Origin: Halorussus salinus
GTDB taxonomy: Archaea > Halobacteriota > Halobacteria > Halobacteriales > Haladaptataceae
NCBI RefSeq assembly: GCF_004765815.2
Contig: NZ_ML974127.1
Location: 598,927-662,926 of the forward strand
DNA length: 64,000 nt
Reading direction: 5' to 3'
This document shows, piece by piece, positions 1 to 64,000 of the stretch. Positions within the stretch are counted from its first letter, which is position 1, and each line of letters starts with the position of its first letter. The notes under the pieces were generated by a model that was not told the origin of the DNA, did not search any database, and saw nothing but the letters and a program-made list of their open reading frames with translations. The position numbers were made by a program, and so were the translations under genes.

Positions 1-1423
1 GCCACCGGACCCGACGTACGACCCGTGTGCGTCGGCGTCGAACCCGGCCGCGTCGTGACCGTCGTCGGTGACGAGCGACCCCGCGCCGAACGCGCCGACC
101 GCGCCGTCGCAGTCGTACTTGTCCAGTACCCAGTTGGTATCGCCGGGCGTACCGAACTGCCAGCCGGGGTACACGTGGGTCGCGTCGGCGTCGATCCCCG
201 GTTCGCCGGAGACCGGGAAGACCGGCGTTCCGTCGGGGAACTTCTCGGCGATTTCGTGGTCCGCGGCGTCGTCGTAGCTCGCGCGCCACGCCCGCCAGCG
301 GACTTTGTAGCGCGCGAGTCGCGAGGGGCCGACGCCAGCGAGGTGGTCGGTCGGGTCGGCCCGGACGCCGAACGCGGCCACGCAGGGGTGGCGCTCGACC
401 GCCGAGGAGACCGCCCCGGCCAGCGCCGACGCCTCGTCGGGGTCGGCCGCGGCGGGTCCCACGAGCGGGAGGTCCTGCCAGACCAACACGCCCGCGTCGG
501 CCGCGGCCTCGTAGAACTCCGCGGACGGGACGTGACCGTACGCGCGCACGAGGTTCGCGTTGGCGTTCGCGGCGCGCTCTACGTCCCACGTCGGGTCGCC
601 CGTCGGGAGGAGAGAGAACCCGCGGGCCGGGACGCGCTGGCCGTTGACGACGAGACCGTCGTGGTCGTCTCCGTCGCTGACATCGCAGAGGCCGGTCTGG
701 ACGACACGCTCGGAGTTGCCGAGTTTCGCCCGGACCGCGTACTGATGCTGAGGACCGAACCCCGCGGGCCACCAGTAGGCCGGGTCGCGGAGTTCGAGGG
801 TCTTCGTGACCGTGGTGCGCTCGGGACCGTCGGTCTCGACTTTCGCGCGCTCCATCACGCCGCCGCCCCGGAACCCCTGCGGGCGGACCGACAGCGAGAT
901 GCGGTCGTCCAGCGGTTCGCCCGCCTCGACCGCGATTTCGGCGTCCACGACCGCGCCCTCGTCGGTCCGCCGAGGAGTGAGCGAGAGGTCGTCAACGAAC
1001 GTCTCGGGGTGGGTTTCGAGGTCCGCGCCCCACCAGATGCCGGGCACGGCGCGCTCGTCGGGCACGCGGTCGGTCGCGTAGACGCCGCCGAACTCGTCGG
1101 GAGCGCGACACTCCACGACCAGTTCGTTGTCGGCGTCGAGGTCCAGCTCGTATCTCGCAGGGCAAAAGTACGTCTCGTGTTCGCCAAGCAGGTCGCCGTT
1201 CAGCCAGATGCGGGCCTGCGCGAACAGACCGCGGAGTTCGAGGGTCGCGCGCTCGTCGCCGTCGCGGGGGTCGCCGAACTCGGTCCGGTAGGCCACGCAG
1301 TCGGCGTCGGCGAACCGCTCGGGGCGGCCCGGCACGTCCACGGGGTGCCACTCGTCGGGGGCGGGTGGCTCGTCGCCCGCGGACGGGGCGACTGCCGCGC
1401 CCGTCCAGTCGGTCAGGGACATA
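1..1423 (-). CDS. Glycoside hydrolase family 2-like protein, C-terminus cut by window edge
   Basis: The reading frame starts at the ATG whose complement ends at 1423 (MSLTDWTGAA) and stays open to base 1, so about 474 residues of the N-terminal part are visible. Residues about 60-82 (ARIWLNGDLLGEH) look like the jelly-roll sugar-binding domain of GH2 beta-galactosidase and mannosidase enzymes. Residues about 285-315 (NLVRAYGHVPSAEFY, then GVLVWQDLPLVG) match the start of the GH2 TIM barrel. Where GH2 enzymes usually have a WxxNNE acid/base motif, this protein has HPCVAAFGVRADPTD with no Glu, so it may be inactive or divergent. There is no signal peptide, which suggests a cytoplasmic protein. 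The family call is from motifs I recognise; the substrate is unknown. Confidence 0.75.
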
Positions 1424-1502
1424 CTCGGTGAACGAAACCCACACCAGATAGGTTTTGCGTCCCGCGGACGACCACTTTCACTTTCACCGCGGCCTTGGCA
1501 CA

Positions 1503-1509
1503 ATTTAAG
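1503..1509 (+). promoter_or_regulatory. TATA box of the 1535 gene, leaderless
   Basis: TTTAAGT lies about 29 bp before the ATG at 1535. With the usual archaeal spacing, transcription would start at or next to the start codon. Confidence 0.5.
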
Positions 1510-1534
1510 TAGGATGGCGGGACGACCCTCCGTC

Positions 1535-1687
1535 ATGCTCGAAGACCTACGGTGCGTCTGCGACGGTCGGAACTGCGAGCGAACCCTCGGCGAGAACGAG
1601 TTGATGCTCCGGATGACGACCGACGCGGGCGAGCGCCGCGCCTACGAGTGCGCCTGCGGCGCGGTCACGGTGACGGTGGTCCGGTAG
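1535..1687 (+). CDS. Small Cys-pair protein, 50 aa
   Basis: Fifty residues beginning MLEDLRCVCDGRNCE. It has a CxC near the N-terminus (C7, C9), a further Cys at about position 14, and a second CxC close to the C-terminus (YECACGAVTV). This spacing is typical of small single-zinc proteins, which are abundant in haloarchaea. The TATA box 29 bp upstream supports the start. It lies just upstream of an FNR-like flavoprotein on the same strand, separated by a short tandem repeat. The function is unknown; zinc binding is inferred from the Cys pattern only. Confidence 0.6.
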   Translation: MLEDLRCVCDGRNCERTLGENELMLRMTTDAGERRAYECACGAVTVTVVR

Positions 1688-1700
1688 CGGTTCGGCGGTC

Positions 1701-1769
1701 CGGTAACGCCGACGCCGGAGGTTCGGTAACGCCGACGCCGGTGGACCGGTAACGCCGAACCGGACCGCG
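1701..1769 (+). repeat. 23-bp tandem repeat, three copies
   Basis: Three units of 23 bp start at 1701, 1724 and 1747. Each begins CGGTAACGCCGA. A degenerate partial unit (CGGTAGCGG) precedes them and contains the stop codon of the 1535 gene. The array fills the gap between the small Cys protein and the flavoprotein gene. Confidence 0.7.
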
Positions 1770-1810
1770 GAGTCGCAGACTCTTTGTTCTCTCCTCGGCA
1801 AGCGACACGC

Positions 1811-2458
1811 ATGGACGGAACCGAAGTCGCGGTCCGCTCGGTCGAGACGGTCGGCACCGACACCATCGCGCTCACGCTGGAGACGCCCCCGGAGTTCGAC
1901 GCCCGTCCGGGCCAGTTCGTCCAGTTGGCCGCGACGATAGACGGCGAGGAGGTCACGCGCCACTACACGCTCTCGTCGCCCGACGTGGGCGAGACGTTCG
2001 AGACCACCGTGGAGGTGGACCCGGAAGGGTCGCTCAGTCCCTACCTCGCGGCCCTCGAACCCGGCGAGACGGTCCAAGTCGCGGGTCCCTTCGGCGACGC
2101 CTACTACGAGGACGAGGAGAGCGTCGTCGTCCTCGCGGGCGGGCCGGGCGTCGGTCCCGCGGTGGGTATCGGTGAGCGCGCACAGCAGGACGGCGCGACG
2201 GTGACGGTCGTCTACGAGGACGCCGACCCGGTCCACGACGAGCGCCTGACCGCGCTCGCCGACGCGGGCGCGGAAGTCGTCGTCACCGACGACGTGAGCG
2301 ACGAGGAGGTACTGGAACTCCTCGCGGACGCGCGGGGCCAGACGTTCGTCTACGGCTTCGCCGACTTCTTGGACCGGGCGATGGCGGCCCTCGACGCGGC
2401 GAACGTCGATGCCGACGACGCCAAGACCGAGAACTTCGGTCCCGCGCCGGACGCGTAG
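1811..2458 (+). CDS. FNR-like FAD/NAD(P)-binding oxidoreductase
   Basis: A 215-residue protein of the ferredoxin-NADP reductase superfamily. Residues 50-56 (RHYTLSS) form the RxYxxSS motif that binds FAD, and residues 109-115 (GGPGVGP) form the loop that starts the NAD(P)-binding half. The C-terminal half contains VYGFADF near residue 185, where family members usually have the Cys-Gly stretch that closes the nicotinamide pocket. There is no 2Fe-2S domain, so it probably moves electrons between NAD(P)H and a separate carrier. The ATG at 1811 was chosen because the FAD-domain homology starts there; an in-frame ATG at 1784 would add nine residues unlike the family. Substrate unknown. Confidence 0.85.
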   Translation: MDGTEVAVRSVETVGTDTIALTLETPPEFDARPGQFVQLAATIDGEEVTRHYTLSSPDVGETFETTVEVDPEGSLSPYLAALEPGETVQVAGPFGDAYYEDEESVVVLAGGPGVGPAVGIGERAQQDGATVTVVYEDADPVHDERLTALADAGAEVVVTDDVSDEEVLELLADARGQTFVYGFADFLDRAMAALDAANVDADDAKTENFGPAPDA

Positions 2459-2515
2459 CGACTCTCGGAGTCGAACCCGAAACCGTATCAACGCCCGACA
2501 CATTCTCGCGAATCT

Positions 2516-3124
2516 ATGCGGACCGAAATCAACGAGCGGACCGTCGAGCGACGGATGGACCGCCTGCTCGACGGGTACGGCGACGTGCCCGTCGAGGAGC
2601 GAACGTGGAACCGGTCGCCCGAGCGGTTCGAGCGCGAGGTCCAGCAGGCGAGAGACGGTTACGTCGGCGGGGCCTACGCGTGGGTCGTCCGGCGACCGGA
2701 CGAGGCCGCCGACCTCACCGAGTCGATGCCGCCCGAGGCCGAGGACGACCGGAAGCGCGCGCTGATGATTCTCGGTCGAGGAGCCGACCGGTGGGGCCTC
2801 GCTGGCGGCGGACTAGAGGGCGACGAGACCCACGAGGAGGCCGTCCGCCGGGAAGTCCGCGAGGAGACCGGCGTCGAGTGCGAACCGACCGACTGCTTTC
2901 TGGTCCGGCACGTCACGGTCGTCTCGGAGGCCGAGGACGACCGTCGGATTCACTTCCTCTACGCCTTCTTCGACGCGACCTACGAGGGCGGGTCGATAAC
3001 GGTCCAACCGGGCGAACTCGACGGCGCAGGCTGGTTCGCCGAACCGCCGGAGCGTCTGCTTCCCGCCAACGAGCGCCGGGCCGAGTCGTGGTCGCCGGAG
3101 ACGACGACCCCGCCGCCCGAGTAA
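2516..3124 (+). CDS. Nudix hydrolase
   Basis: A 202-residue protein. Residues 98-120 fit the Nudix box GX5EX7REUXEEXGU exactly (GGLEGDE, then REVREETGV), the site that binds Mg2+ and cleaves nucleoside diphosphate derivatives. An N-terminal extension of about 50 residues precedes the beta-grasp core (GGAYAWVVRR). Haloarchaeal relatives of this kind act on unidentified NDP-X compounds; the substrate cannot be read from sequence. It is convergent with the methylmalonyl-CoA epimerase gene, with 4 bp between the two stop codons. Confidence 0.85.
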   Translation: MRTEINERTVERRMDRLLDGYGDVPVEERTWNRSPERFEREVQQARDGYVGGAYAWVVRRPDEAADLTESMPPEAEDDRKRALMILGRGADRWGLAGGGLEGDETHEEAVRREVREETGVECEPTDCFLVRHVTVVSEAEDDRRIHFLYAFFDATYEGGSITVQPGELDGAGWFAEPPERLLPANERRAESWSPETTTPPPE

Positions 3125-3128
3125 CGAT

Positions 3129-3512
3129 TCAGTGTTCTACGAACTCTATCAACACGCCGCCGGTCGATTTCGGATGGAGGAACGCGACATCGTGGCCCCA
3201 CGCGCCGGGCCGGGGTTCGTCGTCTATCAGTTCGACGCCGTGGTCGCGGGCGGTGTCGAGCGCCGCCTCGATGTCGTCGGTTTCGAGGGCGACGTGGTGG
3301 ATGCCCGGCCCGTTGCTGTCGAGGTATCGTGAGACGGTCCCGTCTTCGAGCGGTTCGAGCAACTCGAAGTAGCTGTCGCCGAATTCGAGGAAGACGACTC
3401 GGAGTCCGTCGAACTCCTCTTCGTGGGCGACCGGCGCGTCGAACAGGTCGGCGTACAGGTCCGCGAGGTCGGTGGCCTCCTCGGTCGCGATTCCAACGTG
3501 GTCGATGTACAT
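3129..3512 (-). CDS. mce: Methylmalonyl-CoA epimerase
   Basis: A 127-residue vicinal-oxygen-chelate protein that interconverts (R)- and (S)-methylmalonyl-CoA in propionyl-CoA metabolism. It has two VOC half-repeats. Expected metal ligands are visible: H5 in YIDHVGIA, E50 in YFELLEP, the HH pair at 72-73 (GIHHVALE) and a Glu near the C-terminus (LIEFVEH). Length and motifs match archaeal and bacterial epimerases. Its partner, the mutase large subunit, is in this window at 16351. A gene for an 18-residue peptide lies about 120 bp upstream on the same strand, so the two could share a transcript. Confidence 0.92.
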   Translation of the reverse strand: MYIDHVGIATEEATDLADLYADLFDAPVAHEEEFDGLRVVFLEFGDSYFELLEPLEDGTVSRYLDSNGPGIHHVALETDDIEAALDTARDHGVELIDDEPRPGAWGHDVAFLHPKSTGGVLIEFVEH

Positions 3513-3630
3513 GTGAGGAAATACCGCTCCGTCAGGGTTTAGTGTTACTCAAAAAGTATCGTCGTTCCGCGGCGCGTAGGACCGCCACCGCGGTATTTTA
3601 AACCCAACACTCCGCGAGTACGCTCCTGAC

Positions 3631-3687
3631 TCAGAGGCGCCTGCAGTGGGGGCACCAGGTGTTGTCGAAGAGACTGATGTTAATCAT
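3631..3687 (-). CDS. 18-residue Cys peptide MINISLFDNTWCPHCRRL with consensus SD
   Basis: Reading the complement from 3687 gives ATG, 17 further codons and TGA. The start is preceded by GGAGGT (complement of 3694-3699) with 6-nt spacing. A TATA-like element (complement of 3722-3731) places the transcription start next to the Shine-Dalgarno box. The peptide carries a CxxC in the context WCPHC, which resembles a thioredoxin-family active site, but nothing thioredoxin-like continues after the stop. It shares length, promoter spacing and SD strength with two other 18-codon genes at 18139 and 18710. It is upstream of mce on the same strand. Function unknown; expression is inferred from the signals. 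Confidence 0.55.
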   Translation of the reverse strand: MINISLFDNTWCPHCRRL

Positions 3688-3721
3688 GATTTTACCTCCA
3701 CACGCCCATTCACAACATTCA

Positions 3722-3731
3722 CTATTAAATC
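3722..3731 (-). promoter_or_regulatory. TATA-like element of the 3631-3687 peptide gene
   Basis: The complement reads GATTTAATAG. It is centred about 26 bp before the Shine-Dalgarno box, so the predicted transcript begins almost at GGAGGT. The surrounding 3700-3800 stretch is markedly AT-rich. Confidence 0.45.
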
Positions 3732-3814
3732 TAACTATAGAATGATTATTTTATTTATAAAAACATGTGAGTATTGTACTTATTATGTTTCGTATAGGTA
3801 GACCCGTTAGCTTC

Positions 3815-3820
3815 TTTATT
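3815..3820 (+). promoter_or_regulatory. TATA box of the HAD hydrolase gene, leaderless
   Basis: TTTATT is centred 26 bp before the GTG at 3844. This supports that GTG as the true start of a leaderless message. Confidence 0.5.
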
Positions 3821-3843
3821 CAAAAGCCCGGATTCACAACGAC

Positions 3844-4530
3844 GTGCAAGCAGTCTTCTTCGACCTCGACGGCACGCTGGTCGCGCTCCCCGACGATTTC
3901 GGCGCGCTCTTCGAGGAGGCCCTGTCTTCCCACGGCGTCCGCGCCGACGCCGAGCGCCACGAGTACTTCACCGAGGCGTTCTTCGACCACTTGGGCGACT
4001 GCCGCGCCGACCCCTACCGCGCGGCGATGGCCGACCTCCGCGAGGAGTTCGCCCTCGGCCCGCCCGCCGAGCAGTTGGCCGAGAGCTACGCCGAGCGCGA
4101 GGCGGCCGCGACCGAACTCCGGCCGGGTGCCCGCGACGCTCTCGACGCGCTCGCGGGCGGCGAGCGTCCCGTCGCGCTCGGCGTGCTGACGAACGGCGGC
4201 GGGCGCGGACAGCGCCGGAAACTCGCGGTCCACGGACTCGCAGACTACTTCGAGGCAGTCGTCGTCTCGGCCGAGGTCGGCGCGGGCAAGCCCGACCCCG
4301 AAATCTTCGCGGCCGCGCGGGACGCGATTCCGGCCGACGAGTACGCCTTCGTCGCCGACGACCTCGACCGAGACGTGCGCCCCGCCCAACGCGCCGGGTT
4401 CACCGGCGTCTACGTCGGCGAGCGCGACGGAGACGGGAACGCGGACGGAGGGACTGCGAGCGCGGACGACCCGGTGCGCCCCGACCACCGCGTCGGGTCG
4501 CTCCGCGAGGTGCCCGCGCTGTTCGAGTAA
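3844..4530 (+). CDS. HAD-superfamily hydrolase (phosphatase-like)
   Basis: A 228-residue protein starting at GTG. Motif I is FFDLDGTLV with nucleophile D7 and D9. Motif II is the Thr in VLTNGGG, motif III the Lys in GAGKPDPEIF, and motif IV FVADDLDRD. The helical cap sits between motifs I and II, as in subfamily IA (phosphoglycolate phosphatase and haloacid dehalogenase type). The substrate is probably a small phosphorylated metabolite. Residues about 195-210 are a Gly/Asp/Ala-rich insert. The start is fixed by the TATA box 26 bp upstream; no later ATG would keep motif I. Confidence 0.85.
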   Translation: MQAVFFDLDGTLVALPDDFGALFEEALSSHGVRADAERHEYFTEAFFDHLGDCRADPYRAAMADLREEFALGPPAEQLAESYAEREAAATELRPGARDALDALAGGERPVALGVLTNGGGRGQRRKLAVHGLADYFEAVVVSAEVGAGKPDPEIFAAARDAIPADEYAFVADDLDRDVRPAQRAGFTGVYVGERDGDGNADGGTASADDPVRPDHRVGSLREVPALFE

Positions 4531-4551
4531 GAGTCGGGGTCTCCTCGGCGG

Positions 4552-6693
4552 TTAGTTTCCGCCGCCGGTGCTGTTGCCGCCACCGGTACTGTTTCCGCCG
4601 TTACCGCCACCGTTGCCACTGCCACCGCTACCACCGTTGCCGCCGCCACCGCTACCACCGTTGCCGCCATCGCCCGTCTGGTGAATCTGCATCAGTTGGA
4701 CCGAGAGGTTCGCGGCTCCCGGACCGGGAATCTCGGGGACGAAGCCGCCGAACTTCGCGCTGTTGACCGGCCACGTCAGCTTGTCGTAGCCGATGACCAT
4801 GTACGGGAAGTCGAGGTAGATGCGCTCTATCGCCTTCCGCGCGATTCGGTTACGCTTCTCGGACTCCATGGTCGAGCGAGCGCGCGAGATGAGGTCGTCG
4901 GCCCCGGCGTCGCCGAGTCCGTAGCCCATCGCGTTGTTGAGTTGGGTCGTGGTGTTCTGCTGGTCGTACCCCTCCTTCTCGGAGTGGTCGTCGGCGTTGT
5001 CGCTGTGGAAAATGTTGTAGAGGGTCCCCGTCGCGAACGGCGAGAGGTCGCTCCACGCCATCGGGTAGATGTCGAAGTCCTCTTGGGCGTACACCCGGCC
5101 GAGCATCGTGTTGAACGTCATGACCTTCGTGACCGCCGGGATGCCGAGCTTCTGCATCATGTCCACCCACCGGGCCGCCATCTTGGACATCTTCGGCGTG
5201 TCCTTGGCGGGGTAGATGAGTACCTGCAGCGGGCCGCCCTTGATTTCGGGAATCGTCTTGCCGTTGACCCGAATCTCCTCTTGGACGCCCTGCTTCTGTC
5301 GGAGGACCTGCGACCGGACCGGCCCGAAGCTGTAGTCGTGTTTCCCCTTCGATTGGCCACCTGTGACGCCCGTCAGCGTGCCGGGGTACTGCTTGCCGAC
5401 GTAGTTGCCCGAGTCACCGTCGATGACTCGCCCCTCGGTGAGGAACGACTTGATGGCGTCGTAGTCGGGCACGCCCGGTTCCTTCTGGCGGAACTCGAAG
5501 GCGTTGGTCGCGGGCGATTCGAGGAGTTCCGCGTTCTCGACCGCCTGCTCGGGCCTGACCGCCGAGAAGCCCGGCGGCATCACGAAGTCGCCCATGTACT
5601 CGTAGCCCTCCTGCAGGCGTTCGGTCCAGTAGTAGTCGTCGAACACCATCGAGGTCGCTTGCCGGAACGTCGCGTCGTCCAACGGCTGGCGACGCATGTT
5701 GTACGCGAAGTAGTTGTACCCGGTGTCGTAGCCGGGCACCAGCTTCTGGCCCTGATTGCTCTTGACCTTCGAAATCTTCGAGACGTTGATGGAACTGTAG
5801 ACGCTGTCGATGCCTCCCCGAAGGAACGCCTGTTGGAGCGCCGAGTCGCTCCCGAATATCTTGAATCGAACCGCGTCGAGGAACGGTCCGCCGGACATGA
5901 GTTTGTCCACCTCGTCACGCCACCCGAGGTCGCCCAGCGGGTAGTCGTCGCGGAACTCGACCTCTATCGCGGTCGCTTCGGCGTACTTCGTGACCGTGCC
6001 CGGCCCAGTCCCGACCGGCCCGCCGTTCTGCGTCGGGGTGTACTGCTGATAGTTGTTCACGTCCGACCAGACGTGTTTCGGTAGGATGGGCACCGCGAGC
6101 TGACTGCTCGCGTAGGTCCCGATGGGCTTCTTGAGCTTCATGTGTACGTCCCAGTCGCCCTTCGAGGCCTTCTGGACCGATTTGATGGGCTGGATGGTCG
6201 CGGCGTAGCGCCCCGGCTCCTGCTCTTTCAGGTAGTTGTAGGTGAAAATCACGTCCTCGACGGTCAACTCCTCGCCGTCGGTCCACGTCACCCCCTCGCG
6301 AACGTCGAAGTACACGTCGGGCTGTGGGTTCGCCTTGCCGTCCGGGACTTCGACCGTCCAATCGGTGTAGAGGTTCGGCCGAACGCCGAACTCCACCGGG
6401 TCCACCACGGTCCCGGCGTCGTACACCATGTCCAGAATCGCCCACGAGTACGCCGACGACGTGGAGAGCGGATTCAGTCCCTTGGGCTGTTGGCCCATCC
6501 CCATCGTGAAGATGCCGCCGCTCTGTACGTCTTGGGCGGTCGCGTCGGTCGCTTGGACTACCGTCGCGGTCTCCTCGGTCGCTCCGTCCGCGGCGTCCGC
6601 CGCGCCGGGGAACGAGAGCGCCACCGCCCCTGCTCCGCTTGCTTGAAGAAACTTGCGCCGACCGGAATCGAACTCTGGGTTATCCTCACCCAT
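4552..6693 (-). CDS. Tat-exported ABC substrate-binding protein, family 5, with Gly-rich tail
   Basis: A 713-residue protein of the peptide/nickel-binding SBP_bac_5 family. GRRKFLQ at residues 11-17 is a twin-arginine motif followed by a hydrophobic stretch ending in ADAAD. There is no lipobox Cys. The body carries typical family features: QPKGLNPL near residue 70, then FDVREGVTWTDGEELTVEDV. The last 40 or so residues are a low-complexity tail of Gly, Asn and Ser (GGNGGSGG-type units ending NSTGGGN), unlike usual members. No permease or ATPase genes of this transporter type are adjacent, so it is an orphan here. The Gly/Asn tail may be a flexible spacer, but that is a guess. Confidence 0.85.
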   Translation of the reverse strand: MGEDNPEFDSGRRKFLQASGAGAVALSFPGAADAADGATEETATVVQATDATAQDVQSGGIFTMGMGQQPKGLNPLSTSSAYSWAILDMVYDAGTVVDPVEFGVRPNLYTDWTVEVPDGKANPQPDVYFDVREGVTWTDGEELTVEDVIFTYNYLKEQEPGRYAATIQPIKSVQKASKGDWDVHMKLKKPIGTYASSQLAVPILPKHVWSDVNNYQQYTPTQNGGPVGTGPGTVTKYAEATAIEVEFRDDYPLGDLGWRDEVDKLMSGGPFLDAVRFKIFGSDSALQQAFLRGGIDSVYSSINVSKISKVKSNQGQKLVPGYDTGYNYFAYNMRRQPLDDATFRQATSMVFDDYYWTERLQEGYEYMGDFVMPPGFSAVRPEQAVENAELLESPATNAFEFRQKEPGVPDYDAIKSFLTEGRVIDGDSGNYVGKQYPGTLTGVTGGQSKGKHDYSFGPVRSQVLRQKQGVQEEIRVNGKTIPEIKGGPLQVLIYPAKDTPKMSKMAARWVDMMQKLGIPAVTKVMTFNTMLGRVYAQEDFDIYPMAWSDLSPFATGTLYNIFHSDNADDHSEKEGYDQQNTTTQLNNAMGYGLGDAGADDLISRARSTMESEKRNRIARKAIERIYLDFPYMVIGYDKLTWPVNSAKFGGFVPEIPGPGAANLSVQLMQIHQTGDGGNGGSGGGGNGGSGGSGNGGGNGGNSTGGGNSTGGGN

Positions 6694-6850
6694 GGATGGT
6701 GATAGCTATTCTCAGGAAAAAGGCCCACGGCCATCAAAGAACCCCATTTATATTAAATATCCGTTCGGTGGCCGCGGGACGTTTCGCCCGAGGAGCGCCC
6801 CCGACTGCGGTGCCGAAAGGTTGTTGTCGCGGGCCTTCGACCACCCGCTA

Positions 6851-7156
6851 ATGAGCGACTGGGAGTGCGGCATCGACGGTTGCGACGAGGAGTTCGACGA
6901 CGTAGAGGAGGCCATAGTGCATCAGACGACCGACCACAAGCGCCGCGAGTGCAAGGTCTGTGGCTCGGTGGTCCCCGACGGCTACTTCGCCATTCGCCAC
7001 GCCTTCGACGAACACTCGCGTGCGGAGTACGTCCGGGCCTACGGCGCGAGCGCCGCGGAGGTCCGCCAGCGCGAGCGCGTCCGGGACGCCATCGAGGACG
7101 AGGCCGACCTCCAGCAGGTCGTGAACCGACTGGACGAAGTGACGGGTGGACTGTAA
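6851..7156 (+). CDS. Two-module C2H2 zinc-finger protein
   Basis: A 101-residue protein from the ATG at 6851. It holds two Cys2-His2 modules: C6-x4-C11-x12-H24-x4-H29 and C34-x2-C37-x12-H50-x4-H55. A charged helical C-terminus follows (QRERVRDAIEDEADLQQ). This looks like one of the small haloarchaeal zinc-finger families of unknown function. It is the first of three small same-strand genes ahead of the acetyltransferase. A nucleic-acid or protein-binding role is inferred. Confidence 0.75.
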   Translation: MSDWECGIDGCDEEFDDVEEAIVHQTTDHKRRECKVCGSVVPDGYFAIRHAFDEHSRAEYVRAYGASAAEVRQRERVRDAIEDEADLQQVVNRLDEVTGGL

Positions 7157-7173
7157 CCTCGTTGCTACGACCG

Positions 7174-7380
7174 ATGGACGAAGAGACCGCCGGATGGGTC
7201 GAAGCAAATAGCGCGTTCGCGGTGGTCGCCGTCTTCTTACTCGTCGGCGTCGCCGTAATCTCGGGATACAATTTCGTAACGGGGAGATACCAGAATCGAC
7301 TACTGCAGGGAATACAACTTCTCGTAGCCGCTGTTTTGACTCTGCATATTCTATCTGAACTGGGCAACGTACACGAGTGA
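7174..7380 (+). CDS. Small membrane protein, two TM segments
   Basis: A 68-residue protein from the ATG at 7174, 17 bp after the zinc-finger gene stop. Two hydrophobic segments are visible: residues about 14-34 (AFAVVAVFLLVGVAVISG) and about 45-62 (IQLLVAAVLTLHIL), with a basic loop GRYQNR between them. No family is recognised. Close spacing suggests cotranscription with the zinc-finger protein. Confidence 0.6.
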   Translation: MDEETAGWVEANSAFAVVAVFLLVGVAVISGYNFVTGRYQNRLLQGIQLLVAAVLTLHILSELGNVHE

Positions 7381-7460
7381 AAGCCGCTTTGCTCGTCGAG
7401 TGGAGTGCTTTCAACTCCTCGCGCCACAGCTTTTTACGCTCTGACGGCCAACTCACGCCC

Positions 7461-8039
7461 ATGTACGTCCGGGACGCGAAAAACAGAGAGGAGGTCTGGC
7501 TGTTGGACCACATCGAGGAGATGGGTCTCGACGAAACTGCGTTCCGCTCCCGCGACTACGTAGTCGCCATCGACGAGACCTCCGGCGAGAAGGCGGGGTT
7601 CGGTCGCATCCGCATCCACAAGACCGACGACCGGGAACTCTGTGAACTCACCAGCATCGGCGTGCTGGAGTCGTGGCGCAGGCAGGGCGTCGGCGCGCAC
7701 GTGGTCGAGCGACTGGTCGAGCAGGCCCGCGACCACGGCTTCGATGCCGTGTTCGCGCTAACTGGCGCGACCGACTACCTCTCGCAGTTCGGCTTCCGCG
7801 GCGTCGAGTCGAGCGACCTGCCCGAGAAGTTGCGCGAGCGCCTCGACGCCAAGCGCGACGGGACCGACCCCGACGCGGTGGGGATGGTGCTGGACGCGAG
7901 CGAGTTCGTCATGCCAGACCGCCTGCGCGAGCGGTTCAAGCGCGCCCAGCCACACGAGGAGGAACCCGAACCGGAAGAATCGGCCGAGGACTTCGGTATC
8001 GACCCCAACAGCGCGACCTACAAGTACGACACCGGGTAG
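7461..8039 (+). CDS. GNAT-family N-acetyltransferase
   Basis: A 192-residue protein. The acetyl-CoA binding motif A is at residues 73-78 (RRQGVG) followed by the amphipathic helix AHVVERLVEQA. The preceding strand ends LTSIGVLES, and YLSQFGFRGVE near residue 112 is the usual beta5 segment. The C-terminal 40 residues are acidic (EEEPEPEES). The acceptor substrate is unknown. The ATG at 7461 begins the GNAT fold; an upstream in-frame extension is not conserved-looking. Confidence 0.85.
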   Translation: MYVRDAKNREEVWLLDHIEEMGLDETAFRSRDYVVAIDETSGEKAGFGRIRIHKTDDRELCELTSIGVLESWRRQGVGAHVVERLVEQARDHGFDAVFALTGATDYLSQFGFRGVESSDLPEKLRERLDAKRDGTDPDAVGMVLDASEFVMPDRLRERFKRAQPHEEEPEPEESAEDFGIDPNSATYKYDTG

Positions 8040-8116
8040 CGCGACGGGCGACGCTCCCGAGTCCCGTCGGAGCGCGACGCGACTCCCGCGGGCTTTCGGC
8101 CGATGTATCCAAATTT

Positions 8117-8284
8117 ATGTTCTCGCAGTGGGAGGTCGCCGGTATGGTCCTCAGCCTTGCGGCGTACGTCTACGCCTCGGTCACGACCGAGGGACACGAG
8201 TTCGACGAGGGATTCGCGTTCGTCCTCTTCTTGGCCGACGCAATCGTCGCGTCCGCGTTCGTCCCGGACGCACTCATCTCCTGA
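8117..8284 (+). CDS. Small membrane protein, 55 aa
   Basis: A 55-residue protein beginning MFSQWEVAGM with two hydrophobic segments: GMVLSLAAYVYASV and FAFVLFLADAIVASAFV. These are separated by an acidic loop (TTEGHEFDEG). No family recognised. It lies alone between the acetyltransferase and a convergent DUF892 gene. Confidence 0.55.
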   Translation: MFSQWEVAGMVLSLAAYVYASVTTEGHEFDEGFAFVLFLADAIVASAFVPDALIS

Positions 8285-8317
8285 GTAAAATAGAACGGGC
8301 GACCGACTCGACCGTCG

Positions 8318-8806
8318 TCAGGTCAACTGGTCGTAGTCGTAGTTCTCGGTCAGGTCGACGAGGCGGTCCAAGAACGCCTCCTCCTCTTCGAGGTTCTCGT
8401 GCAGGAGGTCGCCCGCCTCGTCCAAGTCGAGTCTGTCTGCGAGTTTGGCGAGGTTGCCGTAGGTCGCTATCTCGTAGTGTTCGGTCTTCTGGCCCGCGGT
8501 CACGTCGAACACGTCGATTTCGCCCTGCTCGGGGTTCGAGGAGAGAAACTCGTCGTGTTCCTCTATCATGCCCCGCGTGGCCTCGCACTCCTCGTCGCCG
8601 GGCGAGGCGTCTATCATGTCGAAGACCTGTTCGAGGCGGTCGATTTGGCCCTCGGTCTCCTGCTGGTGGTCGCGGAACGCCTGCGCTATCTCGTCGTGTT
8701 CGACCTCGTCGGCCATCTCGCCGAGCGCCTCGTCGATGCGCTGCTCGGCGTCGTAGATGTCTTTCAGTTCGTTCTGGAACAGGTGACTGAGCGAGTTCGT
8801 ACTCAT
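8318..8806 (-). CDS. DUF892 (YciE/YciF-like) ferritin-like protein
   Basis: A 162-residue, all-helical protein. The opening SLSHLFQNELKDIYDAEQRI, the motif HDEIAQAFRDHQQETEGQIDRLE and the C-terminal HENLEEEEAFLDRL match the DUF892 ferritin-like four-helix bundle with its Glu/His metal-binding positions. Bacterial relatives are stress-induced, and some bind iron; the exact role is not established. Monocistronic and on the minus strand, convergent with the small membrane protein gene. Confidence 0.85.
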   Translation of the reverse strand: MSTNSLSHLFQNELKDIYDAEQRIDEALGEMADEVEHDEIAQAFRDHQQETEGQIDRLEQVFDMIDASPGDEECEATRGMIEEHDEFLSSNPEQGEIDVFDVTAGQKTEHYEIATYGNLAKLADRLDLDEAGDLLHENLEEEEAFLDRLVDLTENYDYDQLT

Positions 8807-8969
8807 GATACGTAGAGGAGAAGGCCAGCGACGCGGGTAAACTCGGTGGCTCTCGTGTGAGAGGGTCGTCTCAGAACGCAGTTTTCGGGTGGTTCGGACC
8901 GAACGGAAATCGACTGGTTCGAGAAATCGGGAACTCGCAAAAAGCGCCGTCGAGGTCAGTCCGCGCTGG

Positions 8970-9941
8970 TCACTCCGCCCAGTATGCCTCGCCGGGTTGC
9001 TCGCGGAAGACGGCGCGCTGGAGAAGGTCCACGGCCTTCTCCAGTCCCTCGCGGGAACTGGTCAGCGCGTCCTCGTGTTCGATGGAGAGCGCCCCGTCGT
9101 AGCCCACCATCCGGAGGGTGCTGACCACGTCTTTCCAGTGGTCCTCGTCGTGGCCGTAGCCCACCGAGCGGAAGAGCCACGAGCGGTCCTCGACTTCGTC
9201 GTAGGAGGTGGTGTCGAGGACGCCCTTCGTCCGGGCCTCGGCGTCGTAGACTCGGGTGTCCTTGGCGTGGACGTGATGGATGGCGTCGCGCTCGCCGAGG
9301 AACCGAATCGCCTCGGTCGCGTCGATACCCTGCCAGTAGAGGTGCGAGGGGTCGAAGTTCGCGCCGACGCGCTCGTTGGTCGCCTCGCGCAGGCGAGCCA
9401 TCCCCGAGGGTTCGTAGACCAGCATGTTCGGGTGCATCTCGATAGCCACGTCTACGCCGGATTGGGCCGCGTGGTCCGCGAGGTCCCGCCAGTAGGGAAT
9501 GGCGACCTCCTCCCACTGGTACTCGTGGGCCTCGGCGTGTTCGGTCGGCCACGGTGCCGTAATCCAGTTGGGCGTCTCGTCGTTCGGACCTCCCGCGGGA
9601 AGCCCCGAGAAACACGTGACCGTGTTCACGTCCAGTTGGGCGGCGAGTTCGATGGCTTCGCGCAACTCGGTGTCGGCCTCCTCGGCGGTCGCGTCGTCGG
9701 GGTGGAGCGGGTTGTTGTGCGTCGCCAGCGCCGAGATGCGCAAGCCGTACTCGTCCAGCAAGTTCAGCAGTTCCGACTGGGCCTCGTCGTCGTCCAGATA
9801 CTCCCTTCGCGGCAGGTGGTCCTCGCCGGGGTGGCCGCCACAGCCGAGTTCGACGGCGTCCACGCCGATGCTGGCGAGGTACTCCGCGGTCTCTTCGAGC
9901 GAATCTCCTCCGAACGGAACGGTGAGTACTCCTACGTCCAT
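8970..9941 (-). CDS. Sugar phosphate isomerase/epimerase (TIM barrel), end of sugar operon
   Basis: A 323-residue AP-endonuclease-2 type TIM barrel. Likely metal ligands are the Glu in VAIEMHPN, the Asp and His in NFDPSHLYW, His in HHVHAKDTR and the Glu in LSIEHED, the E-D-H-E set of this superfamily. It is 21 bp after the Gfo/Idh/MocA dehydrogenase gene and last in a seven-gene run encoding a sugar ABC importer. It probably isomerises or epimerises the oxidised product of the imported sugar, in the manner of inositol and related catabolic pathways. The exact substrate is not determined. Confidence 0.85.
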   Translation of the reverse strand: MDVGVLTVPFGGDSLEETAEYLASIGVDAVELGCGGHPGEDHLPRREYLDDDEAQSELLNLLDEYGLRISALATHNNPLHPDDATAEEADTELREAIELAAQLDVNTVTCFSGLPAGGPNDETPNWITAPWPTEHAEAHEYQWEEVAIPYWRDLADHAAQSGVDVAIEMHPNMLVYEPSGMARLREATNERVGANFDPSHLYWQGIDATEAIRFLGERDAIHHVHAKDTRVYDAEARTKGVLDTTSYDEVEDRSWLFRSVGYGHDEDHWKDVVSTLRMVGYDGALSIEHEDALTSSREGLEKAVDLLQRAVFREQPGEAYWAE

Positions 9942-9962
9942 GATTGGTGAAAGTCTGGGTGA

Positions 9963-11078
9963 TTACTGCCGTACCTTCTCGGGCGTCTCGGCACCGCTCT
10001 CGTCCGCGACCGCGACCGCGCGACCGGTCTCGGCCGACCGGTAGATGGCGTCGATGACGCGCTGGACGGTCAGGGCCTCCTCGACCGTGTTGCGCTCGGG
10101 GGCCTCGCCCGCGCGGACAGCCTCGAAGAACGCCCGCTGTTCGCGCTTGTGGGTGTCGTTGCTCCGGGTATCGACCTCGGTGTCCACGAAGTGTGGCGCG
10201 CCGGTGTCGCTCACCTCATGGAGCGTCAAGTCGCCCGACTCGCGGTCGAAGGTGGCACCGCCGTCGGTCCCCTGCACCACGAACTCGTTGGTCGGCGGGC
10301 GGTTGGTCGCCCACGCGACTTCCAGCGAGACGGACTTGCCGTCGGCGGTCCGGATGTACGCCGAGGCGTGGTCGTCCACGTCGAACTCGGGGTCGTCCAC
10401 GTCCTCGCCGTACATTTCGAGGTAGGTGTAGTCGTCGCGGTCACCGAACTCCGAACGGGTGTCGCCCGTGACCTCGACCACTTCGGGGAAGTCCAGAAAG
10501 TGGAGCGCGAGGTCGATGGCGTGGACCCCGATGTCCAGCAGGGCACCGCCGCCAGAGACCTCCTCGGCGGTGAACCACGACCCGCGACCGGGGATGCCGC
10601 GCCGCCGGACCCAGTTGGCCTCGACGTGGCTCAACTCGCCGAACCGACCCTCCCGCTGGTAGGACTTGAACACCTCGACGGCGGGGCTGAACCGATTGTT
10701 GAACCCGACCATGCAGAACGCCTCGGCGTCGCGGGCCGCCTCGGCGATGCGTTCCGCGCTTTCGAGCGTGTTGGCCAGCGGTTTCTCCAAGAGTACGTCC
10801 ACGCCCGACTCCAAGGCTTGAACGGCGTACTCCTCGTGGAACTTGTTCGGCGTCGTGACGATGGCCGCGTCGATGCCCTCGTCGTAGAGGGCGTCGAAGG
10901 TCTCGAACGTGGGCACGTCGTAGGCCGACGCGAAGCGACTCCGGGCGTCGGGGCTGATGTCCACGCCGCCGACCAGTCGCCCCGCCGTGTCCGCGATGCG
11001 TTCTGCGTGATGGTGGCCGATGCCACCCAGTCCGACGATACCGACTCGAATCGTACGTTGTGAAGCGTCTCTCGTCAT
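9963..11078 (-). CDS. Gfo/Idh/MocA-family sugar dehydrogenase
   Basis: A 371-residue NAD(P)-dependent oxidoreductase. The Rossmann motif is RVGIVGLGGIGHHH at residues 11-24, and the catalytic Lys is in LLEKPLAN near residue 98. The C-terminal substrate domain carries GGGALLDIGVHAIDLALHF, with the conserved Asp-x3-His. It is placed between a one-TM protein gene and the sugar isomerase gene in the sugar-uptake operon. It likely oxidises the transported sugar or polyol, or a phosphorylated form. Family call firm, substrate inferred only from context. Confidence 0.9.
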   Translation of the reverse strand: MTRDASQRTIRVGIVGLGGIGHHHAERIADTAGRLVGGVDISPDARSRFASAYDVPTFETFDALYDEGIDAAIVTTPNKFHEEYAVQALESGVDVLLEKPLANTLESAERIAEAARDAEAFCMVGFNNRFSPAVEVFKSYQREGRFGELSHVEANWVRRRGIPGRGSWFTAEEVSGGGALLDIGVHAIDLALHFLDFPEVVEVTGDTRSEFGDRDDYTYLEMYGEDVDDPEFDVDDHASAYIRTADGKSVSLEVAWATNRPPTNEFVVQGTDGGATFDRESGDLTLHEVSDTGAPHFVDTEVDTRSNDTHKREQRAFFEAVRAGEAPERNTVEEALTVQRVIDAIYRSAETGRAVAVADESGAETPEKVRQ

Positions 11079-11116
11079 CTCTATCGTAACTCTCTCGAAA
11101 TATTGGGGTGAAGCTG

Positions 11117-11317
11117 TCAGTAGAGCTGTTTCTCGCGCTGTTCTCGCTCGTCGTCGCTGGACCGCTCGCGCCGACGCGCCCGCCAGTTGGCGACCAACTG
11201 CGCGGCGGCCGGGAAGAACTTGTTCTTACAGTCGAGGACGAACGACACGATGCCGTACGCCCAGAAGACGAACAGGAGCGACCCCGCGCCGAAGTACACC
11301 AGCGCCGCCTCCGACAT
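11117..11317 (-). CDS. One-TM small protein inside the sugar ABC operon
   Basis: A 66-residue protein. One hydrophobic segment (LVYFGAGSLLFVFWAYGIVSFVL, about residues 5-27) is followed by a strongly basic then mixed-charge tail (WRARRRERSSDDER). Its ATG overlaps the stop codon of the ATPase gene by one base (TGATG), so it is translationally coupled to the transporter. No family recognised. It may be an accessory membrane subunit, but this rests on position only. Confidence 0.7.
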   Translation of the reverse strand: MSEAALVYFGAGSLLFVFWAYGIVSFVLDCKNKFFPAAAQLVANWRARRRERSSDDEREQREKQLY

Positions 11318-12510
11318 CAGTCGTCGCCCTCCGCGGGAGTCGCTTCGCCGTCGGTCGCCGCGTCGGCCTCGTCGGCGACCAGCGAGTGCGTGATGGCCTC
11401 GCCGGTCCGCGTGTCGAAGAGGTGGACGTTCTCGCGGTCGAAGACGACATCGACCGACTCGTCTTCGTCGAGGTCGCTGTCGGGGTCAACCGACATGAGC
11501 AACTGGTCCACGTCCGCGGCGTCGCCGCCCATCGCGGTGTCCTCGCCGCCCTCGCCCGTGAGGAGGTAGACGAATATCTCGTCGCCCATCGGTTCCAACA
11601 CGTCGGTCGTCGCGTCGATGGGTTGGGTCCGGTTGGGGACGCCCGCCGCGGCGTCGGCGAGATGCACGTCCTCGGGCCGGATGCCCAGCGTCACGTCGTC
11701 GCCGGGTTCCACGCCGAACTCCTCGGGGTCGAAGGCCACGTCGAAGTCGGGCGTCGAGAGGCCCGTCGCGGTGACTTCGCCCTCGGCGAAGTTCATCGAG
11801 GGCGAGCCGATGAACCCGGCGACGAAGAGGTTCGCCGGTTCGTTGTAACAGACCAGCGGCGGGTCGATCTGTTGGAGTTCGCCGCCGTCGATGATGGCGA
11901 TGCGGTCGGACATCGTCATCGCTTCGGCTTGGTCGTGGGTCACGTAGATGATGGTGGTGTCCAGTTCCTTGTGGAGGCGCTGGAGTTCCGTCCGCATGTG
12001 GACGCGCAGTTTCGCGTCCAGATTCGCCAGCGGTTCGTCCATCAGGAACACCTCGGGTTCCCGCACGATGGCTCGCGCGATGGCCACCCGCTGGCGCTGA
12101 CCGCCCGACATCTCGTCGGGCATCCGGTCCAACATCCCTTCTAACTGCACGATGTCGGCCGCGCGGTCCACGCGTCGATCTATCTCGTCTTTCGGGTAGT
12201 CCCGAAGGCGGAGGCCGAAGCTGATGTTGTCGTACACGTCCATGTGCGGGAACAGCGCGATGTTCTGGAACACCATCGCTATCCCACGGTCCTTCGGCGG
12301 TAGATCGGTCACCTCGCGGTCGGCGATGGAGATGGTGCCGGAGGTCGGTTTCGTCAGTCCGGCGATAGTCTCCAGCGTCGTGGACTTGCCACACCCCGAC
12401 GGGCCGACCAAGGTGACGAACTCGCCGTCCTCGATTTCGAGGTTCATCTCGTTCACTGCCACCACGTCGCCGTACGCTTTCGTCACGTCGTCTAAGTTTA
12501 CGTCTCCCAT
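11317..12510 (-). CDS. Sugar ABC transporter ATP-binding protein (MalK/UgpC type)
   Basis: A 397-residue ATPase. Walker A is GPSGCGKST (residues 36-44), followed by the Q-loop VFQNIALFPH, signature MSGGQRQRVAIARA, Walker B VFLMDEPLANLD and H-loop VTHDQAE. The C-terminal third carries the TOBE/MalK regulatory fold (LGIRPEDVHLAD) with acidic inserts typical of halophiles. It energises uptake with the MalF- and MalG-type permeases encoded just upstream. A GGAGTGA sequence spanning the end of the permease gene serves as ribosome-binding site about 7 bp before this ATG. Confidence 0.93.
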   Translation of the reverse strand: MGDVNLDDVTKAYGDVVAVNEMNLEIEDGEFVTLVGPSGCGKSTTLETIAGLTKPTSGTISIADREVTDLPPKDRGIAMVFQNIALFPHMDVYDNISFGLRLRDYPKDEIDRRVDRAADIVQLEGMLDRMPDEMSGGQRQRVAIARAIVREPEVFLMDEPLANLDAKLRVHMRTELQRLHKELDTTIIYVTHDQAEAMTMSDRIAIIDGGELQQIDPPLVCYNEPANLFVAGFIGSPSMNFAEGEVTATGLSTPDFDVAFDPEEFGVEPGDDVTLGIRPEDVHLADAAAGVPNRTQPIDATTDVLEPMGDEIFVYLLTGEGGEDTAMGGDAADVDQLLMSVDPDSDLDEDESVDVVFDRENVHLFDTRTGEAITHSLVADEADAATDGEATPAEGDD

Positions 12511-12517
12511 CGTGGAA

Positions 12518-13513
12518 TCACTCCTTGAGCGCTCCCGCGGTCAGTCCGCTCACGATCTTCTCCTGTGCGATGACGACCAGCACCGCGACCGGAAGCACGC
12601 CGACGATGCTCGCGGCCGCCATCAAGTTGTACATCTGTGAGTACTGGCCCTGATACGCCAGAATGCCCTGTACGAGCGGTGCCCAGTTGTTCTGCGAGGC
12701 GAAGAACTGGGTCAGCTTCGAGGCGACCTGCCCGTCGTTCATCAGGAACGAGAAGAAGAACTCGTTGTACACCGAGATGAACGTCAGCACGCCCGCCGTC
12801 GCCACGCCGGGTGCCGACAGAGGCATGATGACTCGGAACAGCGCGCCGAGTCGCGTCGTTCCCTCGATGCGCGCGGCGTCCTCCAGCCCGTCCGGAATCT
12901 GGCCGTAGAACGTCGTCAGGATGAAGATCGACAGCGGCATGAACAGCGCCGTGAACGGCATCACCATCGGTATCGGCGTGTTGTAGAGGTTCGGACTCGA
13001 CACCGCGACGCCGAACAGACCGATATCGACGTTACCGGTGAACAGTTGGAACAGCGGCAGCAGGAACGCCGCCGGCGGGAAGTACGACACCGCCAGTATC
13101 AGCAACATCAGCGGCCGCCGTCCGGGGAAGTCGAGTCGGCCGAACACGTAGCCAGCGAGGCTGGCGATGACCAGCACGATGGCGGTCGTGGCGAGGCCGA
13201 GGACGAAGCTGTTCAGCACGTAGATGTGCAACGGCACCGTCTCGAAGATGGTGATGAACGCACCGGGGTTGAACCCGTGGGGCACCGGCGGGAAGCCGAA
13301 GCTCGTGATGGCCTCGTTGGGCGTCACCGCCAGCACCAACAGCCAGTAGAACGGGAACAGCGTCGTGAACAGGAAGAACGCGGTCACGACGTAGAACATC
13401 GCCCGGTAGACGCGCTTGGGATTCTGGATGGCCTTCGAGGCCCACCGACCGAACGGTCCCTGCGAGGAGTTCGCGTCGGCGTCCAGTCCGGCGGTGTCCG
13501 ACTGTTGTGCCAT
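12518..13513 (-). CDS. Sugar ABC transporter permease, MalG type
   Basis: A 331-residue membrane protein with six predicted TM segments. The EAA-loop signature is DGLEDAARIEGTTRLGALF followed by RVIMPLSAPGV. The N-terminal 35 residues are hydrophilic. The ATG at 13513 is chosen because it overlaps the stop codon of the upstream permease gene by one base (TGATG); longer in-frame extensions would run into that gene. It pairs with the MalF-type permease to form the channel. Confidence 0.92.
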   Translation of the reverse strand: MAQQSDTAGLDADANSSQGPFGRWASKAIQNPKRVYRAMFYVVTAFFLFTTLFPFYWLLVLAVTPNEAITSFGFPPVPHGFNPGAFITIFETVPLHIYVLNSFVLGLATTAIVLVIASLAGYVFGRLDFPGRRPLMLLILAVSYFPPAAFLLPLFQLFTGNVDIGLFGVAVSSPNLYNTPIPMVMPFTALFMPLSIFILTTFYGQIPDGLEDAARIEGTTRLGALFRVIMPLSAPGVATAGVLTFISVYNEFFFSFLMNDGQVASKLTQFFASQNNWAPLVQGILAYQGQYSQMYNLMAAASIVGVLPVAVLVVIAQEKIVSGLTAGALKE

Positions 13514-14544
13514 CAGACGCCACCTCCCTGCGTATCGGCGAACTTGGCGATGTAGACCGACACCGCGACGGCGATGATGCCCGCGGTGATGAACGCGACT
13601 GCGGCCGCGGTCCCGTACTGGCGCGAACTGAACGCCGAGACGACCAGACACGACAGCGACGGCACCGTGCTACAGCTCGTCACAGTTTCGATGAGGCCGA
13701 ATATCCGGAGCGCGCCGATGGTGCGGAACAGCATCGCGACCAGCACCGTCGGCAGGACCAGCGGCAGCGTAATCATCTTGAACTGCTGCCACTTGGATGC
13801 GCCCGTGACCCGAGCCACGTCGTAGAGGTTGCGGTCGATGCTCTGGAGGCCCGCGAGGATGAGCAAGGCCATGAACGCCGATGTCTTCCACACGTCTGCG
13901 ACCACGAGGATGAGCAACGAGTCCACGCTGTTCGACAGCGGCGTCGCGCTGAACACGCCCAGATTCTGGAGCGGGTCCACGAGGAACCCGATGTTGGGCT
14001 GGAACAGCAGGAAGAAGATCATCCCCTGAATCACGATGGGGACCGCCCACGGGAGGATGATGGCGACCCGGACCCAGCGTCGGCCCCGGAAGTCCTGATC
14101 CAGCACCAGCGCCTGTCCGAACCCGATGACGGTCTCCACCAAGACGCTCACGATGGTGAAGATGAACGTCACCGTCAGCGCCGCCGTGAAGGGGTTCTGG
14201 ATGCCGTGGAAGAACGGGAACTGGTCGCTCCACGTCACGGTCGGAATCAGCGGTCGCACCAGCAGGGCCGACCGCTGGCCGGTGAGCAACTCGACGTAGT
14301 TCGTCAGTCCGACGTACTCGCCGACCGTGCCGGTTCCGACGAGTTGGTCGGCGTGGAGCGACAGCTCGAACGTCCGGACCAACGGCCAGAACGCGATGAC
14401 GCCGAGGATGAGCAGCGCCGGAGCTAGAAGCAGGTACGCGAAGGCCGCGTCGCCGAGATTCTCCATCCAGCGGACGGCGCGGACGTACGGGCCGCTCCGG
14501 CGGCTCTCGCGCTCGAAGTCGTCGCTCGATTGTTCGGTGGCCAT
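13513..14544 (-). CDS. Sugar ABC transporter permease, MalF type
   Basis: A 343-residue membrane protein with about six TM segments. The first (FAYLLLAPALLILGVIAFWP) is followed by an extracytoplasmic domain. The EAA loop reads YDVARVTGASKWQQFKMI then TLPLVLPT. Its ATG is 10 bp after the binding-protein stop codon. Two Cys residues lie in a short loop before the last TM segment (TSCSTVPSLSC), which is unusual for this family and could form a disulfide outside the cell. Confidence 0.92.
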   Translation of the reverse strand: MATEQSSDDFERESRRSGPYVRAVRWMENLGDAAFAYLLLAPALLILGVIAFWPLVRTFELSLHADQLVGTGTVGEYVGLTNYVELLTGQRSALLVRPLIPTVTWSDQFPFFHGIQNPFTAALTVTFIFTIVSVLVETVIGFGQALVLDQDFRGRRWVRVAIILPWAVPIVIQGMIFFLLFQPNIGFLVDPLQNLGVFSATPLSNSVDSLLILVVADVWKTSAFMALLILAGLQSIDRNLYDVARVTGASKWQQFKMITLPLVLPTVLVAMLFRTIGALRIFGLIETVTSCSTVPSLSCLVVSAFSSRQYGTAAAVAFITAGIIAVAVSVYIAKFADTQGGGV

Positions 14545-14554
14545 TCTGAGGGGC

Positions 14555-16027
14555 TTAGACGCTGTCCTCGATTTGCTTGAGCGTCTTCTTGAGGTCGGTC
14601 ATGGCCTTCTTCGGGGCCTTCTGGCCCGCGGCGGTGGCGTTGGCCTCTTGGGCGATCTTGCTCCGCTGTTGGGGCCAGACCGCCGTCACGGGCCGCGGAA
14701 TCGCGTTCTGACCGGCCTTCTGGAACGTCTCCATGTAGCGACCCATGACGGGGATGTTCTTCGCCTTGTCCGATTCGAGCATCGGCGGGCGGGGCGGCAT
14801 CCAGCCGATCTCCTCGAGGAGGTTGTACTGCATCTCCTTCTTGGTCAGGAGCTTGACGATCTCCAGCGCGATGTCCTTCTTCTCGGTGTTCGGGTTGACC
14901 GTGGTGTGCCAGCCACCGAGCGCGGCGACCGCGCCGCCGGTGCCCTCGTACTTGGCGTTCTCCGGGGAAACGCCGTGCGGGATGGGCATGACGCCGAGGT
15001 TCTCGCCGAGGTTCTCGTCGGCACCGCTGGTGTTGACCGAGTAGGGCCAGTTGCGGTGCATCACGGCGTTGCCGCTGGTGAAGGGTTTTCGCGAGGGCTC
15101 CTCGGACCACTGGAGGACGGCCTGCGGCGAGATGTCGCCGGTGATGCCGTCGAGGCTGTACTCGTCGTCTTGGCCGTTGACGAAGGTCCGGACCATCCGG
15201 AGCGAATCGACGACCGGTTTCTCGTCCACGGTGATTGGTCGGTCGCCGACCGGGCCGAACAGGTTGTCGAGGCCGCCGAAGTACGTCCCGCCGAAACTCG
15301 ACAGGAACTCGTTGAAGGTACAGCACGAGAGGCCACCGTAGGACTTGAACTGGAACGTGAACCCGTAGTCCACGTCGCTCTGCTGTTTCACGTCGGCGGT
15401 AATCTCGGAGAAGCGCTTCCACGTCATCGAGTTGGTCGCCCAGTCGGACGTGTCGTAGCCCGCGTCCTGCACGAGGTCCTTGCGGTACTGCATCGTCGGC
15501 AGGTCCGGGAACAGCGGCACGGCGTACATGTCGCCGTTCGGTCCCTTCGTGGTGTTCACGCTCGCGCCGAAGTACTCGTCTTCGACCATCTTGGTCGTCT
15601 CCGGAATCTCCTCGCTCAGGTTGAGCAACTGGTTGCGGACGATGAACGGGAGCGTCCATCCGTTGTCCATCATCAGCAGCGAGGGCTTCTTGCGGCCCGA
15701 CGAGAGCCACTGGGTGTACTTGTCCTGTCGTTTTCCGGTAATGTCTGACCCGGCGATAGTTTCGACCTTCACGTCCTTCGAGAGGCCAGCCTCGTGGAGC
15801 CACTTGTTGAACTTGGTCTCGATGCCAGCCAAGTCGGAGTCGGTCGCCATCTGGATGGTCGTCGTGCCGCCGCCGGTGCCCGACGAGGTGGTCGTCGCCG
15901 TCGAGTCGCCACCGCCGCCACCGGTACAACCGGCGAGGCTCGCGGCGGTCCCGGTCGCTCCGGCGGCTTGAACGAAGCGTCGTCGTGAAACTGAACTAAC
16001 TGCTTTCTCGGATTGGTCGTCCGCCAT
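14555..16027 (-). CDS. Tat lipoprotein sugar-binding protein, family 1
   Basis: A 490-residue extracellular solute-binding protein. SRRRFVQ (residues 14-20) is a twin-arginine motif, and LAGC (31-34) is a lipobox, so the mature protein is probably anchored outside the membrane by a lipid on C34. A Gly/Ser/Thr-rich linker follows. The body resembles family-1 binding proteins for sugars and glycerol phosphate (MYAVPLFPDLPTMQYRKDL). It is first in a seven-gene operon reading leftward. The promoter holds a TATA box and a 15-bp palindrome. The ligand is unknown; the downstream dehydrogenase and isomerase suggest a sugar or polyol. Confidence 0.92.
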   Translation of the reverse strand: MADDQSEKAVSSVSRRRFVQAAGATGTAASLAGCTGGGGGDSTATTTSSGTGGGTTTIQMATDSDLAGIETKFNKWLHEAGLSKDVKVETIAGSDITGKRQDKYTQWLSSGRKKPSLLMMDNGWTLPFIVRNQLLNLSEEIPETTKMVEDEYFGASVNTTKGPNGDMYAVPLFPDLPTMQYRKDLVQDAGYDTSDWATNSMTWKRFSEITADVKQQSDVDYGFTFQFKSYGGLSCCTFNEFLSSFGGTYFGGLDNLFGPVGDRPITVDEKPVVDSLRMVRTFVNGQDDEYSLDGITGDISPQAVLQWSEEPSRKPFTSGNAVMHRNWPYSVNTSGADENLGENLGVMPIPHGVSPENAKYEGTGGAVAALGGWHTTVNPNTEKKDIALEIVKLLTKKEMQYNLLEEIGWMPPRPPMLESDKAKNIPVMGRYMETFQKAGQNAIPRPVTAVWPQQRSKIAQEANATAAGQKAPKKAMTDLKKTLKQIEDSV

Positions 16028-16049
16028 AGGTAGAGTTAGACAAACATAG

Positions 16050-16060
16050 ACTATAAATAA
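16050..16060 (-). promoter_or_regulatory. TATA box of the sugar operon, leaderless
   Basis: The complement reads TTATTTATAGT and is centred about 28 bp before the ATG at 16027, as expected for a leaderless message starting with the binding-protein gene. Confidence 0.6.
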
Positions 16061-16074
16061 TTTTGGTGTTTTTA

Positions 16075-16089
16075 CTACAAGTGTTGTAG
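16075..16089. promoter_or_regulatory. 15-bp palindrome upstream of the sugar operon promoter
   Basis: CTACAA-GTG-TTGTAG, perfect 6-bp arms. It lies about 15 bp upstream of the TATA box of the sugar-binding protein gene, the usual place for an archaeal activator site. A second perfect palindrome, ACATATATGT, lies at 16110-16119. Confidence 0.5.
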
Positions 16090-16119
16090 CCCAATGAGTC
16101 GCACCTTACACATATATGT

Positions 16120-16320
16120 TATCCGTACAACTTTTGTGACGAGTTAGGGCGGCCGACAGTATTTCGAGCCGAACCGATTCACCGCCGACTCCTCCGATTC
16201 GTTCGACCGCGAACGGTTCGACCCCGGATACGCTCTCGGCGACGCGCGACGGTCCGCGTGACCCGCAGGGCCCGCGTGATTTCCCACGGTCTGCGTGACC
16301 CGCGACCGTTCCGACAAGTG
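16120..16320. other. Intergenic stretch without recognised gene
   Basis: Between the divergent sugar operon and mutase gene. Apart from a repeated CGCGTGA/TGCGTGACCCGC pattern near 16255-16310, I see no coding signal or RNA here. Confidence 0.4.
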
Positions 16321-16325
16321 TTAAG
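16321..16325 (+). promoter_or_regulatory. TATA box of the mutase gene, leaderless
   Basis: TTAAG is centred about 28 bp before the ATG at 16351. Confidence 0.5.
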
Positions 16326-16350
16326 ACCGCCCCGGCCGTCGATTCACACA

Positions 16351-18033
16351 ATGTTCGACGCCGACGACCTCGAGGAGATACGCGAGGCACGCGAGGAGTG
16401 GGACGAGGAGACGGTCGGTCCCACGGTCGAGCGGTTCGGCGAACGCAAAGACGAGTTCACGACCGACACGGGCGGCCAAGAGGTAGAGCGCATCTACACC
16501 CCCAACGACGTGGCGGGCTTGGACTACGACGAGGATTTGGGGTTCCCCGGCGAGGAGCCCTACACCCGTGGTCCGTACTCCACCATGCACCGCGGGCGGC
16601 TCTGGACGATGCGCCAGTACGCCGGGTTCGGCACGCCCGAAGAGACCAACGAGCGGTTCCACTATCTCATCGAGAACGGCTCCTCGGGCCTCTCGATGGC
16701 GTTCGACCTGCCGACCCAGATGGGCTACGACTCCGACGCCGACATGGCCGCGGGCGAGGTCGGCAAGTCGGGCGTCGCCATCGACTCGCTGCACGACATG
16801 GAGACCGTCTTCGACGGCATCCCGCTGGACGAGGTGTCCACGTCGATGACCATCAACGCGCCCGCCTCGGTCCTGCTGGCGATGTACGTCGCGGTCGGCG
16901 ACAAGCAGGGCGTCGATAGGGAGGAGCTTCGGGGAACCATCCAGAACGACCTGCTGAAGGAGTACATCGCGCGCAACACCTACATCTACCCGCCCGAACC
17001 GTCGATGCGCATCATCACCGATATCTTCGAGTTCTGCGCCGACGAGACGCCGAAATTCAACACCATCTCCATCTCGGGCTATCACGTCCGCGAGGCGGGC
17101 GCGACCGCGGCACAGGAACTGGCGTTCACGCTCGGTAACGGCATCGAGTACGTCGAGGCCGCGATGGACGCCGGACTCGACGTGGACGACTTCGCGCCCC
17201 AACTTTCCTTTTTCTTCAACGCTCACAACAACATTCTGGAGGAGGTCGCCAAGTTCCGCGCCGCGCGCCGGATGTGGGCCCAAATCATGGACGAGCGATT
17301 CGGTGCCGAGAACCCCAAATCGAAGCAGTTGAAGTTCCACACCCAGACCGCCGGTTCGACCCTGACCGCCCAGCAGGTGGACAACAACATCGTCCGCGTG
17401 GCGTATCAGGCGCTCGCGGCCGTCCTCGGGGGAACTCAGAGCCTCCACACCAACGGGAAGGACGAGGCGCTCGCGCTCCCGACCGAGGAGAGCGTCCGGA
17501 CCGCCCTCCGGACTCAGCAGATTCTGGCCCACGAGTCGGGTGCCGCGGACACCATCGACCCGCTGGCGGGAAGCTACTACGTCGAGAGTCTGACCGACGG
17601 CGTCGAGGAGGACGCCTTCGACATTCTCGACACGGTAGACGAGAAGGGCGGGATGTTGCAGGCCATCGAGGACCAGTGGGTCCAACGCCAGATTCAGGAC
17701 GTGGCCTACGAGCGCCAGCGCGAAATCGAGGAGAAAGAGCGCGTCATCGTCGGCGTCAACGAGTTCGAGGTGGACGAGGAGCCCGAGGTGGACATCCAAG
17801 AAGTCACCGAGGAGGACGAACAGCGCCAGATAGACCACCTGAACGCCGTCAAGGACGACCGCGACGACGAGGCGGTCGAGGCGAAACTCGACGCGCTCCG
17901 CGAGGCCGCCGAGGGCGACGACAACCTGATGCCCTATATCGTGGACGCGGTGAAAGCCTACGCGACGGTCGGCGAAATCTGCGGCGTGATGCGCGACGTG
18001 TTCGGCGAGTACCGGCCCGGCGCGGCGGTGTAG
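16351..18033 (+). CDS. mcmA: Methylmalonyl-CoA mutase, large (catalytic) subunit
   Basis: A 560-residue protein holding only the TIM-barrel catalytic part of B12-dependent mutases. Recognisable segments are [14 protein letters not shown] near residue 120, the substrate-pocket region [20 protein letters not shown] and [16 protein letters not shown]. The cobalamin-binding domain (DxHxxG) is absent, as in archaea where it is a separate small subunit, which is not in this window. It rearranges (R)-methylmalonyl-CoA to succinyl-CoA. The epimerase that supplies the R form is encoded at 3129-3512. A peptide gene follows on the same strand 105 bp after the stop. Confidence 0.95.
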
Positions 18034-18094
18034 TCCCGCTTCCCCGACGGCTCCGCTCGCTTGAGCGCTACTAAATGCGACAAGCTAGCCATTG

Positions 18095-18107
18095 ATATTA
18101 TATTTAT
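18095..18107 (+). promoter_or_regulatory. TATA-like element of the 18139 peptide gene
   Basis: ATATTATATTTAT in an AT-rich island after the GC-rich mutase gene. It places the transcription start close to the Shine-Dalgarno box at 18127-18134. Confidence 0.5.
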
Positions 18108-18138
18108 CCGCCTCGAAATTTCCTGCGGAGGTGAGACC

Positions 18139-18195
18139 ATGTTTGGATTCAATCCGCTCCACGTCTGTGATCCGTACATCGACAACGGTTGTTAG
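18139..18195 (+). CDS. 18-residue Cys peptide MFGFNPLHVCDPYIDNGC with consensus SD
   Basis: ATG, 17 further codons and TAG. GGAGGTGA at 18127-18134, four bases before the ATG, is a full match to the anti-Shine-Dalgarno end of archaeal 16S rRNA. An AT-rich TATA element is upstream. The peptide has Cys at 10 and at the C-terminal position 18, and Pro at 6 and 12. Compared with the peptide at 18710 it shares M1, F2, P6, V9, P12 and C18. It is followed 75 bp later by a remnant of a class V aminotransferase gene on the other strand. Function unknown; a leader, signalling or modified peptide are all possible. Confidence 0.6.
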   Translation: MFGFNPLHVCDPYIDNGC

Positions 18196-18270
18196 CGCTA
18201 GCAGTCCGCCGCTGGCCAGCAGTCTGGTATCGCTCGCAAACGACCGGTTTTTGTAGGGGTTCGGCTCGAC

Positions 18271-18366
18271 TCAGAGTCACGCGACCAGTTCGTCCCCGTC
18301 CTCGGCGGTGGTAAAGACGTGGATTGACGCCGGAACCGCGTTCTCCGAGGAGAGCGACCGATTGCC
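18271..18366 (-). pseudogene. C-terminal remnant of a class V aminotransferase gene
   Basis: The complement translates to RSLSSENAVPASIHVF followed by TTAEDGDELVA and a premature stop. It matches the end of the intact aminotransferase at 18849 (RSLPFPENAVRASVHVF, NTAEDVDELVGWL). Over the 75 bases from the original stop codon inward, 66 are identical. One codon is missing and a new TGA lies three codons before the old stop. No more of the gene is recognisable, so this is a decayed partial duplicate. A peptide gene precedes both the remnant and the intact copy at similar distance. Confidence 0.8.
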
Positions 18367-18369
18367 GAC

Positions 18370-18655
18370 CGAAGGTCCGCGTCTCGAACGCGGACTCGAC
18401 CTGTCCCCAGAGGCACCGAGTGAACTCGGGGTTGTTGGCCATTACCGTCCGGAAAATCTAACTGACTATCGACGCGCGGACGGTCGCCCGAATATCTCCG
18501 TAGACGCCTCGCTGTCGCCCGGCCGCCTCGCTCTCGTACCGCTGTTTATCGGTGTTCACGAGAAGCCAGCGACGAGCAAGCCCATCGGGTTCCCGGCTTT
18601 GGCCTTCTGGGAAACGTGAGAACTGAATAGCGGATTCTACCCCAATGTAAAATAC
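18370..18655. other. Intergenic stretch without recognised gene
   Basis: Between the aminotransferase remnant and the second peptide promoter. Open frames exist on both strands, but none has a ribosome-binding site, a TATA box or a family I recognise. It may be further decayed sequence. Confidence 0.4.
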
Positions 18656-18661
18656 TCTAGA

Positions 18662-18672
18662 AAAATTATTAA
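18662..18672 (+). promoter_or_regulatory. TATA-like element of the 18710 peptide gene
   Basis: AAAATTATTAATT stretch, about 26-30 bp before the Shine-Dalgarno box at 18695-18704. A small inverted repeat AGACT-CTGT-AGTCT lies between them at 18678-18691. Confidence 0.5.
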
Positions 18673-18709
18673 TTCAAAGACTCTGTAGTCTAGCAAGGAG
18701 GTGACAAAG

Positions 18710-18766
18710 ATGTTCTTCCTGTTCCCGACCGAGGTCAAGTGTCCGCCGTCCTACGTCACTTGTTGA
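18710..18766 (+). CDS. 18-residue Cys peptide MFFLFPTEVKCPPSYVTC with consensus SD
   Basis: ATG, 17 further codons and TGA. AAGGAGGTGA at 18695-18704 is five bases before the ATG. Cys at 11 and at the C-terminal position 18, Pro at 6, 12 and 13. Length, Shine-Dalgarno strength, promoter spacing and C-terminal Cys repeat those of the 18139 gene. At the DNA level only 27 of 57 positions agree with that gene, far less than the 88 percent between the neighbouring aminotransferase end and its remnant. It is convergent with the intact aminotransferase, 82 bp away. Function unknown. Confidence 0.6.
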   Translation: MFFLFPTEVKCPPSYVTC

Positions 18767-18848
18767 AACGACCCGACTCAGTCGTATCGCCCGCCAATCG
18801 CCTTTTGCGGTCGCCGGAACCTGCGCGAACGTCCGTAGCGACTCGTCC

Positions 18849-19997
18849 TCAGAGCCACCCGACCAGTTCGTCCACGTCCTCGGCGGTGTTGAAGACGTGG
18901 ACCGACGCCCGGACCGCGTTCTCGGGGAACGGGAGCGACCGAATCCGGACGTTATCGTCGGCTAACTCCTCGACGAACGCCTCGGGGTCGGGGTCCGCGA
19001 CTGCGAAGGTGACGAGACCCGACTCGTACTCGCGGGGACTCAGCAGTCGCGCGGTCTCGGAGTCTTCGATGCCCTCCTTGAGTCGGTCGGTCAGTTCCTC
19101 GATTCGCCCCTGAATCGTCTCGTAGCCCACGCTCTCGATGGTCTCGATGGCCTCCGCGAGTCCGGCGTACGGCGCGGGCGAGACCGTGCCGACTTCGAGG
19201 CGGTGGGCACCGGGTTCGTAGGCGTACTCCTCGGCGTTGGGGTCCTCGACGCTCCGATAGCCGACGTGGGCCGGTTCGAGGGCCTCCTCCGCGCCGGGGC
19301 TGACGTGGACGAACCCCGCGCCGAACGGTCCCAGCAACCACTTGTGGCCCGCGCCAGCCACGAAGTCCGCACCCCACTCGCGGAGGTCCACCGGCATCTG
19401 GCCGGGGCACTGCACGGCGTCCACGAGGAGGCGCGCGTCGGCGTCGCGGGCCAGTTCGGCGACCGTCGAGACCGGTAGGTGCGTGCCGTGGCTCCACGTC
19501 AGCGAACTCAGGCAGACGAGTTTCGCGTCCCGCACCGCCGACTTCATGGCGTCCATATCGAGGCGGCCCTCCTCGGTCTCGACTACCTCGACCTCGACGC
19601 CGTGACGCTTCAGGCGCTTCCACGGCAGGATGCCCGACGAGTGTTCGAGGTCGGTCCGGACCACGGTGTCGCCCGGTTCCCAGTCGAAGGAGGCCGCGAT
19701 GCGGTTGATGCCGTCGGTCGTACTCTGTGTCAGCGCGATTTCGTCACTGTCCACGCCGAAGTGGTCCGCGACGGTCTCGCGCGTCTCGTCGAACACGTCG
19801 AACGCGCAGGGGTACATGCCCTCCTCGCCCGGCGCGTCGTACTCGTGGCGCTCGACGCAGGACTCGACGGCCTCCACGACGTTCGTCGGACTCGGCCCCG
19901 CCGCGCCGGTGTTCATGTACGTCGTCCCGTCCAACGCTGGCATCGCAGCCCTGAGTTCGGTGGGAGTCACGGCTTCCCTCACGGCCGACAGCCGCAT
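18849..19997 (-). CDS. Class V aminotransferase, cysteine-desulfurase-like
   Basis: A 382-residue PLP enzyme. YMNTGAAGPSPTNVVEA near residue 27 is the N-terminal phosphate-side segment, ALTQSTTDGINRI is the cofactor loop, and AGAGHKWLLGPFG contains the Lys that binds PLP. The DAVQCPGQMPVD segment contains the Asp that contacts the pyridine ring. It could be a desulfurase, a selenocysteine lyase or an isopenicillin-N-epimerase-like enzyme; the fold does not decide. A TATA-like sequence around 20019-20024 (complement) is about 24 bp before the ATG at 19997. A decayed partial copy of its C-terminus is at 18271. Confidence 0.88.
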   Translation of the reverse strand: MRLSAVREAVTPTELRAAMPALDGTTYMNTGAAGPSPTNVVEAVESCVERHEYDAPGEEGMYPCAFDVFDETRETVADHFGVDSDEIALTQSTTDGINRIAASFDWEPGDTVVRTDLEHSSGILPWKRLKRHGVEVEVVETEEGRLDMDAMKSAVRDAKLVCLSSLTWSHGTHLPVSTVAELARDADARLLVDAVQCPGQMPVDLREWGADFVAGAGHKWLLGPFGAGFVHVSPGAEEALEPAHVGYRSVEDPNAEEYAYEPGAHRLEVGTVSPAPYAGLAEAIETIESVGYETIQGRIEELTDRLKEGIEDSETARLLSPREYESGLVTFAVADPDPEAFVEELADDNVRIRSLPFPENAVRASVHVFNTAEDVDELVGWL

Positions 19998-20069
19998 AAA
20001 TGCTATCAGAAGACAGCCGTATACTCGTGAAAGAAACCTATATGTGGTTTTAGGGTTTGTAAATGTGGC

Positions 20070-21224
20070 TCAAGACTGCCGATAGACGAGATTCCGCTGA
20101 ATCTCGTTCGCGCCCTCGTAGACCACCGGGATGCGAACGTCGCGGTAGACCCGCGCGATGCGCCGGTCGGTCAGGATGGAGCGCCCGCCGTGGAACTGCA
20201 TCCCCTGCTCGGCGCAGTCGGTTGCGGTCTCGGTCGCCTTCGTCTTGGCCATCGCGGCCCACAGACCCTCGTTCTCGCCGTCCCGGACCTTCTCGGCCGC
20301 GCGGTAGGTCAGCGCGCGCGCCGACTCGAACTCGGTGCGCATGTCCGCGAGGCCGTGCTGGACCGCCTGAAAGTCCGCGATTGTGCGCCCGAACTCCTCG
20401 CGGCCGTGGACGAACTCCCACGCCTCCTCGAAGGCGGCGGCCGCGAGACCGAGACCGTGACCCGCGACGACGACCCGGCCGAAGTTGAAGAACTCGGCGA
20501 GGAGCATGAATCCCGCGCCCTCGTAGCCCACGATGTTCTCCTCGGGAATCCGGCAGTCGTCGAAGACGATGTGAGCCTGCTTGCTCGCGCGCATCCCCAT
20601 CTTCTCGGGGATGTGTTCGGCGTCGTACCCCTCGGCGTCGGTCGGCACGATGAACAGCGAGTGGTTGCCGTAGCGGTTGTCCTCGTCGTCGCCGGTCCGG
20701 GCGTACACCGTGAGCCAGTCGCCCTCGACGCCGTTTCCGATCCAGTACTTCTCGCCGTTCAGCACCCACTCGCCGGTCTCGTCGTCCTTCTCGGCGGTGG
20801 TCTGCATCCCCGAGAGGTCGCTCCCCGTGTCGGGTTCCGACACCGCGAGGCCGGTTATCTGGTCGCCCTCGGCGACGGGCCGCAGGTACTCCTCTTTCTG
20901 CTCGTCGGTGCCGTGTTTCTCCACAATTTCCGCGCCGAAGCTGGCGAGTTGGAGCGAGAGCGCGATTCCGGCGTCCGCCCGGAACCACTCCTCGGCGACG
21001 GCGAGCATCTGCACCACGTCGAGGCCGCGGCCGCCCAACTCCTCGCCGAGGTCTTGGGCGACGAGTCCGGCGTCTTGGCCTGCTTCGAGGATGTCCTCGG
21101 GATACTTCGCTTCGCGGAAGTACTCCTCGGCGTTGGGCGCGATGTACTCCTCGGCGAACTCGCGGGCCTCGTGCTTGACTTCGCGGGCGTACTCCGGAAC
21201 GATGTCGTCTGCCAGCAGTTCCAT
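20070..21224 (-). CDS. Acyl-CoA dehydrogenase
   Basis: A 384-residue flavoprotein that oxidises acyl-CoA to enoyl-CoA. GLAVSEPDTGSD near residue 145 and WIGNG around 178 are the flavin and substrate signatures. The catalytic base is E370 in VVYEGANEIQRN, the position used by short- and medium-chain enzymes. Length matches the family. It is followed upstream by an acyl-CoA ligase gene on the same strand, separated by a 385-bp gap that contains an intergenic repeat. A role in fatty or branched acid degradation is inferred. Confidence 0.94.
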   Translation of the reverse strand: MELLADDIVPEYAREVKHEAREFAEEYIAPNAEEYFREAKYPEDILEAGQDAGLVAQDLGEELGGRGLDVVQMLAVAEEWFRADAGIALSLQLASFGAEIVEKHGTDEQKEEYLRPVAEGDQITGLAVSEPDTGSDLSGMQTTAEKDDETGEWVLNGEKYWIGNGVEGDWLTVYARTGDDEDNRYGNHSLFIVPTDAEGYDAEHIPEKMGMRASKQAHIVFDDCRIPEENIVGYEGAGFMLLAEFFNFGRVVVAGHGLGLAAAAFEEAWEFVHGREEFGRTIADFQAVQHGLADMRTEFESARALTYRAAEKVRDGENEGLWAAMAKTKATETATDCAEQGMQFHGGRSILTDRRIARVYRDVRIPVVYEGANEIQRNLVYRQS

Positions 21225-21407
21225 GAGAGGAGGTAGGGCTGTACTGGGTTATATTTCGGGGCTGTCGAGGAGATTCGGTTTCGGCTTCGAGTTCGGGAGC
21301 CACCGGGGACCGGGAACCACACTCCGACCGCCGATCACGATAACTCACGCCGCGAACCACACTGTGGCCGCCGACAGCACCTTGAACCGCGCTATCGCCG
21401 ACAAAAC

Positions 21408-21550
21408 GGAGTCTCCCGCACAGCACCGCGACCGCGCCCACCGCGCCTCGTCCTCCCCAACCGCCTGCGGTCCTCGGCCACGGGCCTGTGGTCCTCGGCC
21501 CTCGCGCGTGTCGGCGCGGCGCGCTCGTTAGCGCGCCGCGCCAGCACGCA
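21408..21550 (-). repeat. Intergenic element family B, copy 1
   Basis: Read on the complement, the element has a GC stem-loop GGCGCGGCGCGCT-loop-AGCGCGCCGCGCC (bases 21513-21542), then CGCGCGAGGG, GAGGACC, CAGGCGGTTGGGGAGG and finally GCGGTGCTGTG...GACTCC. The same order occurs on the plus strand at 49170-49303. It begins about 60 bp after the stop codon of the acyl-CoA ligase gene on the same strand, so it may be part of that mRNA's 3' end. Confidence 0.75.
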
Positions 21551-21609
21551 CCGGGTGGTCGGTGGGGTCCCGAAACGGAACGCGTAGAAATTCGCCTGCG
21601 TCGTTCTGT

Positions 21610-23265
21610 TCACTCCTCGTCCGGCGCGGCCTCCTCGGGCACCCGGCCCTCGACCAGCGACTCGTCGCTGTACTCCTCGCGCAGGACCTTCTTGTCGAAC
21701 TTCCCGGTCGCGGTCTTGGGCACCTCGTCGATGAAGACGAGTTCGTCGGGTGCCCACCAGCGCGGGTACTCCGCTCGGATGTCGGCCATGATTTGCTCGC
21801 GCATGGCCTCCTCGTCGGCCCCCTCGACCGGGACCACGAAGGCCACGGGGCGCTCCTGCCAGCGTTCGTGGGGGACGCCGATGACCGTCGCCTCGGCCAC
21901 GTCGTCGTGGGCCATCAGCGCGTTTTCGAGTTCGAGCGACGAAATCCACTCACCGCCGCTCTTGATAACGTCCTTCGCGCGGTCCACGATTTTGACGTAG
22001 CCCTCGGTATCGACCGTCACCACGTCGCCGGTCTTGAGCCACCCGTCCTCGAACTCCTCTTCGTTCGCTTCGGGGCGCTCGAAGTACTCCTGTGTCACCC
22101 ACGGCCCGCGGATGTAGAGTTCGCCGAAATCCTCGCCGTTCCACGGTACCTGCTCGCCGTCGTCGTCCACGACCTTGAACTCCAGTCCGGGGACGATGAG
22201 ACCCTGCTTGCCGCGCTTCTCGTAGCGTTCGTCGGCGTCCCAGTCGTCCATCCCGTCCTTGAGGTGCGAAACGGTCCCGATGGGCGAAGTCTCGGTCATG
22301 CCCCACGCGTGGAGCACGTCCACGTTGTACTCCTCGTCGAAGCGCCGGATGATGGCCTCGGGCGCGGCGCTCCCGCCGATGACGATAGTTTCGAGCGACG
22401 AGAGGTCCGCGTCGTTCTCCTCTAAGTATTCGAGGAGGCCGAGCCAGACAGTCGGGACGCCCGCGGTGAACGTGACCCCTTCCTTCTCGATGAGTTTCGC
22501 CAAGTCGGCAGGCTCCGGTGCCGGGCCGGGGTAGACGTGCTTGGCTCCCGCCGCGGTCGCGGAGTAGGGCATCCCCCACGCGTTGACGTGGAACATCGGC
22601 ACGACCGGCATGATAACGTCGGACTCGTCGAAGTCGAGTCCTTGGGGCGTCAGCGACGCCATCGTGTGCGACCAGAGCATCTGCTGGGTGTACTCGACGC
22701 CCTTCGGCTTGCCCGTCGTGCCGGAGGTGTAGCACATCCCAGCCTTCGTGTCGCCCGAGAGGTCCGGCCAGTCGTACTCTGCGGACTCGTCGCCGACGAA
22801 CGACTCGTAGTCCGTGACCGGTTCGAGCGACGTGTCGGGCACCTCCTCGCCCATCACGACGAACTGCTCGACGCTCTCGAACGCGTCAGACTCGGCGGGT
22901 CCCTCCAACTTCTCCACCAAGGAGGGGTCCACGAACAGCAGTCGGTCGTCCGCGTTCTCCACGATGTACTCGATGTGGTGGTCCGGGAGCAGGGGATTGA
23001 TGGTGTGCAACTGCGCGCCCGAGTTGGGCACGCCGAAGTACGTCTCGAAGTGGCGGTGGTGGTTCCAGCAGAACGTCGCCACCCGGTCGCCCGACGTGAC
23101 GCCCGCCGAATCGAGCGCGTTCGCCAACCGGCCGGTCCGCTCTTCGAACTCGGCGTAGTCGTACCGCTCGATGCCCTGCCCCGTCCGCGAGACGATTTCG
23201 GTGTCCGGGTACAGGTTGGCCGCGCGCCAGAGAAACGGTCGAAGCGTGGGGTCAGTTCCACCCAT
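21610..23265 (-). CDS. Acyl-CoA ligase (AMP-forming)
   Basis: A 551-residue member of the adenylate-forming family. The P-loop is YTSGTTGKPKG (about 178-188), A5 is HAWGMTETSPIG, A7 is WLKTGDVVTVD, A8 is IVDRAKDVIKSGGEWIS and the catalytic Lys is in KTATGKFDKK near the end. It activates a carboxylic acid, probably medium or long chain, to its CoA ester. The acyl-CoA dehydrogenase encoded downstream on the same strand would act on the product. The last 20 residues are an acidic tail. Confidence 0.93.
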   Translation of the reverse strand: MGGTDPTLRPFLWRAANLYPDTEIVSRTGQGIERYDYAEFEERTGRLANALDSAGVTSGDRVATFCWNHHRHFETYFGVPNSGAQLHTINPLLPDHHIEYIVENADDRLLFVDPSLVEKLEGPAESDAFESVEQFVVMGEEVPDTSLEPVTDYESFVGDESAEYDWPDLSGDTKAGMCYTSGTTGKPKGVEYTQQMLWSHTMASLTPQGLDFDESDVIMPVVPMFHVNAWGMPYSATAAGAKHVYPGPAPEPADLAKLIEKEGVTFTAGVPTVWLGLLEYLEENDADLSSLETIVIGGSAAPEAIIRRFDEEYNVDVLHAWGMTETSPIGTVSHLKDGMDDWDADERYEKRGKQGLIVPGLEFKVVDDDGEQVPWNGEDFGELYIRGPWVTQEYFERPEANEEEFEDGWLKTGDVVTVDTEGYVKIVDRAKDVIKSGGEWISSLELENALMAHDDVAEATVIGVPHERWQERPVAFVVPVEGADEEAMREQIMADIRAEYPRWWAPDELVFIDEVPKTATGKFDKKVLREEYSDESLVEGRVPEEAAPDEE

Positions 23266-23370
23266 ACACGTCGTCCGTACCTCGACGCCTTAGGGTTTGT
23301 TACATTTTCCCAACCAAAGTACTAGAAATCAGAATCGTTAACCGGTGGGTGTAGCTACCAACAGTTAGTC

Positions 23371-24129
23371 GTGACAGCAGGCGAGTCGTTCCGCGTCGAT
23401 ATGCACGTCAAGGTGCTGGACCGGCAAGTAGTCGAGCGAGCGAAGGCTCGCGGACTGGACGCGCTGGTCTACGCGCCCCACTTCGAGCGCCTGCCGACCG
23501 TCCGCGAGGAGGCCGCCGAATTCTCCGACGACGAGTTGCTGGTGGTCCCCGGCCGCGAGGTGTTCACCGGGACGTGGCAGAACCGCACGCACCTGTTGGC
23601 GCTCGGGTTGGACGACCCGGTGCCGGACTTCATCCCGCTCGACGAGGCGGTCGCGGAGTTCGCCCGGCAGGACGCCGCCCTCCTCGCTCCGCACCCGACC
23701 TTCCTCAACGTCAGCGTCTCGCGCGACGATTTGGCGACCTACGCCGACCGCATCGACGCCGTCGAGACGTACAACCCGAAACACTGGCCCCACCACAACC
23801 AGCGCGCCCGGAAACTCGCCGCGGAGTTGGACCTCCCGTCGTTCACCTCGTCGTACGCCCACCTCCGGAGTTCCGTCGGCGAGGCGTGGACCGAGTTCGA
23901 CCGCGCGCTCGACTCGGCGGCCGAACTGGTCGCCGCGCTCAAAGACGAGACCCCCCGCAGAATCGTCCGCCGGTCGGGGTGGCGTCACGAACTCCGGTGC
24001 GCCGCGGAGTTCGCCCACCTCGGCTGGGAGAACTCCTACGAGAAGATAGACCGCCTCTTTCTCTCGGGGACCGAACCGACCCACCCCGACCACATCGCCT
24101 ACGACGACCGCTTCGAGGGCGTCTACTAA
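23371..24129 (+). CDS. PHP-domain-like metal-dependent hydrolase
   Basis: A 252-residue protein starting at GTG (MTAGESFRVDMHVK). The opening DMHVK corresponds to the DxHxH of PHP phosphoesterases, but the second His is Lys. Further motif-like segments are GREVFTG, LLAPHPTFLN and VETYNPKHWPHHN, and the helical end resembles PHP-associated domains. Cleavage of a phosphoester is possible, but the altered first motif makes activity uncertain. An alternative ATG at 23401 would drop the first motif. The stop codon overlaps that of the convergent membrane protein gene. Confidence 0.7.
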   Translation: MTAGESFRVDMHVKVLDRQVVERAKARGLDALVYAPHFERLPTVREEAAEFSDDELLVVPGREVFTGTWQNRTHLLALGLDDPVPDFIPLDEAVAEFARQDAALLAPHPTFLNVSVSRDDLATYADRIDAVETYNPKHWPHHNQRARKLAAELDLPSFTSSYAHLRSSVGEAWTEFDRALDSAAELVAALKDETPRRIVRRSGWRHELRCAAEFAHLGWENSYEKIDRLFLSGTEPTHPDHIAYDDRFEGVY

Positions 24130-24608
24130 ATCAACCCGGACACGCTCGTCGTGAGGTCCTGAATCGGCAGTTGCAGGTGGACGACCGCCGCGACGAGCGC
24201 GACCTCCAGAATCGAGATGGCGACCGTGACGGTGCCAGCGCGCTCGCTGGCGACCGCGACGCCGACCGGGAGGTTGTACTCCTTGGTGTAGGGGTAGAAC
24301 AGCGCGATGCCGCGCTTGCTCCCCACCACGTCCAGTACGTAGTGAGTCGCCACGCCCATCCAGACGAAGTGGAGATTGTTGAAGAAGACCGTGTAGCCGT
24401 AGAATATCGCCAGCACGGGCAGATTGTGGAGCGTCTTGCGGTGCTTGCCGAACGCGGTGTCCACGTCCGGGAACAGCGCGCCGAGGACTATCGGCACGGA
24501 CATCTCCGCGATGGCTCGGAACGTCGGCACGTCGCCCGCGGGATAGAAGACGTACCCCAACCCGATACTCAACAGCACGGCGTTCAGAACGTGTCCCTCC
24601 TTGTTCAT
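24126..24608 (-). CDS. DUF457-type membrane-bound metal-dependent hydrolase
   Basis: A 160-residue membrane protein with about four hydrophobic segments. ALFPDVDTAFGKHRKTLHN near residue 45 is the conserved Asp-His-Arg-His core of the YdjM/DUF457 family, and GVATHYVLDVVGSKRG is the second His/Asp motif. Family members are assumed to be hydrolases, but their substrate is unknown. It is convergent with the PHP-like gene, the stop codons overlapping by two bases. Confidence 0.82.
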   Translation of the reverse strand: MNKEGHVLNAVLLSIGLGYVFYPAGDVPTFRAIAEMSVPIVLGALFPDVDTAFGKHRKTLHNLPVLAIFYGYTVFFNNLHFVWMGVATHYVLDVVGSKRGIALFYPYTKEYNLPVGVAVASERAGTVTVAISILEVALVAAVVHLQLPIQDLTTSVSGLI

Positions 24609-24743
24609 GGGTTCTCCTCGGTCACGTCCGAGTCGTTACCCGGTGGTGACTCAAACGTTTCCGTCGAGTGTCTGACGCGCGTCTTGCGCTCGCCTCGACC
24701 ACCGACGGCGACGCTCGATGCCACGGGCTACCAGCAGAGGCCC

Positions 24744-24789
24744 GACGACACCGACCACCGACGAACACCTGACGACACCGACCACCGAC
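24744..24789 (+). repeat. 19-bp direct repeat, two copies 27 bp apart
   Basis: GACGACACCGACCACCGAC occurs at 24744 and again at 24771 in the gap upstream of the DUF457 gene. No coding sequence is seen around it. Confidence 0.6.
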
Positions 24790-24813
24790 AGATGGTCAGC
24801 GAAACCAGACATA

Positions 24814-24947
24814 GTTTGGGTGGACTGAAAGGGGCCGCGCGCTCGCGTCCACTTCAGTCGTCTCTGCGGGCAACTATCCCTGCGCCGGGCGGTGCGGAGA
24901 GGCGGAGGAATATCCCGCAGAGCGACCGCGAGCGCGCGGGGGCTTTC
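24814..24947 (+). ncRNA. Structured intergenic element family A, copy 1
   Basis: The element starts with GTTTGGGTGGACTGAAAGGG and ends GACCGCGAGCG...GGGGGCTTTC, as at 60096-60306. An outer stem pairs CCGCGCGCTCGCG (from 24834) with CGCGAGCGCGCGG (to 24941). An inner stem pairs CTCTGCGGG with CCCGCAGAG. The second copy has different bases in both arms but keeps the pairing. An RNA element is therefore likely; transcription is not shown. It lies between two minus-strand genes (DUF457 and CinA domain). Confidence 0.55.
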
Positions 24948-25031
24948 GAAGACGAAACTACTCTGTCGCCGTCTTCGTGTTCAGTAACTCCGACTCCGAA
25001 CTCCTCGAACCCTCGACTGCTCCTCGGACTC

Positions 25032-25559
25032 TCACTCCTTCCCGGACTTCGACTCCACTTCGGCCAGAACGTCCAGAAGCGCCCGCCGAGCGATTTGGGC
25101 CTTGATCTCCGCCCTGTCGCCGTCGAACTCGTAGCGCGAGACCGTGCTGTACGACTCCTGCGTGCCCCACTCGCCAGCGTACGCCACGCCGACGAACACC
25201 GTGCCGACCGGTTTCTCGTCGCTCCCGCCGGTCGGTCCCGCGATGCCGGTGGTCGCCACGCCCCACGTCGTCCCGGCGGCGTCCCGGACCCCGCGGGCCA
25301 TCTGGCGCGCGACCGGTTCGCTGACCGCGCCGAGTTCGTCTAACTCCTCGCGGGCGACCCCGAGGTCCTGCAACTTGGCGTCGTAGGAGTAGGTCACGAA
25401 CCCGCGGTCGAAGTAGTCGCTGGACCCCGGCACGTCGGTCAGCATCGACCCGACGAGTCCGCCCGTGCAGGACTCCGCGACCGCGACGGTCTGGTCGCGC
25501 TCGCGCAGGGCGTCCCCGACGCGCTCCTCGACTGGTGGCTGGTCGGTCTCCTCGCTCAT
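25032..25559 (-). CDS. CinA C-terminal domain protein (nicotinamide mononucleotide deamidase type)
   Basis: A 175-residue protein equal to the C-terminal domain of Cin[17 protein letters not shown] (residues 24-39) contains the conserved Ser, and [20 protein letters not shown] is the second hallmark. Stand-alone proteins of this kind (PncC in bacteria) deamidate NMN in pyridine nucleotide salvage. The ATG at 25559 fits the domain start; longer frames run into the divergent gene's upstream region. It is divergent from the class IV aminotransferase gene with about 106 bp between starts. Confidence 0.88.
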
Positions 25560-25665
25560 ACGGAAACCGAGAGCGCCCACTCGAAAGAAGGTAGCGGGAA
25601 GCGCGAGCGGACCCCGAAAGCCGATTTCCGAAGGCTTCTCTACGCCGAGCGCCGACGGGACGCAC

Positions 25666-26547
25666 ATGCAGTACCACGTGGACGGCGAGTTGGTGCCAGC
25701 CGAGGAGGCCACCGTCAGCGTCCGGGACCGCGGGTTCATGTACGGCGACGCCGCCTTCGAGACGCTTCGGGCCTACGGCGGCGAGGTCTTCGAGTGGCAA
25801 GCCCACGCCGACCGCCTCGGGCGGACCTGCGACGCGCTGTCGCTCGACCACGGCCTCTCGGACGCCGACCTCCGCGACCGCATCCGCGAGACGCTGGCGG
25901 CCAACGACCTCGACGACGCGTACGTCAAACTCTCCATCTCGCGGGGCGTCCAACCGGGGAAGCTCTCGCCCGGTCCCGTCGAAGACCCCACCGTGGTCGT
26001 CTACGTCGCCGACCTCCCGCGCGGCGGGCGACCCGAGCGCGGCAAAGAACCGGTCTGGGACGGCCCGGCGACCGCCGCGGTGGTCGAGACCCGCCGGATT
26101 CCCGACGCGGCGCTCCCGGCCCGCGCCAAGACCCACAACTACCTGAACGGGATTCTCGCGCGCCTCGAACTCGGCGACGACCACGACGAAGCCCTCGTTC
26201 TGGACGCCGACGGAAACCTGACCGAGGGCGCGACGAGCAACCTCTTTTTCGTCCGCGACGGCGTCCTGCACACGCCGAGTCTCGACGGGCCGATTCTGCC
26301 GGGCGTGACGCGCCGGGTCCTCCTCGAACTCGCCGCGTCGGACGGGATTCCGGTCGAAGAAGGAACCTACGACCCGGCCGACCTCCGGGCGGCCGACGAG
26401 GCGTTCCTGACGAACTCGACGTGGGAGCTTCGGCCGCTCGCGGTCGTAGAGACGGAGAATGGGACGATTGACCTCGGCGCGGGACCGATTACCGACCGAC
26501 TCGCCGATGCCTTCGACGCGCGAATCGAGCGGGAACACTACGAGTGA
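25666..26547 (+). CDS. Class IV aminotransferase (BCAT / aminodeoxychorismate lyase type)
   Basis: A 293-residue PLP enzyme of fold type [22 protein letters not shown] near residue 21 is the family opening, [12 protein letters not shown] contains the PLP Lys, and [13 protein letters not shown] binds the cofactor phosphate. The sequence alone does not separate branched-chain or D-amino-acid aminotransferase from 4-amino-4-deoxychorismate lyase (PabC). The neighbouring CinA-domain and epimerase genes do not decide it. The ATG at 25666 is the first that gives the family N-terminus ([12 protein letters not shown]). Confidence 0.88.
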
Positions 26548-26558
26548 GGACTACCGGG

Positions 26559-26632
26559 ACGAGACGAGAGAGGACGAGACGAGAGAGGACGAGACGAGAG
26601 AGGACGAGACAAGACGAAAGAGGACGAGACGG
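26559..26632 (+). repeat. 15-bp tandem repeat between convergent genes
   Basis: Units of ACGAGACGAGAGAGG start at 26559, 26574 and 26589, followed by a longer variant unit with AAGACGAA and a partial unit. The array fills the gap between the aminotransferase stop and the epimerase stop. The purine-rich strand continues for more than 70 bases. Confidence 0.8.
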
Positions 26633-26638
26633 GCGGGA

Positions 26639-28027
26639 TTATAGGTAGTCGAATTCGCGGTCGGCGTCGGTCCCGTAGCCCTCGCGCTCGTGTGCCCACT
26701 CGAAGGGGTGTTCGTCGCGGCGCTCGGCGAGGAAGTCCACGATGCGGTCGGCAACGTCGCTCCCGTAGAGGTTGGCTCCCGCGGCCATCCGCTCGCGGGT
26801 CTCGTCGTCCTCGTAGACGTGTTCGACCATCTCGCGCACGAAGCGCCCCGAAATCGGCGGGACGAGGAGATTCGTGTTCGCGTCGAAGACGGTCTCCGGG
26901 CGGTCGGTGTTGAACCGTAGGGTGAAACACAGCGCCTCGTCGATGTGGTTCAACTCCTCCTGCATGCTCCCGGAGTCAGTGACTTCGGCGAAACACTGCC
27001 CGGATTCGAGGAACTCGTAGACGTGGGCGTGCTTCTTCCAGAGGCCGGTGAACAGGAAGTTGTCGTTCTCGTCGGCGAGGTCGGCGAGTTTCTCGCGGAG
27101 ACCGTACTCCCGGAGCGCGACCTCGGTCGCGTTCAGTTCCACGAAGTTGACGTTGTGGCCGTCCTCCACGAGGCCGACCACCGCGTCCACGACGCTCTCG
27201 AAGCGTTCGGGCAGGAGGTTCGCCCGCCTGTGAACGTCCACCCGAATCCAGTCGTCGCGCTCTTCCAAGACGGGGTACACGTCGAAGACGCTCTCGTCGA
27301 GGTCGGCGTCCTTCTTCATCTCGATGGCGTCCACCACGGAGTTGCCGACGACCGGGATTCGCTCGCGGCCCCCGACCGACTCGGGGTAGCCCTCGTCTGC
27401 GAGGTGGTCGCGGTTGAGTTCGGTCGGCGCGAAGTGGTAGAGCGAGGCCGCCGACCCGACGAACGTGTCGTACTGCTCGGGGAACGGTTCGGCGCGGTTG
27501 CGTTCCCACTCGCCGTCCCACTGCTGGGCGACGACTGTCGCGGGGTCGGCGTCCGCGTCGAGCGAGACGGGTGCCATCCCGCGGAGTCCCGCCTCGTTGT
27601 GGGCGACGCGCTGGTTCGTGGCGAACAGCCACGCCTGCGGGACGACCCCCGCCGCCAGCGTGTCGCCGTGGACTATCGGCAGGACGGTCGTGTCGGGATA
27701 GCGGTCGTCCAGCACCTCCGCGAACCGCTTTATCCGAGCCATCACCTGCGCGGTCTTCTCCGAGAGGTCGCCCCGAATCCCGAGGTCCACGGCGACGCGC
27801 TCCTCGATGCCGTACTCCGCGAGACCGTGCCCCAACAGGTCGTCGTAGTGCTGACCCGTGTGCAGGACGAAACACGGCAGGTCGCGCTCGTCGGCCGCGG
27901 GGACCAGCGGGGCCTGTTTGTAGAAATCCGGTTTGGTTGCGGTCACGACCGCCAGAACGTAGTCGCCCCGCTCCATCTGGGCGGCGAGGCGGTCGTCGTG
28001 TATCTCCATCTCCGTCGATTCGCTCAT
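26639..28027 (-). CDS. UDP-N-acetylglucosamine 2-epimerase family protein
   Basis: A 462-residue GT-B-fold protein. LHTGQHYDDLLG near residue 57, VHGDTLAAGVVPQAWL, VDVHRRANLLPERF, EVTDSGSMQEEL and LRFNTDRPETV correspond to the successive motifs of WecB-type non-hydrolysing epimerases that make UDP-ManNAc. It is about 90 residues longer than typical bacterial WecB, with inserts between motifs, and has DVHRRAN rather than THRREN, so the substrate may differ. A role in surface glycan synthesis is inferred. It is divergent from the Rieske gene. Confidence 0.8.
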   Translation of the reverse strand: MSESTEMEIHDDRLAAQMERGDYVLAVVTATKPDFYKQAPLVPAADERDLPCFVLHTGQHYDDLLGHGLAEYGIEERVAVDLGIRGDLSEKTAQVMARIKRFAEVLDDRYPDTTVLPIVHGDTLAAGVVPQAWLFATNQRVAHNEAGLRGMAPVSLDADADPATVVAQQWDGEWERNRAEPFPEQYDTFVGSAASLYHFAPTELNRDHLADEGYPESVGGRERIPVVGNSVVDAIEMKKDADLDESVFDVYPVLEERDDWIRVDVHRRANLLPERFESVVDAVVGLVEDGHNVNFVELNATEVALREYGLREKLADLADENDNFLFTGLWKKHAHVYEFLESGQCFAEVTDSGSMQEELNHIDEALCFTLRFNTDRPETVFDANTNLLVPPISGRFVREMVEHVYEDDETRERMAAGANLYGSDVADRIVDFLAERRDEHPFEWAHEREGYGTDADREFDYL

Positions 28028-28114
28028 CGTGTCCGACGTTCAGGCGACCCCGGTTTGTAGCTTCCCATCTCCGAACGGAAGCGTTCTTGAGTACCGACCG
28101 ACTACCGCGAGTCG

Positions 28115-28528
28115 ATGGACGAGGAGAACGCGATTTCGGACGTGACCGAGGTCCCCGCCGACTCGACGCTCCTGTTCACGGTCCGGGACGGACTGGACGA
28201 GCGCGAGGCCATCCTGACCAGAGACGGCGACGGCGAGGTGACCGCGTTCGAAAATTACTGCCAGCACTGGACCGACGTGAGACTCGACAAGGGGAGCGGC
28301 GCGACCAAGCGCGACGGCGAGTTGGTCTGTGGCAAGCACGGCGCTCTCTTCGAGGCCGACTCCGGCTGTTGCACCTACGGTCCCTGCGAGGGCGCGGTCC
28401 TCGAAGCGGTCGAGGTGGCCGTCGAGGACGGGACGGTCTATCTCACCGACGACGATTACGAGTTCGTAGAAGTCGGCTCTACGAAGGAGTACGACCTCTC
28501 CTCGAATCGGTCACTCGGGTTCGACTGA
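28115..28528 (+). CDS. Rieske 2Fe-2S domain protein
   Basis: A 137-residue single-domain Rieske protein. The cluster ligands are Cys and His in NYCQHWTD (near residue 49) and CGKHGA (near 72), the CxH and CxxH pairs. CCTYGPCEGAVLEAVEV follows, where Rieske proteins have the Cys-rich and Pro-loop region. It has no signal or membrane anchor, so it probably acts as a soluble ferredoxin-like carrier or a detached oxygenase-type domain. An intergenic repeat element starts 2 bp after the stop. Confidence 0.88.
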   Translation: MDEENAISDVTEVPADSTLLFTVRDGLDEREAILTRDGDGEVTAFENYCQHWTDVRLDKGSGATKRDGELVCGKHGALFEADSGCCTYGPCEGAVLEAVEVAVEDGTVYLTDDDYEFVEVGSTKEYDLSSNRSLGFD

Positions 28529-28530
28529 AA

Positions 28531-28793
28531 CTTTTGCTGCGGTCGAAATCGCGGCTCTGCCGCGATTTCTCGCTGGCAAAACTTTCATGAAAAACACTGC
28601 GGTCGTCCTGCCGTTCGCTTCGTCGTCGCGCCTTCGGCGCGACTGCTCGGAAGAGCTTCGCTCTTCCGGCGCTCACTTTAGTCCTCCCTTGGTCCGCTCG
28701 CTCGGTCACTTCGCTCTTTCGCTCGCGGTCGGCACGTTGGTACTCACAGCACAACAAGCCGCGAGAACACTGCAAACCGCGACAGCACCGCAA
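28531..28793 (+). repeat. Intergenic element family C, copy 1
   Basis: The element runs CTTTTGCTGCG, a hairpin (AAATCGCGG-loop-CCGCGATTT), CTCGCTGGCAAAA, several GC hairpins (GCGCCTTCGGCGC, GAAGAGC-TTC-GCTCTTC), CCGCTCGCTCGGTCACTTCG, TCGCTCGCGG and finally GCGACAGCACCGCAA. The same blocks in the same order form the copy at 61878-62099. It begins 2 bp after the Rieske gene stop. Confidence 0.75.
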
Positions 28794-28805
28794 CTGCAAT
28801 CCCCG

Positions 28806-29126
28806 TTATCCGATTCTGAACGCCGGTTCCTTGACCGCTTCGCTCTTGCAGTCGGGACACCGCGAGGGGCGGTTGGCCGGGTCGTCGAAGTCGCTGAAAC
28901 CGCACTCGCGACACTCCGGAGGAGCGACCAACAACTGCTCGTCGTCGCTGGCCGACAGCGACTGGGCGACGTGGCGCACGTGGTCGATGGCGGCGTTCGC
29001 GGTCACGTCGAACTCGACGGCGAGCGCGCTCGGTGAGGCGGCCGTCTCGCGGAGGTGGGCGGCGATTCGCTCGCGGGTGGTCTCGTCTGCCTCGCGCATG
29101 CAGTTTCGTCGCCACTGGTCGGACAT
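28806..29126 (-). CDS. HTH regulator with C-terminal zinc ribbon
   Basis: A 106-residue protein. The N-terminal half is helical (TRERIAAHLRETAASPSAL, then EFDVTANAAIDHVRHVAQSL), consistent with a winged helix. The C-terminal part has two CxxC pairs (CRECGFSDF and CPDCKSEAV) that would bind one zinc. This pairing of helix-turn-helix and zinc ribbon is common in archaeal transcription factors of unknown target. The ATG at 29126 is supported by a TATA-like box (complement of 29146-29154) 24 bp upstream. It is divergent from the PAS-GAF regulator gene. Confidence 0.78.
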   Translation of the reverse strand: MSDQWRRNCMREADETTRERIAAHLRETAASPSALAVEFDVTANAAIDHVRHVAQSLSASDDEQLLVAPPECRECGFSDFDDPANRPSRCPDCKSEAVKEPAFRIG

Positions 29127-29145
29127 AACCCTTTCCCGCGGGGAT

Positions 29146-29154
29146 GGATTTATG
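29146..29154 (-). promoter_or_regulatory. TATA box of the HTH/zinc-ribbon gene, leaderless
   Basis: The complement CATAAATCC is centred 24 bp before the ATG at 29126 in the gap shared with the divergent regulator gene. Confidence 0.5.
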
Positions 29155-29188
29155 TGGCGTGGGTGACTAATTCTCTGCGAACTGCCGA

Positions 29189-30817
29189 ATGAGTAACCCT
29201 GACACACGAGCGTCGCTTCCGGAGTACACCCGCCAACTAGAGGCCATCGTCGAGAGCAGTACCGACGCCATCCTCGTCAAGGACACCGAGGGCCGGTATC
29301 AGTTCGCCAACGAGGCCGCGGCGGAGTTTCTCGACTGCGAAGTCGCGGACCTCCTCGGCGAAACCGACCTCGAACTCTTCGGCGAGGAGGCCGCCCGAGA
29401 ACTCCGCGAACAGGAGCGTCGCGTCCTCGACGCCGAGGAGACCGCGACCTTCGAGGAAACGCTCCCGATAGACGGGGACGAGCGCGTCTTCGAGACGACG
29501 TGTTCGCCGTACTACGACCGCGAGGGCGACCTCGCGGGGACCGTCTCGGTCTGTCGGGACGTGACCGAGCGCAGGGTCCGCGAGCGCACGCTCGAAGACC
29601 AGCGCGACGAGTTGGCCACGCTCGACCGCATCAGCGAGGTAGCCCAAGAGATAATCCGGGCGCTCATCGGCGAACCGACCCGCGAGGAGATAGAGCAGGC
29701 CGTCTGCGACCGACTCGTGGAGACCGAACTCTACCGGACCGCGTGGATCGGCGAACCCGACCCCGCCAACGAGAAGGTGACCGACTTCGTCGGCGCGGGG
29801 TTGAGCGACGCGGTCCGCTCGCTCATCGAAATCATCGACGTGAGCGAGGAGAGTCCCGAACCCGCGGCCAGCGCCTACCACGAGGGAGAACCGCAGGTCA
29901 TCAACGACGTGGAGGACGACGAGACGCTCCCGGCGGAGATGCAGGCGGGACTGCTGGACCTCGGCTATCACTCGGGCATCATCGTCCCGGTTCGGTACGG
30001 CGACACGACGTACGGCCTGCTGGGCGTCGGGACCGAGCGACGGTCGGCGTTCAGCCAGCGCGAGGTGGACGCCTTCGAAGTGTTGGGTGAGGTCATCGGC
30101 TTCGCCATCGGCGCGGTCAAACACCGACGGCTCGCGCTCTCGGACACCGTGGTCGAACTCACCTTCCGACTCACCGACCGCGACTCCTTCTACGTCGCCG
30201 CCTCCGAGGAGTTGGGCTGTACCCTCCGACTCGAAGGCATGGCGGCGGGTCCCGACGGGAGCCTCCTGTTCTACGACGCGGTCTCGGGCGCGGACCCCGA
30301 CGCGATGTTCGAGTTCGCCGACGAGTGGGACGCCATCGAGAACGTCCGACTCGTCAGCGACCACGGCGACGAGGCGCTGTTCGAGTTCACCGTCACGGGG
30401 TCGTCGGTCGTGCTGACCCTCTCGGAGTTCGGCGCGAAGACCAAGGAAGCGACCAGCGAGGGCGGCGAAGCGACCGTCGTCGCGGAACTCCCCTCGGACA
30501 CCGACGTGCGGAGCGTGGTCGAGCGCGTCCGAGCGAAGTACCCCGGCGTCGAATTCGTCGCCAAGCGCGAGACCGAACGGGACTTCCAGTCGGCCCGCGA
30601 GTTCCGACGGGACTTGGACGAGCGACTCACCGACGCACAGCGGACCGCGCTCCGGGCCTCCTACTTCGCTGGCTACTACGAGTGGCCCCGCGACAGCACC
30701 GCCGAGGAGGTAGCCGAAGCTCTCGGCGTCTCCTCGCCGACGTTCCATCAGCACATCCGTAAAGCACAGCACGAACTCCTCGGCGCGTTCTTCGACCGAA
30801 ACGGCGACCGACCCTAG
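29189..30817 (+). CDS. PAS-GAF-bat type HTH_10 regulator
   Basis: A 542-residue cytoplasmic sensor-regulator. Residues about 12-130 are a PAS domain (ESSTDAILVKDTEGRYQFAN; GTVSVCRDVTERR). Residues about 145-305 are a GAF domain (YHSGIIVPVRYGDTTYGLLG). Residues about 320-480 resemble the bacterio-opsin activator middle domain (VVELTFRLTDRDSFY). Residues about 490-535 are the HTH_10 DNA-binding domain (LTDAQRTALRASYFAGYYEW; ALGVSSPTFHQHIRKAQ). It would sense redox, light or a small ligand and bind DNA directly. A DUF7344 gene follows 59 bp downstream on the same strand, as also happens near the second bat-type gene at 55477. Confidence 0.92.
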   Translation: MSNPDTRASLPEYTRQLEAIVESSTDAILVKDTEGRYQFANEAAAEFLDCEVADLLGETDLELFGEEAARELREQERRVLDAEETATFEETLPIDGDERVFETTCSPYYDREGDLAGTVSVCRDVTERRVRERTLEDQRDELATLDRISEVAQEIIRALIGEPTREEIEQAVCDRLVETELYRTAWIGEPDPANEKVTDFVGAGLSDAVRSLIEIIDVSEESPEPAASAYHEGEPQVINDVEDDETLPAEMQAGLLDLGYHSGIIVPVRYGDTTYGLLGVGTERRSAFSQREVDAFEVLGEVIGFAIGAVKHRRLALSDTVVELTFRLTDRDSFYVAASEELGCTLRLEGMAAGPDGSLLFYDAVSGADPDAMFEFADEWDAIENVRLVSDHGDEALFEFTVTGSSVVLTLSEFGAKTKEATSEGGEATVVAELPSDTDVRSVVERVRAKYPGVEFVAKRETERDFQSAREFRRDLDERLTDAQRTALRASYFAGYYEWPRDSTAEEVAEALGVSSPTFHQHIRKAQHELLGAFFDRNGDRP

Positions 30818-30876
30818 CTGTTTAGGTCCACTGTTCTTTGTGGTCCGGTAGAAACTAGAGGTCGGCACGCCGCAAC

Positions 30877-31281
30877 ATGAGCAACGAACACGCACCGACG
30901 GGAGGAGAGGGGGCAACGATGGACGGTAACCCGTTCATTACCGACCAACAGACAGCGGCCGTGGACTTAGACGAACTCTTCGAGGTCCTCGCGGACGGCC
31001 ATCGGCGTCGTCTCCTCGGATACTTCGACGACACCGACGACGACGTTGCGGCGTTTTCGGACCTCGTCGAACACGTCGCCGCCGAGTCAGACGCGGTAGC
31101 GAACGACGACCGCCAGCGAGTCGCCGTGAACCTCCACCACAATCACGTGCCGAAGTTGGAGGACGCGAACCTCGTGGAGTACGACCCGCGGAGCGAGACG
31201 GTCCGGTATCGAGGCAGTTCGGTCGTCAGCGATTGGATCGAACTGGCCCGTGCCTACGAATCCGGCTCGCACCGGGCGTAA
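30877..31281 (+). CDS. DUF7344 winged-helix-like protein
   Basis: A 134-residue protein. LDELFEVLADGHRRRLLGYF (about 29-48) and the later VAVNLHHNHVPKLEDANLVEYDP (about 88-110) are the hallmarks of this haloarchaeal family, including the HxHxPKL turn and the V-x-YDP wing. The family is predicted to bind DNA. Related proteins are at 54486 and 54943. The target is unknown. The gene lies just after the PAS-GAF-bat regulator. Confidence 0.85.
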   Translation: MSNEHAPTGGEGATMDGNPFITDQQTAAVDLDELFEVLADGHRRRLLGYFDDTDDDVAAFSDLVEHVAAESDAVANDDRQRVAVNLHHNHVPKLEDANLVEYDPRSETVRYRGSSVVSDWIELARAYESGSHRA

Positions 31282-31457
31282 TTTCGTTTTACCACTCACC
31301 GCCACTCGCCGTCGTACTGCCGACGCCGCCGCACTACCGACGCTGCCGCACTACCGACGCCGCGCTCTCGACGGCCGAGACCGACCGCGCTCGCCGCCAG
31401 CGGCCACTGACCGGAGAAATGAAAAAGGACTTACCGCGCGGGGCCGACGCTCGTCGT

Positions 31458-32426
31458 ATGAAAGCCGTCGTTCTTGCGGGTGGGTACGCGACGCGACTCT
31501 GGCCGATTACGAAGCACCGCCCCAAGATGTTCCTGCCGGTCGGTGACTCGACGGTCATCGACCAGATTTTCGCGGAACTGGAAGCGGACGACCGAATCGA
31601 CGAGGTGTACGTCTCGACCAACGAGCGGTTCGCCGAGGACTTCCGGGACCACCTCGCCGACAGCGAGTTCGACAAGCCGCGCCTCACTGTCGAAGACACT
31701 ACCGAGGAGGACGAGAAGTTCGGCGTCGTCGGCGCGCTCGCCCAACTGTTCGACCGCGAGAACATCACCGAAGACACCCTCGTCATCGCGGGCGACAACC
31801 TCATCAGCTTCGGCGTGAGCGACTTCGTGGACTTCTTCCAAGACAAGGGTTCGCCGACGCTCGCGGCCTACGACGTGGGGTCGCGCGAGCGGGCCAAGTC
31901 CTACGGGCTGGTCGAACTCGACGGCGACGAAGTCGTGGACTTCCAAGAGAAGCCCGACGACCCGGCGAGTACGCTGGTCTCCATCGCGTGCTACGCGTTC
32001 ACCGCCGAGACCATCCCGCTACTGGACGAGTATCTGGAGAACGGCAACAACCCCGACGAACCCGGCTGGTTCGTCCAGTGGCTCCAGCAACGCGACTCGG
32101 TGTACGCCTACACCTTCGACGAGGCGTGGTTCGACATCGGCACGCCCGAGAGCTACCTCGAAGCGGTCGGCTGGAAACTCGACGGCGAGAACCAGATCGC
32201 CGACTCCGCCACCGTCGAGAACACCACGCTCGGCGACAACGTCCACGTCATGCCCCGCGCGGAGGTCGTCAACTCCAGCGTCAACAACTCCATCGTCTTC
32301 CCCAACGCGACGATTCGGGACTGCGACATCCGCGACTCCATCATCGACGAGAAGACTCGCGTCGAGAACATGGACCTCGCCGGGGCGCTCATCGGTGCCC
32401 ACACCCAGATTCTGAACGGGGAGTAG
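31458..32426 (+). CDS. Sugar-nucleotide pyrophosphorylase (GlmU/RmlA-type nucleotidyltransferase)
   Basis: A 322-residue protein. VVLAGGYATRLWPITKHRPK (residues 4-23) is the nucleotide-binding signature GGxGTRLxPxTxxxPK, with Tyr-Ala in place of Gly-Thr. IAGDNLI carries the catalytic Asp, and FQEKP and AWFDIGTPESYLEA are typical of the family. The C-terminal 80 residues are a left-handed beta-helix (ENTTLGDNVHVMP; NSIVFPNATIRDCDI). It makes an NDP-sugar for glycan or S-layer N-glycan synthesis. Which nucleotide and sugar are used cannot be told. Confidence 0.9.
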   Translation: MKAVVLAGGYATRLWPITKHRPKMFLPVGDSTVIDQIFAELEADDRIDEVYVSTNERFAEDFRDHLADSEFDKPRLTVEDTTEEDEKFGVVGALAQLFDRENITEDTLVIAGDNLISFGVSDFVDFFQDKGSPTLAAYDVGSRERAKSYGLVELDGDEVVDFQEKPDDPASTLVSIACYAFTAETIPLLDEYLENGNNPDEPGWFVQWLQQRDSVYAYTFDEAWFDIGTPESYLEAVGWKLDGENQIADSATVENTTLGDNVHVMPRAEVVNSSVNNSIVFPNATIRDCDIRDSIIDEKTRVENMDLAGALIGAHTQILNGE

Positions 32427-32450
32427 CGCGTCCGCCGCGGCGCAGTTTCT

Positions 32451-33014
32451 CTATTCTCTGAGGCCGAGGTACGCCTCTTGCCCCTCGAACTCGCCGCCCC
32501 GAAGGAGATAGAGGAGGTAGGCCGCCGCGCGGTGGTTCCCGTCCGCGACGTACGCCGGGTCCTCGCCCTCGCGGACCACGACGAGGAGGCCCTGCGGTCC
32601 CTCGTCTTCGATGTCGTCGGCGATGCCGCGGACTTTTTCGAGGTCTTTCCCGGACTGCTCTTCCAGCGCGCTCAGGTCGTCGGTCTCGCGGATGCGCCGG
32701 GCGACGCTCTCGATGCGGTCGTCGTTAGCGAGTTCCCGCCACCCCTGCTCGGGTTCGCCCACGACGACCCGGAGGTCCCGAAGGACCTCCTCCGAGAGGT
32801 TCACCCGGTACCAGTCGGCCGGGTCGGGCGCGAACGCGCGCTCGGCGATGGGGATGCGCTCGAAGAGTTCTTCGCGGAGTGCTGGCTCGGTACCGAGGGC
32901 GTCGGGGTCCGGGCCGCCCTCCTCGTCCTCGACTTCTTGGCCGAGCCAGTAGCGCAAGACTCGCTCTGGCGGGACCGGTTCGGGGTCGTCGCGGAGGTAG
33001 TCGTCGGGAATCAC
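32451..33014 (-). CDS. ParB-like domain protein, 187 aa
   Basis: An acidic 187-residue protein of no family I can name. The C-terminal part contains PAYVADGNHRAAAYLLYLL, which resembles the GxHR box of ParB/sulfiredoxin-fold proteins that bind nucleotides. A preceding segment LLVVVREGEDP could be the strand leading into it. The N-terminal half (VLRYWLGQEVEDEEGG) is helical and charged. The gene is isolated between convergent and codirectional neighbours. An ATP- or CTP-related activity is possible but unproven. Confidence 0.6.
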   Translation of the reverse strand: MIPDDYLRDDPEPVPPERVLRYWLGQEVEDEEGGPDPDALGTEPALREELFERIPIAERAFAPDPADWYRVNLSEEVLRDLRVVVGEPEQGWRELANDDRIESVARRIRETDDLSALEEQSGKDLEKVRGIADDIEDEGPQGLLVVVREGEDPAYVADGNHRAAAYLLYLLRGGEFEGQEAYLGLRE

Positions 33015-33056
33015 GGGAGTCGGTTCGAAGGCGAGCCACGGTGAGAAGGATTGTGG

Positions 33057-33860
33057 CTACTCCTCCAGCGGGTCCTCCGGAGTGAACCAGCTCGCGAGTC
33101 CGCCGGGGTCCGGTTCGCGGTGCGCCCAGAACCGGGACCACTCGACGGCGAGCATGGCGACCATCACGACGAGCGCGTAGCAGACGGCGAGTACCCGCCC
33201 GGTCAGCACCGTGTCGAACACCGACGGACCGAACGTCTCGTGTATCCCGAGGAGCAACAGGATGCCGAAAAAGTGCAAAATCAACAGCACGGTGCCCATG
33301 AACACGATGCTCCGAATCGGAATCTCCAGCACCATGTGGACCGACATCTCCTCGTAGCGGCGCTTCCCGAAGAACTCGCGGCGTATCTCGGCGAGTTGCG
33401 AGACGACGATGCCGAAAGCGGCCAACAGCACCGTCGGGGAGACCGCCGACGCGAGGTCGATGTACGGGAAGTCGCCGAAGACCGGAAACCCGACCCAGAA
33501 AGCGCCGAAGACGAGCGACATGAACACCATGAACGCGTTTCGTCGGTACACCGGCGGGAGCGGACCGGGCAGGTGAGTCGGGCGAGGTTCGCCCTCCCAC
33601 TTTTGACCGAGGTCGGTCTCGTCGCTGACGCCGGGAAGGAGCATGCTCCGGCCATCGAGGACGATGCGTCGCTCGGCGAACAGCGCCGCCGCACTGTAGA
33701 CGACGAGCATGGCGGCCATCTCTATCCAGTAGGTCGCCAGCACCTCCACGACCTCCCAGCCGAGGAGGATGACGCCGCCCAGCGGCAGGAGGTTCGAGCA
33801 GACGACGGGGAGAAACTCGCGCAAGTCCTCTCTCGCGCCCGGTCGTTCGTCGGAGACCAT
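33057..33860 (-). CDS. DUF6498-like multi-pass membrane protein
   Basis: A 267-residue membrane protein with about six hydrophobic segments. LLPLGGVILLGWEVVEVLATYW (two segments) opens it and IEMAAMLVVYSAAALF follows. Long loops carry charged residues between pairs (HLPGPLPPVYRRNAF), and RREFFGKRRYEEMS precedes a later pair. The arrangement, particularly W-x6-Y-W-x-E near the start, is that of DUF6498 proteins. No function is known. Confidence 0.7.
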   Translation of the reverse strand: MVSDERPGAREDLREFLPVVCSNLLPLGGVILLGWEVVEVLATYWIEMAAMLVVYSAAALFAERRIVLDGRSMLLPGVSDETDLGQKWEGEPRPTHLPGPLPPVYRRNAFMVFMSLVFGAFWVGFPVFGDFPYIDLASAVSPTVLLAAFGIVVSQLAEIRREFFGKRRYEEMSVHMVLEIPIRSIVFMGTVLLILHFFGILLLLGIHETFGPSVFDTVLTGRVLAVCYALVVMVAMLAVEWSRFWAHREPDPGGLASWFTPEDPLEE

Positions 33861-33943
33861 CGAACTGACGTGTCAGTCACAGGTCGATAAGCGTGCCGTT
33901 CTCCCGACGCACGGTGGTCACTCGCCGAGTCGTGCGCCCGTAA

Positions 33944-34756
33944 CTACTCGCCGAGTCGAGCGTCGGTAATCCGGAGAGTGCCCCGCGTTCCGTCCCACTC
34001 CGTCTCGTAGTCGAGTTCGATAGGTCGGTCCATGTGCGGGCCGTCCGTGACCAGCGTCTCGAACTCGCCGCCCTCGCCGAGGAGGTGGACGCCGTGGCTC
34101 TCGTTGAGTGCTTCCAGTTCTTCGATGGTCTCCTCATCCAGCGTCCGACCGAGCCACGACTCGTCCAGTCCGTACGCCGCGACGCGGATGATGGTAATCT
34201 CGAAGCCAGCGTCGAGCATCGCGTCGGCGAGTTCGCGGGGATTCTCCTGCCAGAGCGGCGCGAACACCTCGGCGTCGAGGCGGTCGGCCATCTCCTCGAT
34301 GCGCGAGGTCTGGTACTCGCTCTCGACAGCGCCCGCGGTCACGCCCGCGAGGCCACCCGGCAGGTCGTCGCGGAGGTCCCGCAGGGCGGCCTCCAGCGGC
34401 CGGAGTTCGGCGTCGCCCTGCGCGCCGGATTCCTCGGCCTCCTCGGCCTCGAAGTCGTCGGGTTCGACCTCCACGAGGGGGATACCGATGCTCTCGGCGG
34501 CGAGCGAGGCGAGGCGCGTCGCCGGGACGTGGTACATGTAGGAGTCGCCCTCGGGGTGAACCGTGACGAGGCGCGACACGTCGAGTCCCGACTGGAGGGC
34601 TTGGTACAGCGCCCACGACGAGTCCTTGCCGCCCGAGAAGAGGCTGACCCACGAACCGTCGGTTGCGGCGGCGGGGGTCGGCGAGTCGTCGGCCGCGGTC
34701 TCGGCGGGCGCGTCGTCGGTGCCCGCACTCGAACCGGCCGCACTGTCTTCGGTCAT
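33944..34756 (-). CDS. dph6: Diphthine-ammonia ligase (Dph6)
   Basis: A 270-residue ATP pyrophosphatase-fold protein. WVSLFSGGKDSSWALYQAL (residues 36-54) is the PP-loop. GVTAGAVESEYQTSRIE, FAPLWQENPRELADAM and GEGGEFETLVTDGP are the motifs of the MJ0570/Dph6 family, which makes the last amide of diphthamide on elongation factor 2. The first 34 residues are an acidic Ala/Asp/Ser-rich leader absent from most relatives. No other diphthamide gene is adjacent. Confidence 0.88.
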   Translation of the reverse strand: MTEDSAAGSSAGTDDAPAETAADDSPTPAAATDGSWVSLFSGGKDSSWALYQALQSGLDVSRLVTVHPEGDSYMYHVPATRLASLAAESIGIPLVEVEPDDFEAEEAEESGAQGDAELRPLEAALRDLRDDLPGGLAGVTAGAVESEYQTSRIEEMADRLDAEVFAPLWQENPRELADAMLDAGFEITIIRVAAYGLDESWLGRTLDEETIEELEALNESHGVHLLGEGGEFETLVTDGPHMDRPIELDYETEWDGTRGTLRITDARLGE

Positions 34757-34870
34757 GGCGGTCCATCGGGCGCGAGCGGATTTAGTTGCGACGAATCGAA
34801 CGGAGCGGTACCGAGACGGACCTCTCGTTCTCGAACCGGTGTAGCTGTTACTCGAAGCAGTCTACACCAG

Positions 34871-36028
34871 TCAGTCCACCAACTCTTCGTCCTCGAACTC
34901 GTCACCGAGCGAGGAGCCCGTGACGTACGTCGAAACTCGCACGCCCAGCAGACTCACGACTACGCCCGCGACGACGAACAGCGCCAGTCGCGTGCCCGGC
35001 AGGAGGACGATACGCTCGACGGTGAGACTCCCCAACTCGGCGTGAGGCACGACCAGCGGCGGCACGTACTCCTCGCGCTGGAGGAAGTACGCCGAGAACC
35101 CGCGGACGACCAGCCCGACCGCCAGCACGCCGAACGGGAGGTTCAGGTAGGAGTGGCGGAGGCGGTCGTTGCGGATGACCTCGTCCAGCAGGCGGCCGGT
35201 CGAGGCGGTCACGGCCGCGGCCGCCAGCCACGGCACGCTGGCGAACGCGAACGCCATCGCGGGCATCAGGACGCCCCCCGTGGGCGCGGAGGGGTCAGAG
35301 ACCCGGAGCGCCCCGGCGAAGACGCCGATGAGCGACAGGCCCGCCGCGACGACGTAGGTGACGATGGAGACCCGCCCGGAGTACAGCGCGTCCTTGGCCT
35401 CGCCGGGCACGTCGGCCACGTAGTCGTCCACGCCGAGTCCCTTGTAGAGGACGAACAGGCCGATGACCGCCGTGATTGACGCGACCGCCAGCGCCGGGCC
35501 GAACGCCATCAACAGGATAGGGAAGGCGAGCATGGCGATGCCGACCGGGACGAGGACGGTCTGGCGCAACTCCTCGTCGGCGAGGAACTGCTTGAGGAGG
35601 TAGTAGGTCGATTCGATGTCGCGGGCCTGCCGGACGACCACCCTATCGACCGCATCGACCGTGACGCGGCTCTCGATGATGGGGACCAGTCGCTCGTCTT
35701 GGGCGCTGTCGATGACGACCACCGCGGAGTCGGGGTCGTACTCGGCGATGAGCGAGTCCATCTGGTCGGCGACCGCGCGGTCCCGGCCGACCATCGTCTC
35801 GGCCGCGCCGGAGATGACCGCCACCGTGACCTCCTCGTCGCCGTCCCGCAGGTCGCGGGCCACCCGCAGGGATTCGAGCAGACAGTTGACGCTGGCGTCC
35901 TCGGGGTCTGCGAGACCGACCTCGGTCACGAGCGACCGAACCGCCTCCCACCCCGCGACGGGCGTGTCGAGACCGGTCTTGGTTCCGATGTCGTCGTCCC
36001 GATCGACGCACACTACCAGCGTACTCAT
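34871..36028 (-). CDS. DUF373 membrane protein
   Basis: A 385-residue protein of archaeal family DUF373. The N-terminal 165 residues are soluble, with alternating strands and helices (LVVCVDRDDDIGTKTGLDTP; VAVISGAAETMVGRDRAVADQ). About six or seven TM segments follow (VLVPVGIAMLAFPILLMAFG and later). The end is an acidic tail. Conserved Asp-rich opening DRDDD may bind metal. Function unknown. A T-rich TATA element (around 36058-36065, complement) lies about 33 bp upstream of the ATG. Confidence 0.85.
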   Translation of the reverse strand: MSTLVVCVDRDDDIGTKTGLDTPVAGWEAVRSLVTEVGLADPEDASVNCLLESLRVARDLRDGDEEVTVAVISGAAETMVGRDRAVADQMDSLIAEYDPDSAVVVIDSAQDERLVPIIESRVTVDAVDRVVVRQARDIESTYYLLKQFLADEELRQTVLVPVGIAMLAFPILLMAFGPALAVASITAVIGLFVLYKGLGVDDYVADVPGEAKDALYSGRVSIVTYVVAAGLSLIGVFAGALRVSDPSAPTGGVLMPAMAFAFASVPWLAAAAVTASTGRLLDEVIRNDRLRHSYLNLPFGVLAVGLVVRGFSAYFLQREEYVPPLVVPHAELGSLTVERIVLLPGTRLALFVVAGVVVSLLGVRVSTYVTGSSLGDEFEDEELVD

Positions 36029-36131
36029 GTCGCGTATCTGAATCCAGACGGTCGGGCGTTAAAAACCCTCGTGCTTGCTCGACTCGGACGAGGAGTTCCG
36101 ATTTCGCGAGAAGCCTCGCCGCGGCGTCGGT

Positions 36132-36857
36132 TCACAGCCGAGTCAGACTCGCCAAACTCGCCGCGACGCCGTGGCCGACTTTCCGCCCGGCACCGCGGGC
36201 GTAGTGCTGGACGCTCCGGTGGAGTGGTTGTCGTCGCCCGTACACGTCGGCGTCGCCGTCGGCCAGCGCCGCCACGATGGTCTCGCTGTCGAGGTCCCGC
36301 TTCGAGGAGGCCTCGATAGTGAGTTCGGTGTACGCGCGACCGATGTACTTCGCGGAGTGGGCGTCGCTGGCGGCGACGCCGGGGTAGTCGTTGCGGGCGG
36401 CGAACTGGCGAGCGCGCCGGTTCCGGTAGCCCGTGAAAATCCACGCGTTGTACACCTCGATGGCGTCGCAGTCGGTGATGCGACCCCGACGGACGCCGTG
36501 GCGGGTGCGCTGGAACGGGTGTGGAACGACCGCGACGCCGCCCTCCTCGCGGATCTCCGCGACCGTCTCGTCGAGCGGTCGGTGCGGCTCGGGGCGCTCG
36601 GTGACGCCGATGGCGAGCAGATGGCCCGCGGCGGTCGAGACCTCGACGCCCGGGATGCCGACGAGGCCGTACTCGGAGGCGAGTTCGGCCGCGCGAAGCG
36701 ACTCCCGGATGGTGTCGTGGTCGGTGACGACGATGCCGTCGAGGCCGATGTCGCTGGCCTGTGCGAGCAGTAGCTCGACCGGCTCGTGGCCGTCGTAGGA
36801 GCCCTCCGAGTGAACGTGAGGGTCTATCGTCACCGAGAGTTGGGAGGACATTTGCAT
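36132..36857 (-). CDS. PHP-domain phosphoesterase
   Basis: A 241-residue protein with a complete PHP metal site: DPHVHSEGSYDG (about 12-23), VTDHDTI, GVEVST, VVPHPFQRTRHG and ASDAHSAKYIGR. This matches the polymerase-and-histidinol-phosphatase fold that hydrolyses phosphoesters with two or three metals. In contrast to the PHP-like gene at 23371, all His and Asp positions are present. The substrate is unknown; some relatives cleave 3',5'-bisphosphates or oligonucleotides. Confidence 0.88.
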   Translation of the reverse strand: MQMSSQLSVTIDPHVHSEGSYDGHEPVELLLAQASDIGLDGIVVTDHDTIRESLRAAELASEYGLVGIPGVEVSTAAGHLLAIGVTERPEPHRPLDETVAEIREEGGVAVVPHPFQRTRHGVRRGRITDCDAIEVYNAWIFTGYRNRRARQFAARNDYPGVAASDAHSAKYIGRAYTELTIEASSKRDLDSETIVAALADGDADVYGRRQPLHRSVQHYARGAGRKVGHGVAASLASLTRL

Positions 36858-36912
36858 CCCCTTACGCCCGAAACCTCAAAAGTGCGGCCCTCGAAAAACT
36901 GACAGTACGAGG

Positions 36913-37437
36913 ATGAGCGACGGGAAGATAGACGAGGAGGCGGGTGGAGACGAGTCGAGTCAGCGAGTGGCCGACGATGGAGCGAGCGACGAGGAGACGA
37001 GCGGGGAAGCGACGGTGGCGGTGACGCTCGAATCCGAGGAGTGGTACGTCCTGACGAACTGGCTCCGCGAGCGCGAGAACAGCCTCCAGTACGCGCTCCG
37101 ATCGAAGTCCGACGAGTGGGCGTTCGTCCACGATCTCCGGCGAGGAGTCGAGCGCCAGCGCGGCGGCGATTCGGAGACGGCGGACGACCCGGAGACGACG
37201 GACGACCCGGAGACGACGGGCGACGCCGAGATTGCGGACGCCGCCGAGACCGCGGGCGTCACCGAGACCGTCTCGCTCACCGACCGACAGATGCGCTATC
37301 TCTCGTCGTTCCTCCGCAAACGAGCGCGGAAACTACTCCTCCTGCCGTGGCGCGACCGCGAGCGCCGGGACGTAATTCACCTCAGAGACCACTTGCTCTC
37401 GTCGGCCGAGCGCGGCCAGCGGACCGAGGACCGTTAG
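36913..37437 (+). CDS. Hypothetical protein with acidic repeat linker
   Basis: A 174-residue acidic protein. Two short conserved-looking parts, ATVAVTLESEEWYVLTNWL (about 33-51) and VSLTDRQMRYLSSFLRKR (about 121-138), are joined by an Asp/Glu/Thr linker with tandem DDPETT units. The two parts resemble each other (xVxLxxxExxxLxxWLRxR), suggesting an internal duplication. No family recognised. Its stop overlaps the convergent nth gene stop. Confidence 0.65.
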   Translation: MSDGKIDEEAGGDESSQRVADDGASDEETSGEATVAVTLESEEWYVLTNWLRERENSLQYALRSKSDEWAFVHDLRRGVERQRGGDSETADDPETTDDPETTGDAEIADAAETAGVTETVSLTDRQMRYLSSFLRKRARKLLLLPWRDRERRDVIHLRDHLLSSAERGQRTEDR

Positions 37438-38315
37438 TCGGCGTCGGCCGGGTCCACGACCTCGCCGGACTCGACGTTCACGCCCACCCTGTCGCAGATG
37501 TCCGAGAGCGGGCACTCGTCCAGTCCGTCCAGACAGGCGGGTTTCCGGGCCGAACAGTACTCGCGGCCGAACTGGATGCTCGCCGTATGGCCGAACCCGC
37601 ACTTCTCGCCGGGGACTTCCCGCTCCAGCACCGCCCGGACCTCCTCGTGGTCGGCGTCGGCGGGCGCGATGCCGAGTCGCCGGTAGATGCGGTGGACGTG
37701 GGTATCGACGGGGAAGACGCCCGCCTGCCCGCCAGCGAACAGCAACACGCAGTCGGCGGTCTTGGGACCGACACCGCCCATGTCGAGGAGGGCCGCCCGA
37801 ACTTCCGCCGGGTCCTCCTCGCGGACGAAGGCGTCGAAGTCGGCGGCGCTCCCGTACTCGTCTAGCACGCGGTCGGCGACCGCAGTCAGTACCTCCGCCT
37901 TCCGGTTGTAGAGGCCCGCGGACCGAATCGTGTCCGCGAGTTCGTCGTGTCGCGCGGCGGCCAGTGCCGCGGCGAGGTCTCTCTCTGTTGCATCGTATCG
38001 CTCCATCAGCGCGTCGTGAGCCGGTTGGCTCGCCACGTCGCTGGTGTTCTGGCTCAGGACGGTCCGAACCAGACACTCGAAGGCGTCGCGCCCGCCGTAG
38101 GTCTTCTGCCAGTACATGCCGCCGAGTCGGTCTACGACCTCCTCGGCGCGCGTGGCGGCCTCGCCGGGGGCGAACTCGGCGGCCGCGCTCGCCTCGGCGT
38201 CGCCGCCGCTGATGTTCTCCGCGGGTTCGGCGCGCGCCGCGGCGTCGGCGCTCTCGGCGGCCCCGTCGCCGGATTCGACGCTCTCCGCCGGGTCGGCGTC
38301 GGACTCGTCGGTCAT
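37434..38315 (-). CDS. nth: Endonuclease III-type DNA glycosylase/AP lyase
   Basis: A 293-residue base-excision repair enzyme. The helix-hairpin-helix is MGGVGPKTADCVLLF with the catalytic Lys, and the catalytic Asp is in VFPVDTHVHRI. A C-x6-C-x8-C-x5-C cluster near the end (YCSARKPAC; ECPLSDIC) binds 4Fe-4S. The spacing between the second and third Cys is longer than the two-residue classic pattern. It removes oxidised pyrimidines. An acidic N-terminal extension of about 45 residues is present. Confidence 0.9.
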   Translation of the reverse strand: MTDESDADPAESVESGDGAAESADAAARAEPAENISGGDAEASAAAEFAPGEAATRAEEVVDRLGGMYWQKTYGGRDAFECLVRTVLSQNTSDVASQPAHDALMERYDATERDLAAALAAARHDELADTIRSAGLYNRKAEVLTAVADRVLDEYGSAADFDAFVREEDPAEVRAALLDMGGVGPKTADCVLLFAGGQAGVFPVDTHVHRIYRRLGIAPADADHEEVRAVLEREVPGEKCGFGHTASIQFGREYCSARKPACLDGLDECPLSDICDRVGVNVESGEVVDPADAD

Positions 38316-38360
38316 GGACGGGAGTGGGGACCGAATCGGATTAAAACGGTCGGCTGTCGG

Positions 38361-38798
38361 CTACTCGCGCTCGACAGTCAGGGTCACGGTCAGGTCGGCC
38401 CCGTCGGCCAGCGCCGCCACGAGGTCCCGGTCGAAGCCCTCGGCCGCGAACTCCGCGCCGACCAGAATCGTCCGGTCGTCCACGTAGTCGCTGGTCCGAC
38501 CCACCGCGCTCCGGTCGCTCTCGAAGGTCAGGTCCGGGTGGCCGCGCCCGACCACGGTCTCGACGTACTCCTCGGTCTCGAAGTGTGCGGTGATGGTCGC
38601 GTCGGCGTGCTGGCAGGCCGCGACGAACTCCTCGGCGAAGTCGGCGGGCGCGCGGTCGGCCTCGATACCGAGGATGCAGTCGCCCGCGGGCGTCAGATAG
38701 TCGTCGGTCGTCACCTCGAAGGTACTCGCGTGGGCGGCCGAGACGTTCTCGTGACCCTGCGCGTGGACGACTTCCGTCGTATTGGTCGATTCGTTCAT
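38361..38798 (-). CDS. DUF371 protein
   Basis: A 145-residue protein of archaeal family DUF371. VHAQGHENVSAAHASTFEVT near the start and DCILGIEADRAPADF are the conserved blocks. A beta-rich C-terminal part (DDRTILVGAEFAAEGFD) follows. The function is not known. The ATG at 38798 is preferred to an in-frame upstream start that would add seven residues outside the family. Confidence 0.85.
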   Translation of the reverse strand: MNESTNTTEVVHAQGHENVSAAHASTFEVTTDDYLTPAGDCILGIEADRAPADFAEEFVAACQHADATITAHFETEEYVETVVGRGHPDLTFESDRSAVGRTSDYVDDRTILVGAEFAAEGFDRDLVAALADGADLTVTLTVERE

Positions 38799-38975
38799 GC
38801 AGGTCGGTTTCGGGACCAAGTACTTCAGGGCCGTCTTTCGGACCGACGCCGAGGAGGTCGCTCGGTCGGTCGCCGTTTCGGGGACGACTTCGGCAAGACT
38901 CTCCGGAGGTTACTGTCCGAGACAGGGTCGCTTCAGAAGGCTTTTGATTTGGCATGGGTTACCGGCTAGTTAGGA

Positions 38976-40736
38976 ATGCCAGACGACCTGAACTGGGCCA
39001 TCGGCGGAGAGGCCGGCGATGGGATCGACTCTACCGGGAAAATCTTCGCGCAAGCGCTTTCCCGCGCAGGACGGCACGTTTTCACTTCAAAGGACTTCGC
39101 GTCCCGAATCCGCGGCGGCTACACCGCCTACAAGATTCGGAGTTCGACCGACCGCGTCGAGAGCGTCGTGGACCGCCTCGACATCCTCGTCGCGCTGACC
39201 GAGCGCACCATCGACGAGAATCTGGACGAACTCCACGACGATTCGGTCATCATCTACGACGGTGAGCGCACCGAGATGGAGGACGTGGAGATTCCGGGCG
39301 ACATGACCGGGCTGTCTGTGCCCCTCCAGCGCCTCGCCGAGGAGGCGGGCGGTGCCATCATGCAGAATATCGTCGCACTCGGTGCGGCCTGCGAGGTCAC
39401 GAACTTCCCCATCGAGAACCTCGACTCCGCGCTGGAGAAGAAGTTCGGCAACAAAGGCGAGTCCATCGTCTCGAACAACAAGGAGGCCGCCCGCAAGGGC
39501 CAAGAGTTCGTCGCCGACGAGTACGATTACGAGTTCGACTACGACCTCGACACGACCGACAACGACTACGTTCTGCTGAACGGCGACGAGGCCATCGGCA
39601 TGGGCGCAATCGCGGCCGGATGCCGCTTCTACGCCGGATACCCCATCACGCCCGCGACCGACGTGATGGAGTATCTGACCGGCCGCATCGAGCAGTTCGG
39701 CGGCGAAGTCGTCCAAGCCGAGGACGAACTCTCTGCCATCAACATGGCGCTGGGCGCGGCCCGCGCCGGTGCGCGCTCGATGACCGCCACGTCCGGGCCG
39801 GGCATCGACCTGATGACCGAGACGTTCGGACTCGTCGCGACCAGCGAGACGCCGCTGGTCATCGCCGACGTGATGCGTTCGGGTCCCTCGACCGGGATGC
39901 CGACCAAGCAGGAGCAGGGCGACCTCAACATGACGCTGTACGGCGGCCACGGCGAGATTCCGCGGTTCGTCGTCGCGCCGACCAACGTCGGCGAGTGCTT
40001 CCAGAAGACCATCGAGGCGTTCAACCTCGCCGAGAAGTACCAGACGCCGGTCTTCCTGCTGGCGGACCTCTCGATGGCCGTCACCGAGCAGACCTTCGAA
40101 CCGGAGGTCTTCGACATGGACGCGGTCGAAATCGACCGCGGGAAAATCGTGGACGACGACGAGGTCGAGGCGTGGACCGACGAGCGCGACCGCTTCCAGC
40201 CTCACTTCTCGACGGCCGACGGCGTCAGTCCGCGCGCGCTCCCCGGCACGGAGAACGCCGCCCACATGTCCACCGGTCTCGAACACAACGCGTTGGGTCG
40301 CCGGACCGAGGACACCGACGTTCGCATCGAGCAGGTGGACAAGCGCAATCGGAAGGTCGAGACCGCCAAGGAAGAGGAGGACTGGAGTCCGCGGGAGTTC
40401 GGCAACCCCGACTCGGACAATCTGGTCATCTCGTGGGGGTCGAACGAGGGCGCGATGCGCGAAGCCCTCGACTACCTCGACGACGAAGAGATCGACGTTC
40501 GGTTCCTCTCGGTGCCCTACATCTTCCCGCGGCCCGACCTCAGCGACGACATCGAGGCCGCCGACGAGGTAATCGTCGTCGAGTGTAACGAGAGCGGACA
40601 GTTCGCCGACCTGCTGGAACACGACGCACTTACCCGCGTCAAGCGCGTGAACAAGTACAACGGCGTCAGGTTCAAGGCCGACGAACTGGCAGACGAAATC
40701 GAGGCGGCACTCCAGAGCGAGGAGGTTACAGCATGA
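38976..40736 (+). CDS. korA: 2-oxoacid:ferredoxin oxidoreductase alpha subunit
   Basis: A 586-residue fused gamma-alpha subunit. The N-terminal 190 residues are the gamma domain (IGGEAGDGIDSTGKIFAQAL). The rest is the pyrimidine-binding alpha domain (GCRFYAGYPITPATDVMEYL; TATSGPGIDLMTE). Together with the beta subunit it oxidises a 2-oxoacid to acyl-CoA and reduces ferredoxin. Size fits the haloarchaeal 2-oxoglutarate enzyme better than the pyruvate enzyme, whose subunits are larger. The stop overlaps the korB start by four bases (ATGA), so the subunits are translationally coupled. Confidence 0.92.
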   Translation: MPDDLNWAIGGEAGDGIDSTGKIFAQALSRAGRHVFTSKDFASRIRGGYTAYKIRSSTDRVESVVDRLDILVALTERTIDENLDELHDDSVIIYDGERTEMEDVEIPGDMTGLSVPLQRLAEEAGGAIMQNIVALGAACEVTNFPIENLDSALEKKFGNKGESIVSNNKEAARKGQEFVADEYDYEFDYDLDTTDNDYVLLNGDEAIGMGAIAAGCRFYAGYPITPATDVMEYLTGRIEQFGGEVVQAEDELSAINMALGAARAGARSMTATSGPGIDLMTETFGLVATSETPLVIADVMRSGPSTGMPTKQEQGDLNMTLYGGHGEIPRFVVAPTNVGECFQKTIEAFNLAEKYQTPVFLLADLSMAVTEQTFEPEVFDMDAVEIDRGKIVDDDEVEAWTDERDRFQPHFSTADGVSPRALPGTENAAHMSTGLEHNALGRRTEDTDVRIEQVDKRNRKVETAKEEEDWSPREFGNPDSDNLVISWGSNEGAMREALDYLDDEEIDVRFLSVPYIFPRPDLSDDIEAADEVIVVECNESGQFADLLEHDALTRVKRVNKYNGVRFKADELADEIEAALQSEEVTA

Positions 40737-41596
40737 GTTCAGAGGTTAGATTCACGGACTTCAAATCCGACAAGCAGCCGACGTGGTGTCCGGGTTGCGG
40801 GGACTTCGGCACGATGAACGGCATGATGAAGGCGCTGGCGAACACGGGCAACGACCCCGACAACACCTTCGTCGTGGCGGGCATCGGTTGTTCCGGCAAA
40901 ATCGGCACCTACATGCACAGCTACGCGCTCCACGGCGTCCACGGCCGCGCGCTCCCCGTCGGGACGGGCGTCAAGTTGGCCAACCCCGACCTCGAAGTGA
41001 TGGTCGCGGGCGGCGACGGCGACGGCTACTCCATCGGCGCGGGCCACTTCATTCACGCGGTCCGCCGGAACGTGGACATGACCTACGTGGTCATGGACAA
41101 CCGCATCTACGGGCTGACCAAGGGCCAAGCCTCGCCGACTTCGCGCGAGGACTTCGAGACGAGTACGACCCCCGAGGGACCGAAACAGCCGCCGGTCAAC
41201 CCCCTCGCCTTGGCGCTCTCGGCGGGCGGGAGCTTCATCGCCCAGTCGTTCTCCACGGACGCCCAACGGCACACCGAAATCGTCCAGAAGGCCATCGAAC
41301 ACGACGGCTTCGGCTTCGTGAACGTCTTCAGCCCGTGCGTGACGTTCAACGACGTGGACACCTACGACTACTTCCGGGACTCCATCGTGGACTTGGACGA
41401 GACCGACCACGACCCGACCGACCGCGACGCGGCGAAGACGAAGATTCTCGACGCCGACAAGGAGTATCAGGGCGTCCTCTACCAGAACGAGGAGTCCGTC
41501 CCCTACTCGGACCTCCACGGCCTCGACTCCAACATGGCCGAGATTCCGGACGGCGCGCCCGAGGGCGCGATGGACCTCGTCCGCGAGTTCTACTGA
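40733..41596 (+). CDS. korB: 2-oxoacid:ferredoxin oxidoreductase beta subunit
   Basis: A 287-residue thiamine-diphosphate-binding subunit. WCPGCGDFGTMNGMMKAL (residues 19-36) and GIGCSGKIG hold Cys ligands of the 4Fe-4S cluster. GGDGDGYSIGAGHF then NRIYGLTKGQASPTS form the ThDP/Mg motif GDG...N. It works with KorA, its start overlapping korA's stop (ATGA). Citric-acid-cycle use of ferredoxin instead of NAD is normal in haloarchaea. Confidence 0.93.
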   Translation: MSSEVRFTDFKSDKQPTWCPGCGDFGTMNGMMKALANTGNDPDNTFVVAGIGCSGKIGTYMHSYALHGVHGRALPVGTGVKLANPDLEVMVAGGDGDGYSIGAGHFIHAVRRNVDMTYVVMDNRIYGLTKGQASPTSREDFETSTTPEGPKQPPVNPLALALSAGGSFIAQSFSTDAQRHTEIVQKAIEHDGFGFVNVFSPCVTFNDVDTYDYFRDSIVDLDETDHDPTDRDAAKTKILDADKEYQGVLYQNEESVPYSDLHGLDSNMAEIPDGAPEGAMDLVREFY

Positions 41597-41861
41597 CGGA
41601 GCGGTTTTCGGTTGCTGGACTCTCTTCTCGTCTTCTTCGTCCGGGCAGTCGCGCCTCGATTTCCAGCGGCAGTGCCGACCGTCGGCGGTCGCGAGTGCGA
41701 GATGGTCGGATAAATTCTTCCCCGCTATATCTTTTCGAGGTGAGTCACGGCGCACCTCTCTGCACCCCGTGTCGCCGTGACGTTCCGGTCGCTGGCGTCG
41801 TTGAGCCAAATCCGAGACCGGCCCCACAAAGCGTAACTTCGGTTGCGTCGTGGCGTCGTCC

Positions 41862-42869
41862 ATGCATCGACGGGAGCTACTGGGGGCCGTGGGGACGGGA
41901 GCCGTCGGAGTGGCAGGCCTCCTCGGGACGGGAGCGCGGGGCGCGGGACAGGAAACCGAGACGGCCGCGACGACGACAGCGGAGACGACGAGCGAGGATG
42001 GAGGATTCGACGGTATCGAGTCGTCGGCCGACCGACCCTTCGCGACGATTTCGGTCGGGACGCGGGCGAACGTAGTGAGGTCGGAGAACAACCGACCGCA
42101 CGCGATTCGGGTCTGGAACGACAGCGACCGGGCGCGAGCGATTCGTCTTCGACTGGCGCGAGGTGGCGGTTCGGGCGGTTCGGACGAGTCGAGCGAGTCG
42201 GATAAGTCGAGCGCGGCGCTCGACCGGCGCGTCGAGTTCCCCGCAGACGGGTATCTGACGGTTCGGCTCCTCGAACCCGGCGACTACGCGCTGACTGTGC
42301 GGCCCGGCGACGGCACGGGAGAGGGCGGGATGGGAGGAGTCGCGACGACGGCGACCGCAACAGCGACTGCGGTGGGTTCGACCATCGAGGTTCCGCGCTC
42401 GCGGTTCGACTGCAACGACTCGCGGACCGACGTGCGCGTCGCGTCCGACGGCGCGGTCCGGTCGGTCACGACCGCGACCGAAATCGGTTGTCCGCCAGAG
42501 GAGGTCGGCCGAACGTTCACCGCCTTCCGGGGGTCCTGCGGGTCCGCCGACGATGCTGGCGTCTCGTTCACGGACGGACTGGTCGAGGTCTCGGGGTCGA
42601 TTCGAGTGCCGAACCCTTGCTATGGCGCACGATTGGCCGACGTGTCGATTCCGGACGCCGACACCCTCCGGGTTACGGTCGCCGCGACCGACCCGAGCGG
42701 CGGAGTTTGCGTCCAGTGCGTCGGGAGCGTCGAGTACGCCGCCGACCTTCGATTCCGCGACAGCGTGCCGCGGACCGTCGAAGTGGTCCACCGGCGCGGC
42801 GGGGAGTCTGCGGTGGTCGCGACGGCGACCCGTGGCGGTTCGTCTGGCGACGTGACGACGAGTGAATGA
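41862..42869 (+). CDS. Tat-exported hypothetical protein
   Basis: A 335-residue protein from the ATG at 41862 ([21 protein letters not shown]). The twin-Arg followed by a hydrophobic stretch indicates Tat export. Two beta-rich domains follow: one (FATISVGTRANVVRSENN) with a VWNDSDRARAIRLRL strand pair, and a second after residue 165 with Cys residues at FDCNDSR, IGCPPEE, GSCGS, NPCYG and CVQC. The even spacing suggests extracellular disulfides. A Gly/Ser/Asp linker and a Thr/Ala-rich spacer separate segments. No named family. A GTG 12 bp upstream is a less likely start. Confidence 0.72.
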   Translation: MHRRELLGAVGTGAVGVAGLLGTGARGAGQETETAATTTAETTSEDGGFDGIESSADRPFATISVGTRANVVRSENNRPHAIRVWNDSDRARAIRLRLARGGGSGGSDESSESDKSSAALDRRVEFPADGYLTVRLLEPGDYALTVRPGDGTGEGGMGGVATTATATATAVGSTIEVPRSRFDCNDSRTDVRVASDGAVRSVTTATEIGCPPEEVGRTFTAFRGSCGSADDAGVSFTDGLVEVSGSIRVPNPCYGARLADVSIPDADTLRVTVAATDPSGGVCVQCVGSVEYAADLRFRDSVPRTVEVVHRRGGESAVVATATRGGSSGDVTTSE

Positions 42870-42910
42870 GATTTAGAAGACATATATTCAACCTCCGTAT
42901 TATTAATTTT

Positions 42911-42921
42911 CTAGTATAAAA
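42911..42921 (+). promoter_or_regulatory. TATA region of the 42964 gene
   Basis: CTAGTATAAAA in an AT-rich gap. The predicted start near 42940 leaves a short leader with GGAG three bases before the ATG at 42964. Confidence 0.45.
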
Positions 42922-42963
42922 TTAAGAAAAATACAAGTAGGGCCGATGTAAACACAGGAGCGT

Positions 42964-43668
42964 ATGTCGGAGAAAGCGCAAGCAGATACGGAAGAGAGTG
43001 GTACCGGTCGCCGAAACCTCCTCCAGCTGGCCGCGCTTGCGGGACTTCCGCTCGCGGCGTCGGGAACCGCCTCGGCGGCTACCGACCACGACCATCTCGG
43101 CGAGTTCTGGCAGGACACGAACCTCGGCGAGACCGGTCTCACAATCGAGGTCGGAAGCTCGAACACGATGATTCTGCGGAACGACTATTACGGAAACAAC
43201 ATGCAGGTCATCAACAACGATGGGGACGCTATCTTCGCGTACTCGGCCAACGAGAAGGCCATCGACGCGAGCGGGAAGGTGTACGTAGACGGTAACCTCG
43301 AAGTGACCGGGCAGAAGAACTTCGTCCAGACGGTCGATACGGCCGACGGCCGGAAGGAGGTCGCCTACACCGCCGTCGAAGCCGACCAAGCTCAGACCGA
43401 GACCACCGGCGTCGCCGAACTCGACGGCGGTCGCGCAGAAATCGACCTCCCCGAACACTTCGGCATGGTCACGTCGGACGACGAAGACCTCGTCGTGCAA
43501 CTGACGCCCTACGAAATCGACGTTCCCGGTCTCGCGGTCACCGAGCGAACGACCGACCGAATCGTGGTCGAGTCCCGCGACGGGACCGGTGACTTCGAGT
43601 TCTCTTACACGGTTCGCGGCGTCCGCGAGGGCTACGAGGAGACCGAAGTCGTTAGCGACTCGGAGTGA
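42964..43668 (+). CDS. Tat-exported protein with tail-fibre-like beta domain
   Basis: A 234-residue protein. GRRNLLQLAALAGLPLAASG (about 15-34) is a Tat signal without lipobox Cys. The mature part has short beta repeats (NTMILRNDYYGNNMQVINND). YVDGNLEVTGQKNFVQ then resembles the segment found before the C-terminal domain of phage tail-fibre and related bacterial proteins. The last half carries a beta sandwich (GGRAEIDLPEHFGMVT; LVVQLTPYEIDVPGLAV). A surface role is inferred; no specific function is known. Confidence 0.75.
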   Translation: MSEKAQADTEESGTGRRNLLQLAALAGLPLAASGTASAATDHDHLGEFWQDTNLGETGLTIEVGSSNTMILRNDYYGNNMQVINNDGDAIFAYSANEKAIDASGKVYVDGNLEVTGQKNFVQTVDTADGRKEVAYTAVEADQAQTETTGVAELDGGRAEIDLPEHFGMVTSDDEDLVVQLTPYEIDVPGLAVTERTTDRIVVESRDGTGDFEFSYTVRGVREGYEETEVVSDSE

Positions 43669-43798
43669 ACCGAACGGCAGTCACGTATAAGCAAATAGCC
43701 GACGTATCCCATCTTTTGCCCGCGTCGGGTCAACAGAATTCCCGTGCGAGTACGTTTGCGTCCGTTTTTTAAGGGAGAGGTGAATACACGCAGTAGAG

Positions 43799-44032
43799 AT
43801 GACTGCGGACGAATACGACACCGGCGAGCGGACTTCGCCGAACGACCGGCCGCTGGCCGGTCGTGACCGCGCCGTCGGGGGCGAGGCGGGGAGCGAGGCC
43901 GCCCTCCCGGCCGGTTCGCGCGACTGCTTCGACCCCGACCGACTCCTCGGGCCGACCGACGACGCGTCGGTCCGGGAGTTCGGGACAACAACGCCGTCGC
44001 CGAATAGCTCCGAGGAGCGACTCTATGTCTGA
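43799..44032 (+). CDS. Small acidic protein overlapping the next gene
   Basis: A 77-residue polar protein (MTADEYDTGERTSPND onward), with no recognisable domain and one Cys (GSRDCFDPDRLLGPT). A TTTTTTAAGG element about 30 bp before the ATG gives it a promoter. Its last eight bases (ATGTCTGA) overlap the start of the flavoprotein gene, suggesting translational coupling. Composition is unlike folded proteins. It may be real or a leader reading frame. Confidence 0.5.
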   Translation: MTADEYDTGERTSPNDRPLAGRDRAVGGEAGSEAALPAGSRDCFDPDRLLGPTDDASVREFGTTTPSPNSSEERLYV

Positions 44033-45254
44033 CCACTTCGACGTAGTGATTGCGGGTGCCGGACCGGCGGGCGCACAGTGCGCGCGGGACTTGGCCGAAC
44101 GGGGCTACGACGTGGTCGTCCTCGAAACCGAGGCCGAAGACGAGTTCCCCGCCCAGAGCAACAAGTCCACGGCCGGGACGTTCCCCTCGATGATGGGGTC
44201 GTTCGGCATCCCGGACGACGTGGTGATGAACTACACCGACGACGTGGTGCTAGAATCGCCCAACAACCACTACGTGCGCCACCAGCCCGGTGCGGTCCTC
44301 GAATTTGCGGACTTCAAGAACTTCCTCGTGGAGGACGCCCGCGAGGACGGTGCCGAGTACTGGTTCGACGCCCGCGTCTCCAAGCCCATCATGGACGACG
44401 GCGACATCGTCGGCGTCCGGTTCAACGGCGACCGAGAGGTTTACGCCGATGTCGTCATCGACGCGACCGGTCCGGCCGCCCCGCTGGCCAAGGACCTCGG
44501 CGTGACCGGTCTCGAACGCGAGCATCAGGCCATCGGCGTGGAGTACGAGCTAGAGGGCATCGACATCGACGCCGACGGCTACGCCGACCTCACCGACGCG
44601 ATGATGCTCCGACTCGACCACGAACTCGCGCCGGGCGGCTACTCGTGGATATTCCACACGGGCGAGGACACCGCGAAGGTCGGACTCTGCTACATCCAGA
44701 ACGAGGCCCACCGCGACTACGCCAAGGACGGCATGAGCATCGACGGCTACCTCCAGTACTGGCTGGACAACGACCCGCGATTCGCGGACGCCGAGCGCAT
44801 CGAAGGGAAGCAACACCGCGGGTCGGCCCACATCCAGATGCCCGACGGCTTCAGTACGGACAACTTCATGGCCGTCGGCGACACGGTGCCGACCATCGAC
44901 CCCCTGTGGGGCGAGGGCATCCACACTTGCATGAAGTCGGGCCGGATGGCGGCGGTCACCGCCGACCGGTGTTTCATGTCGAGCGACCGGGACACCTCCG
45001 CGGAGAAGCTGTCTATCTACGACGACCTCTGGCACGAACGCGTCGCCCCGAAGATGCGGCGGCGACTCCTGATGACCCAACTGCTCTATCTCGTGCCCAA
45101 CCACCGCTACGACACGCTCATCCGGGACCTCAATCGCGTGGACGCCGACGCGCTCCGGAAGGCCAACACCGGGAGCATCCGGGGCATCCTGAAGCTGATT
45201 CACACCGACGACATCCCCATCTTGGCGCAGTTCGCCAAGGAACGACTTCTCTGA
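44025..45254 (+). CDS. Geranylgeranyl reductase-family flavoprotein
   Basis: A 409-residue FAD enzyme. VVIAGAGPAGAQCARDLAERGYDVVVLE (opening) is a dinucleotide-binding fold, DVVIDATGPAAPLAK is the second FAD contact and FMAVGDTVPTIDPLWGEGIHT the third. This set is found in the digeranylgeranylglycerophospholipid reductase family that saturates archaeal lipid chains, and in related FAD monooxygenases. The substrate is not proven. The C-terminal 80 residues are basic and helical (KMRRRLLMTQLLYLVPN), perhaps membrane-associated. The start overlaps the previous small gene. Confidence 0.85.
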   Translation: MSDHFDVVIAGAGPAGAQCARDLAERGYDVVVLETEAEDEFPAQSNKSTAGTFPSMMGSFGIPDDVVMNYTDDVVLESPNNHYVRHQPGAVLEFADFKNFLVEDAREDGAEYWFDARVSKPIMDDGDIVGVRFNGDREVYADVVIDATGPAAPLAKDLGVTGLEREHQAIGVEYELEGIDIDADGYADLTDAMMLRLDHELAPGGYSWIFHTGEDTAKVGLCYIQNEAHRDYAKDGMSIDGYLQYWLDNDPRFADAERIEGKQHRGSAHIQMPDGFSTDNFMAVGDTVPTIDPLWGEGIHTCMKSGRMAAVTADRCFMSSDRDTSAEKLSIYDDLWHERVAPKMRRRLLMTQLLYLVPNHRYDTLIRDLNRVDADALRKANTGSIRGILKLIHTDDIPILAQFAKERLL

Positions 45255-45313
45255 GGTCTCGGGCGGAGAAGCGTCGTTGGTCACGGCCGACTGGAAGCGG
45301 GGTCCGCCCGGTC

Positions 45314-46039
45314 TCAGAGCGTCAGCCAGTAGAGGCCGTGGATGAGTATCGGCACGACGAGATTCCGGGTCCGTTCGTAGGGGATAGTAAAGGAGAGTCC
45401 GCCGACCGCCGTCAGGAGAAGCGAACTCACGCCGCCCGACAGCAGGAAGTGCATCCCTCCGAACAGCAGCGCGCTGATCGAGACCGTTCCGACGAACCCG
45501 AAGGCGTCCCGGAGTTTGGCCTGTAGCACCCCGCGATACAACAGTTCCTCCGCGGGAGCCATCACCCCGAACAACAGGACCGTTCCGGGGAGTATCAGAA
45601 CCGGGTTCCCGGCCAGAAGTTCCCACGTGGCGAGGCCAGCGGCGTGGTGTCCCGTCGATAGACCGGCGGCCGACACCGCGACCCTGCCCAGCGAGGTCAG
45701 CGCCTCGTACGCGAACGGGCCGACGAGTATCCAGCCGACCCCTTCGCGGGTCGGGACCCCGACCCGAATGCTCGCGCGGAGGTCGCTCCGCCACCCGAGG
45801 TAGACGCCCGCGAGCGCGAGCATTCCGGGTTGGACGAGATACCCCGAGAGGAGGGCGTCGAGCGCGGAGTTCGGCGACGCGACCGCACCATACACGTTCG
45901 ACATGAGGAGGGCGGAGACGAGTCCCGCGATTGCGCCGCCGAGGGCGACACCAGTGGCGCTGCATACCGCCCCGAACCGAGGAGGGGTCCGGGTGACGAA
46001 CCGCTCGCGGAGGGTCGAAGAATCGGCGTCGGATTCCAT
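45314..46039 (-). CDS. CPBP-family intramembrane metalloprotease (Rce1-like)
   Basis: A 241-residue membrane protein with seven or so hydrophobic segments. The CPBP motifs are present: APAEELLYRGVLQ (Glu-Glu and Arg), FGGMHFLL (His) and LIHGLYWLTL (His). These residues form the active site of the CAAX prenyl protease / bacteriocin-processing family. The substrate is unknown. Convergent with the lipid reductase-like gene. Confidence 0.9.
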   Translation of the reverse strand: MESDADSSTLRERFVTRTPPRFGAVCSATGVALGGAIAGLVSALLMSNVYGAVASPNSALDALLSGYLVQPGMLALAGVYLGWRSDLRASIRVGVPTREGVGWILVGPFAYEALTSLGRVAVSAAGLSTGHHAAGLATWELLAGNPVLILPGTVLLFGVMAPAEELLYRGVLQAKLRDAFGFVGTVSISALLFGGMHFLLSGGVSSLLLTAVGGLSFTIPYERTRNLVVPILIHGLYWLTL

Positions 46040-46124
46040 ACTCCGTCTCGAGTGTTGTGTGTCAAACTTTTTGGGATATCCTGCGGGGGACCGCCCGCTC
46101 CGGGAGGCGGCCGGGCGGTCGGCG

Positions 46125-47807
46125 CTACTCTCTACCGAACTCCCGCTTGACGGCCTGTCGGTCTATCTTCGAGGGGCCGGAGGTCGGCATCTCGGCGACG
46201 AACGCCAGATGGCGCGGGCGCTTGAACCGCGCGAGTTTTCCGTCCAAGAAGTCGGTCAGTTCCTCGAGGGTCAGCGACTCGTCGCCCTGCACGACCGCCT
46301 TGCCGACCTGCCCCCACTGGTCGTCGGCGACCGGCACGACGACGACCTCCTCGACCTTCGGGTGGTCGGCGATGCGGTCCTCGACGGCGGCGGGATAGAC
46401 GTTCTCGCCGCCCGAGACGTACATGTTCTTCTTCCGGCCCTCGATGTAGAAGTAGCCCTCGTCGTCGCGGCGCGCGAGGTCGCCGGTCGAGACCCACCCG
46501 GCGGAAGCCGGGTCTTCCGAGCCTTCGCCCGCTTCGCTCGCGGAGACGCCGCCGAACGTCTCGGCGGTCTCGGCCTCGTTGCGCCAGTAGCGGTCGGCGG
46601 CGTGGGGACTCGCCAGTTCGAGTTCGCCGATTTCGCCCGCCGGGAGTTCTCGGCCCTCGTCGTCGGCGACTCGGGCGTCGGCGTGCATCACGGGGACGCC
46701 CACGCTGTCGGCCTTCTCGCGGGGCCAGCCGTCGGGCATCGTGAAGTTGTTCGGGCCGCACTCGGTCAGCCCGTAGCCCTGCGAGAGGTCCACGTCTCTC
46801 TCCCACCACTCCTCCATGACGGACTCGCGGCAGGGACCGCCGCCCGACTTGGCGAACCGGAGCGTCGAGAGGTCGGTATCCGCCCAGTCGTCGTGTCGAG
46901 TCATCATCCGGAGGACCGCGGGGACGGCCACGAGAACCGTCGCGCCCTCCGATTCCACGAGGTGTAGGACCTCGCTCGGTTCGAATTCGCGGGCAATGAC
47001 GACCGTCGCGCCGAGGTGGAACAGCGGGAGCGTCAGGACGTTCCAGCCGCCGGTGTGGAACATGGGGAACACCATCGGCGTCACGTCCTCGGGGCGCAGG
47101 CCCCACGCCGTGATGGTGTTGAACGAGTTCCAGAGGAGCGACCCGTGGGTCAGGACGGTCTCCTTGGGAACCCCGGTCGAACCGCCGGTGTGGAGAAAGA
47201 GATGCGGGTCGTCCATCGACACGTCGGCGGTCTCGACGGGCGAGGAGTCCTCGGGGAGCGCGTCGGTCCACGGGTCGAACGTCGCCCGCGACCCGGACGC
47301 CGACGCCTCGGCGTCCGAGTCCGAATCGTCCGCGGACAGCGACAGTATCGAGCAGTCGAACGCGCGGGCCTCGTGGTCCAGCACGTCGGCCGCGAGGTCG
47401 GTAAACGGTTCCTCCACGACGAGGAGCGCCGGGTCCACGTCGTTCAGCATCTCGACCAGTTCGCCCGCGGCGAGGCGATGGGAGAGGGGCGCGAGAACCC
47501 CGCCGGTCTTCGCCGTGGCGAAAAACAGGTCCACGAGTTCCGGACGGTTGCGCGAGAGGACCGCCACGCGCTCGCCGGTCTCCTCGTCGGCTGTCACGCT
47601 TTCGCCGTCCGTCACGCCTTGGTCGTCGGTCACGCCCTCGTCTCGCAGGAGTCGCGCGGTCCGGTTGGCTCGCCGGTCCAACTCGGCGTAGGTGTAGCGT
47701 TCGCCGGTCGTCGCGTCCACCAGTCCGACCGCGTCGGGCGAGAGTTGCGCGCGCTTCTCGCTCCACGCGCCCACCCAGTCGTAGGGGCGCTCGCGGTGGC
47801 TAAACAT
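46125..47807 (-). CDS. Acyl-CoA synthetase (class I adenylate-forming)
   Basis: A 560-residue ligase. The P-loop is the variant HTGGSTGVPKE (about 209-219) in place of SGTTGxPK, A5 is GYGLTECGPNN, A7 WVSTGDLARRDD, A8 IEGRKKNMYVSGGENVY and the C-terminal Lys lies in SGPSKIDRQA. Two acidic low-complexity inserts (DDQGVTDGESVTADEE near 61 and SADDSDSDAEASASG near 158) are haloarchaeal additions. It would make an acyl-CoA from an unidentified acid. Its ATG lies inside the end of the alpha/beta hydrolase gene, overlapping by eight bases. Confidence 0.9.
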   Translation of the reverse strand: MFSHRERPYDWVGAWSEKRAQLSPDAVGLVDATTGERYTYAELDRRANRTARLLRDEGVTDDQGVTDGESVTADEETGERVAVLSRNRPELVDLFFATAKTGGVLAPLSHRLAAGELVEMLNDVDPALLVVEEPFTDLAADVLDHEARAFDCSILSLSADDSDSDAEASASGSRATFDPWTDALPEDSSPVETADVSMDDPHLFLHTGGSTGVPKETVLTHGSLLWNSFNTITAWGLRPEDVTPMVFPMFHTGGWNVLTLPLFHLGATVVIAREFEPSEVLHLVESEGATVLVAVPAVLRMMTRHDDWADTDLSTLRFAKSGGGPCRESVMEEWWERDVDLSQGYGLTECGPNNFTMPDGWPREKADSVGVPVMHADARVADDEGRELPAGEIGELELASPHAADRYWRNEAETAETFGGVSASEAGEGSEDPASAGWVSTGDLARRDDEGYFYIEGRKKNMYVSGGENVYPAAVEDRIADHPKVEEVVVVPVADDQWGQVGKAVVQGDESLTLEELTDFLDGKLARFKRPRHLAFVAEMPTSGPSKIDRQAVKREFGRE

Positions 47808-48648
47808 CGTGCAGGAACTCCGCGAGGCGGTCGTTCACGTCCTCGGCCTGCTCGATGAAGAAGAGATGCGACCCCTCCTCGAAGATAGCGAGTCGAGCGT
47901 TCGGCAGGCCCCCGTCCAGTAGGTCGGCGTTCCCGACCGGAAGCACTCGGTCTGCGGTCCCGTGCGCGACGAGCGTTGGCGCGTCGATTTGGTCCAGTCG
48001 GTCGCTCGCGTCGAACTGCGCGACGGCGGCGGCCTGCGCTTCGCGGCCCGCGTCGCTCGCGTCGCCCGCCAATCGCCAGTCCACGATATCCGCGACGAGG
48101 TCGTCGTTCGCCTCCCAGAACTCGTCGGTCATCGCGGGTTCCATCTTGTACCGGATGGTCTCGCGCTCGTCGGCCTCCTCGGGCACGCCGAACATCCGGG
48201 CTTGGGTCTCCTCGGGGGTCGGTATCGCGTCGTCGCCGCCGGGACTGGTGCAGAGCAGGACGAGGGATTCGGCTCGGTCGTAGTCGAGTGCGTACTGCTG
48301 GGCTATCATCCCGCCCATGCTCGCGCCGACGACGTGGGCGCGCTCGGCGTCGGCCGCGTCGAGGACCGCTTCGAGGTCGCTTGCCATCTGTGCGACGGTG
48401 TACGGGCCGTCCGGTTCGTCGGAGTCGCCGGTCCCGCGGTTGTCCCAGACGACGACCCGGTAGCCCTCCTCGGCGAGTCGGTCTCGCTGCCAGCGCCACA
48501 TCCACCGGCCGTAGCCCAGTCCCTCCACGAGGACGACCGTCTCGGCGTCGCCTTCCCGGTCCTCCGAGTCGGCGTCGTCCTCCTGATTCCCGTCCGGGTC
48601 GGTAGTCTCGTAGTAGAGTGAAACCCCGTCGTTGTCCGCGTAAGGCAT
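47800..48648 (-). CDS. Alpha/beta hydrolase
   Basis: A 282-residue protein from the ATG at 48648 (MPYADNDGVSLYYE). The nucleophile elbow is VVGASMGGMIAQQ, the oxyanion strand LVEGLGYGRWMW, the acid lies in AHGTADRVLPVG, and the His in EEGSHLFFIEQ. This is a serine esterase, lactonase or C-C hydrolase of the enol-lactone-hydrolase type. An acidic insert (EDDADSEDREGDAE) sits after residue 20. Translationally coupled to the acyl-CoA synthetase gene, so the two may process one substrate (ester or lactone, then acid). Confidence 0.88.
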   Translation of the reverse strand: MPYADNDGVSLYYETTDPDGNQEDDADSEDREGDAETVVLVEGLGYGRWMWRWQRDRLAEEGYRVVVWDNRGTGDSDEPDGPYTVAQMASDLEAVLDAADAERAHVVGASMGGMIAQQYALDYDRAESLVLLCTSPGGDDAIPTPEETQARMFGVPEEADERETIRYKMEPAMTDEFWEANDDLVADIVDWRLAGDASDAGREAQAAAVAQFDASDRLDQIDAPTLVAHGTADRVLPVGNADLLDGGLPNARLAIFEEGSHLFFIEQAEDVNDRLAEFLHDV

Positions 48649-48735
48649 GATGGAAGCCACGAAGGAGTCCGCCTTGAAATCCCTGTTTCACATGTTAACC
48701 TCCGGATTGATTCACCAGCGGGCGCGAGTTCCACC

Positions 48736-49137
48736 ATGCCCGTCGCAACTCTCGACGACACCGCGGAGGCGAGTCTGACAGTCACAGAGGAGACCATCGA
48801 CGCCTACGCCGACCTGACCGGCGACGACAACCCCATCCACCGCGACGACGAGTACGCCGCCGAGACGTTCTTCGGCGGCCGGGTCGCCCACGGGATGCTC
48901 TCGGCGGGCGTCGTCAGCGCCGCGCTCGCGGACCTCCCCGGCGACATCGTCTACCTCTCGCAGGACCTCGACTTCGAGAATCCGGTCCGGCCCGGCCAGA
49001 CCGTGACCGCGACGGTGACTGTCGAGGAGGACTTGGGCGACGACAGGCTTCGAGTCGAGACGATTGCCGAAACCGAAGACCAGCAGGCTCTCTCTGGCGA
49101 AGCTATCGTCATGTCAGTACCACACGAGAGCGAGTGA
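48736..49137 (+). CDS. MaoC-type (R)-enoyl-CoA hydratase
   Basis: A 133-residue hotdog-fold protein. YADLTGDDNPIHRDDEYA (about 24-41) contains the catalytic Asp and His, and GGRVAHGMLSAGVVS is the second hallmark. Such enzymes hydrate enoyl-CoA to (R)-3-hydroxyacyl-CoA for polyester synthesis or degradation. It is divergent from the alpha/beta hydrolase gene by 87 bp. An intergenic repeat (family B) starts about 33 bp after its stop. Confidence 0.9.
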   Translation: MPVATLDDTAEASLTVTEETIDAYADLTGDDNPIHRDDEYAAETFFGGRVAHGMLSAGVVSAALADLPGDIVYLSQDLDFENPVRPGQTVTATVTVEEDLGDDRLRVETIAETEDQQALSGEAIVMSVPHESE

Positions 49138-49169
49138 CCGACCTTCTTCGCTCGACTCCACTTGCCACG

Positions 49170-49303
49170 TCGGCGCACGCTGGCGCGGCCTCACGGTTCG
49201 AGGCCGCGCCAACCGCGCGAGGGACGAGGACCGCAACGAAGTGAGGACCGCAGTCGGTTGGGGAGGGTGTGGCCCGCGGTCCGGTTGCGGTGCGGTAGAC
49301 TCC
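49170..49303 (+). repeat. Intergenic element family B, copy 2
   Basis: The order is GCGCACGCTGG, stem-loop GGCGCGGCCTC-loop-GAGGCCGCGCC (49182-49210), CGCGCGAGGGACGAGGACCGC, GAGGACCGCAGTCGGTTGGG, then GCGGTGCGGTAGACTCC. It matches the complement of 21408-21550 block by block. The stem bases differ between copies, but both arms change together. It starts about 33 bp after the MaoC gene stop on the same strand. Confidence 0.75.
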
Positions 49304-49431
49304 TTTGCTCAAGCCTGAAGCTAGCTTTCCTCTGTTACTTTCGGTTACGAGACCGGTCGAATACTCCCGACAGAGACTACTACTCTCGATAGAAGCGGAA
49401 AACCGACAGAAAACCGAAGAACGAGCGATTT

Positions 49432-50889
49432 TCAGTACGACTTCGCGAAGTACGCCGTCTCGCAGGCCTCGTCGCCGCAGACGCCACACTCGTCGCCGAT
49501 CGGCTCCTCGTCGCGGTCCATCGGGAGCATCACGATTTCGGCGGCGATCTCCTCTTTGATGACCTGCTCGCAGGCTTGGTCGCCACACCACGGCGTCTTG
49601 ACGTAGCCGCCGTGCTGGCCGATGGTCCCGAGGATTTGGGAGGTCTCGTAGGCCTCGCGCACGTTCTCCTCCAGATTCTCCTTGGCGGCGTCGTAGAGCT
49701 TCGCGTACACTTGGTCGAAGTGACTCCGGATGGTCTCGCCGACGTTCTCGCGGTCCTCCACGGTGTCCTCGCCGTCGGGTCGGTGGACGACGGTCAACTC
49801 GTCGTCTTCGACCTCGTTGGGACCGATTTCGACGCGGACGGGGACGCCCTTCAGCTCCCACTCGTTGAACTTGAAGCCGGGATTACGCTCGTCGCGGTCG
49901 TCCAACTCGACGCGCACGTCGGCGTCTTCGAGGTCGTCGGCGACCTCCTCGGCGTAGTCGAGTACCTCCTCGCGGTTGTCTTCGTTCCAGATGGGGACGA
50001 TGACGACCTGCTCGGGCGCGATTTCGGGCGGGCAGACGAACCCTTGGTCGTCGGAGTGGGTCATGATGAGCGCGCCGAGCGCGCGCCACGAGAGGCCCCA
50101 CGAGGTCGTGTGGGCGACCGCTTCCTCTTCCTCCTCGTCGGTGTAGGTCAGGTCGTAGGCCTCCGCGAAGCCCTGCCCGAGATAGTGGGAGGTACCGCCT
50201 TGGACGGACTTGCCGTCGGGCATCAGCGCCTCGACGGTCGTCGTGGTGTCCGCGCCGGGGAACTTGTCGTGGGGCGGCTTGCGGCCGCGCATGACCGGGA
50301 TGGCCAGCACGTCCTCGTAGAGGTTCTCGTACTGGTCGAGGCGGGTCATCGTCTCGTCCCACGCCTCGTCCTCGCTCTCGTGGGCGGTGTGGCCCTCCTG
50401 CCAGAGGAACTCCTTGGTCCGGAAGAACGGCTTGGTCTCGGTGGCCTCCCACCGGATGACGCTACACCACTGGTTCAGGCGCAGGGGCAGGTCGCGGTGG
50501 CTCCGCACCCAGTCGCTCATGAACGGCGTGATGATGGACTCGCTGGTGGGTCGGAAGGCGAGGCGCTCTTCCAGTTCGTCGTGGCCGCCGTGCGTGACCC
50601 ACGCGACCTCGGGGTCGAACCCTTCCACGATGTCACTCTCGCGTTCGAGGAAGCTCTCGGGGATGAGCGCGGGGAAGTAGGCGTTCTGCGCGCCGGTCTG
50701 CTTGAACTTCTCGTCCAAGTGGTCCTGAACGCCCTCCCAGAGGGCGTAGCCGCGAGGACGGGTGACGATGAACCCGCCCATCGGCGCGTAGTCGGCGAGT
50801 TCGGCCTTCGTGACGACTTCCGCGTACCAGTCTCCGGGATTGTACTCTTTCCGCTCGGTGATGCCGAGTTCTTGCTCGTCGTCGCTCAT
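49432..50889 (-). CDS. proS: Prolyl-tRNA synthetase
   Basis: A 485-residue class II synthetase of the archaeal/eukaryotic type without the bacterial editing insert. FRPTSESIITPFMSDWVRSH, KPFFRTKEFLWQEGHTAH and the motif-3 region LGALIMTHSDDQGFVCPP are clear. The C-terminal zinc domain has Cys residues in WCGDQACEQ and ECGVCGDEACE, and the chain ends in Tyr (AKSY), as in archaeal enzymes. A TATA box (complement of 50913-50920) lies about 28 bp before the ATG. Confidence 0.96.
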   Translation of the reverse strand: MSDDEQELGITERKEYNPGDWYAEVVTKAELADYAPMGGFIVTRPRGYALWEGVQDHLDEKFKQTGAQNAYFPALIPESFLERESDIVEGFDPEVAWVTHGGHDELEERLAFRPTSESIITPFMSDWVRSHRDLPLRLNQWCSVIRWEATETKPFFRTKEFLWQEGHTAHESEDEAWDETMTRLDQYENLYEDVLAIPVMRGRKPPHDKFPGADTTTTVEALMPDGKSVQGGTSHYLGQGFAEAYDLTYTDEEEEEAVAHTTSWGLSWRALGALIMTHSDDQGFVCPPEIAPEQVVIVPIWNEDNREEVLDYAEEVADDLEDADVRVELDDRDERNPGFKFNEWELKGVPVRVEIGPNEVEDDELTVVHRPDGEDTVEDRENVGETIRSHFDQVYAKLYDAAKENLEENVREAYETSQILGTIGQHGGYVKTPWCGDQACEQVIKEEIAAEIVMLPMDRDEEPIGDECGVCGDEACETAYFAKSY

Positions 50890-50912
50890 TGACTACTGGT
50901 TTCTTCGATGTG

Positions 50913-50920
50913 GTCTTAAA
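50913..50920 (-). promoter_or_regulatory. TATA box of proS, leaderless
   Basis: The complement reads TTTAAGAC and is centred about 28 bp before the ATG at 50889. Confidence 0.55.
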
Positions 50921-51054
50921 GGCGATGAAGCTGTGGGAACAGTTCGAGGGGCGGAAAATCCGGCCGGAGACGAGAGTACTCCGCGGACAGGAACTACTCG
51001 CCGCACGCCGGACGGGTAGGCGAACGGCGAGGAGACCGCGAGCGACGGCGACGC

Positions 51055-51879
51055 TCAGAAGTCGCGGGGCAACGAGTCCCCGAGGAGTCGCCGGGCGTTC
51101 TTGTCGAAGACCTTCCGCATGGCGTCCTCGGGCACGTCGAGGGTCAGAATCTCCATGACGGCGACGTTAGGGTGGGAACTCGGGGCACCGCTCCCGAACA
51201 GCACGCGGTCGGGATGTTCCATCATCGCCCGTTCCAAGAGGTCCCGATACCGGACGTAGCTCGTGTCGAGATAGCAGTCGTCGTGGTGTTCGAGGAGGTC
51301 CACCGCCTCGGCCATCAGGTCCCGGTCGAGCGGGTGGCCGCCGAAGTGAGCCAAGACGACCGGCAACGACCGCGAGAGGAGGGCCTCCTCGGCCGCGGCG
51401 GGCGCGAACCCCTCGCCGCCGTGGACGAGAACGGGGAGGCCGACCTCCTCTAACTGGTCTAGGGTCTCGTCGTCGGGCAGGCCGTCCTCGGCGGGGTTCA
51501 GCTTGAACCCGTGGAAGCGGTCGTCGTAGGCGTACTGCTCTACGTCCTCCGGCGAGGTGTGGTGGTCCTTCCGACGCGCCGTGAGGTTGCGCAACCGCGA
51601 CGAGGCCCGGTCGGCGGGGTCGCGCGGGCCGTTGATGCGAGCGAACGCGAGGAACGGTCGGTCCACGCTCCGCCGGGCGACGGCGTTGTTCGCGCTGACG
51701 TAACTGCCGCCGTCGCGCGCGCCGGGGAACACCACCGACCGGACGACGCCCGCTTGATGCATCTCTCGTTCTAACCTGTCGGGACTGATGGCCCGCCCGC
51801 GGGTCTGGACGCCCCCGGCGTCTGCGTCGAGGCGCGCGTGTACGTCCACCACCCGGAAGCGATGCTCCAACTCCAGCAT
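51055..51879 (-). CDS. Amidohydrolase-superfamily protein
   Basis: A 274-residue TIM-barrel protein. FRVVDVHARLD (about 7-17) stands at the HxH position but reads DVHAR, so one His is missing. HGFKLNPAEDG, LVHGGEGFAP and VVLAHFGGHPLDR supply later metal and substrate positions, and FGSGAPSSHPNVAVMEI gives the final Asp region with Gly-Ala in place of Asp. This resembles amidohydrolase_2 (TIM-barrel decarboxylase/hydrolase) proteins. The altered metal positions make the activity uncertain. Confidence 0.75.
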   Translation of the reverse strand: MLELEHRFRVVDVHARLDADAGGVQTRGRAISPDRLEREMHQAGVVRSVVFPGARDGGSYVSANNAVARRSVDRPFLAFARINGPRDPADRASSRLRNLTARRKDHHTSPEDVEQYAYDDRFHGFKLNPAEDGLPDDETLDQLEEVGLPVLVHGGEGFAPAAAEEALLSRSLPVVLAHFGGHPLDRDLMAEAVDLLEHHDDCYLDTSYVRYRDLLERAMMEHPDRVLFGSGAPSSHPNVAVMEILTLDVPEDAMRKVFDKNARRLLGDSLPRDF

Positions 51880-51984
51880 CGTATCGGGGTTCGGAATTAC
51901 CCTATTTTTTACTGTCGGTTGGGTGCGTCGCGGACCGAAAGAACAGAAAGCGGTCGGGAGACTATCCGCGGAACGCTCGGGAAC

Positions 51985-54156
<2,172 letters not shown>

Positions 54157-54158
54157 CT

Positions 54159-54174
54159 ACTTCGATAACGAAGT
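54159..54174. promoter_or_regulatory. 16-bp palindrome at the katG promoter
   Basis: ACTTCG-ATAA-CGAAGT, perfect 6-bp arms, starts 8 bp upstream of the TATA box. Position suits an activator, or a repressor that blocks TFB/TBP. Confidence 0.5.
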
Positions 54175-54179
54175 CTTCG

Positions 54180-54480
54180 CTACGACCAAAGTATTCTTCG
54201 GAATTGATGAACCACCTTTGGGCAGTGGACTCGTGTGGGGTGTTCGGCACGTCCGACGAGACAGGTCCCCGATTTCGGTTTCGAGGGAACAAAGGGGTTT
54301 GACTTCGGCCCGTGGTCGTGAGGGTGAAACGTCACTCGCTCTCGGGCGGTCGCGTTAACTTTGGTGCGAATTGTACCAGACGGCGAAGGCTTACAACTAC
54401 GATTTAGCGGTTCTGGCGACCAGTTCCCCGTGGTATGCAAAACGATTAGGGACACCGCGACGATATGTACGCGGGGCGGA
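54180..54480. other. Intergenic stretch without recognised gene
   Basis: Between the divergent katG and DUF7344 genes. One open frame on the complement (54180-54455) lacks a ribosome-binding site or family resemblance. I see no RNA gene. Confidence 0.4.
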
Positions 54481-54485
54481 ACCTG

Positions 54486-54917
54486 ATGTCAGAAAACGGG
54501 GAAAACGGGAGCGACGCGGGCGACGACCGGGACGAGGAGAGCGAGCGCGACGACCGGCGAGACCACGGGGACTCGTCGGCGGACCGACCGGCCGAGAGGG
54601 TGACGCTCTCGCTCGACGCGACGCTCGAACTCCTCGCTAACCACGACCGGCGGGCCGTCCTCTCGTATCTGCGCGAGGGGTCCGACCGGACTGCGACGGT
54701 CGACGAACTCACCGACTATCTCGTCGAGCGACGCACGGTCCGGACCGGCGAGCGACCGGCCCGAAGTCACGTCCGCTCGACGCTCCACCACATCCACGTC
54801 CCGAAACTCGTGGACGCGGGCGTGGTCGATTACGACCCTCGCACCGAGGAGGTCCGATATTGGGGAAGCGAGCGACTCGAAACGTGGCACGACCGTATCG
54901 AACGCGACGAGGAGTGA
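54486..54917 (+). CDS. DUF7344 winged-helix-like protein
   Basis: A 143-residue protein from the ATG at 54486 (an in-frame ATG at 54465 is possible). The first 35 residues are acidic and disordered-looking (DAGDDRDEESERDDRRD). SLDATLELLANHDRRAVLSYL and the later STLHHIHVPKLVDAGVVDYDP are DUF7344 hallmarks. It is convergent with another DUF7344 gene 25 bp away. Predicted DNA-binding, target unknown. Confidence 0.82.
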   Translation: MSENGENGSDAGDDRDEESERDDRRDHGDSSADRPAERVTLSLDATLELLANHDRRAVLSYLREGSDRTATVDELTDYLVERRTVRTGERPARSHVRSTLHHIHVPKLVDAGVVDYDPRTEEVRYWGSERLETWHDRIERDEE

Positions 54918-54942
54918 CCGGCCGCGACGCGGCGCTGGCGGG

Positions 54943-55335
54943 CTACTCGGGGACGTTTCTCGCGAGCGCGTCGGCCGACTGGTTCGCGCTGGCCGACGGT
55001 AGCGACTCGCTATCGAGTTCCTGCTGGGCGGCGACCGTGAGAAGCGGTTCGAGCGTGTTGACGCCGTCGGCGAGCGACACCGCCTCGTCGGTGCCCGAGT
55101 ACTCGACTACCTCGGCCTCCGAGAGTTTCGGGAGGTGCGTGTGAACCAGCGAAGCCATCGCGCGCTGTCGGTCCTCGGCGAGACCGACGGCGGTGACGGT
55201 GTCCCCGAGTTCGCGGACCGACGCCGGGCCTCCTCGTCGGAGGGCGTAGACGACGTGTCGTCGGTACGCGCTACGAAGGAGTTCGCACGAGCGGTCGATT
55301 CGCTCGCTGACAGTTGTCCTGTCCTGTTGTGCCAT
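54943..55335 (-). CDS. DUF7344 winged-helix-like protein
   Basis: A 130-residue protein beginning MAQQDRTTVSERIDRSCELL. SAYRRHVVYALRRGGPASVREL and ASLVHTHLPKLSEAEVVEYSG are the family blocks. The C-terminal 40 residues carry extra helical sequence (GVNTLEPLLTVAAQQEL) absent from the other two copies. It is divergent from the bat-type regulator at 55477, sharing a 141-bp promoter region, and convergent with the DUF7344 gene at 54486. Confidence 0.84.
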   Translation of the reverse strand: MAQQDRTTVSERIDRSCELLRSAYRRHVVYALRRGGPASVRELGDTVTAVGLAEDRQRAMASLVHTHLPKLSEAEVVEYSGTDEAVSLADGVNTLEPLLTVAAQQELDSESLPSASANQSADALARNVPE

Positions 55336-55476
55336 CGAGCTACGTTTCTCCCATGACGGACTTAAAGCGCGGATTCGTTCCCGTACCGTTTTGCGTCTTC
55401 GTTCGCGCTGTTGCAACCGTTTCAGGCGGTTGCTGGCGAACCCCACGGTTAACCATCCCGGCGTCGTAACGCCGCT

Positions 55477-56145
55477 ATGACTCTCATTGCGGACTTCTAT
55501 CTGGAGACGCCGGTTCTCCGACCGGCGTTGGAAGCCGCTCCGGAGATGGACGTTACTATCGAACAACAGACCTCCAGAGCGTTCAAGCCGTTCGCGCTGG
55601 CGTTCTGGGCGTCGAACGGCGACTTCGAGGCGTTCGACGCCGGACTCGCCGACGACCCGACTATCGGTGACGTGACCCTCCTCGCGGAGATGGAAGACCA
55701 GCGACTCTATCAGGTCGAGTTGACCGACGAGGGCGACGAGCAGATGACCTACCACTCGTGGGCCGACCAAGGCGGCGTGTTCGTCTCGTCGGAGCGAGCG
55801 GGCGACGGGTGGCGCTCGCGCATCCGGTTTCCCGACCGCGACAGCCTCCGGAACTACGCGGACTTCTGCGAGGAACACGGACTGACCTTCGAACTCCGGC
55901 AGTTGTACGACGCGGGCGAACCGGACGACGACTCGTTCGGCCTGACCGACCGCCAGTACGAGACGCTCCGAACCGCGACCGAGATGGGGTACTTCGACGT
56001 GCCGCGGGCGGTCGAGTTGGAGGACCTCGCCGACCGACTGGGCGTCTCCCGACAGGCGGTCTCCGAACGACTCCGGCGAGCGACCGAGACGCTGGTCCGG
56101 GCGACCATCTTCCGCCAAGGAGCGGTGCGCGACCGCGACGAGTAG
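55477..56145 (+). CDS. Bat-type HTH_10 regulator without PAS/GAF
   Basis: A 222-residue protein. Residues about 1-150 form the bacterio-opsin activator input domain (ADFYLETPVLRPALEAAPEM; RIRFPDRDSLRNYADFCEEH). Residues about 160-212 form the HTH_10 domain (LTDRQYETLRTATEMGYFD; LADRLGVSRQAVSERLRRA). It lacks the sensory domains of the 29189 protein. It is divergent from a DUF7344 gene, the second bat/DUF7344 pairing in the window. Target unknown. Confidence 0.9.
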   Translation: MTLIADFYLETPVLRPALEAAPEMDVTIEQQTSRAFKPFALAFWASNGDFEAFDAGLADDPTIGDVTLLAEMEDQRLYQVELTDEGDEQMTYHSWADQGGVFVSSERAGDGWRSRIRFPDRDSLRNYADFCEEHGLTFELRQLYDAGEPDDDSFGLTDRQYETLRTATEMGYFDVPRAVELEDLADRLGVSRQAVSERLRRATETLVRATIFRQGAVRDRDE

Positions 56146-56220
56146 TTCGCGGTGCGCTCGCCGCGACGGACGAGTCACGGCGCGTCGGCGAGGCGTCGGC
56201 GACGAGGCTCCGGCAACGAG

Positions 56221-57171
56221 TTACTGCTCGGGCTCCTCGACGGCCTCGTCGGGCGTCTCCTGCTCCCGCCAGTCGTACAGTTCGACCGCGCGGTCGGCGC
56301 GCGCCGAGAGTCCCGAGGGGTTTCTGGCGTTACTCCGGTCGCGAAGCCGCGACCAGAGGCCGTCTTTGCACCCGACCGCGATGCTCGCCGTCACGCGCTT
56401 GCCGCTCCCTATCCACCCCGAGGGCGTCTGGTCGCCCCGAATCACGTCGGCCGCGTTCGACGCGGCGTCGGCGGTGGCGTCCCGGAGCGTCCGCCCGAGG
56501 ACGCCCGGCCGCGGGCCGTAGTTCTTCACGAGTCGGTACGCCAGTGCGCGGTACTTCCACCCCCAGTCGCGGTCCTCGTCGTCGTCCTCGTCGCCGTCGT
56601 CGTGGATGACGCAGACCGACGACGACCACTCCACGTCGTAGTCGTTGGCCGCGAGTCGGTGCGCGCAGTCGCGCGCCCCGCCGGTGACGAGGTACTCGTC
56701 GAAGCCGTCCACCGCGTCGATGGTCTCGCGGGTGAACGCGACGTTGCCGCCGTCGAAGTAGGTCACGTCCCGGCCGTCGATGGTCCGGGACTCCTCGGAC
56801 TCGGTGGTCACGCCCGCCCGGACCGAGCGGTGGACCGGTCCCGTCACCGCGTCGGTGTCGGGGTCGGCGAGCGCCTCGCGGACGCCCTCTGTCCACGAGG
56901 GTTCGACCGCGTTGTCCTGTCCGACCAGCGCGACGGCGTCGCCGCTGGCCGCGGAGAGTCCGGCGTTGCGCGCGACGTTGAGTTTCCGGTCCGAGACCTC
57001 GACCAGTACGTCCACGTCACCGCGCTCTCGTATCATCCCGGTGGTCCCGTCGGCCGAAGGGCCGTTGACGACGACGACCTCGGCGTCGGGAGCGTGGGCC
57101 GCGAGCGCGTCGAGACACGACGCGAGTCGCTCGCGGCCGTTGAGCGTCGGAACCACCACGGATAGCTCCAT
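56221..57171 (-). CDS. Family 2 glycosyltransferase
   Basis: A 316-residue GT-A-fold enzyme. LSVVVPTLNGRERLASCLDAL opens the nucleotide-binding half, VSDRKLNVARNAGLSAASGD is the usual central motif, and VALVGQDNAVEPSW carries QDN where DxD is usual. TGGARDCAHRLA holds the acceptor-side Asp, reading RDC instead of EDW/ED. No TM segment is obvious. It probably transfers a sugar to a lipid or glycan. An acidic insert (DDGDEDDDEDRDW) near residue 190 is a local oddity. TATA box 27 bp upstream. Confidence 0.88.
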   Translation of the reverse strand: MELSVVVPTLNGRERLASCLDALAAHAPDAEVVVVNGPSADGTTGMIRERGDVDVLVEVSDRKLNVARNAGLSAASGDAVALVGQDNAVEPSWTEGVREALADPDTDAVTGPVHRSVRAGVTTESEESRTIDGRDVTYFDGGNVAFTRETIDAVDGFDEYLVTGGARDCAHRLAANDYDVEWSSSVCVIHDDGDEDDDEDRDWGWKYRALAYRLVKNYGPRPGVLGRTLRDATADAASNAADVIRGDQTPSGWIGSGKRVTASIAVGCKDGLWSRLRDRSNARNPSGLSARADRAVELYDWREQETPDEAVEEPEQ

Positions 57172-57193
57172 ACCCCCGAATCTCCCGCCCGAG

Positions 57194-57203
57194 GGTTAAA
57201 AAC
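57194..57203 (-). promoter_or_regulatory. TATA box of the glycosyltransferase gene, leaderless
   Basis: The complement reads GTTTTTAACC, centred about 27 bp before the ATG at 57171. Confidence 0.55.
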
Positions 57204-57264
57204 GGTTCGGCCTCTGGCAGCGACCTGTCGAAGAGAGAATAGCTCTGCGGAGGCCGTCCGGGAC

Positions 57265-57972
57265 CTACTCGACGCGGGTGTTCCAGTAGGAGACCGACGC
57301 GAAGTAGTCGCCGACCGGCGACTCCCCGATGGACGTGTCGAGGTCCCGAATCGGTCCCGCGATTGCGCCGGGAATCTTCCGGTAGAAGCCGTAGGGCAGA
57401 ATCCAGTCGTGTTCGGCGTCCACGAGATGGAGGTCGGCCTCGTCCAGCAGTTTGTCCACGTCATCCCGCGAGTAGAGGTGCGACCCCATCGGGAGCAACC
57501 AGTTGTAGACGCTCCGGGTACTCCGGGCGTTGAACGTGTCGAAGACGACTCGCTCCTTGGCGACCCGACGCATCTCCGACAGGAAGGTCGCGGGCGTGTC
57601 CGCCAGATGGAAGAAACGCATGGCGAACACGGTGTCGAAGTGGTCGTCGGGGAACGGGAGTCGCCCGGCGTCTCCTCGCATGAATTCGAGGTGGTCGGCG
57701 ACTCCGGCGTCCTGTGCCTTCTGTCGGCCCTGTTGGAGCATCGCGGCCGAGATGTCCAACCCGACGATGTCGGCCCCGCGCTCGGCCAACATGACGGTGA
57801 ATCTGCCGGTACCGCAGGCTATCTCCAAGACCTTCTGGTCGTCCAGCGGGCCGATGGCGTCGAGGACGGCCTGTTTCTCCCGGCGGTCGATGAGGCGTCC
57901 ACCACGGGAGAATCGCTTGTCTTCGTACTCCTCGGCGACTTCGTCGGCCTGATACCACTCCGCTCCTTTCAC
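57265..57972 (-). CDS. Class I SAM-dependent methyltransferase
   Basis: A 235-residue protein starting at GTG 57972. KVLEIACGTGRFTVMLAERG (motif I) binds SAM, VGLDISAAMLQQGR carries the acidic residue after strand 2, and FDTVFAMRFFHLADTPATFL is motif post-II. The N-terminal WYQADEVAEEYEDKRFSRGG is typical of archaeal UbiE/small-molecule methyltransferases. No ATG exists near the family start; the GTG is preceded by GGAGA three bases upstream and so is preferred. Substrate unknown. Confidence 0.85.
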   Translation of the reverse strand: MKGAEWYQADEVAEEYEDKRFSRGGRLIDRREKQAVLDAIGPLDDQKVLEIACGTGRFTVMLAERGADIVGLDISAAMLQQGRQKAQDAGVADHLEFMRGDAGRLPFPDDHFDTVFAMRFFHLADTPATFLSEMRRVAKERVVFDTFNARSTRSVYNWLLPMGSHLYSRDDVDKLLDEADLHLVDAEHDWILPYGFYRKIPGAIAGPIRDLDTSIGESPVGDYFASVSYWNTRVE

Positions 57973-58129
57973 GATTCTCCTTTCGATATAGTCCACGGGG
58001 GGACTAAAACGGTATTGGAACCGTCTCGTCGGCGACCACTTCGCGCGGCGAGACGACCCGACTCCTCGCCCGACCGGACGAACTTCTTTGGTCCTCGGGA
58101 CCGTACCACACGCGACGGAGCGTACGACG

Positions 58130-58291
58130 ATGACCACCTGCAAGGGATGCGGACGCCACCTCGACGCGGCGGACCTCGTTCGCCACGAGCGAGGCCGGTT
58201 CGTGGTCGTCCACTGTCCGGACTGCAAGTGCTTGCTCGGGCGATACAACCGTCACGGCGACGACCCGCGGACGGACCGATTGGGAGAGTAG
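58130..58291 (+). CDS. Small double-CxxC zinc-ribbon protein
   Basis: A 53-residue protein with CKGCGRH near residue 4 and CPDCKCLLGRY near residue 29, forming one likely zinc site. The spacing is that of small single-domain zinc ribbons numerous in haloarchaea. It is divergent from the methyltransferase gene. Function unknown. Confidence 0.75.
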   Translation: MTTCKGCGRHLDAADLVRHERGRFVVVHCPDCKCLLGRYNRHGDDPRTDRLGE

Positions 58292-58322
58292 CGCCCCCGG
58301 CCGTCACGTTCCGGCGGTCCGC

Positions 58323-58724
58323 CTACTCGCCGCTCGTGACCACGCGGTCGGGTCGAATCCGGATTATCACTCGCGGGCCGGACTCCTCGCCGTGATGGGG
58401 GTACTCCTCGGCGTCCATGTAGCGTCGCGCGAGTTCGTCGATGTGTTCGACCGCGCCCTCCTCGGTGACTTCGACCGCTTCGCCGCGGACCGAGACGTAG
58501 CGGTACGGGTTATCGGGGTCCATCACGCAGAGTCCCACCTTGGGGTCGCGCTCGACGTTCTTCTCTTTCTGACGACCGCGGGCAGTGTTGACCAGCAGGT
58601 GGTCGTCGTCTCGGTCTATCCAGACCGGCGTCACCTGCGGCGTGCCTTCCGGCATCAGGGTGGCGAAGTTGGCGAACGTCTCGCGCTCGAACAGGTCGTG
58701 GAACGACTCGGGAATCGACTCCAT
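58323..58724 (-). CDS. Pyridoxamine 5'-phosphate oxidase-like flavin/F420 protein
   Basis: A 133-residue split-barrel protein from the ATG at 58724 (MESIPESFHDLFERETFANF). ATLMPEGTPQVTPVWIDRDD and VNTARGRQKEKNVERDPKV are the hallmarks of the PPOX class (F420- or FMN-binding). RYVSVRGEAVEV follows, and the His-rich segment YPHHGEESGPRVIIRI ends it. In halophilic archaea such proteins reduce small molecules with F420H2 or FMN. It is divergent from an HTH gene, with a palindrome between them. Extending the frame upstream gives an unlike-family hydrophobic leader, so the later ATG was chosen. Confidence 0.85.
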   Translation of the reverse strand: MESIPESFHDLFERETFANFATLMPEGTPQVTPVWIDRDDDHLLVNTARGRQKEKNVERDPKVGLCVMDPDNPYRYVSVRGEAVEVTEEGAVEHIDELARRYMDAEEYPHHGEESGPRVIIRIRPDRVVTSGE

Positions 58725-58786
58725 ACCGAACCAGACGAGTTCGGACGACGTAATAATTGCCGACCCGGCAGGCGCGGAAAATAATT

Positions 58787-58811
58787 TAAGGTGACATAAT
58801 ATGTCCTTAAG
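58787..58811. promoter_or_regulatory. 25-bp near-perfect palindrome between HTH and PPOX genes
   Basis: TTAAGG-TG-ACATA-A-TATGT-CCTTAA: the arms are identical for 11 bp apart from a two-base bulge. A second palindrome TCCTTAAGGA overlaps its right end (58805-58814). It lies about 63 bp from the PPOX start and 67 bp from the HTH start, between their promoters. Likely an operator. Confidence 0.6.
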
Positions 58812-58877
58812 GAGTTTAGAGTGTACTGATAAACATATAGCCAACATTTACCCGTCTCTTCCGGAGTGAGGTTAGGT

Positions 58878-59147
58878 ATGAGTACGACCACGGACGAGTC
58901 ACCCGTCGCCGAGCAGTTATCAGACGACTTCCGCGAACGCCTGCGCGAACTCCCCCCGAGCGCCAAGTTGGTCGCCAAGGTACTGGAGACTGATGCACCC
59001 CTCTCGCAGGGCCAACTCGCCGAGGAGTCCCTGCTTCCGGACCGGACGGTCCGCTACGCCCTGAACCGTCTCGAAGACGAGGACCTCGTGGATTCGCGCT
59101 ACAGTTTCCAAGACGCCCGCAAGCAGGTCTACTTCCTCGACCGCTGA
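58878..59147 (+). CDS. MarR/TrmB-type HTH regulator, 89 aa
   Basis: An 89-residue single-domain winged helix. LRELPPSAKLVAKVLETDAPLSQGQ gives helices 1-2, AEESLLPDRTVRYALNRL is the recognition helix and the wing is LVDSRYSFQDARKQVYFL. It has no effector domain. A palindrome sits upstream between it and the divergent PPOX gene, suggesting it controls both. The MBL-fold gene follows 60 bp downstream on the same strand. Confidence 0.82.
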   Translation: MSTTTDESPVAEQLSDDFRERLRELPPSAKLVAKVLETDAPLSQGQLAEESLLPDRTVRYALNRLEDEDLVDSRYSFQDARKQVYFLDR

Positions 59148-59207
59148 CCTGACCCGGCCCGAGTACACGTACCTACACTTTTCTGCCCGGCGGACTTCGC
59201 TCGTGAC

Positions 59208-59984
59208 ATGCACGTCCAGCAGGTCTCGGTCCCGACCGAGACGCTCGCGCCGACGGGCGCGACCAACGCCTACCTCCTCGGCGACGACGAGGCGATTCTG
59301 GTAGACCCCGCGAACCGCACCGCCGACCTCGACGCCGCGGTCGAGTCGGTCTCGGTCGGGCATCTCCTCGTCACGCACGCTCACCCCGACCACGTGGGCG
59401 CGGTCGCCCACTACGCGGAGTCATGCGACGCGACCGTCTGGGCACGCGCAGGACGCAAGGACCGCTTCGAGCGCGCTACCGGAATCGCGCCGGACCGGAC
59501 GTTCCGCGATGGGACCCGAATCGGCGACGCAACCGTCGTGGAGACGCCGGGCCACGCGCCCGACCACGTCGCACTCGCAACTCCCGACGGTGCGATGCTG
59601 ACCGGCGACCTCGTGGTCTCGGCCGGGAGCGTCGTCGTCGGCGCGGACGAGGGCGACGTGCGAGCCTACCTCTCCTCGCTTCGGCGACTCTACGCGAAGA
59701 ATCCCGACAAGCTCTACCCCGGCCACGGGCCAGTCATCGAGAATCCACGAGACCAAATCGAGCGGCTGATTCGCCATCGACTCGACCGCGAGGCCGATGT
59801 CCTCGCCGCAGTCCGCGACGGGGCGACCGCGCTGGACGAAATTCTGGACGCCGCCTACGATAAGGACCTCTCGGGCGTCCGGGACCTCGCGCGAAGCACG
59901 ACCGCCGCGCACCTCGAAAAGCTGGCCGTCGAGGGGAAAGTCGAGTGGGACGGCGAACGAGCGACACCGACGGCCGCCGAGTAA
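59208..59984 (+). CDS. Metallo-beta-lactamase-fold hydrolase
   Basis: A 258-residue protein. HAHPDHVG (57-64) is the HxHxDH metal motif, ETPGHAPDHVALATPDG supplies the third His site, TGDLV the Asp and YPGHGPVIENPRDQ the last His. The C-terminal helical domain (VRDLARSTTAAHLEKL) is as in glyoxalase II and LACTB2-like relatives. The substrate is a thioester or nucleic acid; not determined. Downstream lies a structured intergenic element. Confidence 0.9.
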   Translation: MHVQQVSVPTETLAPTGATNAYLLGDDEAILVDPANRTADLDAAVESVSVGHLLVTHAHPDHVGAVAHYAESCDATVWARAGRKDRFERATGIAPDRTFRDGTRIGDATVVETPGHAPDHVALATPDGAMLTGDLVVSAGSVVVGADEGDVRAYLSSLRRLYAKNPDKLYPGHGPVIENPRDQIERLIRHRLDREADVLAAVRDGATALDEILDAAYDKDLSGVRDLARSTTAAHLEKLAVEGKVEWDGERATPTAAE

Positions 59985-60095
59985 CGGCGGCGAGTAGCGG
60001 CGGCGACCGGACAGCGGTAGCTCGGTGACACGTTCCACCGGCAGACGCTCGACCGACTAACCGACAGCGCGAACGCTCGCCGCCGCAAACCGCCG

Positions 60096-60306
60096 GTTTG
60101 GGTGGACTGAAAGGGGCCGGTCACGCGAGCGAAGCGAGTGTGACCTCGGAAGTCGCAGCCCGCGCAGCGCAGCGAGCAGGACCGTCTTCCGGTGCCCGCT
60201 CGCGTTCATCTCGGCCGTCTGGCCGACCCCTATCCGAGACGAGCCGAGTGAAGCGAGGCGAGTCGCGGATATGTCGGCCAGTGACCGCGAGCGGGCGGGG
60301 GCTTTC
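60096..60306 (+). ncRNA. Structured intergenic element family A, copy 2
   Basis: Starts GTTTGGGTGGACTGAAAGGG and ends GACCGCGAGCG-GGCGGGGGCTTTC as at 24814-24947. An outer stem pairs GCCCGCTCGCG with CGCGAGCGGGC and an inner stem pairs CTGGCCGAC-CCTATCCG with CGGATATGTCGGCCAG. Stem bases differ from copy 1 in both arms, so pairing is kept. A hairpin-rich insert of about 75 bp separates the 5' box from the stem. Transcription is not shown. Confidence 0.55.
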
Positions 60307-60409
60307 GGGGAGTTCTCGGTGGTCAGTTTCGTCAAACCGACGGATCTCTCACGCTGGACTTCATCGACGCAACGAACACTCTTTTCCCCACAAACGCCAA
60401 CCCACACCT

Positions 60410-61072
60410 GTGCAGAGTCTCGAAGCGGAACTCGAAAACGCCCAAGCCCTCGATACCGACGACCTCGCGGACGCCATCGAGACAATCGGCTTCGAGTGTA
60501 CGCGGTGTGGCGCGTGTTGTAAAGCCGAGGCTGACGACCCCCACACCGCGACCGTCTTCCCCGACGAAGTGCGGGACCTCCAAGACGCCACGGAGTACGA
60601 CTGGCGCGACGTGGCCCGGCCGATGCCGTACGGTCTCGACGGCGACGAAGACCGGGACGGTATCACGGGCGAGACCTTCGAGTGGGCGCTCCAGACCGAT
60701 TCTTGTGGCGACTGCACTTTCTACGAGGAGGCCGACGACGGCACCGGAGCCTGCTCTGTCCACGGCGACCGGCCGCTCATCTGCGAGACCTACCCGTTCT
60801 CGGTCGCGCTCGGCGGGACGAGTCAGCCGATGGGCGAAGCCGTGGACGAGGAGGGCGTCGTCCGCGCCCACGAGTGCGAGGGACTGGGTAGAGATATCTC
60901 TCGGGATGAGGCCGAGGACCTCGCGGCGGCGCTCAAGGAGCGCGCGGTCCGGGAACTACGGGAGGCCATCGCGGTCCGCGACGAGTACGCGCCCGCCGAC
61001 CCCGACGAGGGCGTCGTGGTCCACGACTCGGAGGGCGCGAAGCGCCCGGACGGGTCGGTCTACGACGAGTAG
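60410..61072 (+). CDS. YkgJ-family cysteine cluster protein (Fe-S or zinc)
   Basis: A 220-residue protein starting at GTG 60410. CTRCGACCKAEADDPH near residue 32, CGDCTFYEEADDG, then CSVHGDRPLICETYPF and HECEGLGRD give the Cys pattern of the YkgJ/CxxCxxCC family. These bind iron-sulfur or zinc and are sometimes annotated as Fe-S oxidoreductases; no activity is established. No ATG lies before the Cys cluster, hence GTG. A hydrophilic tail follows (DEGVVVHDSEGAKRP). Confidence 0.83.
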   Translation: MQSLEAELENAQALDTDDLADAIETIGFECTRCGACCKAEADDPHTATVFPDEVRDLQDATEYDWRDVARPMPYGLDGDEDRDGITGETFEWALQTDSCGDCTFYEEADDGTGACSVHGDRPLICETYPFSVALGGTSQPMGEAVDEEGVVRAHECEGLGRDISRDEAEDLAAALKERAVRELREAIAVRDEYAPADPDEGVVVHDSEGAKRPDGSVYDE

Positions 61073-61132
61073 TCGCCGCGAGCGCGGTCGCACGCAGGAC
61101 TACACGGACGACCAGTGGAAGCGCCACCGGGG

Positions 61133-61213
61133 GTCGGACCGTCACCACGGGAGGTCGGACCGTCACCGCGGGAGATCGGACTGTCGCCACCGAGAGTCGA
61201 ACCACCGCGGGCG
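61133..61213 (+). repeat. 21-bp tandem repeat, about four degenerate units
   Basis: Units starting at 61133, 61154, 61175 and 61196 of the form GTCGGACCGTCACCACGGGAG, the last truncated. It lies after the YkgJ gene. The rest of the gap to 61397 shows no coding or RNA signal I recognise. Confidence 0.65.
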
Positions 61214-61397
61214 GGCCGGGATTCGTTCGACGTATCGACACGCGAACGGTTCGTCACGGACTGGTATTTCAACCTTCGCGTGAGTCGGCGGGCGCGCCCG
61301 ACCGCTCGATTAGAACCGCTATCGCTGGCTGTTTCTGCCAGTCGAGGAGGGCACAGCAGTCGCTGTCGGGTTCGCGGACAGCAAAGAATGGTCGGTT

Positions 61398-61817
61398 TCA
61401 GAAGTCCTCTTCGATGATCTCGCCGACCGCGAAGTTGGACTTGACTTCCGTAATCTCGACCTTGACGCGCTCGCCGATTTCGGCGTCGGGGACGATGATG
61501 ACGTAGCCCCGCTCGACGCGAGCGATGCCGTCGCCCTGCTTGCCGATGTCCTCGACTTCGACGTAGCGTACCTCGCCCTCCTCGACGGGGGGTTGGGGTT
61601 CGGACGGTGCGCCGCTGCTCTTGGACTCCGATTGAGACTTCGACTCGGACTGCTGAGACGAGTCCGAATCGTCGGAGATGAGCGCGACCCGGTAGGTTTC
61701 GCCCGGTTCGACCGACCCGGTTTCGATTTCTCGGCGCGGTACTTCGACGACGTACTTGTCGTCCTCGATAGTCACGTCAGCACTGAACAGACACAGGAGT
61801 TTGTCAGAGATCTCCAA
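61398..61817 (-). CDS. TRAM-domain protein
   Basis: A 139-residue protein. The C-terminal 60 residues are a TRAM domain (VEDIGKQGDGIARVERGYVI, then VKVEITEVKSNFAVGE), an OB-like RNA-binding fold. The N-terminal part (EISDKLLCLFSADV) is typical of archaeal TRAM proteins, and a Ser/Gln/Glu linker joins the two. I chose the TTG at 61817 because family members start at xEISDKLL and GGAGG lies about ten bases upstream; the TTG at 61844 is an alternative. Probably an RNA chaperone, which is inference. Confidence 0.82.
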   Translation of the reverse strand: MEISDKLLCLFSADVTIEDDKYVVEVPRREIETGSVEPGETYRVALISDDSDSSQQSESKSQSESKSSGAPSEPQPPVEEGEVRYVEVEDIGKQGDGIARVERGYVIIVPDAEIGERVKVEITEVKSNFAVGEIIEEDF

Positions 61818-61877
61818 GGTTATATTGCCTCCGTTCGAACCCAAGTAGTCAGCGCGTAAAGAATTTTACTCAACGAC

Positions 61878-62099
61878 CTTTTGCTGCGCTCGGCTCGCGC
61901 GAACGCAGTGGCGTTCGCGCGGCCTCGCTGGCAAAAGGTCGATCAAAATCCGTCGTCACCCCCTCAGAAGCGCCTGCGGCGCTTCTTCGAGGGCTCCTCG
62001 GACCGCTCGCTCGGTCACTTCGTTCCCTCGCTCGCGGCGGATTGCGGTGTGCGCCCGAATCGCTGGTGCGCTCGCTGTGGACCGCGACTGCACCGCAAT
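61878..62099 (+). repeat. Intergenic element family C, copy 2
   Basis: CTTTTGCTGCG, a hairpin (CGCGCGAACGC-loop-GCGTTCGCGCG), CTCGCTGGCAAAA, GAAGCGCC-TGC-GGCGCTTC, CCGCTCGCTCGGTCACTTCG, CCTCGCTCGCGG, then GCGACTGCACCGCAA. Same block order as 28531-28793. It ends 5 bp from the radical SAM gene stop (which is on the other strand). Confidence 0.75.
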
Positions 62100-62104
62100 A
62101 GCCC

Positions 62105-63832
62105 TCAGTCCGCGCCTTCCGGTCGCTCCGCCGTGGTGAACGCCGTCAGGTCCACGCTCACGTCGGCGTCGAGGTCGGCGGGCGAGTCGTAGGGTCGATT
62201 CACGATGACGTTTCCGGCGCGTTGCTTGCCGAGGCCCGGAATCGCGGTGAGTTCGTCCATCGTCGCGCTGTTGAGGTCGAGCGGGTGGACGACGCCCGTC
62301 ACCGAGCGATAGCCGTGGTCCACGACCGCCACGTCCACCGTCCGGCCGAGTTCGCGCTCGCCCGGAATCCCGACGAGGAGTGGATACGTTCCGAGCTGTC
62401 GCCCGAACGTCCGGCCGTCCTCGTGGTATTCGAGGTGGACATCGGGCAGGAGCGTCCCCGCCGGGGCGAGTCGCTGGAGCATCGGGTTGTCTATCTCCTC
62501 GCGGACCTCGGTCTTGTATTGCTTGAACAGCTTCTTGTGGTCCTTGGCGATGTCCGCGCCCACGTCGCTCATCTCCGTGCCGTCGAAGGCCATGACCTGC
62601 CGGATATTGACTCGGCGGAGCATCAGCCCCTCGTCGTAGACGCGTTCGAGGAACCGTTTGTTGTGGTCGAAGGTCTCCTCGCGCTCGCCCTTCAGCCCGT
62701 GGAGGAGGTTGATACCCGGCAGGAGCTTCGGCAGGCGATTCGCGGCAGAGTTTCCATGCGTGGGGGCGTCGGCGGGGTCTTCGCCCGGCCGCCACCCGGC
62801 CTCCTCGTTGACGATTTTGACGGCCTCGAAGCACTCCTCGGCGGTGACGTTGAGATTGTTCTCGTCTTGGACTCTGGGGTCGGCCGATTCGAGACCGAAC
62901 GCCGCGGTGTCGCCCGGCGTGTTGTGTTCGGCGATGACGCGGATGCCCTCCCGCGCCAACTCGGGCCATTCGACCACCGTGATGGGGTTCATGTTGTCGA
63001 GGTGGAGCGTGTCGAGGTCGGGCGCGACCTCCCGAATCCCGCCGTAGAGGTTCCGGAGCGCGTCGGGGTTGGGCTTCTCGCCGTCGCCGCCGTAGGCGAG
63101 GATGTCGGCCTGTCGGCCGAGTCGGAAGTGTCGCGCGCCGCGGTCGTAGAGCGTCTGGACTTCGCTGACGACGGAGGGCGGTCGCCGGAACGAGGGGTTG
63201 CCGTACAGCGGTTCCGTGCAGAACGAACACCGGTAGGGACACCCTCTGCTCGTCTCCATCTCGCAGATAAGGTAGTCGGGGTGATTGGGGTGTTGTTCGA
63301 TGACGAACGCGCCGTCGGCGGCCCACCGGTCGATTTCGGCGTTGTCGCGCATCCGGTTGTTGAACCCCTCTAGTCCGCTTTCCAGCAGGTCGTAGGCCGC
63401 GGCCTCCACGTCGCCTTTCGCCACGAAGTCGAAGTCCAAGTCGTCGCGCTCGGTCTCGGTCGCGCCCGCGTTCTCGTCGCCGACGCCGAACTTGACGGGG
63501 CCGCCCATCAGGCTGGTCCCCTGCGCGGTCCACGCCATCTTGCGCACTTCGTCGGGTTCCGCGGGGGTTCCGCCGACGTACTTACCGGGCACCGTCATCC
63601 CGCCGATGTAGACGAACAGGTCGGCCTCCTCCACGTCGCGCCACTTGCCGGAGTCGTCGCGCAACTCGTCGATGGTGTGGTACGTGACGTTCTCTTTGGG
63701 CACGCCAGCATCCACGATGGCCCCGGCGGTGTACCGCGGATACGTCGAGATATAGGGCGGTACGCCGAAGTGGGCCGGTTCGTCGACGTACCCATCCACG
63801 AGGGTCACGTCGAGGTCCGCGAAGTCGGTCAT
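62105..63832 (-). CDS. Radical SAM protein with C-terminal helix-hairpin-helix
   Basis: A 575-residue protein. TSRGCPYRCSFCTEPLYG (about 193-210) holds the CxxxCxxC that binds the 4Fe-4S cluster and SAM. The N-terminal 190 residues are a Rossmann-like region resembling the cobalamin-binding domain of B12-dependent radical SAM enzymes (VDEPAHFGVPPYISTYPRYT). The end contains LNSATMDELTAIPGLGKQRA, a helix-hairpin-helix. Archaeal proteins of this size and order are uncharacterised. The substrate is unknown. Confidence 0.88.
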   Translation of the reverse strand: MTDFADLDVTLVDGYVDEPAHFGVPPYISTYPRYTAGAIVDAGVPKENVTYHTIDELRDDSGKWRDVEEADLFVYIGGMTVPGKYVGGTPAEPDEVRKMAWTAQGTSLMGGPVKFGVGDENAGATETERDDLDFDFVAKGDVEAAAYDLLESGLEGFNNRMRDNAEIDRWAADGAFVIEQHPNHPDYLICEMETSRGCPYRCSFCTEPLYGNPSFRRPPSVVSEVQTLYDRGARHFRLGRQADILAYGGDGEKPNPDALRNLYGGIREVAPDLDTLHLDNMNPITVVEWPELAREGIRVIAEHNTPGDTAAFGLESADPRVQDENNLNVTAEECFEAVKIVNEEAGWRPGEDPADAPTHGNSAANRLPKLLPGINLLHGLKGEREETFDHNKRFLERVYDEGLMLRRVNIRQVMAFDGTEMSDVGADIAKDHKKLFKQYKTEVREEIDNPMLQRLAPAGTLLPDVHLEYHEDGRTFGRQLGTYPLLVGIPGERELGRTVDVAVVDHGYRSVTGVVHPLDLNSATMDELTAIPGLGKQRAGNVIVNRPYDSPADLDADVSVDLTAFTTAERPEGAD

Positions 63833-63916
63833 GAAACAGGGTTGCTTCTCGACGGGTAAAACGGTGACTACACGGGTCGAAACTGCTCGGTCCCGCGCGG
63901 AACGAGTCCGTACTCG

Positions 63917-64000
63917 TCAGTGCAGATACGGGTACGACCGAAACGCGCCGAGGAGGGCGCGTCGGTCTTCGACCGCCGAGAGGTCGGCGACGTAGACGGT
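63917..64000 (-). CDS. C-terminal end of an unidentified protein, cut by window edge
   Basis: The complement of the last 84 bases is an open frame ending in TGA: the visible part ends SAVEDRRALLGAFRSYPYLH. Codon use fits a coding frame. Too short to name. It lies upstream of, and on the same strand as, the radical SAM gene, 84 bp away. Confidence 0.45.
   Translation of the reverse strand, partial: TVYVADLSAVEDRRALLGAFRSYPYLH

Follow-up and report, generated by a model that had tools for sequence, protein, structure and literature searches.

Bacterial attenuation leader peptides are encoded by tiny frames that lie in intergenic regions behind strong Shine-Dalgarno (SD) sequences. In haloarchaea, very small cysteine-containing proteins have been described, namely the C(P)XCG zinc-finger mu-proteins of Haloferax volcanii and Brz of Halobacterium, which have <70 amino acids (aa) and two C(P)XCG motifs (PMC10716476, PMC11241148, PMC2253796). 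Archaeal RiPPs, comprising lanthipeptides and YcaO-related haloazolisins, have been described from biosynthetic gene clusters (PMC12144867, PMC9953058), and LanM is more abundant in Halorussus than in any other archaeal genus (PMC12144867). The sod gene of H. volcanii has a short 5′ leader with an extensive SD, and replacing that SD did not reduce translation (PMC3986360).

Here, we examined tiny genes in a 64,000-nt stretch of the Halorussus salinus genome (hereafter, the window) that partly resemble each of these systems. Their products share a very small size, the presence of Cys, and a haloarchaeal origin with the C(P)XCG proteins and Brz, but they are 14–29 aa long, lack such a motif pair, usually contain two Cys at a spacing of 1–11, and are hydrophobic with low charge. 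Like archaeal RiPP precursors, they are short and ribosomal; in contrast to those precursors, no enzyme gene was seen near their genes, the N-terminal part spans only ~8 residues, and 12 of 68 peptides are free of Ser and Thr. The tiny frame, strong SD, and intergenic location are common to bacterial leader peptides, whereas the Halorussus genes have their own promoters, no conserved downstream target or orientation, and no attenuator structure, and the peptide sequence itself is conserved. Finally, the genes resemble sod in their short leader and extensive SD. The SD is dispensable in sod, however, whereas the Halorussus family retains the consensus in 58 of 69 loci, making it a direct test case.

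Three tiny genes and their promoter-SD cassettes

A preliminary description of the window had reported three tiny frames, and all three were found as described, from coordinates and strand to SD and ATG. The features are as follows:

18097..18106, + strand, gene 1 TATA element ATTATATTTA, in the register common to 42 aligned members
18127..18134, + strand, gene 1 SD GGAGGTGA, consensus
18139..18195, + strand, gene 1, product MFGFNPLHVCDPYIDNGC, SD 4 nt before ATG
18222..18252, + strand, gene 1 3′ motif GGTATCGCTCGCAAAC and T-run, from the Gibbs motif search
18660..18674, + strand, gene 2 TATA element GAAAAATTATTAATT, in the family register
18697..18704, + strand, gene 2 SD GGAGGTGA, consensus
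18710..18766, + strand, gene 2, product MFFLFPTEVKCPPSYVTC, SD 5 nt before ATG
18779..18806, + strand, gene 2 3′ motif CAGTCGTATCGCCCGCCAATC and T-run, from the Gibbs motif search
3723..3732, − strand, gene 3 TATA element AGATTTAATA, in the family register
3692..3699, − strand, gene 3 SD GGAGGTAA
3631..3687, − strand, gene 3, product MINISLFDNTWCPHCRRL, SD 4 nt before ATG

Genes 1 and 2 indeed have residues M1, F2, P6, V9, P12, and C18 in common. Each of the three genes also has exactly 18 codons, as had been pointed out, but this is not a trait of the wider family, and the match in length is a coincidence. Genes 1 and 2 are flanked by the gene for the methylmalonyl-CoA mutase large subunit (16258–18033), with gene 1 downstream of it, and by a convergent class-V aminotransferase gene (18849–19997). 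Gene 3 lies between a Glyoxalase_4 gene (3129–3512), whose product is probably methylmalonyl-CoA epimerase, and a HAD hydrolase gene (3844–4530). Between genes 1 and 2, a stretch at 18280–18620 is similar, from 18280, to the 3′ end of the aminotransferase gene (from 18850) and is perhaps a duplication relic; a 103-aa ORF (18308–18619, + strand) overlaps this stretch.

Aligning the family revealed a fixed promoter register, in which an A-rich stretch is followed by a T-rich peak 28–30 nt ahead of the SD. At the spacing that is usual between an archaeal TATA element and its start site, transcription would begin at the SD or immediately upstream of it, leaving a predicted leader that is essentially the SD itself. 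This agrees with the earlier suggestion that the TATA element is positioned for a start beside the SD. Across the collection, 58 of the 69 loci have an exact GGAGGTGA and 64 have GGAGG, compared with an SD-like motif in only 12 of 248 larger neighboring genes. This conservation stands out because H. volcanii has been reported to make no use of the SD. That the SD has been kept through many duplications and speciations argues that it matters for at least some haloarchaeal genes, and the peptide genes make a good reporter set for SD use in haloarchaea. Any common operator in the TATA-SD interval was at most marginal (4.5–4.6 bits vs 4.1–4.25 in shuffles).

Downstream, about one-third of members carry the motif AGTCGWATCG (CAGTCGWATCGNCC), typically 10–12 nt past the stop codon and often followed by a T-run; the motif could be a terminator. 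Its information content in the Gibbs motif search was 8.6 bits, against 6.5–6.8 in shuffles. Of its 31 matches of ≥13 bits, 12 fell within the 0.5% of bases just past stops, an enrichment inflated by training bias. The 3′ pattern of gene 2, allowing two mismatches, independently led to another member, MAFEISVVPFCTCEEFPTLEC.

Size, distribution, and conservation of the peptide family

SD-pattern searches of the genome and its congeners placed the three genes in a large family; in the whole genome, GGAGGTGA-N(2-6)-ATG-DT gave 17 matches, compared with 0 for the reversed pattern. We also built a sequence-only model (R1) of promoter, SD, and codons 1–6 from a TATA-to-codon-6 alignment of 42 members; this model ends before the Cys region. 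In the window, R1 gave significant matches to genes 1–3 alone (E-values of 7e-9, 8e-8, and 2e-6), these genes having belonged to its training set, and the next match had an E-value of 0.56. R1 was then run on 28 genomes of the same taxonomic family, where it retrieved the known members along with many new ones. Of the 20 highest-ranking loci that had not been used for training, 17 have frames of 14–29 aa with at least two Cys, a criterion that random in-frame sequence is roughly estimated to satisfy in ~10% of frames. As the Cys region lies outside R1, these loci provide independent validation; the initial member list had been picked by eye for Cys frames, and the R1 matches are an unbiased check.

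The resulting collection comprises 69 loci encoding 68 distinct peptides, each with at least two Cys, in 12 of the 28 genomes. The H. salinus genome (G000) accounts for 17 of these loci, of which the pair formed by genes 1 and 2 is only the most visible part. The remainder are from ten other Halorussus genomes and from G020, a sister genus in the same taxonomic family, with 12 loci in G005, 10 in G009, 7 in G011 (a genome 62% complete), 6 in G014, 4 in G003, 3 each in G015 and G002, 2 each in G001, G006, and G020, and 1 in G013, all of these counts being lower bounds. The inventory rests on SD-like sequence and misses members without it. In G002 (L251 and L265), three acidic peptides of 25 aa are nearly identical, end in FIPCICFVDE, and share the promoter-SD arrangement, two of them being encoded in tandem; together with one G006 peptide, they are longer and acidic and may be a distinct class.

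The distribution is patchy within Halorussus, and several Halorussus species and most sampled haloarchaea have no members; G008 and G010 are congeners free of the peptides. Pattern and model searches of 392 genomes of the order, the latter with stricter filters, yielded no convincing member outside the taxonomic family among the matches listed; those examined were all either ordinary genes with an SD or isolated frames of a doubtful kind. An MFG-type pattern in GTDB genomes returned Halorussus members and unrelated-looking frames. Ten representatives had no match in Pfam or NCBIfam and one peptide had none in PDB, in each case up to E = 10 and with very short queries being insensitive, and no open-access literature was found on Halorussus small proteins or haloarchaeal Cys-bearing RiPP precursors. 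Collectively, the sequence data indicate a large, lineage-specific, and previously undescribed family of Cys-rich peptides of 14–29 residues. The preliminary proposal of real peptide genes equipped with a promoter-SD cassette, matching no described family, is supported. So short a family easily escapes annotation, and a Cys-rich class with 17 members in a single archaeal genome could stay unseen.

The peptides follow the pattern M-Phi-x-Phi-x-(P)-Phi-x(2-3)-C-x(4-10)-C, with the final Cys near the C-terminus. Hydrophobic residues occupy position 2 in 88%, position 4 in 81%, and position 7 in 63% of peptides, and Pro occupies position 6 in 35%. The first Cys falls at positions 9–11 in 47 of 68 peptides, and in 56 the last Cys lies no more than three residues from the end. 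Most have exactly two Cys, the spacing of which ranges from 1 to 11 in two-Cys members, is mostly 4–10, and peaks at 4–6; CxC and CxxC motifs occur among the peptides with three or four Cys, for example in CICNNGVCYC and CKNCTSFCFC. Overall, Cys makes up 11.5% of residues (0.7% in neighboring proteins), aromatic residues 15% (vs 7%), and Asp plus Glu 10.5% (vs 18%).

We next consider conservation of frame and SD among relatives, on which the preliminary description had let its case depend, and which was found. Over 21 pairwise comparisons in eleven subfamilies, pS was 0.47 and pN 0.17 (ratio 0.36; pairs are non-independent), and the same pairs differed 91, 47, and 139 times at codon positions 1, 2, and 3, respectively. 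These substitution patterns indicate that the frames are coding and under purifying selection. Chance pairing of an SD with a tiny ORF, which had been judged improbable from the outset, is ruled out by this analysis together with the reversed-pattern control, the R1 E-values, and the high share of Cys-bearing frames among the best loci not used for training (17 of 20).

Across six species, the intergenic DNA at the mutase site is largely unalignable apart from gene islands. Orthologues of gene 1 are present there in G003 (MFGFFPLQVCDGRIDNGC), G006 (MFVFNPLIVCDKWNDGC), and G001 (MFTIIPLHYCDADPRC), and an orthologue of gene 2 is present in G014 (MFFLFPAENMCKPYRVEC), within a 120-nt island of 75% identity amid unalignable intergenic DNA. 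Relics of gene 1 also persist: in G005 (L097 ~5030–5090), ATG has become ACG and the SD is weakened while the frame is otherwise preserved and retains both Cys, and in G014 (L070 ~3965–4020), ACG replaces ATG and the promoter is missing. Beside the Glyoxalase_4 gene, the gene 3 site holds diverged family members in G003, G005, G011, and G014, and other equivalent sites hold clearly related or strongly diverged peptides as well as tandem pairs. Such related, diverged, and tandem copies, together with the relics, point to birth-and-death evolution of the family.

Candidate functions of the peptides

Members are stand-alone single genes beside unrelated housekeeping genes. Besides those named above, neighbors include genes for aconitase, TCP-1 chaperonin, PurA, PurB, HisA, proline dehydrogenase, and Orc1/Cdc6, among others, and no neighboring enzyme recurs apart from the synteny of orthologous sites. 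No modification, export, or immunity gene adjoined the genes checked, and no LANC-like domain was found in the adjacent genes scanned.

We tentatively favor a reading in which these are diversifying bioactive micro-peptides whose N-terminal strand docks a trans-acting partner and whose C-terminal Cys pair is closed or modified. Each gene has a TATA promoter in fixed register and, at the 5′ end predicted for its mRNA, a consensus SD, and would be strongly expressed. The product would act as a peptide, neither as an RNA nor as a regulatory leader, because the codons are conserved, the transcript is unstructured, and neither Rfam nor neighbor geometry supports an RNA or leader role. Conservation of the N-terminal strand next to a variable two-Cys part suggests docking on a common partner and a closed or modified Cys segment: the alternating-hydrophobic N-terminus (M-Phi-x-Phi-x-P-Phi) would be the docking strand for a protein supplied in trans, and function would reside in the two-Cys segment, which a disulfide or an enzymatic modification would close. 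The outcome may be diversified small bioactive peptides, signals or antagonists, made with RiPP-like logic from dispersed genes. Low charge, the aromatic/Pro/Gly/Cys composition, diversification, and patchiness would fit signals or antagonists better than housekeeping. Against bioactive peptides stand the absence of an adjoining modification, export, or immunity gene, the sparseness of SPASM and PqqD, and an N-terminal segment that is short for a leader peptide.

The high Cys content, never fewer than two per peptide, could instead reflect intracellular thiol or metal ligands, small peptides expressed at a high level with Cys pairs for thiol redox balance or for the binding or buffering of soft metals (Cu, Zn, Fe-S). 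The CxC and CxxC motifs of members with three or four Cys, and CPHC in gene 3, keep this idea alive; however, the broad spacing in two-Cys members is unlike a fixed metal site, and a buffer leaves both the alternating-hydrophobic N-terminus and the sequence diversification unexplained, so we regard such a role as somewhat unlikely. The strong conservation of hydrophobic positions 2, 4, and 7 across unrelated subfamilies would also suit intracellular adaptor or inhibitor peptides, the N-terminal strand joining the edge of a host protein and a Cys loop stabilizing it, and no signal peptide is visible and no export genes are among the neighbors. Yet the family is missing from most sampled haloarchaea and several Halorussus species, and its partner is therefore unlikely to serve an essential core function; we consider adaptors or inhibitors unlikely.

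A conserved N-terminal motif with a variable Cys segment, in a genus rich in LanM (PMC12144867), is also what would be expected of the precursors for one of the known RiPP classes (sactipeptide/ranthipeptide, lanthipeptide, or azole), made in trans. Twelve of the 68 peptides, including gene 1 and its G003 and G006 orthologues, lack Ser and Thr, however, which excludes lanthionine in those. For SPASM, only 5 of the 28 genomes had a match, with none in the peptide-rich G005, G009, and G014, and PqqD gave one weak match among the 28, in G002 only, although divergent RREs would escape this search; a SPASM or PqqD maturase common to carriers was rejected on this basis. We judge a known class to be quite improbable. 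Least probable, and in our estimate very unlikely, are leader peptides or dual-function RNAs, in which translation of the frame regulates a neighboring gene or the RNA is the functional product. The 3′ motif common to about one-third of members would suit them, as would gene 3, which is upstream of the epimerase-like gene on the same strand. Gene 2, however, faces a convergent gene, an arrangement seen for several members; orientation to the next gene is mixed, neighbors are unrelated, the genes have their own promoters, and the peptide is under selection. The leader-peptide option raised in the preliminary description was consequently rejected, an attenuator also being opposed by the mean MFE z of 0.17. 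The same absence of a fold signal, together with no Rfam match up to E = 1 (window 17900–18950), led us to reject a structured RNA.

A mobile or viral origin was also rejected: plasmids had no match, phage tblastn had none, and viral scans returned, apart from one further stretch, unrelated-looking frames. Seven viral contigs (L165, L175, L179, L183, L185, L188, and L189) encode MFGFLTFGASFWECFWFG(K/R)C(K/R) in a frame that is 21 aa long and preceded by a consensus SD; this frame is probably unrelated to the archaeal family.

Returning to the diversifying bioactive micro-peptides, points in their favor include the LanM richness of Halorussus and loci at which short peptides occur with SagB-like genes. 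The promoter model also picked out MTNNTDDAMEAVTEEVSDDDLFVAEPYVQS and MSDETAEAWEMNEIESEKRACTLTCDPTN, two short peptides encoded at L293 ~5414–5510 (G002; with L293:5630–7788) and in L295 (G006:C1:1573000–1583000), and their loci have paired SagB-like peptide dehydrogenases. The loci share the promoter-SD style of the family and may be RiPP loci of Halorussus. We propose, with reservation, that the family may represent a new archaeal peptide system: a dispersed, fast-diversifying repertoire of two-Cys peptides of 14–29 residues, expressed from uniform promoter-SD cassettes and served by a partner or maturase in trans, acting as signals or antagonists in an archaeal group considered not to depend on the SD. 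If bioactive, the peptides would provide a new route of archaeal chemical interaction that is independent of gene clusters. In addition, a radical SAM/SPASM gene (L294:7192–8379, G000:C6) lies next to a 104-aa unmatched ORF, on a contig that also bears several of the peptides.

Follow-up and report, generated by a model that had tools for sequence, protein, structure and literature searches.

A widespread and apparently undescribed family of intergenic hairpin repeats in Halobacteria

The two copies in the window and their hairpin

The stretch of DNA analysed here (the window, 64,000 nucleotides of a Halorussus salinus contig) carries two copies of a hairpin repeat, both on the + strand. Copy 1, of 134 nt, lies at 24814-24947, and copy 2, of 211 nt with an insert, at 60096-60306, where an earlier note made from the sequence alone had placed them. 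A 24-nt 5′ box, GTTTGGGTGGACTGAAAGGGGCCG, is exact in both copies, which also share the 3′ box GACCGCGAGCG...GGGGGCTTTC described in the note; the box 20-mer occurs twice in the window and in none of 100 shuffles. Both copies fold better than shuffled sequences, with z values of -3.0 (copy 1) and -2.7 (copy 2).

In copy 1 the conserved 5′ box GTTTGGGTGGACTGAAAGGGG (24814-24834), supported by a 48-copy alignment and by the 100-shuffle test, includes the 5′ arm of helix 1, GAAAG (24827-24831), whose partner lies at 24943-24947 and which is invariant in 48 of 48 copies. Helix 2, the outer stem, is formed by CCGCGCGCTCGCG (24835-24847), which pairs in full with CGCGAGCGCGCGG (24927-24939); in an alignment not fitted to structure, both sides have changed in 10 of its 13 pairs, and the helix is 98.7% paired. 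The inner stem, helices 3 and 4, has GTCG-T-CTCTGCGGG (24857-24870) as its 5′ arm and CCCGCAGAG-CGAC (24914-24926) as its 3′ arm. Specifically, CTCTGCGGG (24862-24870) pairs with 24914-24922 and GTCG with CGAC, both sides having changed in 7 of the 9 pairs of helix 4. Helix 5 and the apical hairpin (24875-24912) have a TAT/ATA foot and a variable, often palindromic tip. The conserved 3′ box GGGGGCTTTC (24938-24947) closes the copy, and paralogue alignments end sharply here, at +0 in most pairs.

Copy 2 has its conserved 5′ box at 60096-60116 (shuffle test) and its 3′ box GGGGGCTTTC at 60297-60306. Its arms are of other sequence and are also complementary, as the note had seen. The extra hairpin-rich insert noticed in this copy is a nested hairpin module of a second family, GTCACGCGAGCGAAGCGAGTGTGACC...CGTCTTCCGGTG, about 75 nt long (approximately 60120-60194), which splits the outer 5′ arm. 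A covariance model built from 48 copies matches copy 1 with 124 bits (E 1.2e-24 in the whole genome, 2.3e-25 in an 864-kb sample) and copy 2 at 60191-60301 (E 1.5e-11). Two copies alone would be thin evidence. What makes the evidence decisive is that the same 4.75-Mb Halorussus genome holds 22 exact copies of the 16-nt box GGGTGGACTGAAAGGG and 51 matches to the model at E <= 0.001.

The aligned copies, mostly 116-190 nt long, keep their purine-rich terminal boxes GGTGGACTGAAAGGGG ... GGGGCTTTC, and the intervening arms covary. No copy of this alignment departs from the others in helix 1 (GAAAG/CTTTC) or in the boxes, GGTGGACTGAAAGGGG included, an invariance that is partly by construction, as copies were gathered by the 5′ box and complete ones chosen via the 3′ box. 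The model matches, less bound by this selection, include other boxes, for example GGGTGGATGAAAGGGG at loci L180 and L188. In the plain MAFFT alignment, which is not structure-fitted, 97.5% of the cells of the five helices are paired, against 38-45% with slid partners; moreover, both partners have changed in 22 of 36 pairs, a number reached by 0 of 500 shuffles. Base pairs thus covary beyond the controls, as they do in structured non-coding RNAs. The hairpin is really maintained, and the proposal that compensatory change marks a selected RNA or hairpin structure finds strong support as regards the hairpin.

In Halorussus, degenerate repeats phased at 27 nt lie upstream of the hairpin, with GCTCG at -20, -47, -74 and -101 (99 copies) and a unit consensus near ACCACCGGCAGACGCTCGGTGACACGA. 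Zones of this kind precede copy 1 (24700-24813) and copy 2 (60001-60095), both with approximate limits. No clear internal covariation that would indicate dyad symmetry was seen within the 27-nt unit. The units occur only 5′ of copies, in numbers of 0 to 4 recognisable ones (for example L298 1440-1560). In paralogue alignments the 5′ boundary is stepwise and quantised by 27-nt units, and the end at the 3′ box is sharp.

Other repeats are found in and around the copies. The second small palindromic repeat, family B (GTCACGCGAGCGAAGCGAGTGTGACC + TCGGAAG...CGTCTTCCG), lies within the hairpin of several copies: at window positions 60120-60194 and at loci L220, L033, L047, L053, L035 and L081. Related nested modules sit at differing points in other copies, and at one orthologous locus L208 is without a related insert and L220 has one, with an apparent GCGG direct repeat. 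In another genus, relatives with the same terminal boxes and a different core, GAAGGCAGGCGAAGTAAGCAC...GGAGGGAGCGCGCAGCGAG, lie head to head with the hairpin family (L193, L195, L197). The 3′ arm and box (about GCGAGCGGGCGGGGGCTTTC) recur some 50 nt downstream of the 3′ box in L013, L127 and L298. A long (GACTCC)n-type tandem tract lies directly downstream of the copy in L122, and a shorter tract follows L004. A further intergenic repeat, CGCCTGCGGTCCTCGCTTCGCTGCGGTCCTCGTCCCTCGCGC..., is found beside or between copies at L115, L205/L209 and L202. Finally, the element at L067 (5245-5389) has as its 3′ arm the 5′ half of another copy in reverse complement, together with the loops, an arrangement which suggests fold-back template switching or copying, since this is what such an event would leave.

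Distribution, genomic context and turnover of the family

The search of haloarchaeal genomes with a covariance model, proposed in the note as a check, returned matches in 79 of 145 genomes and 37 of 58 genera of an even sample of the class Halobacteria. Within Halorussus, contigs of H. litoreus, H. ruber, H. aquaticus, H. amylolyticus, H. salinisoli and H. halobius carry the family, and further copies were found on named contigs of Haloarcula and of one MAG. Plasmid records extend it to Haladaptatus, Salinibaculum and Halorientalis; plasmid pNG500 of Haloarcula marismortui ATCC 43049 carries one copy, and so does a plasmid of Haloarcula hispanica N601. The two Halorussus chromosomes sampled (the window plus evenly spaced 20-kb samples, 864 kb) hold about 25 copies, that is, roughly one per 34 kb overall and about one per 30-50 kb of sampled sequence in the two chromosomes. 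The number of exact-box copies ranges from 0 to 33 across the genus, and in the own genome the repeats lie mainly on contigs C1-C4.

Searches of Rfam 15 at gathering and at permissive thresholds gave no match in the window, and the sole match among 11 copy-bearing loci was one sub-threshold mir-760. No exact box match was obtained in IMG/VR, nor any phage match. In open-access papers, queries by sequence strings and keywords retrieved no description of the repeat family, and two surveys of REP sequences (PMC12306157, PMC3733652) contain no word starting with ‘Halo’. The family is real, widespread and apparently undescribed.

All copies of the unbiased sample (25 of 25) are intergenic, in sequence that is 80% coding according to a codon-usage gene caller, and they occupy all four gene-orientation contexts. 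The same holds for the position of the 109 copies of the collected set, all of them intergenic, whose neighbours are oriented ++ in 40 cases, -- in 23, +- in 22 and -+ in 18. On plasmids, 21 of the 22 best places have no listed gene beneath them in a gene table that is itself incomplete. A fixed gene-linked element, such as a terminator, a leader or a 3′ UTR, is ruled out by the occurrence of all gene orientations. On C1, the orientation of copies about the presumed oriC1 shows a trend with a p of 0.03 for a split chosen after the data had been seen; GC skew was uninformative.

The positions of the repeat are not stable. Depending on the Halorussus species, the sites orthologous to those of the two window copies hold a repeat, a truncated one or none, and two genomes of about 95% identity (G004 and G014) have six insertion sites in common and several unshared. 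At the non-shared sites of this pair whole intergenic stretches are replaced, not simply closed. At one site of this pair (L202/L222), the partner retains the 5′ box and has lost the hairpin internally (L222). Among 116 five-prime boxes, 10 are not followed at the usual distance by any recognised 3′ box and represent truncated, shortened, point-mutated or rearranged copies; none of the 116 belongs to an autonomous copy carrying genes or other cargo. No clean target-site duplication was seen at empty and filled sites, where the intergenic sequence of the empty site is too diverged or replaced. For unshared copies, the model matches of the same genome include no near-identical sister (the best reach 72-87%) and so give no evidence of recent copy-and-paste. 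Judging from these comparisons, mobility of the repeat is plausible; other possible causes of the turnover are differential loss and exchange between strains.

RNA or DNA hairpin

The earlier note had favoured a structured RNA. As a yardstick, the pairing statistics of the repeat were compared with those of the SRP RNA, a genuine long hairpin RNA, at 27 loci of related genomes. G-U accounts for 1.4% of paired cells in the repeat and for 10.5% in SRP RNA. Of the pair exchanges, 42% in the repeat and 17% in SRP RNA are flips (C-G/G-C or A-U/U-A); all these counts come from related sequences, are not independent, and set paralogues of the repeat against orthologues of SRP RNA. Among the variable pairs of own-genome copies G-U falls to 0.3%, and the regular G-U wobble of RNA-like pairing is not observed. 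Given the low G-U and the frequent flips, the stems are therefore kept as strict Watson-Crick pairs, which change largely by swapping and not by wobble steps.

The few mismatches are not symmetric. On the + strand G-U exceeds A-C by 24:4, and on the model-fitted alignment by 44:18. This asymmetry points to a requirement for folding on one particular strand, which fits single-stranded DNA or RNA, and it speaks against a purely symmetric cruciform.

It is because of this 24:4 excess that RNA stays alive as a rival. In this alternative, the repeat would be a multi-copy structured non-coding RNA, either an sRNA or a processed transcript, bound at its strictly paired hairpin by an RNA-binding protein and transcribed from nearby promoters or by read-through. 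The very strong covariation and the conservation of an unpaired 5′ box over long range across the class agree with it, along with the greater tolerance of the + strand for G-U than for A-C. Several observations are difficult to accommodate, however: the G-U frequency is one seventh of that of SRP RNA in related genomes, and the dominant flips need a non-pairing intermediate. The AT profile upstream of the copies is flat (0.30-0.42), and no AT-rich promoter zone or TATA-like peak was found at a fixed distance upstream of them. In addition, all gene orientations are occupied, copy number and position vary greatly among sister species, foreign insertions are tolerated in the hairpin arms, and Rfam holds no match. 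We regard a multi-copy RNA as possible but rather unlikely, and prefer a strand-specific hairpin repeat in the DNA. Of the earlier proposal of a likely structured RNA, the maintained structure stands; the RNA itself is not established, in view of the wobble and flip frequencies, the missing promoter zone, the unconstrained orientation and the polymorphism between species.

A DNA-level reading and its relation to known repeats

The reading that we prefer, at slightly better than even confidence, is that of a haloarchaeal hairpin repeat, non-coding and dispersed between genes, which acts at the DNA level and resembles REP/BIME sequences or PATEs in behaviour while belonging to neither family as defined. 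It rests on the 51 own-genome copies, the presence in 37 of 58 genera, the controlled covariation, the low G-U and the flips; on intergenic positions in all orientations and on sites that are filled, truncated or empty; and on the sharp 3′ and quantised 5′ boundaries, the flat AT profile and the fold-back at L067. Mechanistically, a host or element protein would read the unpaired 5′ box together with the foot of the hairpin on one DNA strand, and the 27-nt units could be docking sites of this putative reader. Repeats would spread and turn over by processes acting on single-stranded DNA, and their arms may be kept perfect partly by hairpin-templated copying. Against this reading, a mobilising protein, a cargo-bearing copy (among the 116 boxes) and a clean target-site duplication were not found; the unshared copies lack a near-identical sister, the excess of G-U over A-C is expected of RNA as well as of single-stranded DNA, and the orientation with respect to the presumed origin is suggestive only (p 0.03, with a post hoc split).

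A different DNA-level explanation invokes a fixed protein-binding site of a nucleoid, topoisomerase or segregation factor, to be compared with E. coli BIMEs and gyrase, which would be kept for chromosome function and not by selfish spread. The spacing of about one copy per 34 kb in the sample, the conserved boxes, the absence of near-identical copies and the orientation trend about the presumed oriC1 on C1 (p 0.03) would suit such a site, but a range of 0 to 33 exact-box copies within one genus and the turnover of sites between genomes of 95% identity are not what an essential architectural site would show. We consider it improbable.

Even less probable is that the repeat is a PATE, in other words a non-autonomous derivative of IS200/IS605 (TnpA/TnpB), or the guide-RNA end of a TnpB element. 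The repeat is palindromic, transposase-free and haloarchaeal, and has a second small repeat inside its palindrome, as SMR-A does in Haloquadratum PATEs (PMC3119063). Nevertheless, neither box is present at the 24 TnpB and 5 Y1-transposase (PF01797) match loci of the own genome, searched over flanks of 1.5 kb or as far as the contig extends, and neither the hairpin nor the terminus of the TnpB 3′ ends is that of the repeat. The TnpB genes, moreover, cluster on contig C8, whereas the repeats lie mainly on C1-C4. IS605/TnpB ends, PATEs and TnpB guide-RNA ends are accordingly ruled out in the own genome. Terminal inverted repeats in common with a transposon, as in classical MITEs, were not found either: the only such pair is GAAAG/CTTTC, whose 5′ half lies inside the 5′ box. 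The earlier note had named transposon ends with transposase-bearing relatives as an outcome that would overturn its view; neither a box at the 29 loci nor a cargo-bearing relative among the 116 five-prime boxes was found. Finally, it is very improbable indeed that the covariation is purely a by-product of quasi-palindrome correction, by template switching in replication, on old and non-functional hairpins: near-perfect arms, C-G/G-C flips and the L067 fold-back chimera would follow from it, but class-wide conserved terminal boxes are inexplicable by correction, and a G-U:A-C asymmetry of 24:4 is unexpected if correction is symmetric.

Among known systems, the REP/BIME/REPIN sequences of bacteria, associated with RAYT transposases, are short, intergenic, present in dozens of copies and marked by a conserved unpaired tag at the foot of the hairpin. 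The present repeat shares these features, being a high-copy intergenic palindrome (51 copies; 25 of 25 intergenic) with occasional head-to-head pairs (for example L193, L195, L197 and L205/L209). It differs in being three to five times longer, with a nested multi-helix hairpin and attached 27-nt phased repeats, and in that none of the five PF01797 matches of the own genome, the candidates for a RAYT (Y1) flanked by copies, has a box within 1.5 kb. REP units are defined by GTAG or CGTC tags (PMC3733652); instead of a 20-40 nt unit so tagged, we find mostly 116-190 nt and the tag GGTGGACTGAAAGGGG.

PATEs, the palindrome-associated transposable elements of Haloquadratum walsbyi, likewise resemble the repeat in being haloarchaeal, transposase-free and palindromic, in having no obvious target duplication and in being targeted by a second small repeat, SMR-A, which inserts into their palindrome (PMC3119063). 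They possess, however, two near-terminal palindromes matching IS605-type ends, whereas the repeat forms a single nested hairpin that does not match the TnpB/TnpA ends of its own genome. The SMR-A small mobile repeats resemble the repeat in their length of about 110 bp and in their enigmatic mode of mobilisation (PMC3119063); their copies are highly alike and have terminal inverted repeats, whereas the present family combines strong divergence with conserved boxes. A closer analogue of SMR-A than the hairpin repeat is the nested module, family B.

BOX elements of Streptococcus pneumoniae are modular repeats with stable stem-loops. Although from another domain of life, they recall the repeat in organisation: in both, a hairpin module in intergenic DNA is combined with short repeats that vary in number. 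Integron attC sites are also alike in that their arms are conserved as a folded strand and not as sequence; the repeat, in contrast, has neither an integrase nor a cassette array.

A more specific form of the DNA-level reading, which we advance only tentatively, is that of an archaeal counterpart of REPINs and attC sites. In this case, one strand would form a strictly Watson-Crick hairpin, read by a putative haloarchaeal protein via the 5′ box and the 27-nt iterons, and the arms would be exchanged and re-perfected by hairpin-templated copying.

In conclusion, a repeat family occurs in more than half of the sampled Halobacteria genomes and yet is absent from Rfam and from the open-access papers searched. 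It offers a clean natural case in which covariation, normally read as a sign of a new RNA, comes with a near absence of wobble pairs, and it can thus serve as a test of how DNA hairpins may be distinguished from RNAs. With copies on plasmids of Haloarcula marismortui and Haloarcula hispanica, the question is testable in cultured strains. If the archaeal counterpart of REPINs and attC sites proved to be true, what is inherited in this family would be the structure and not the sequence.
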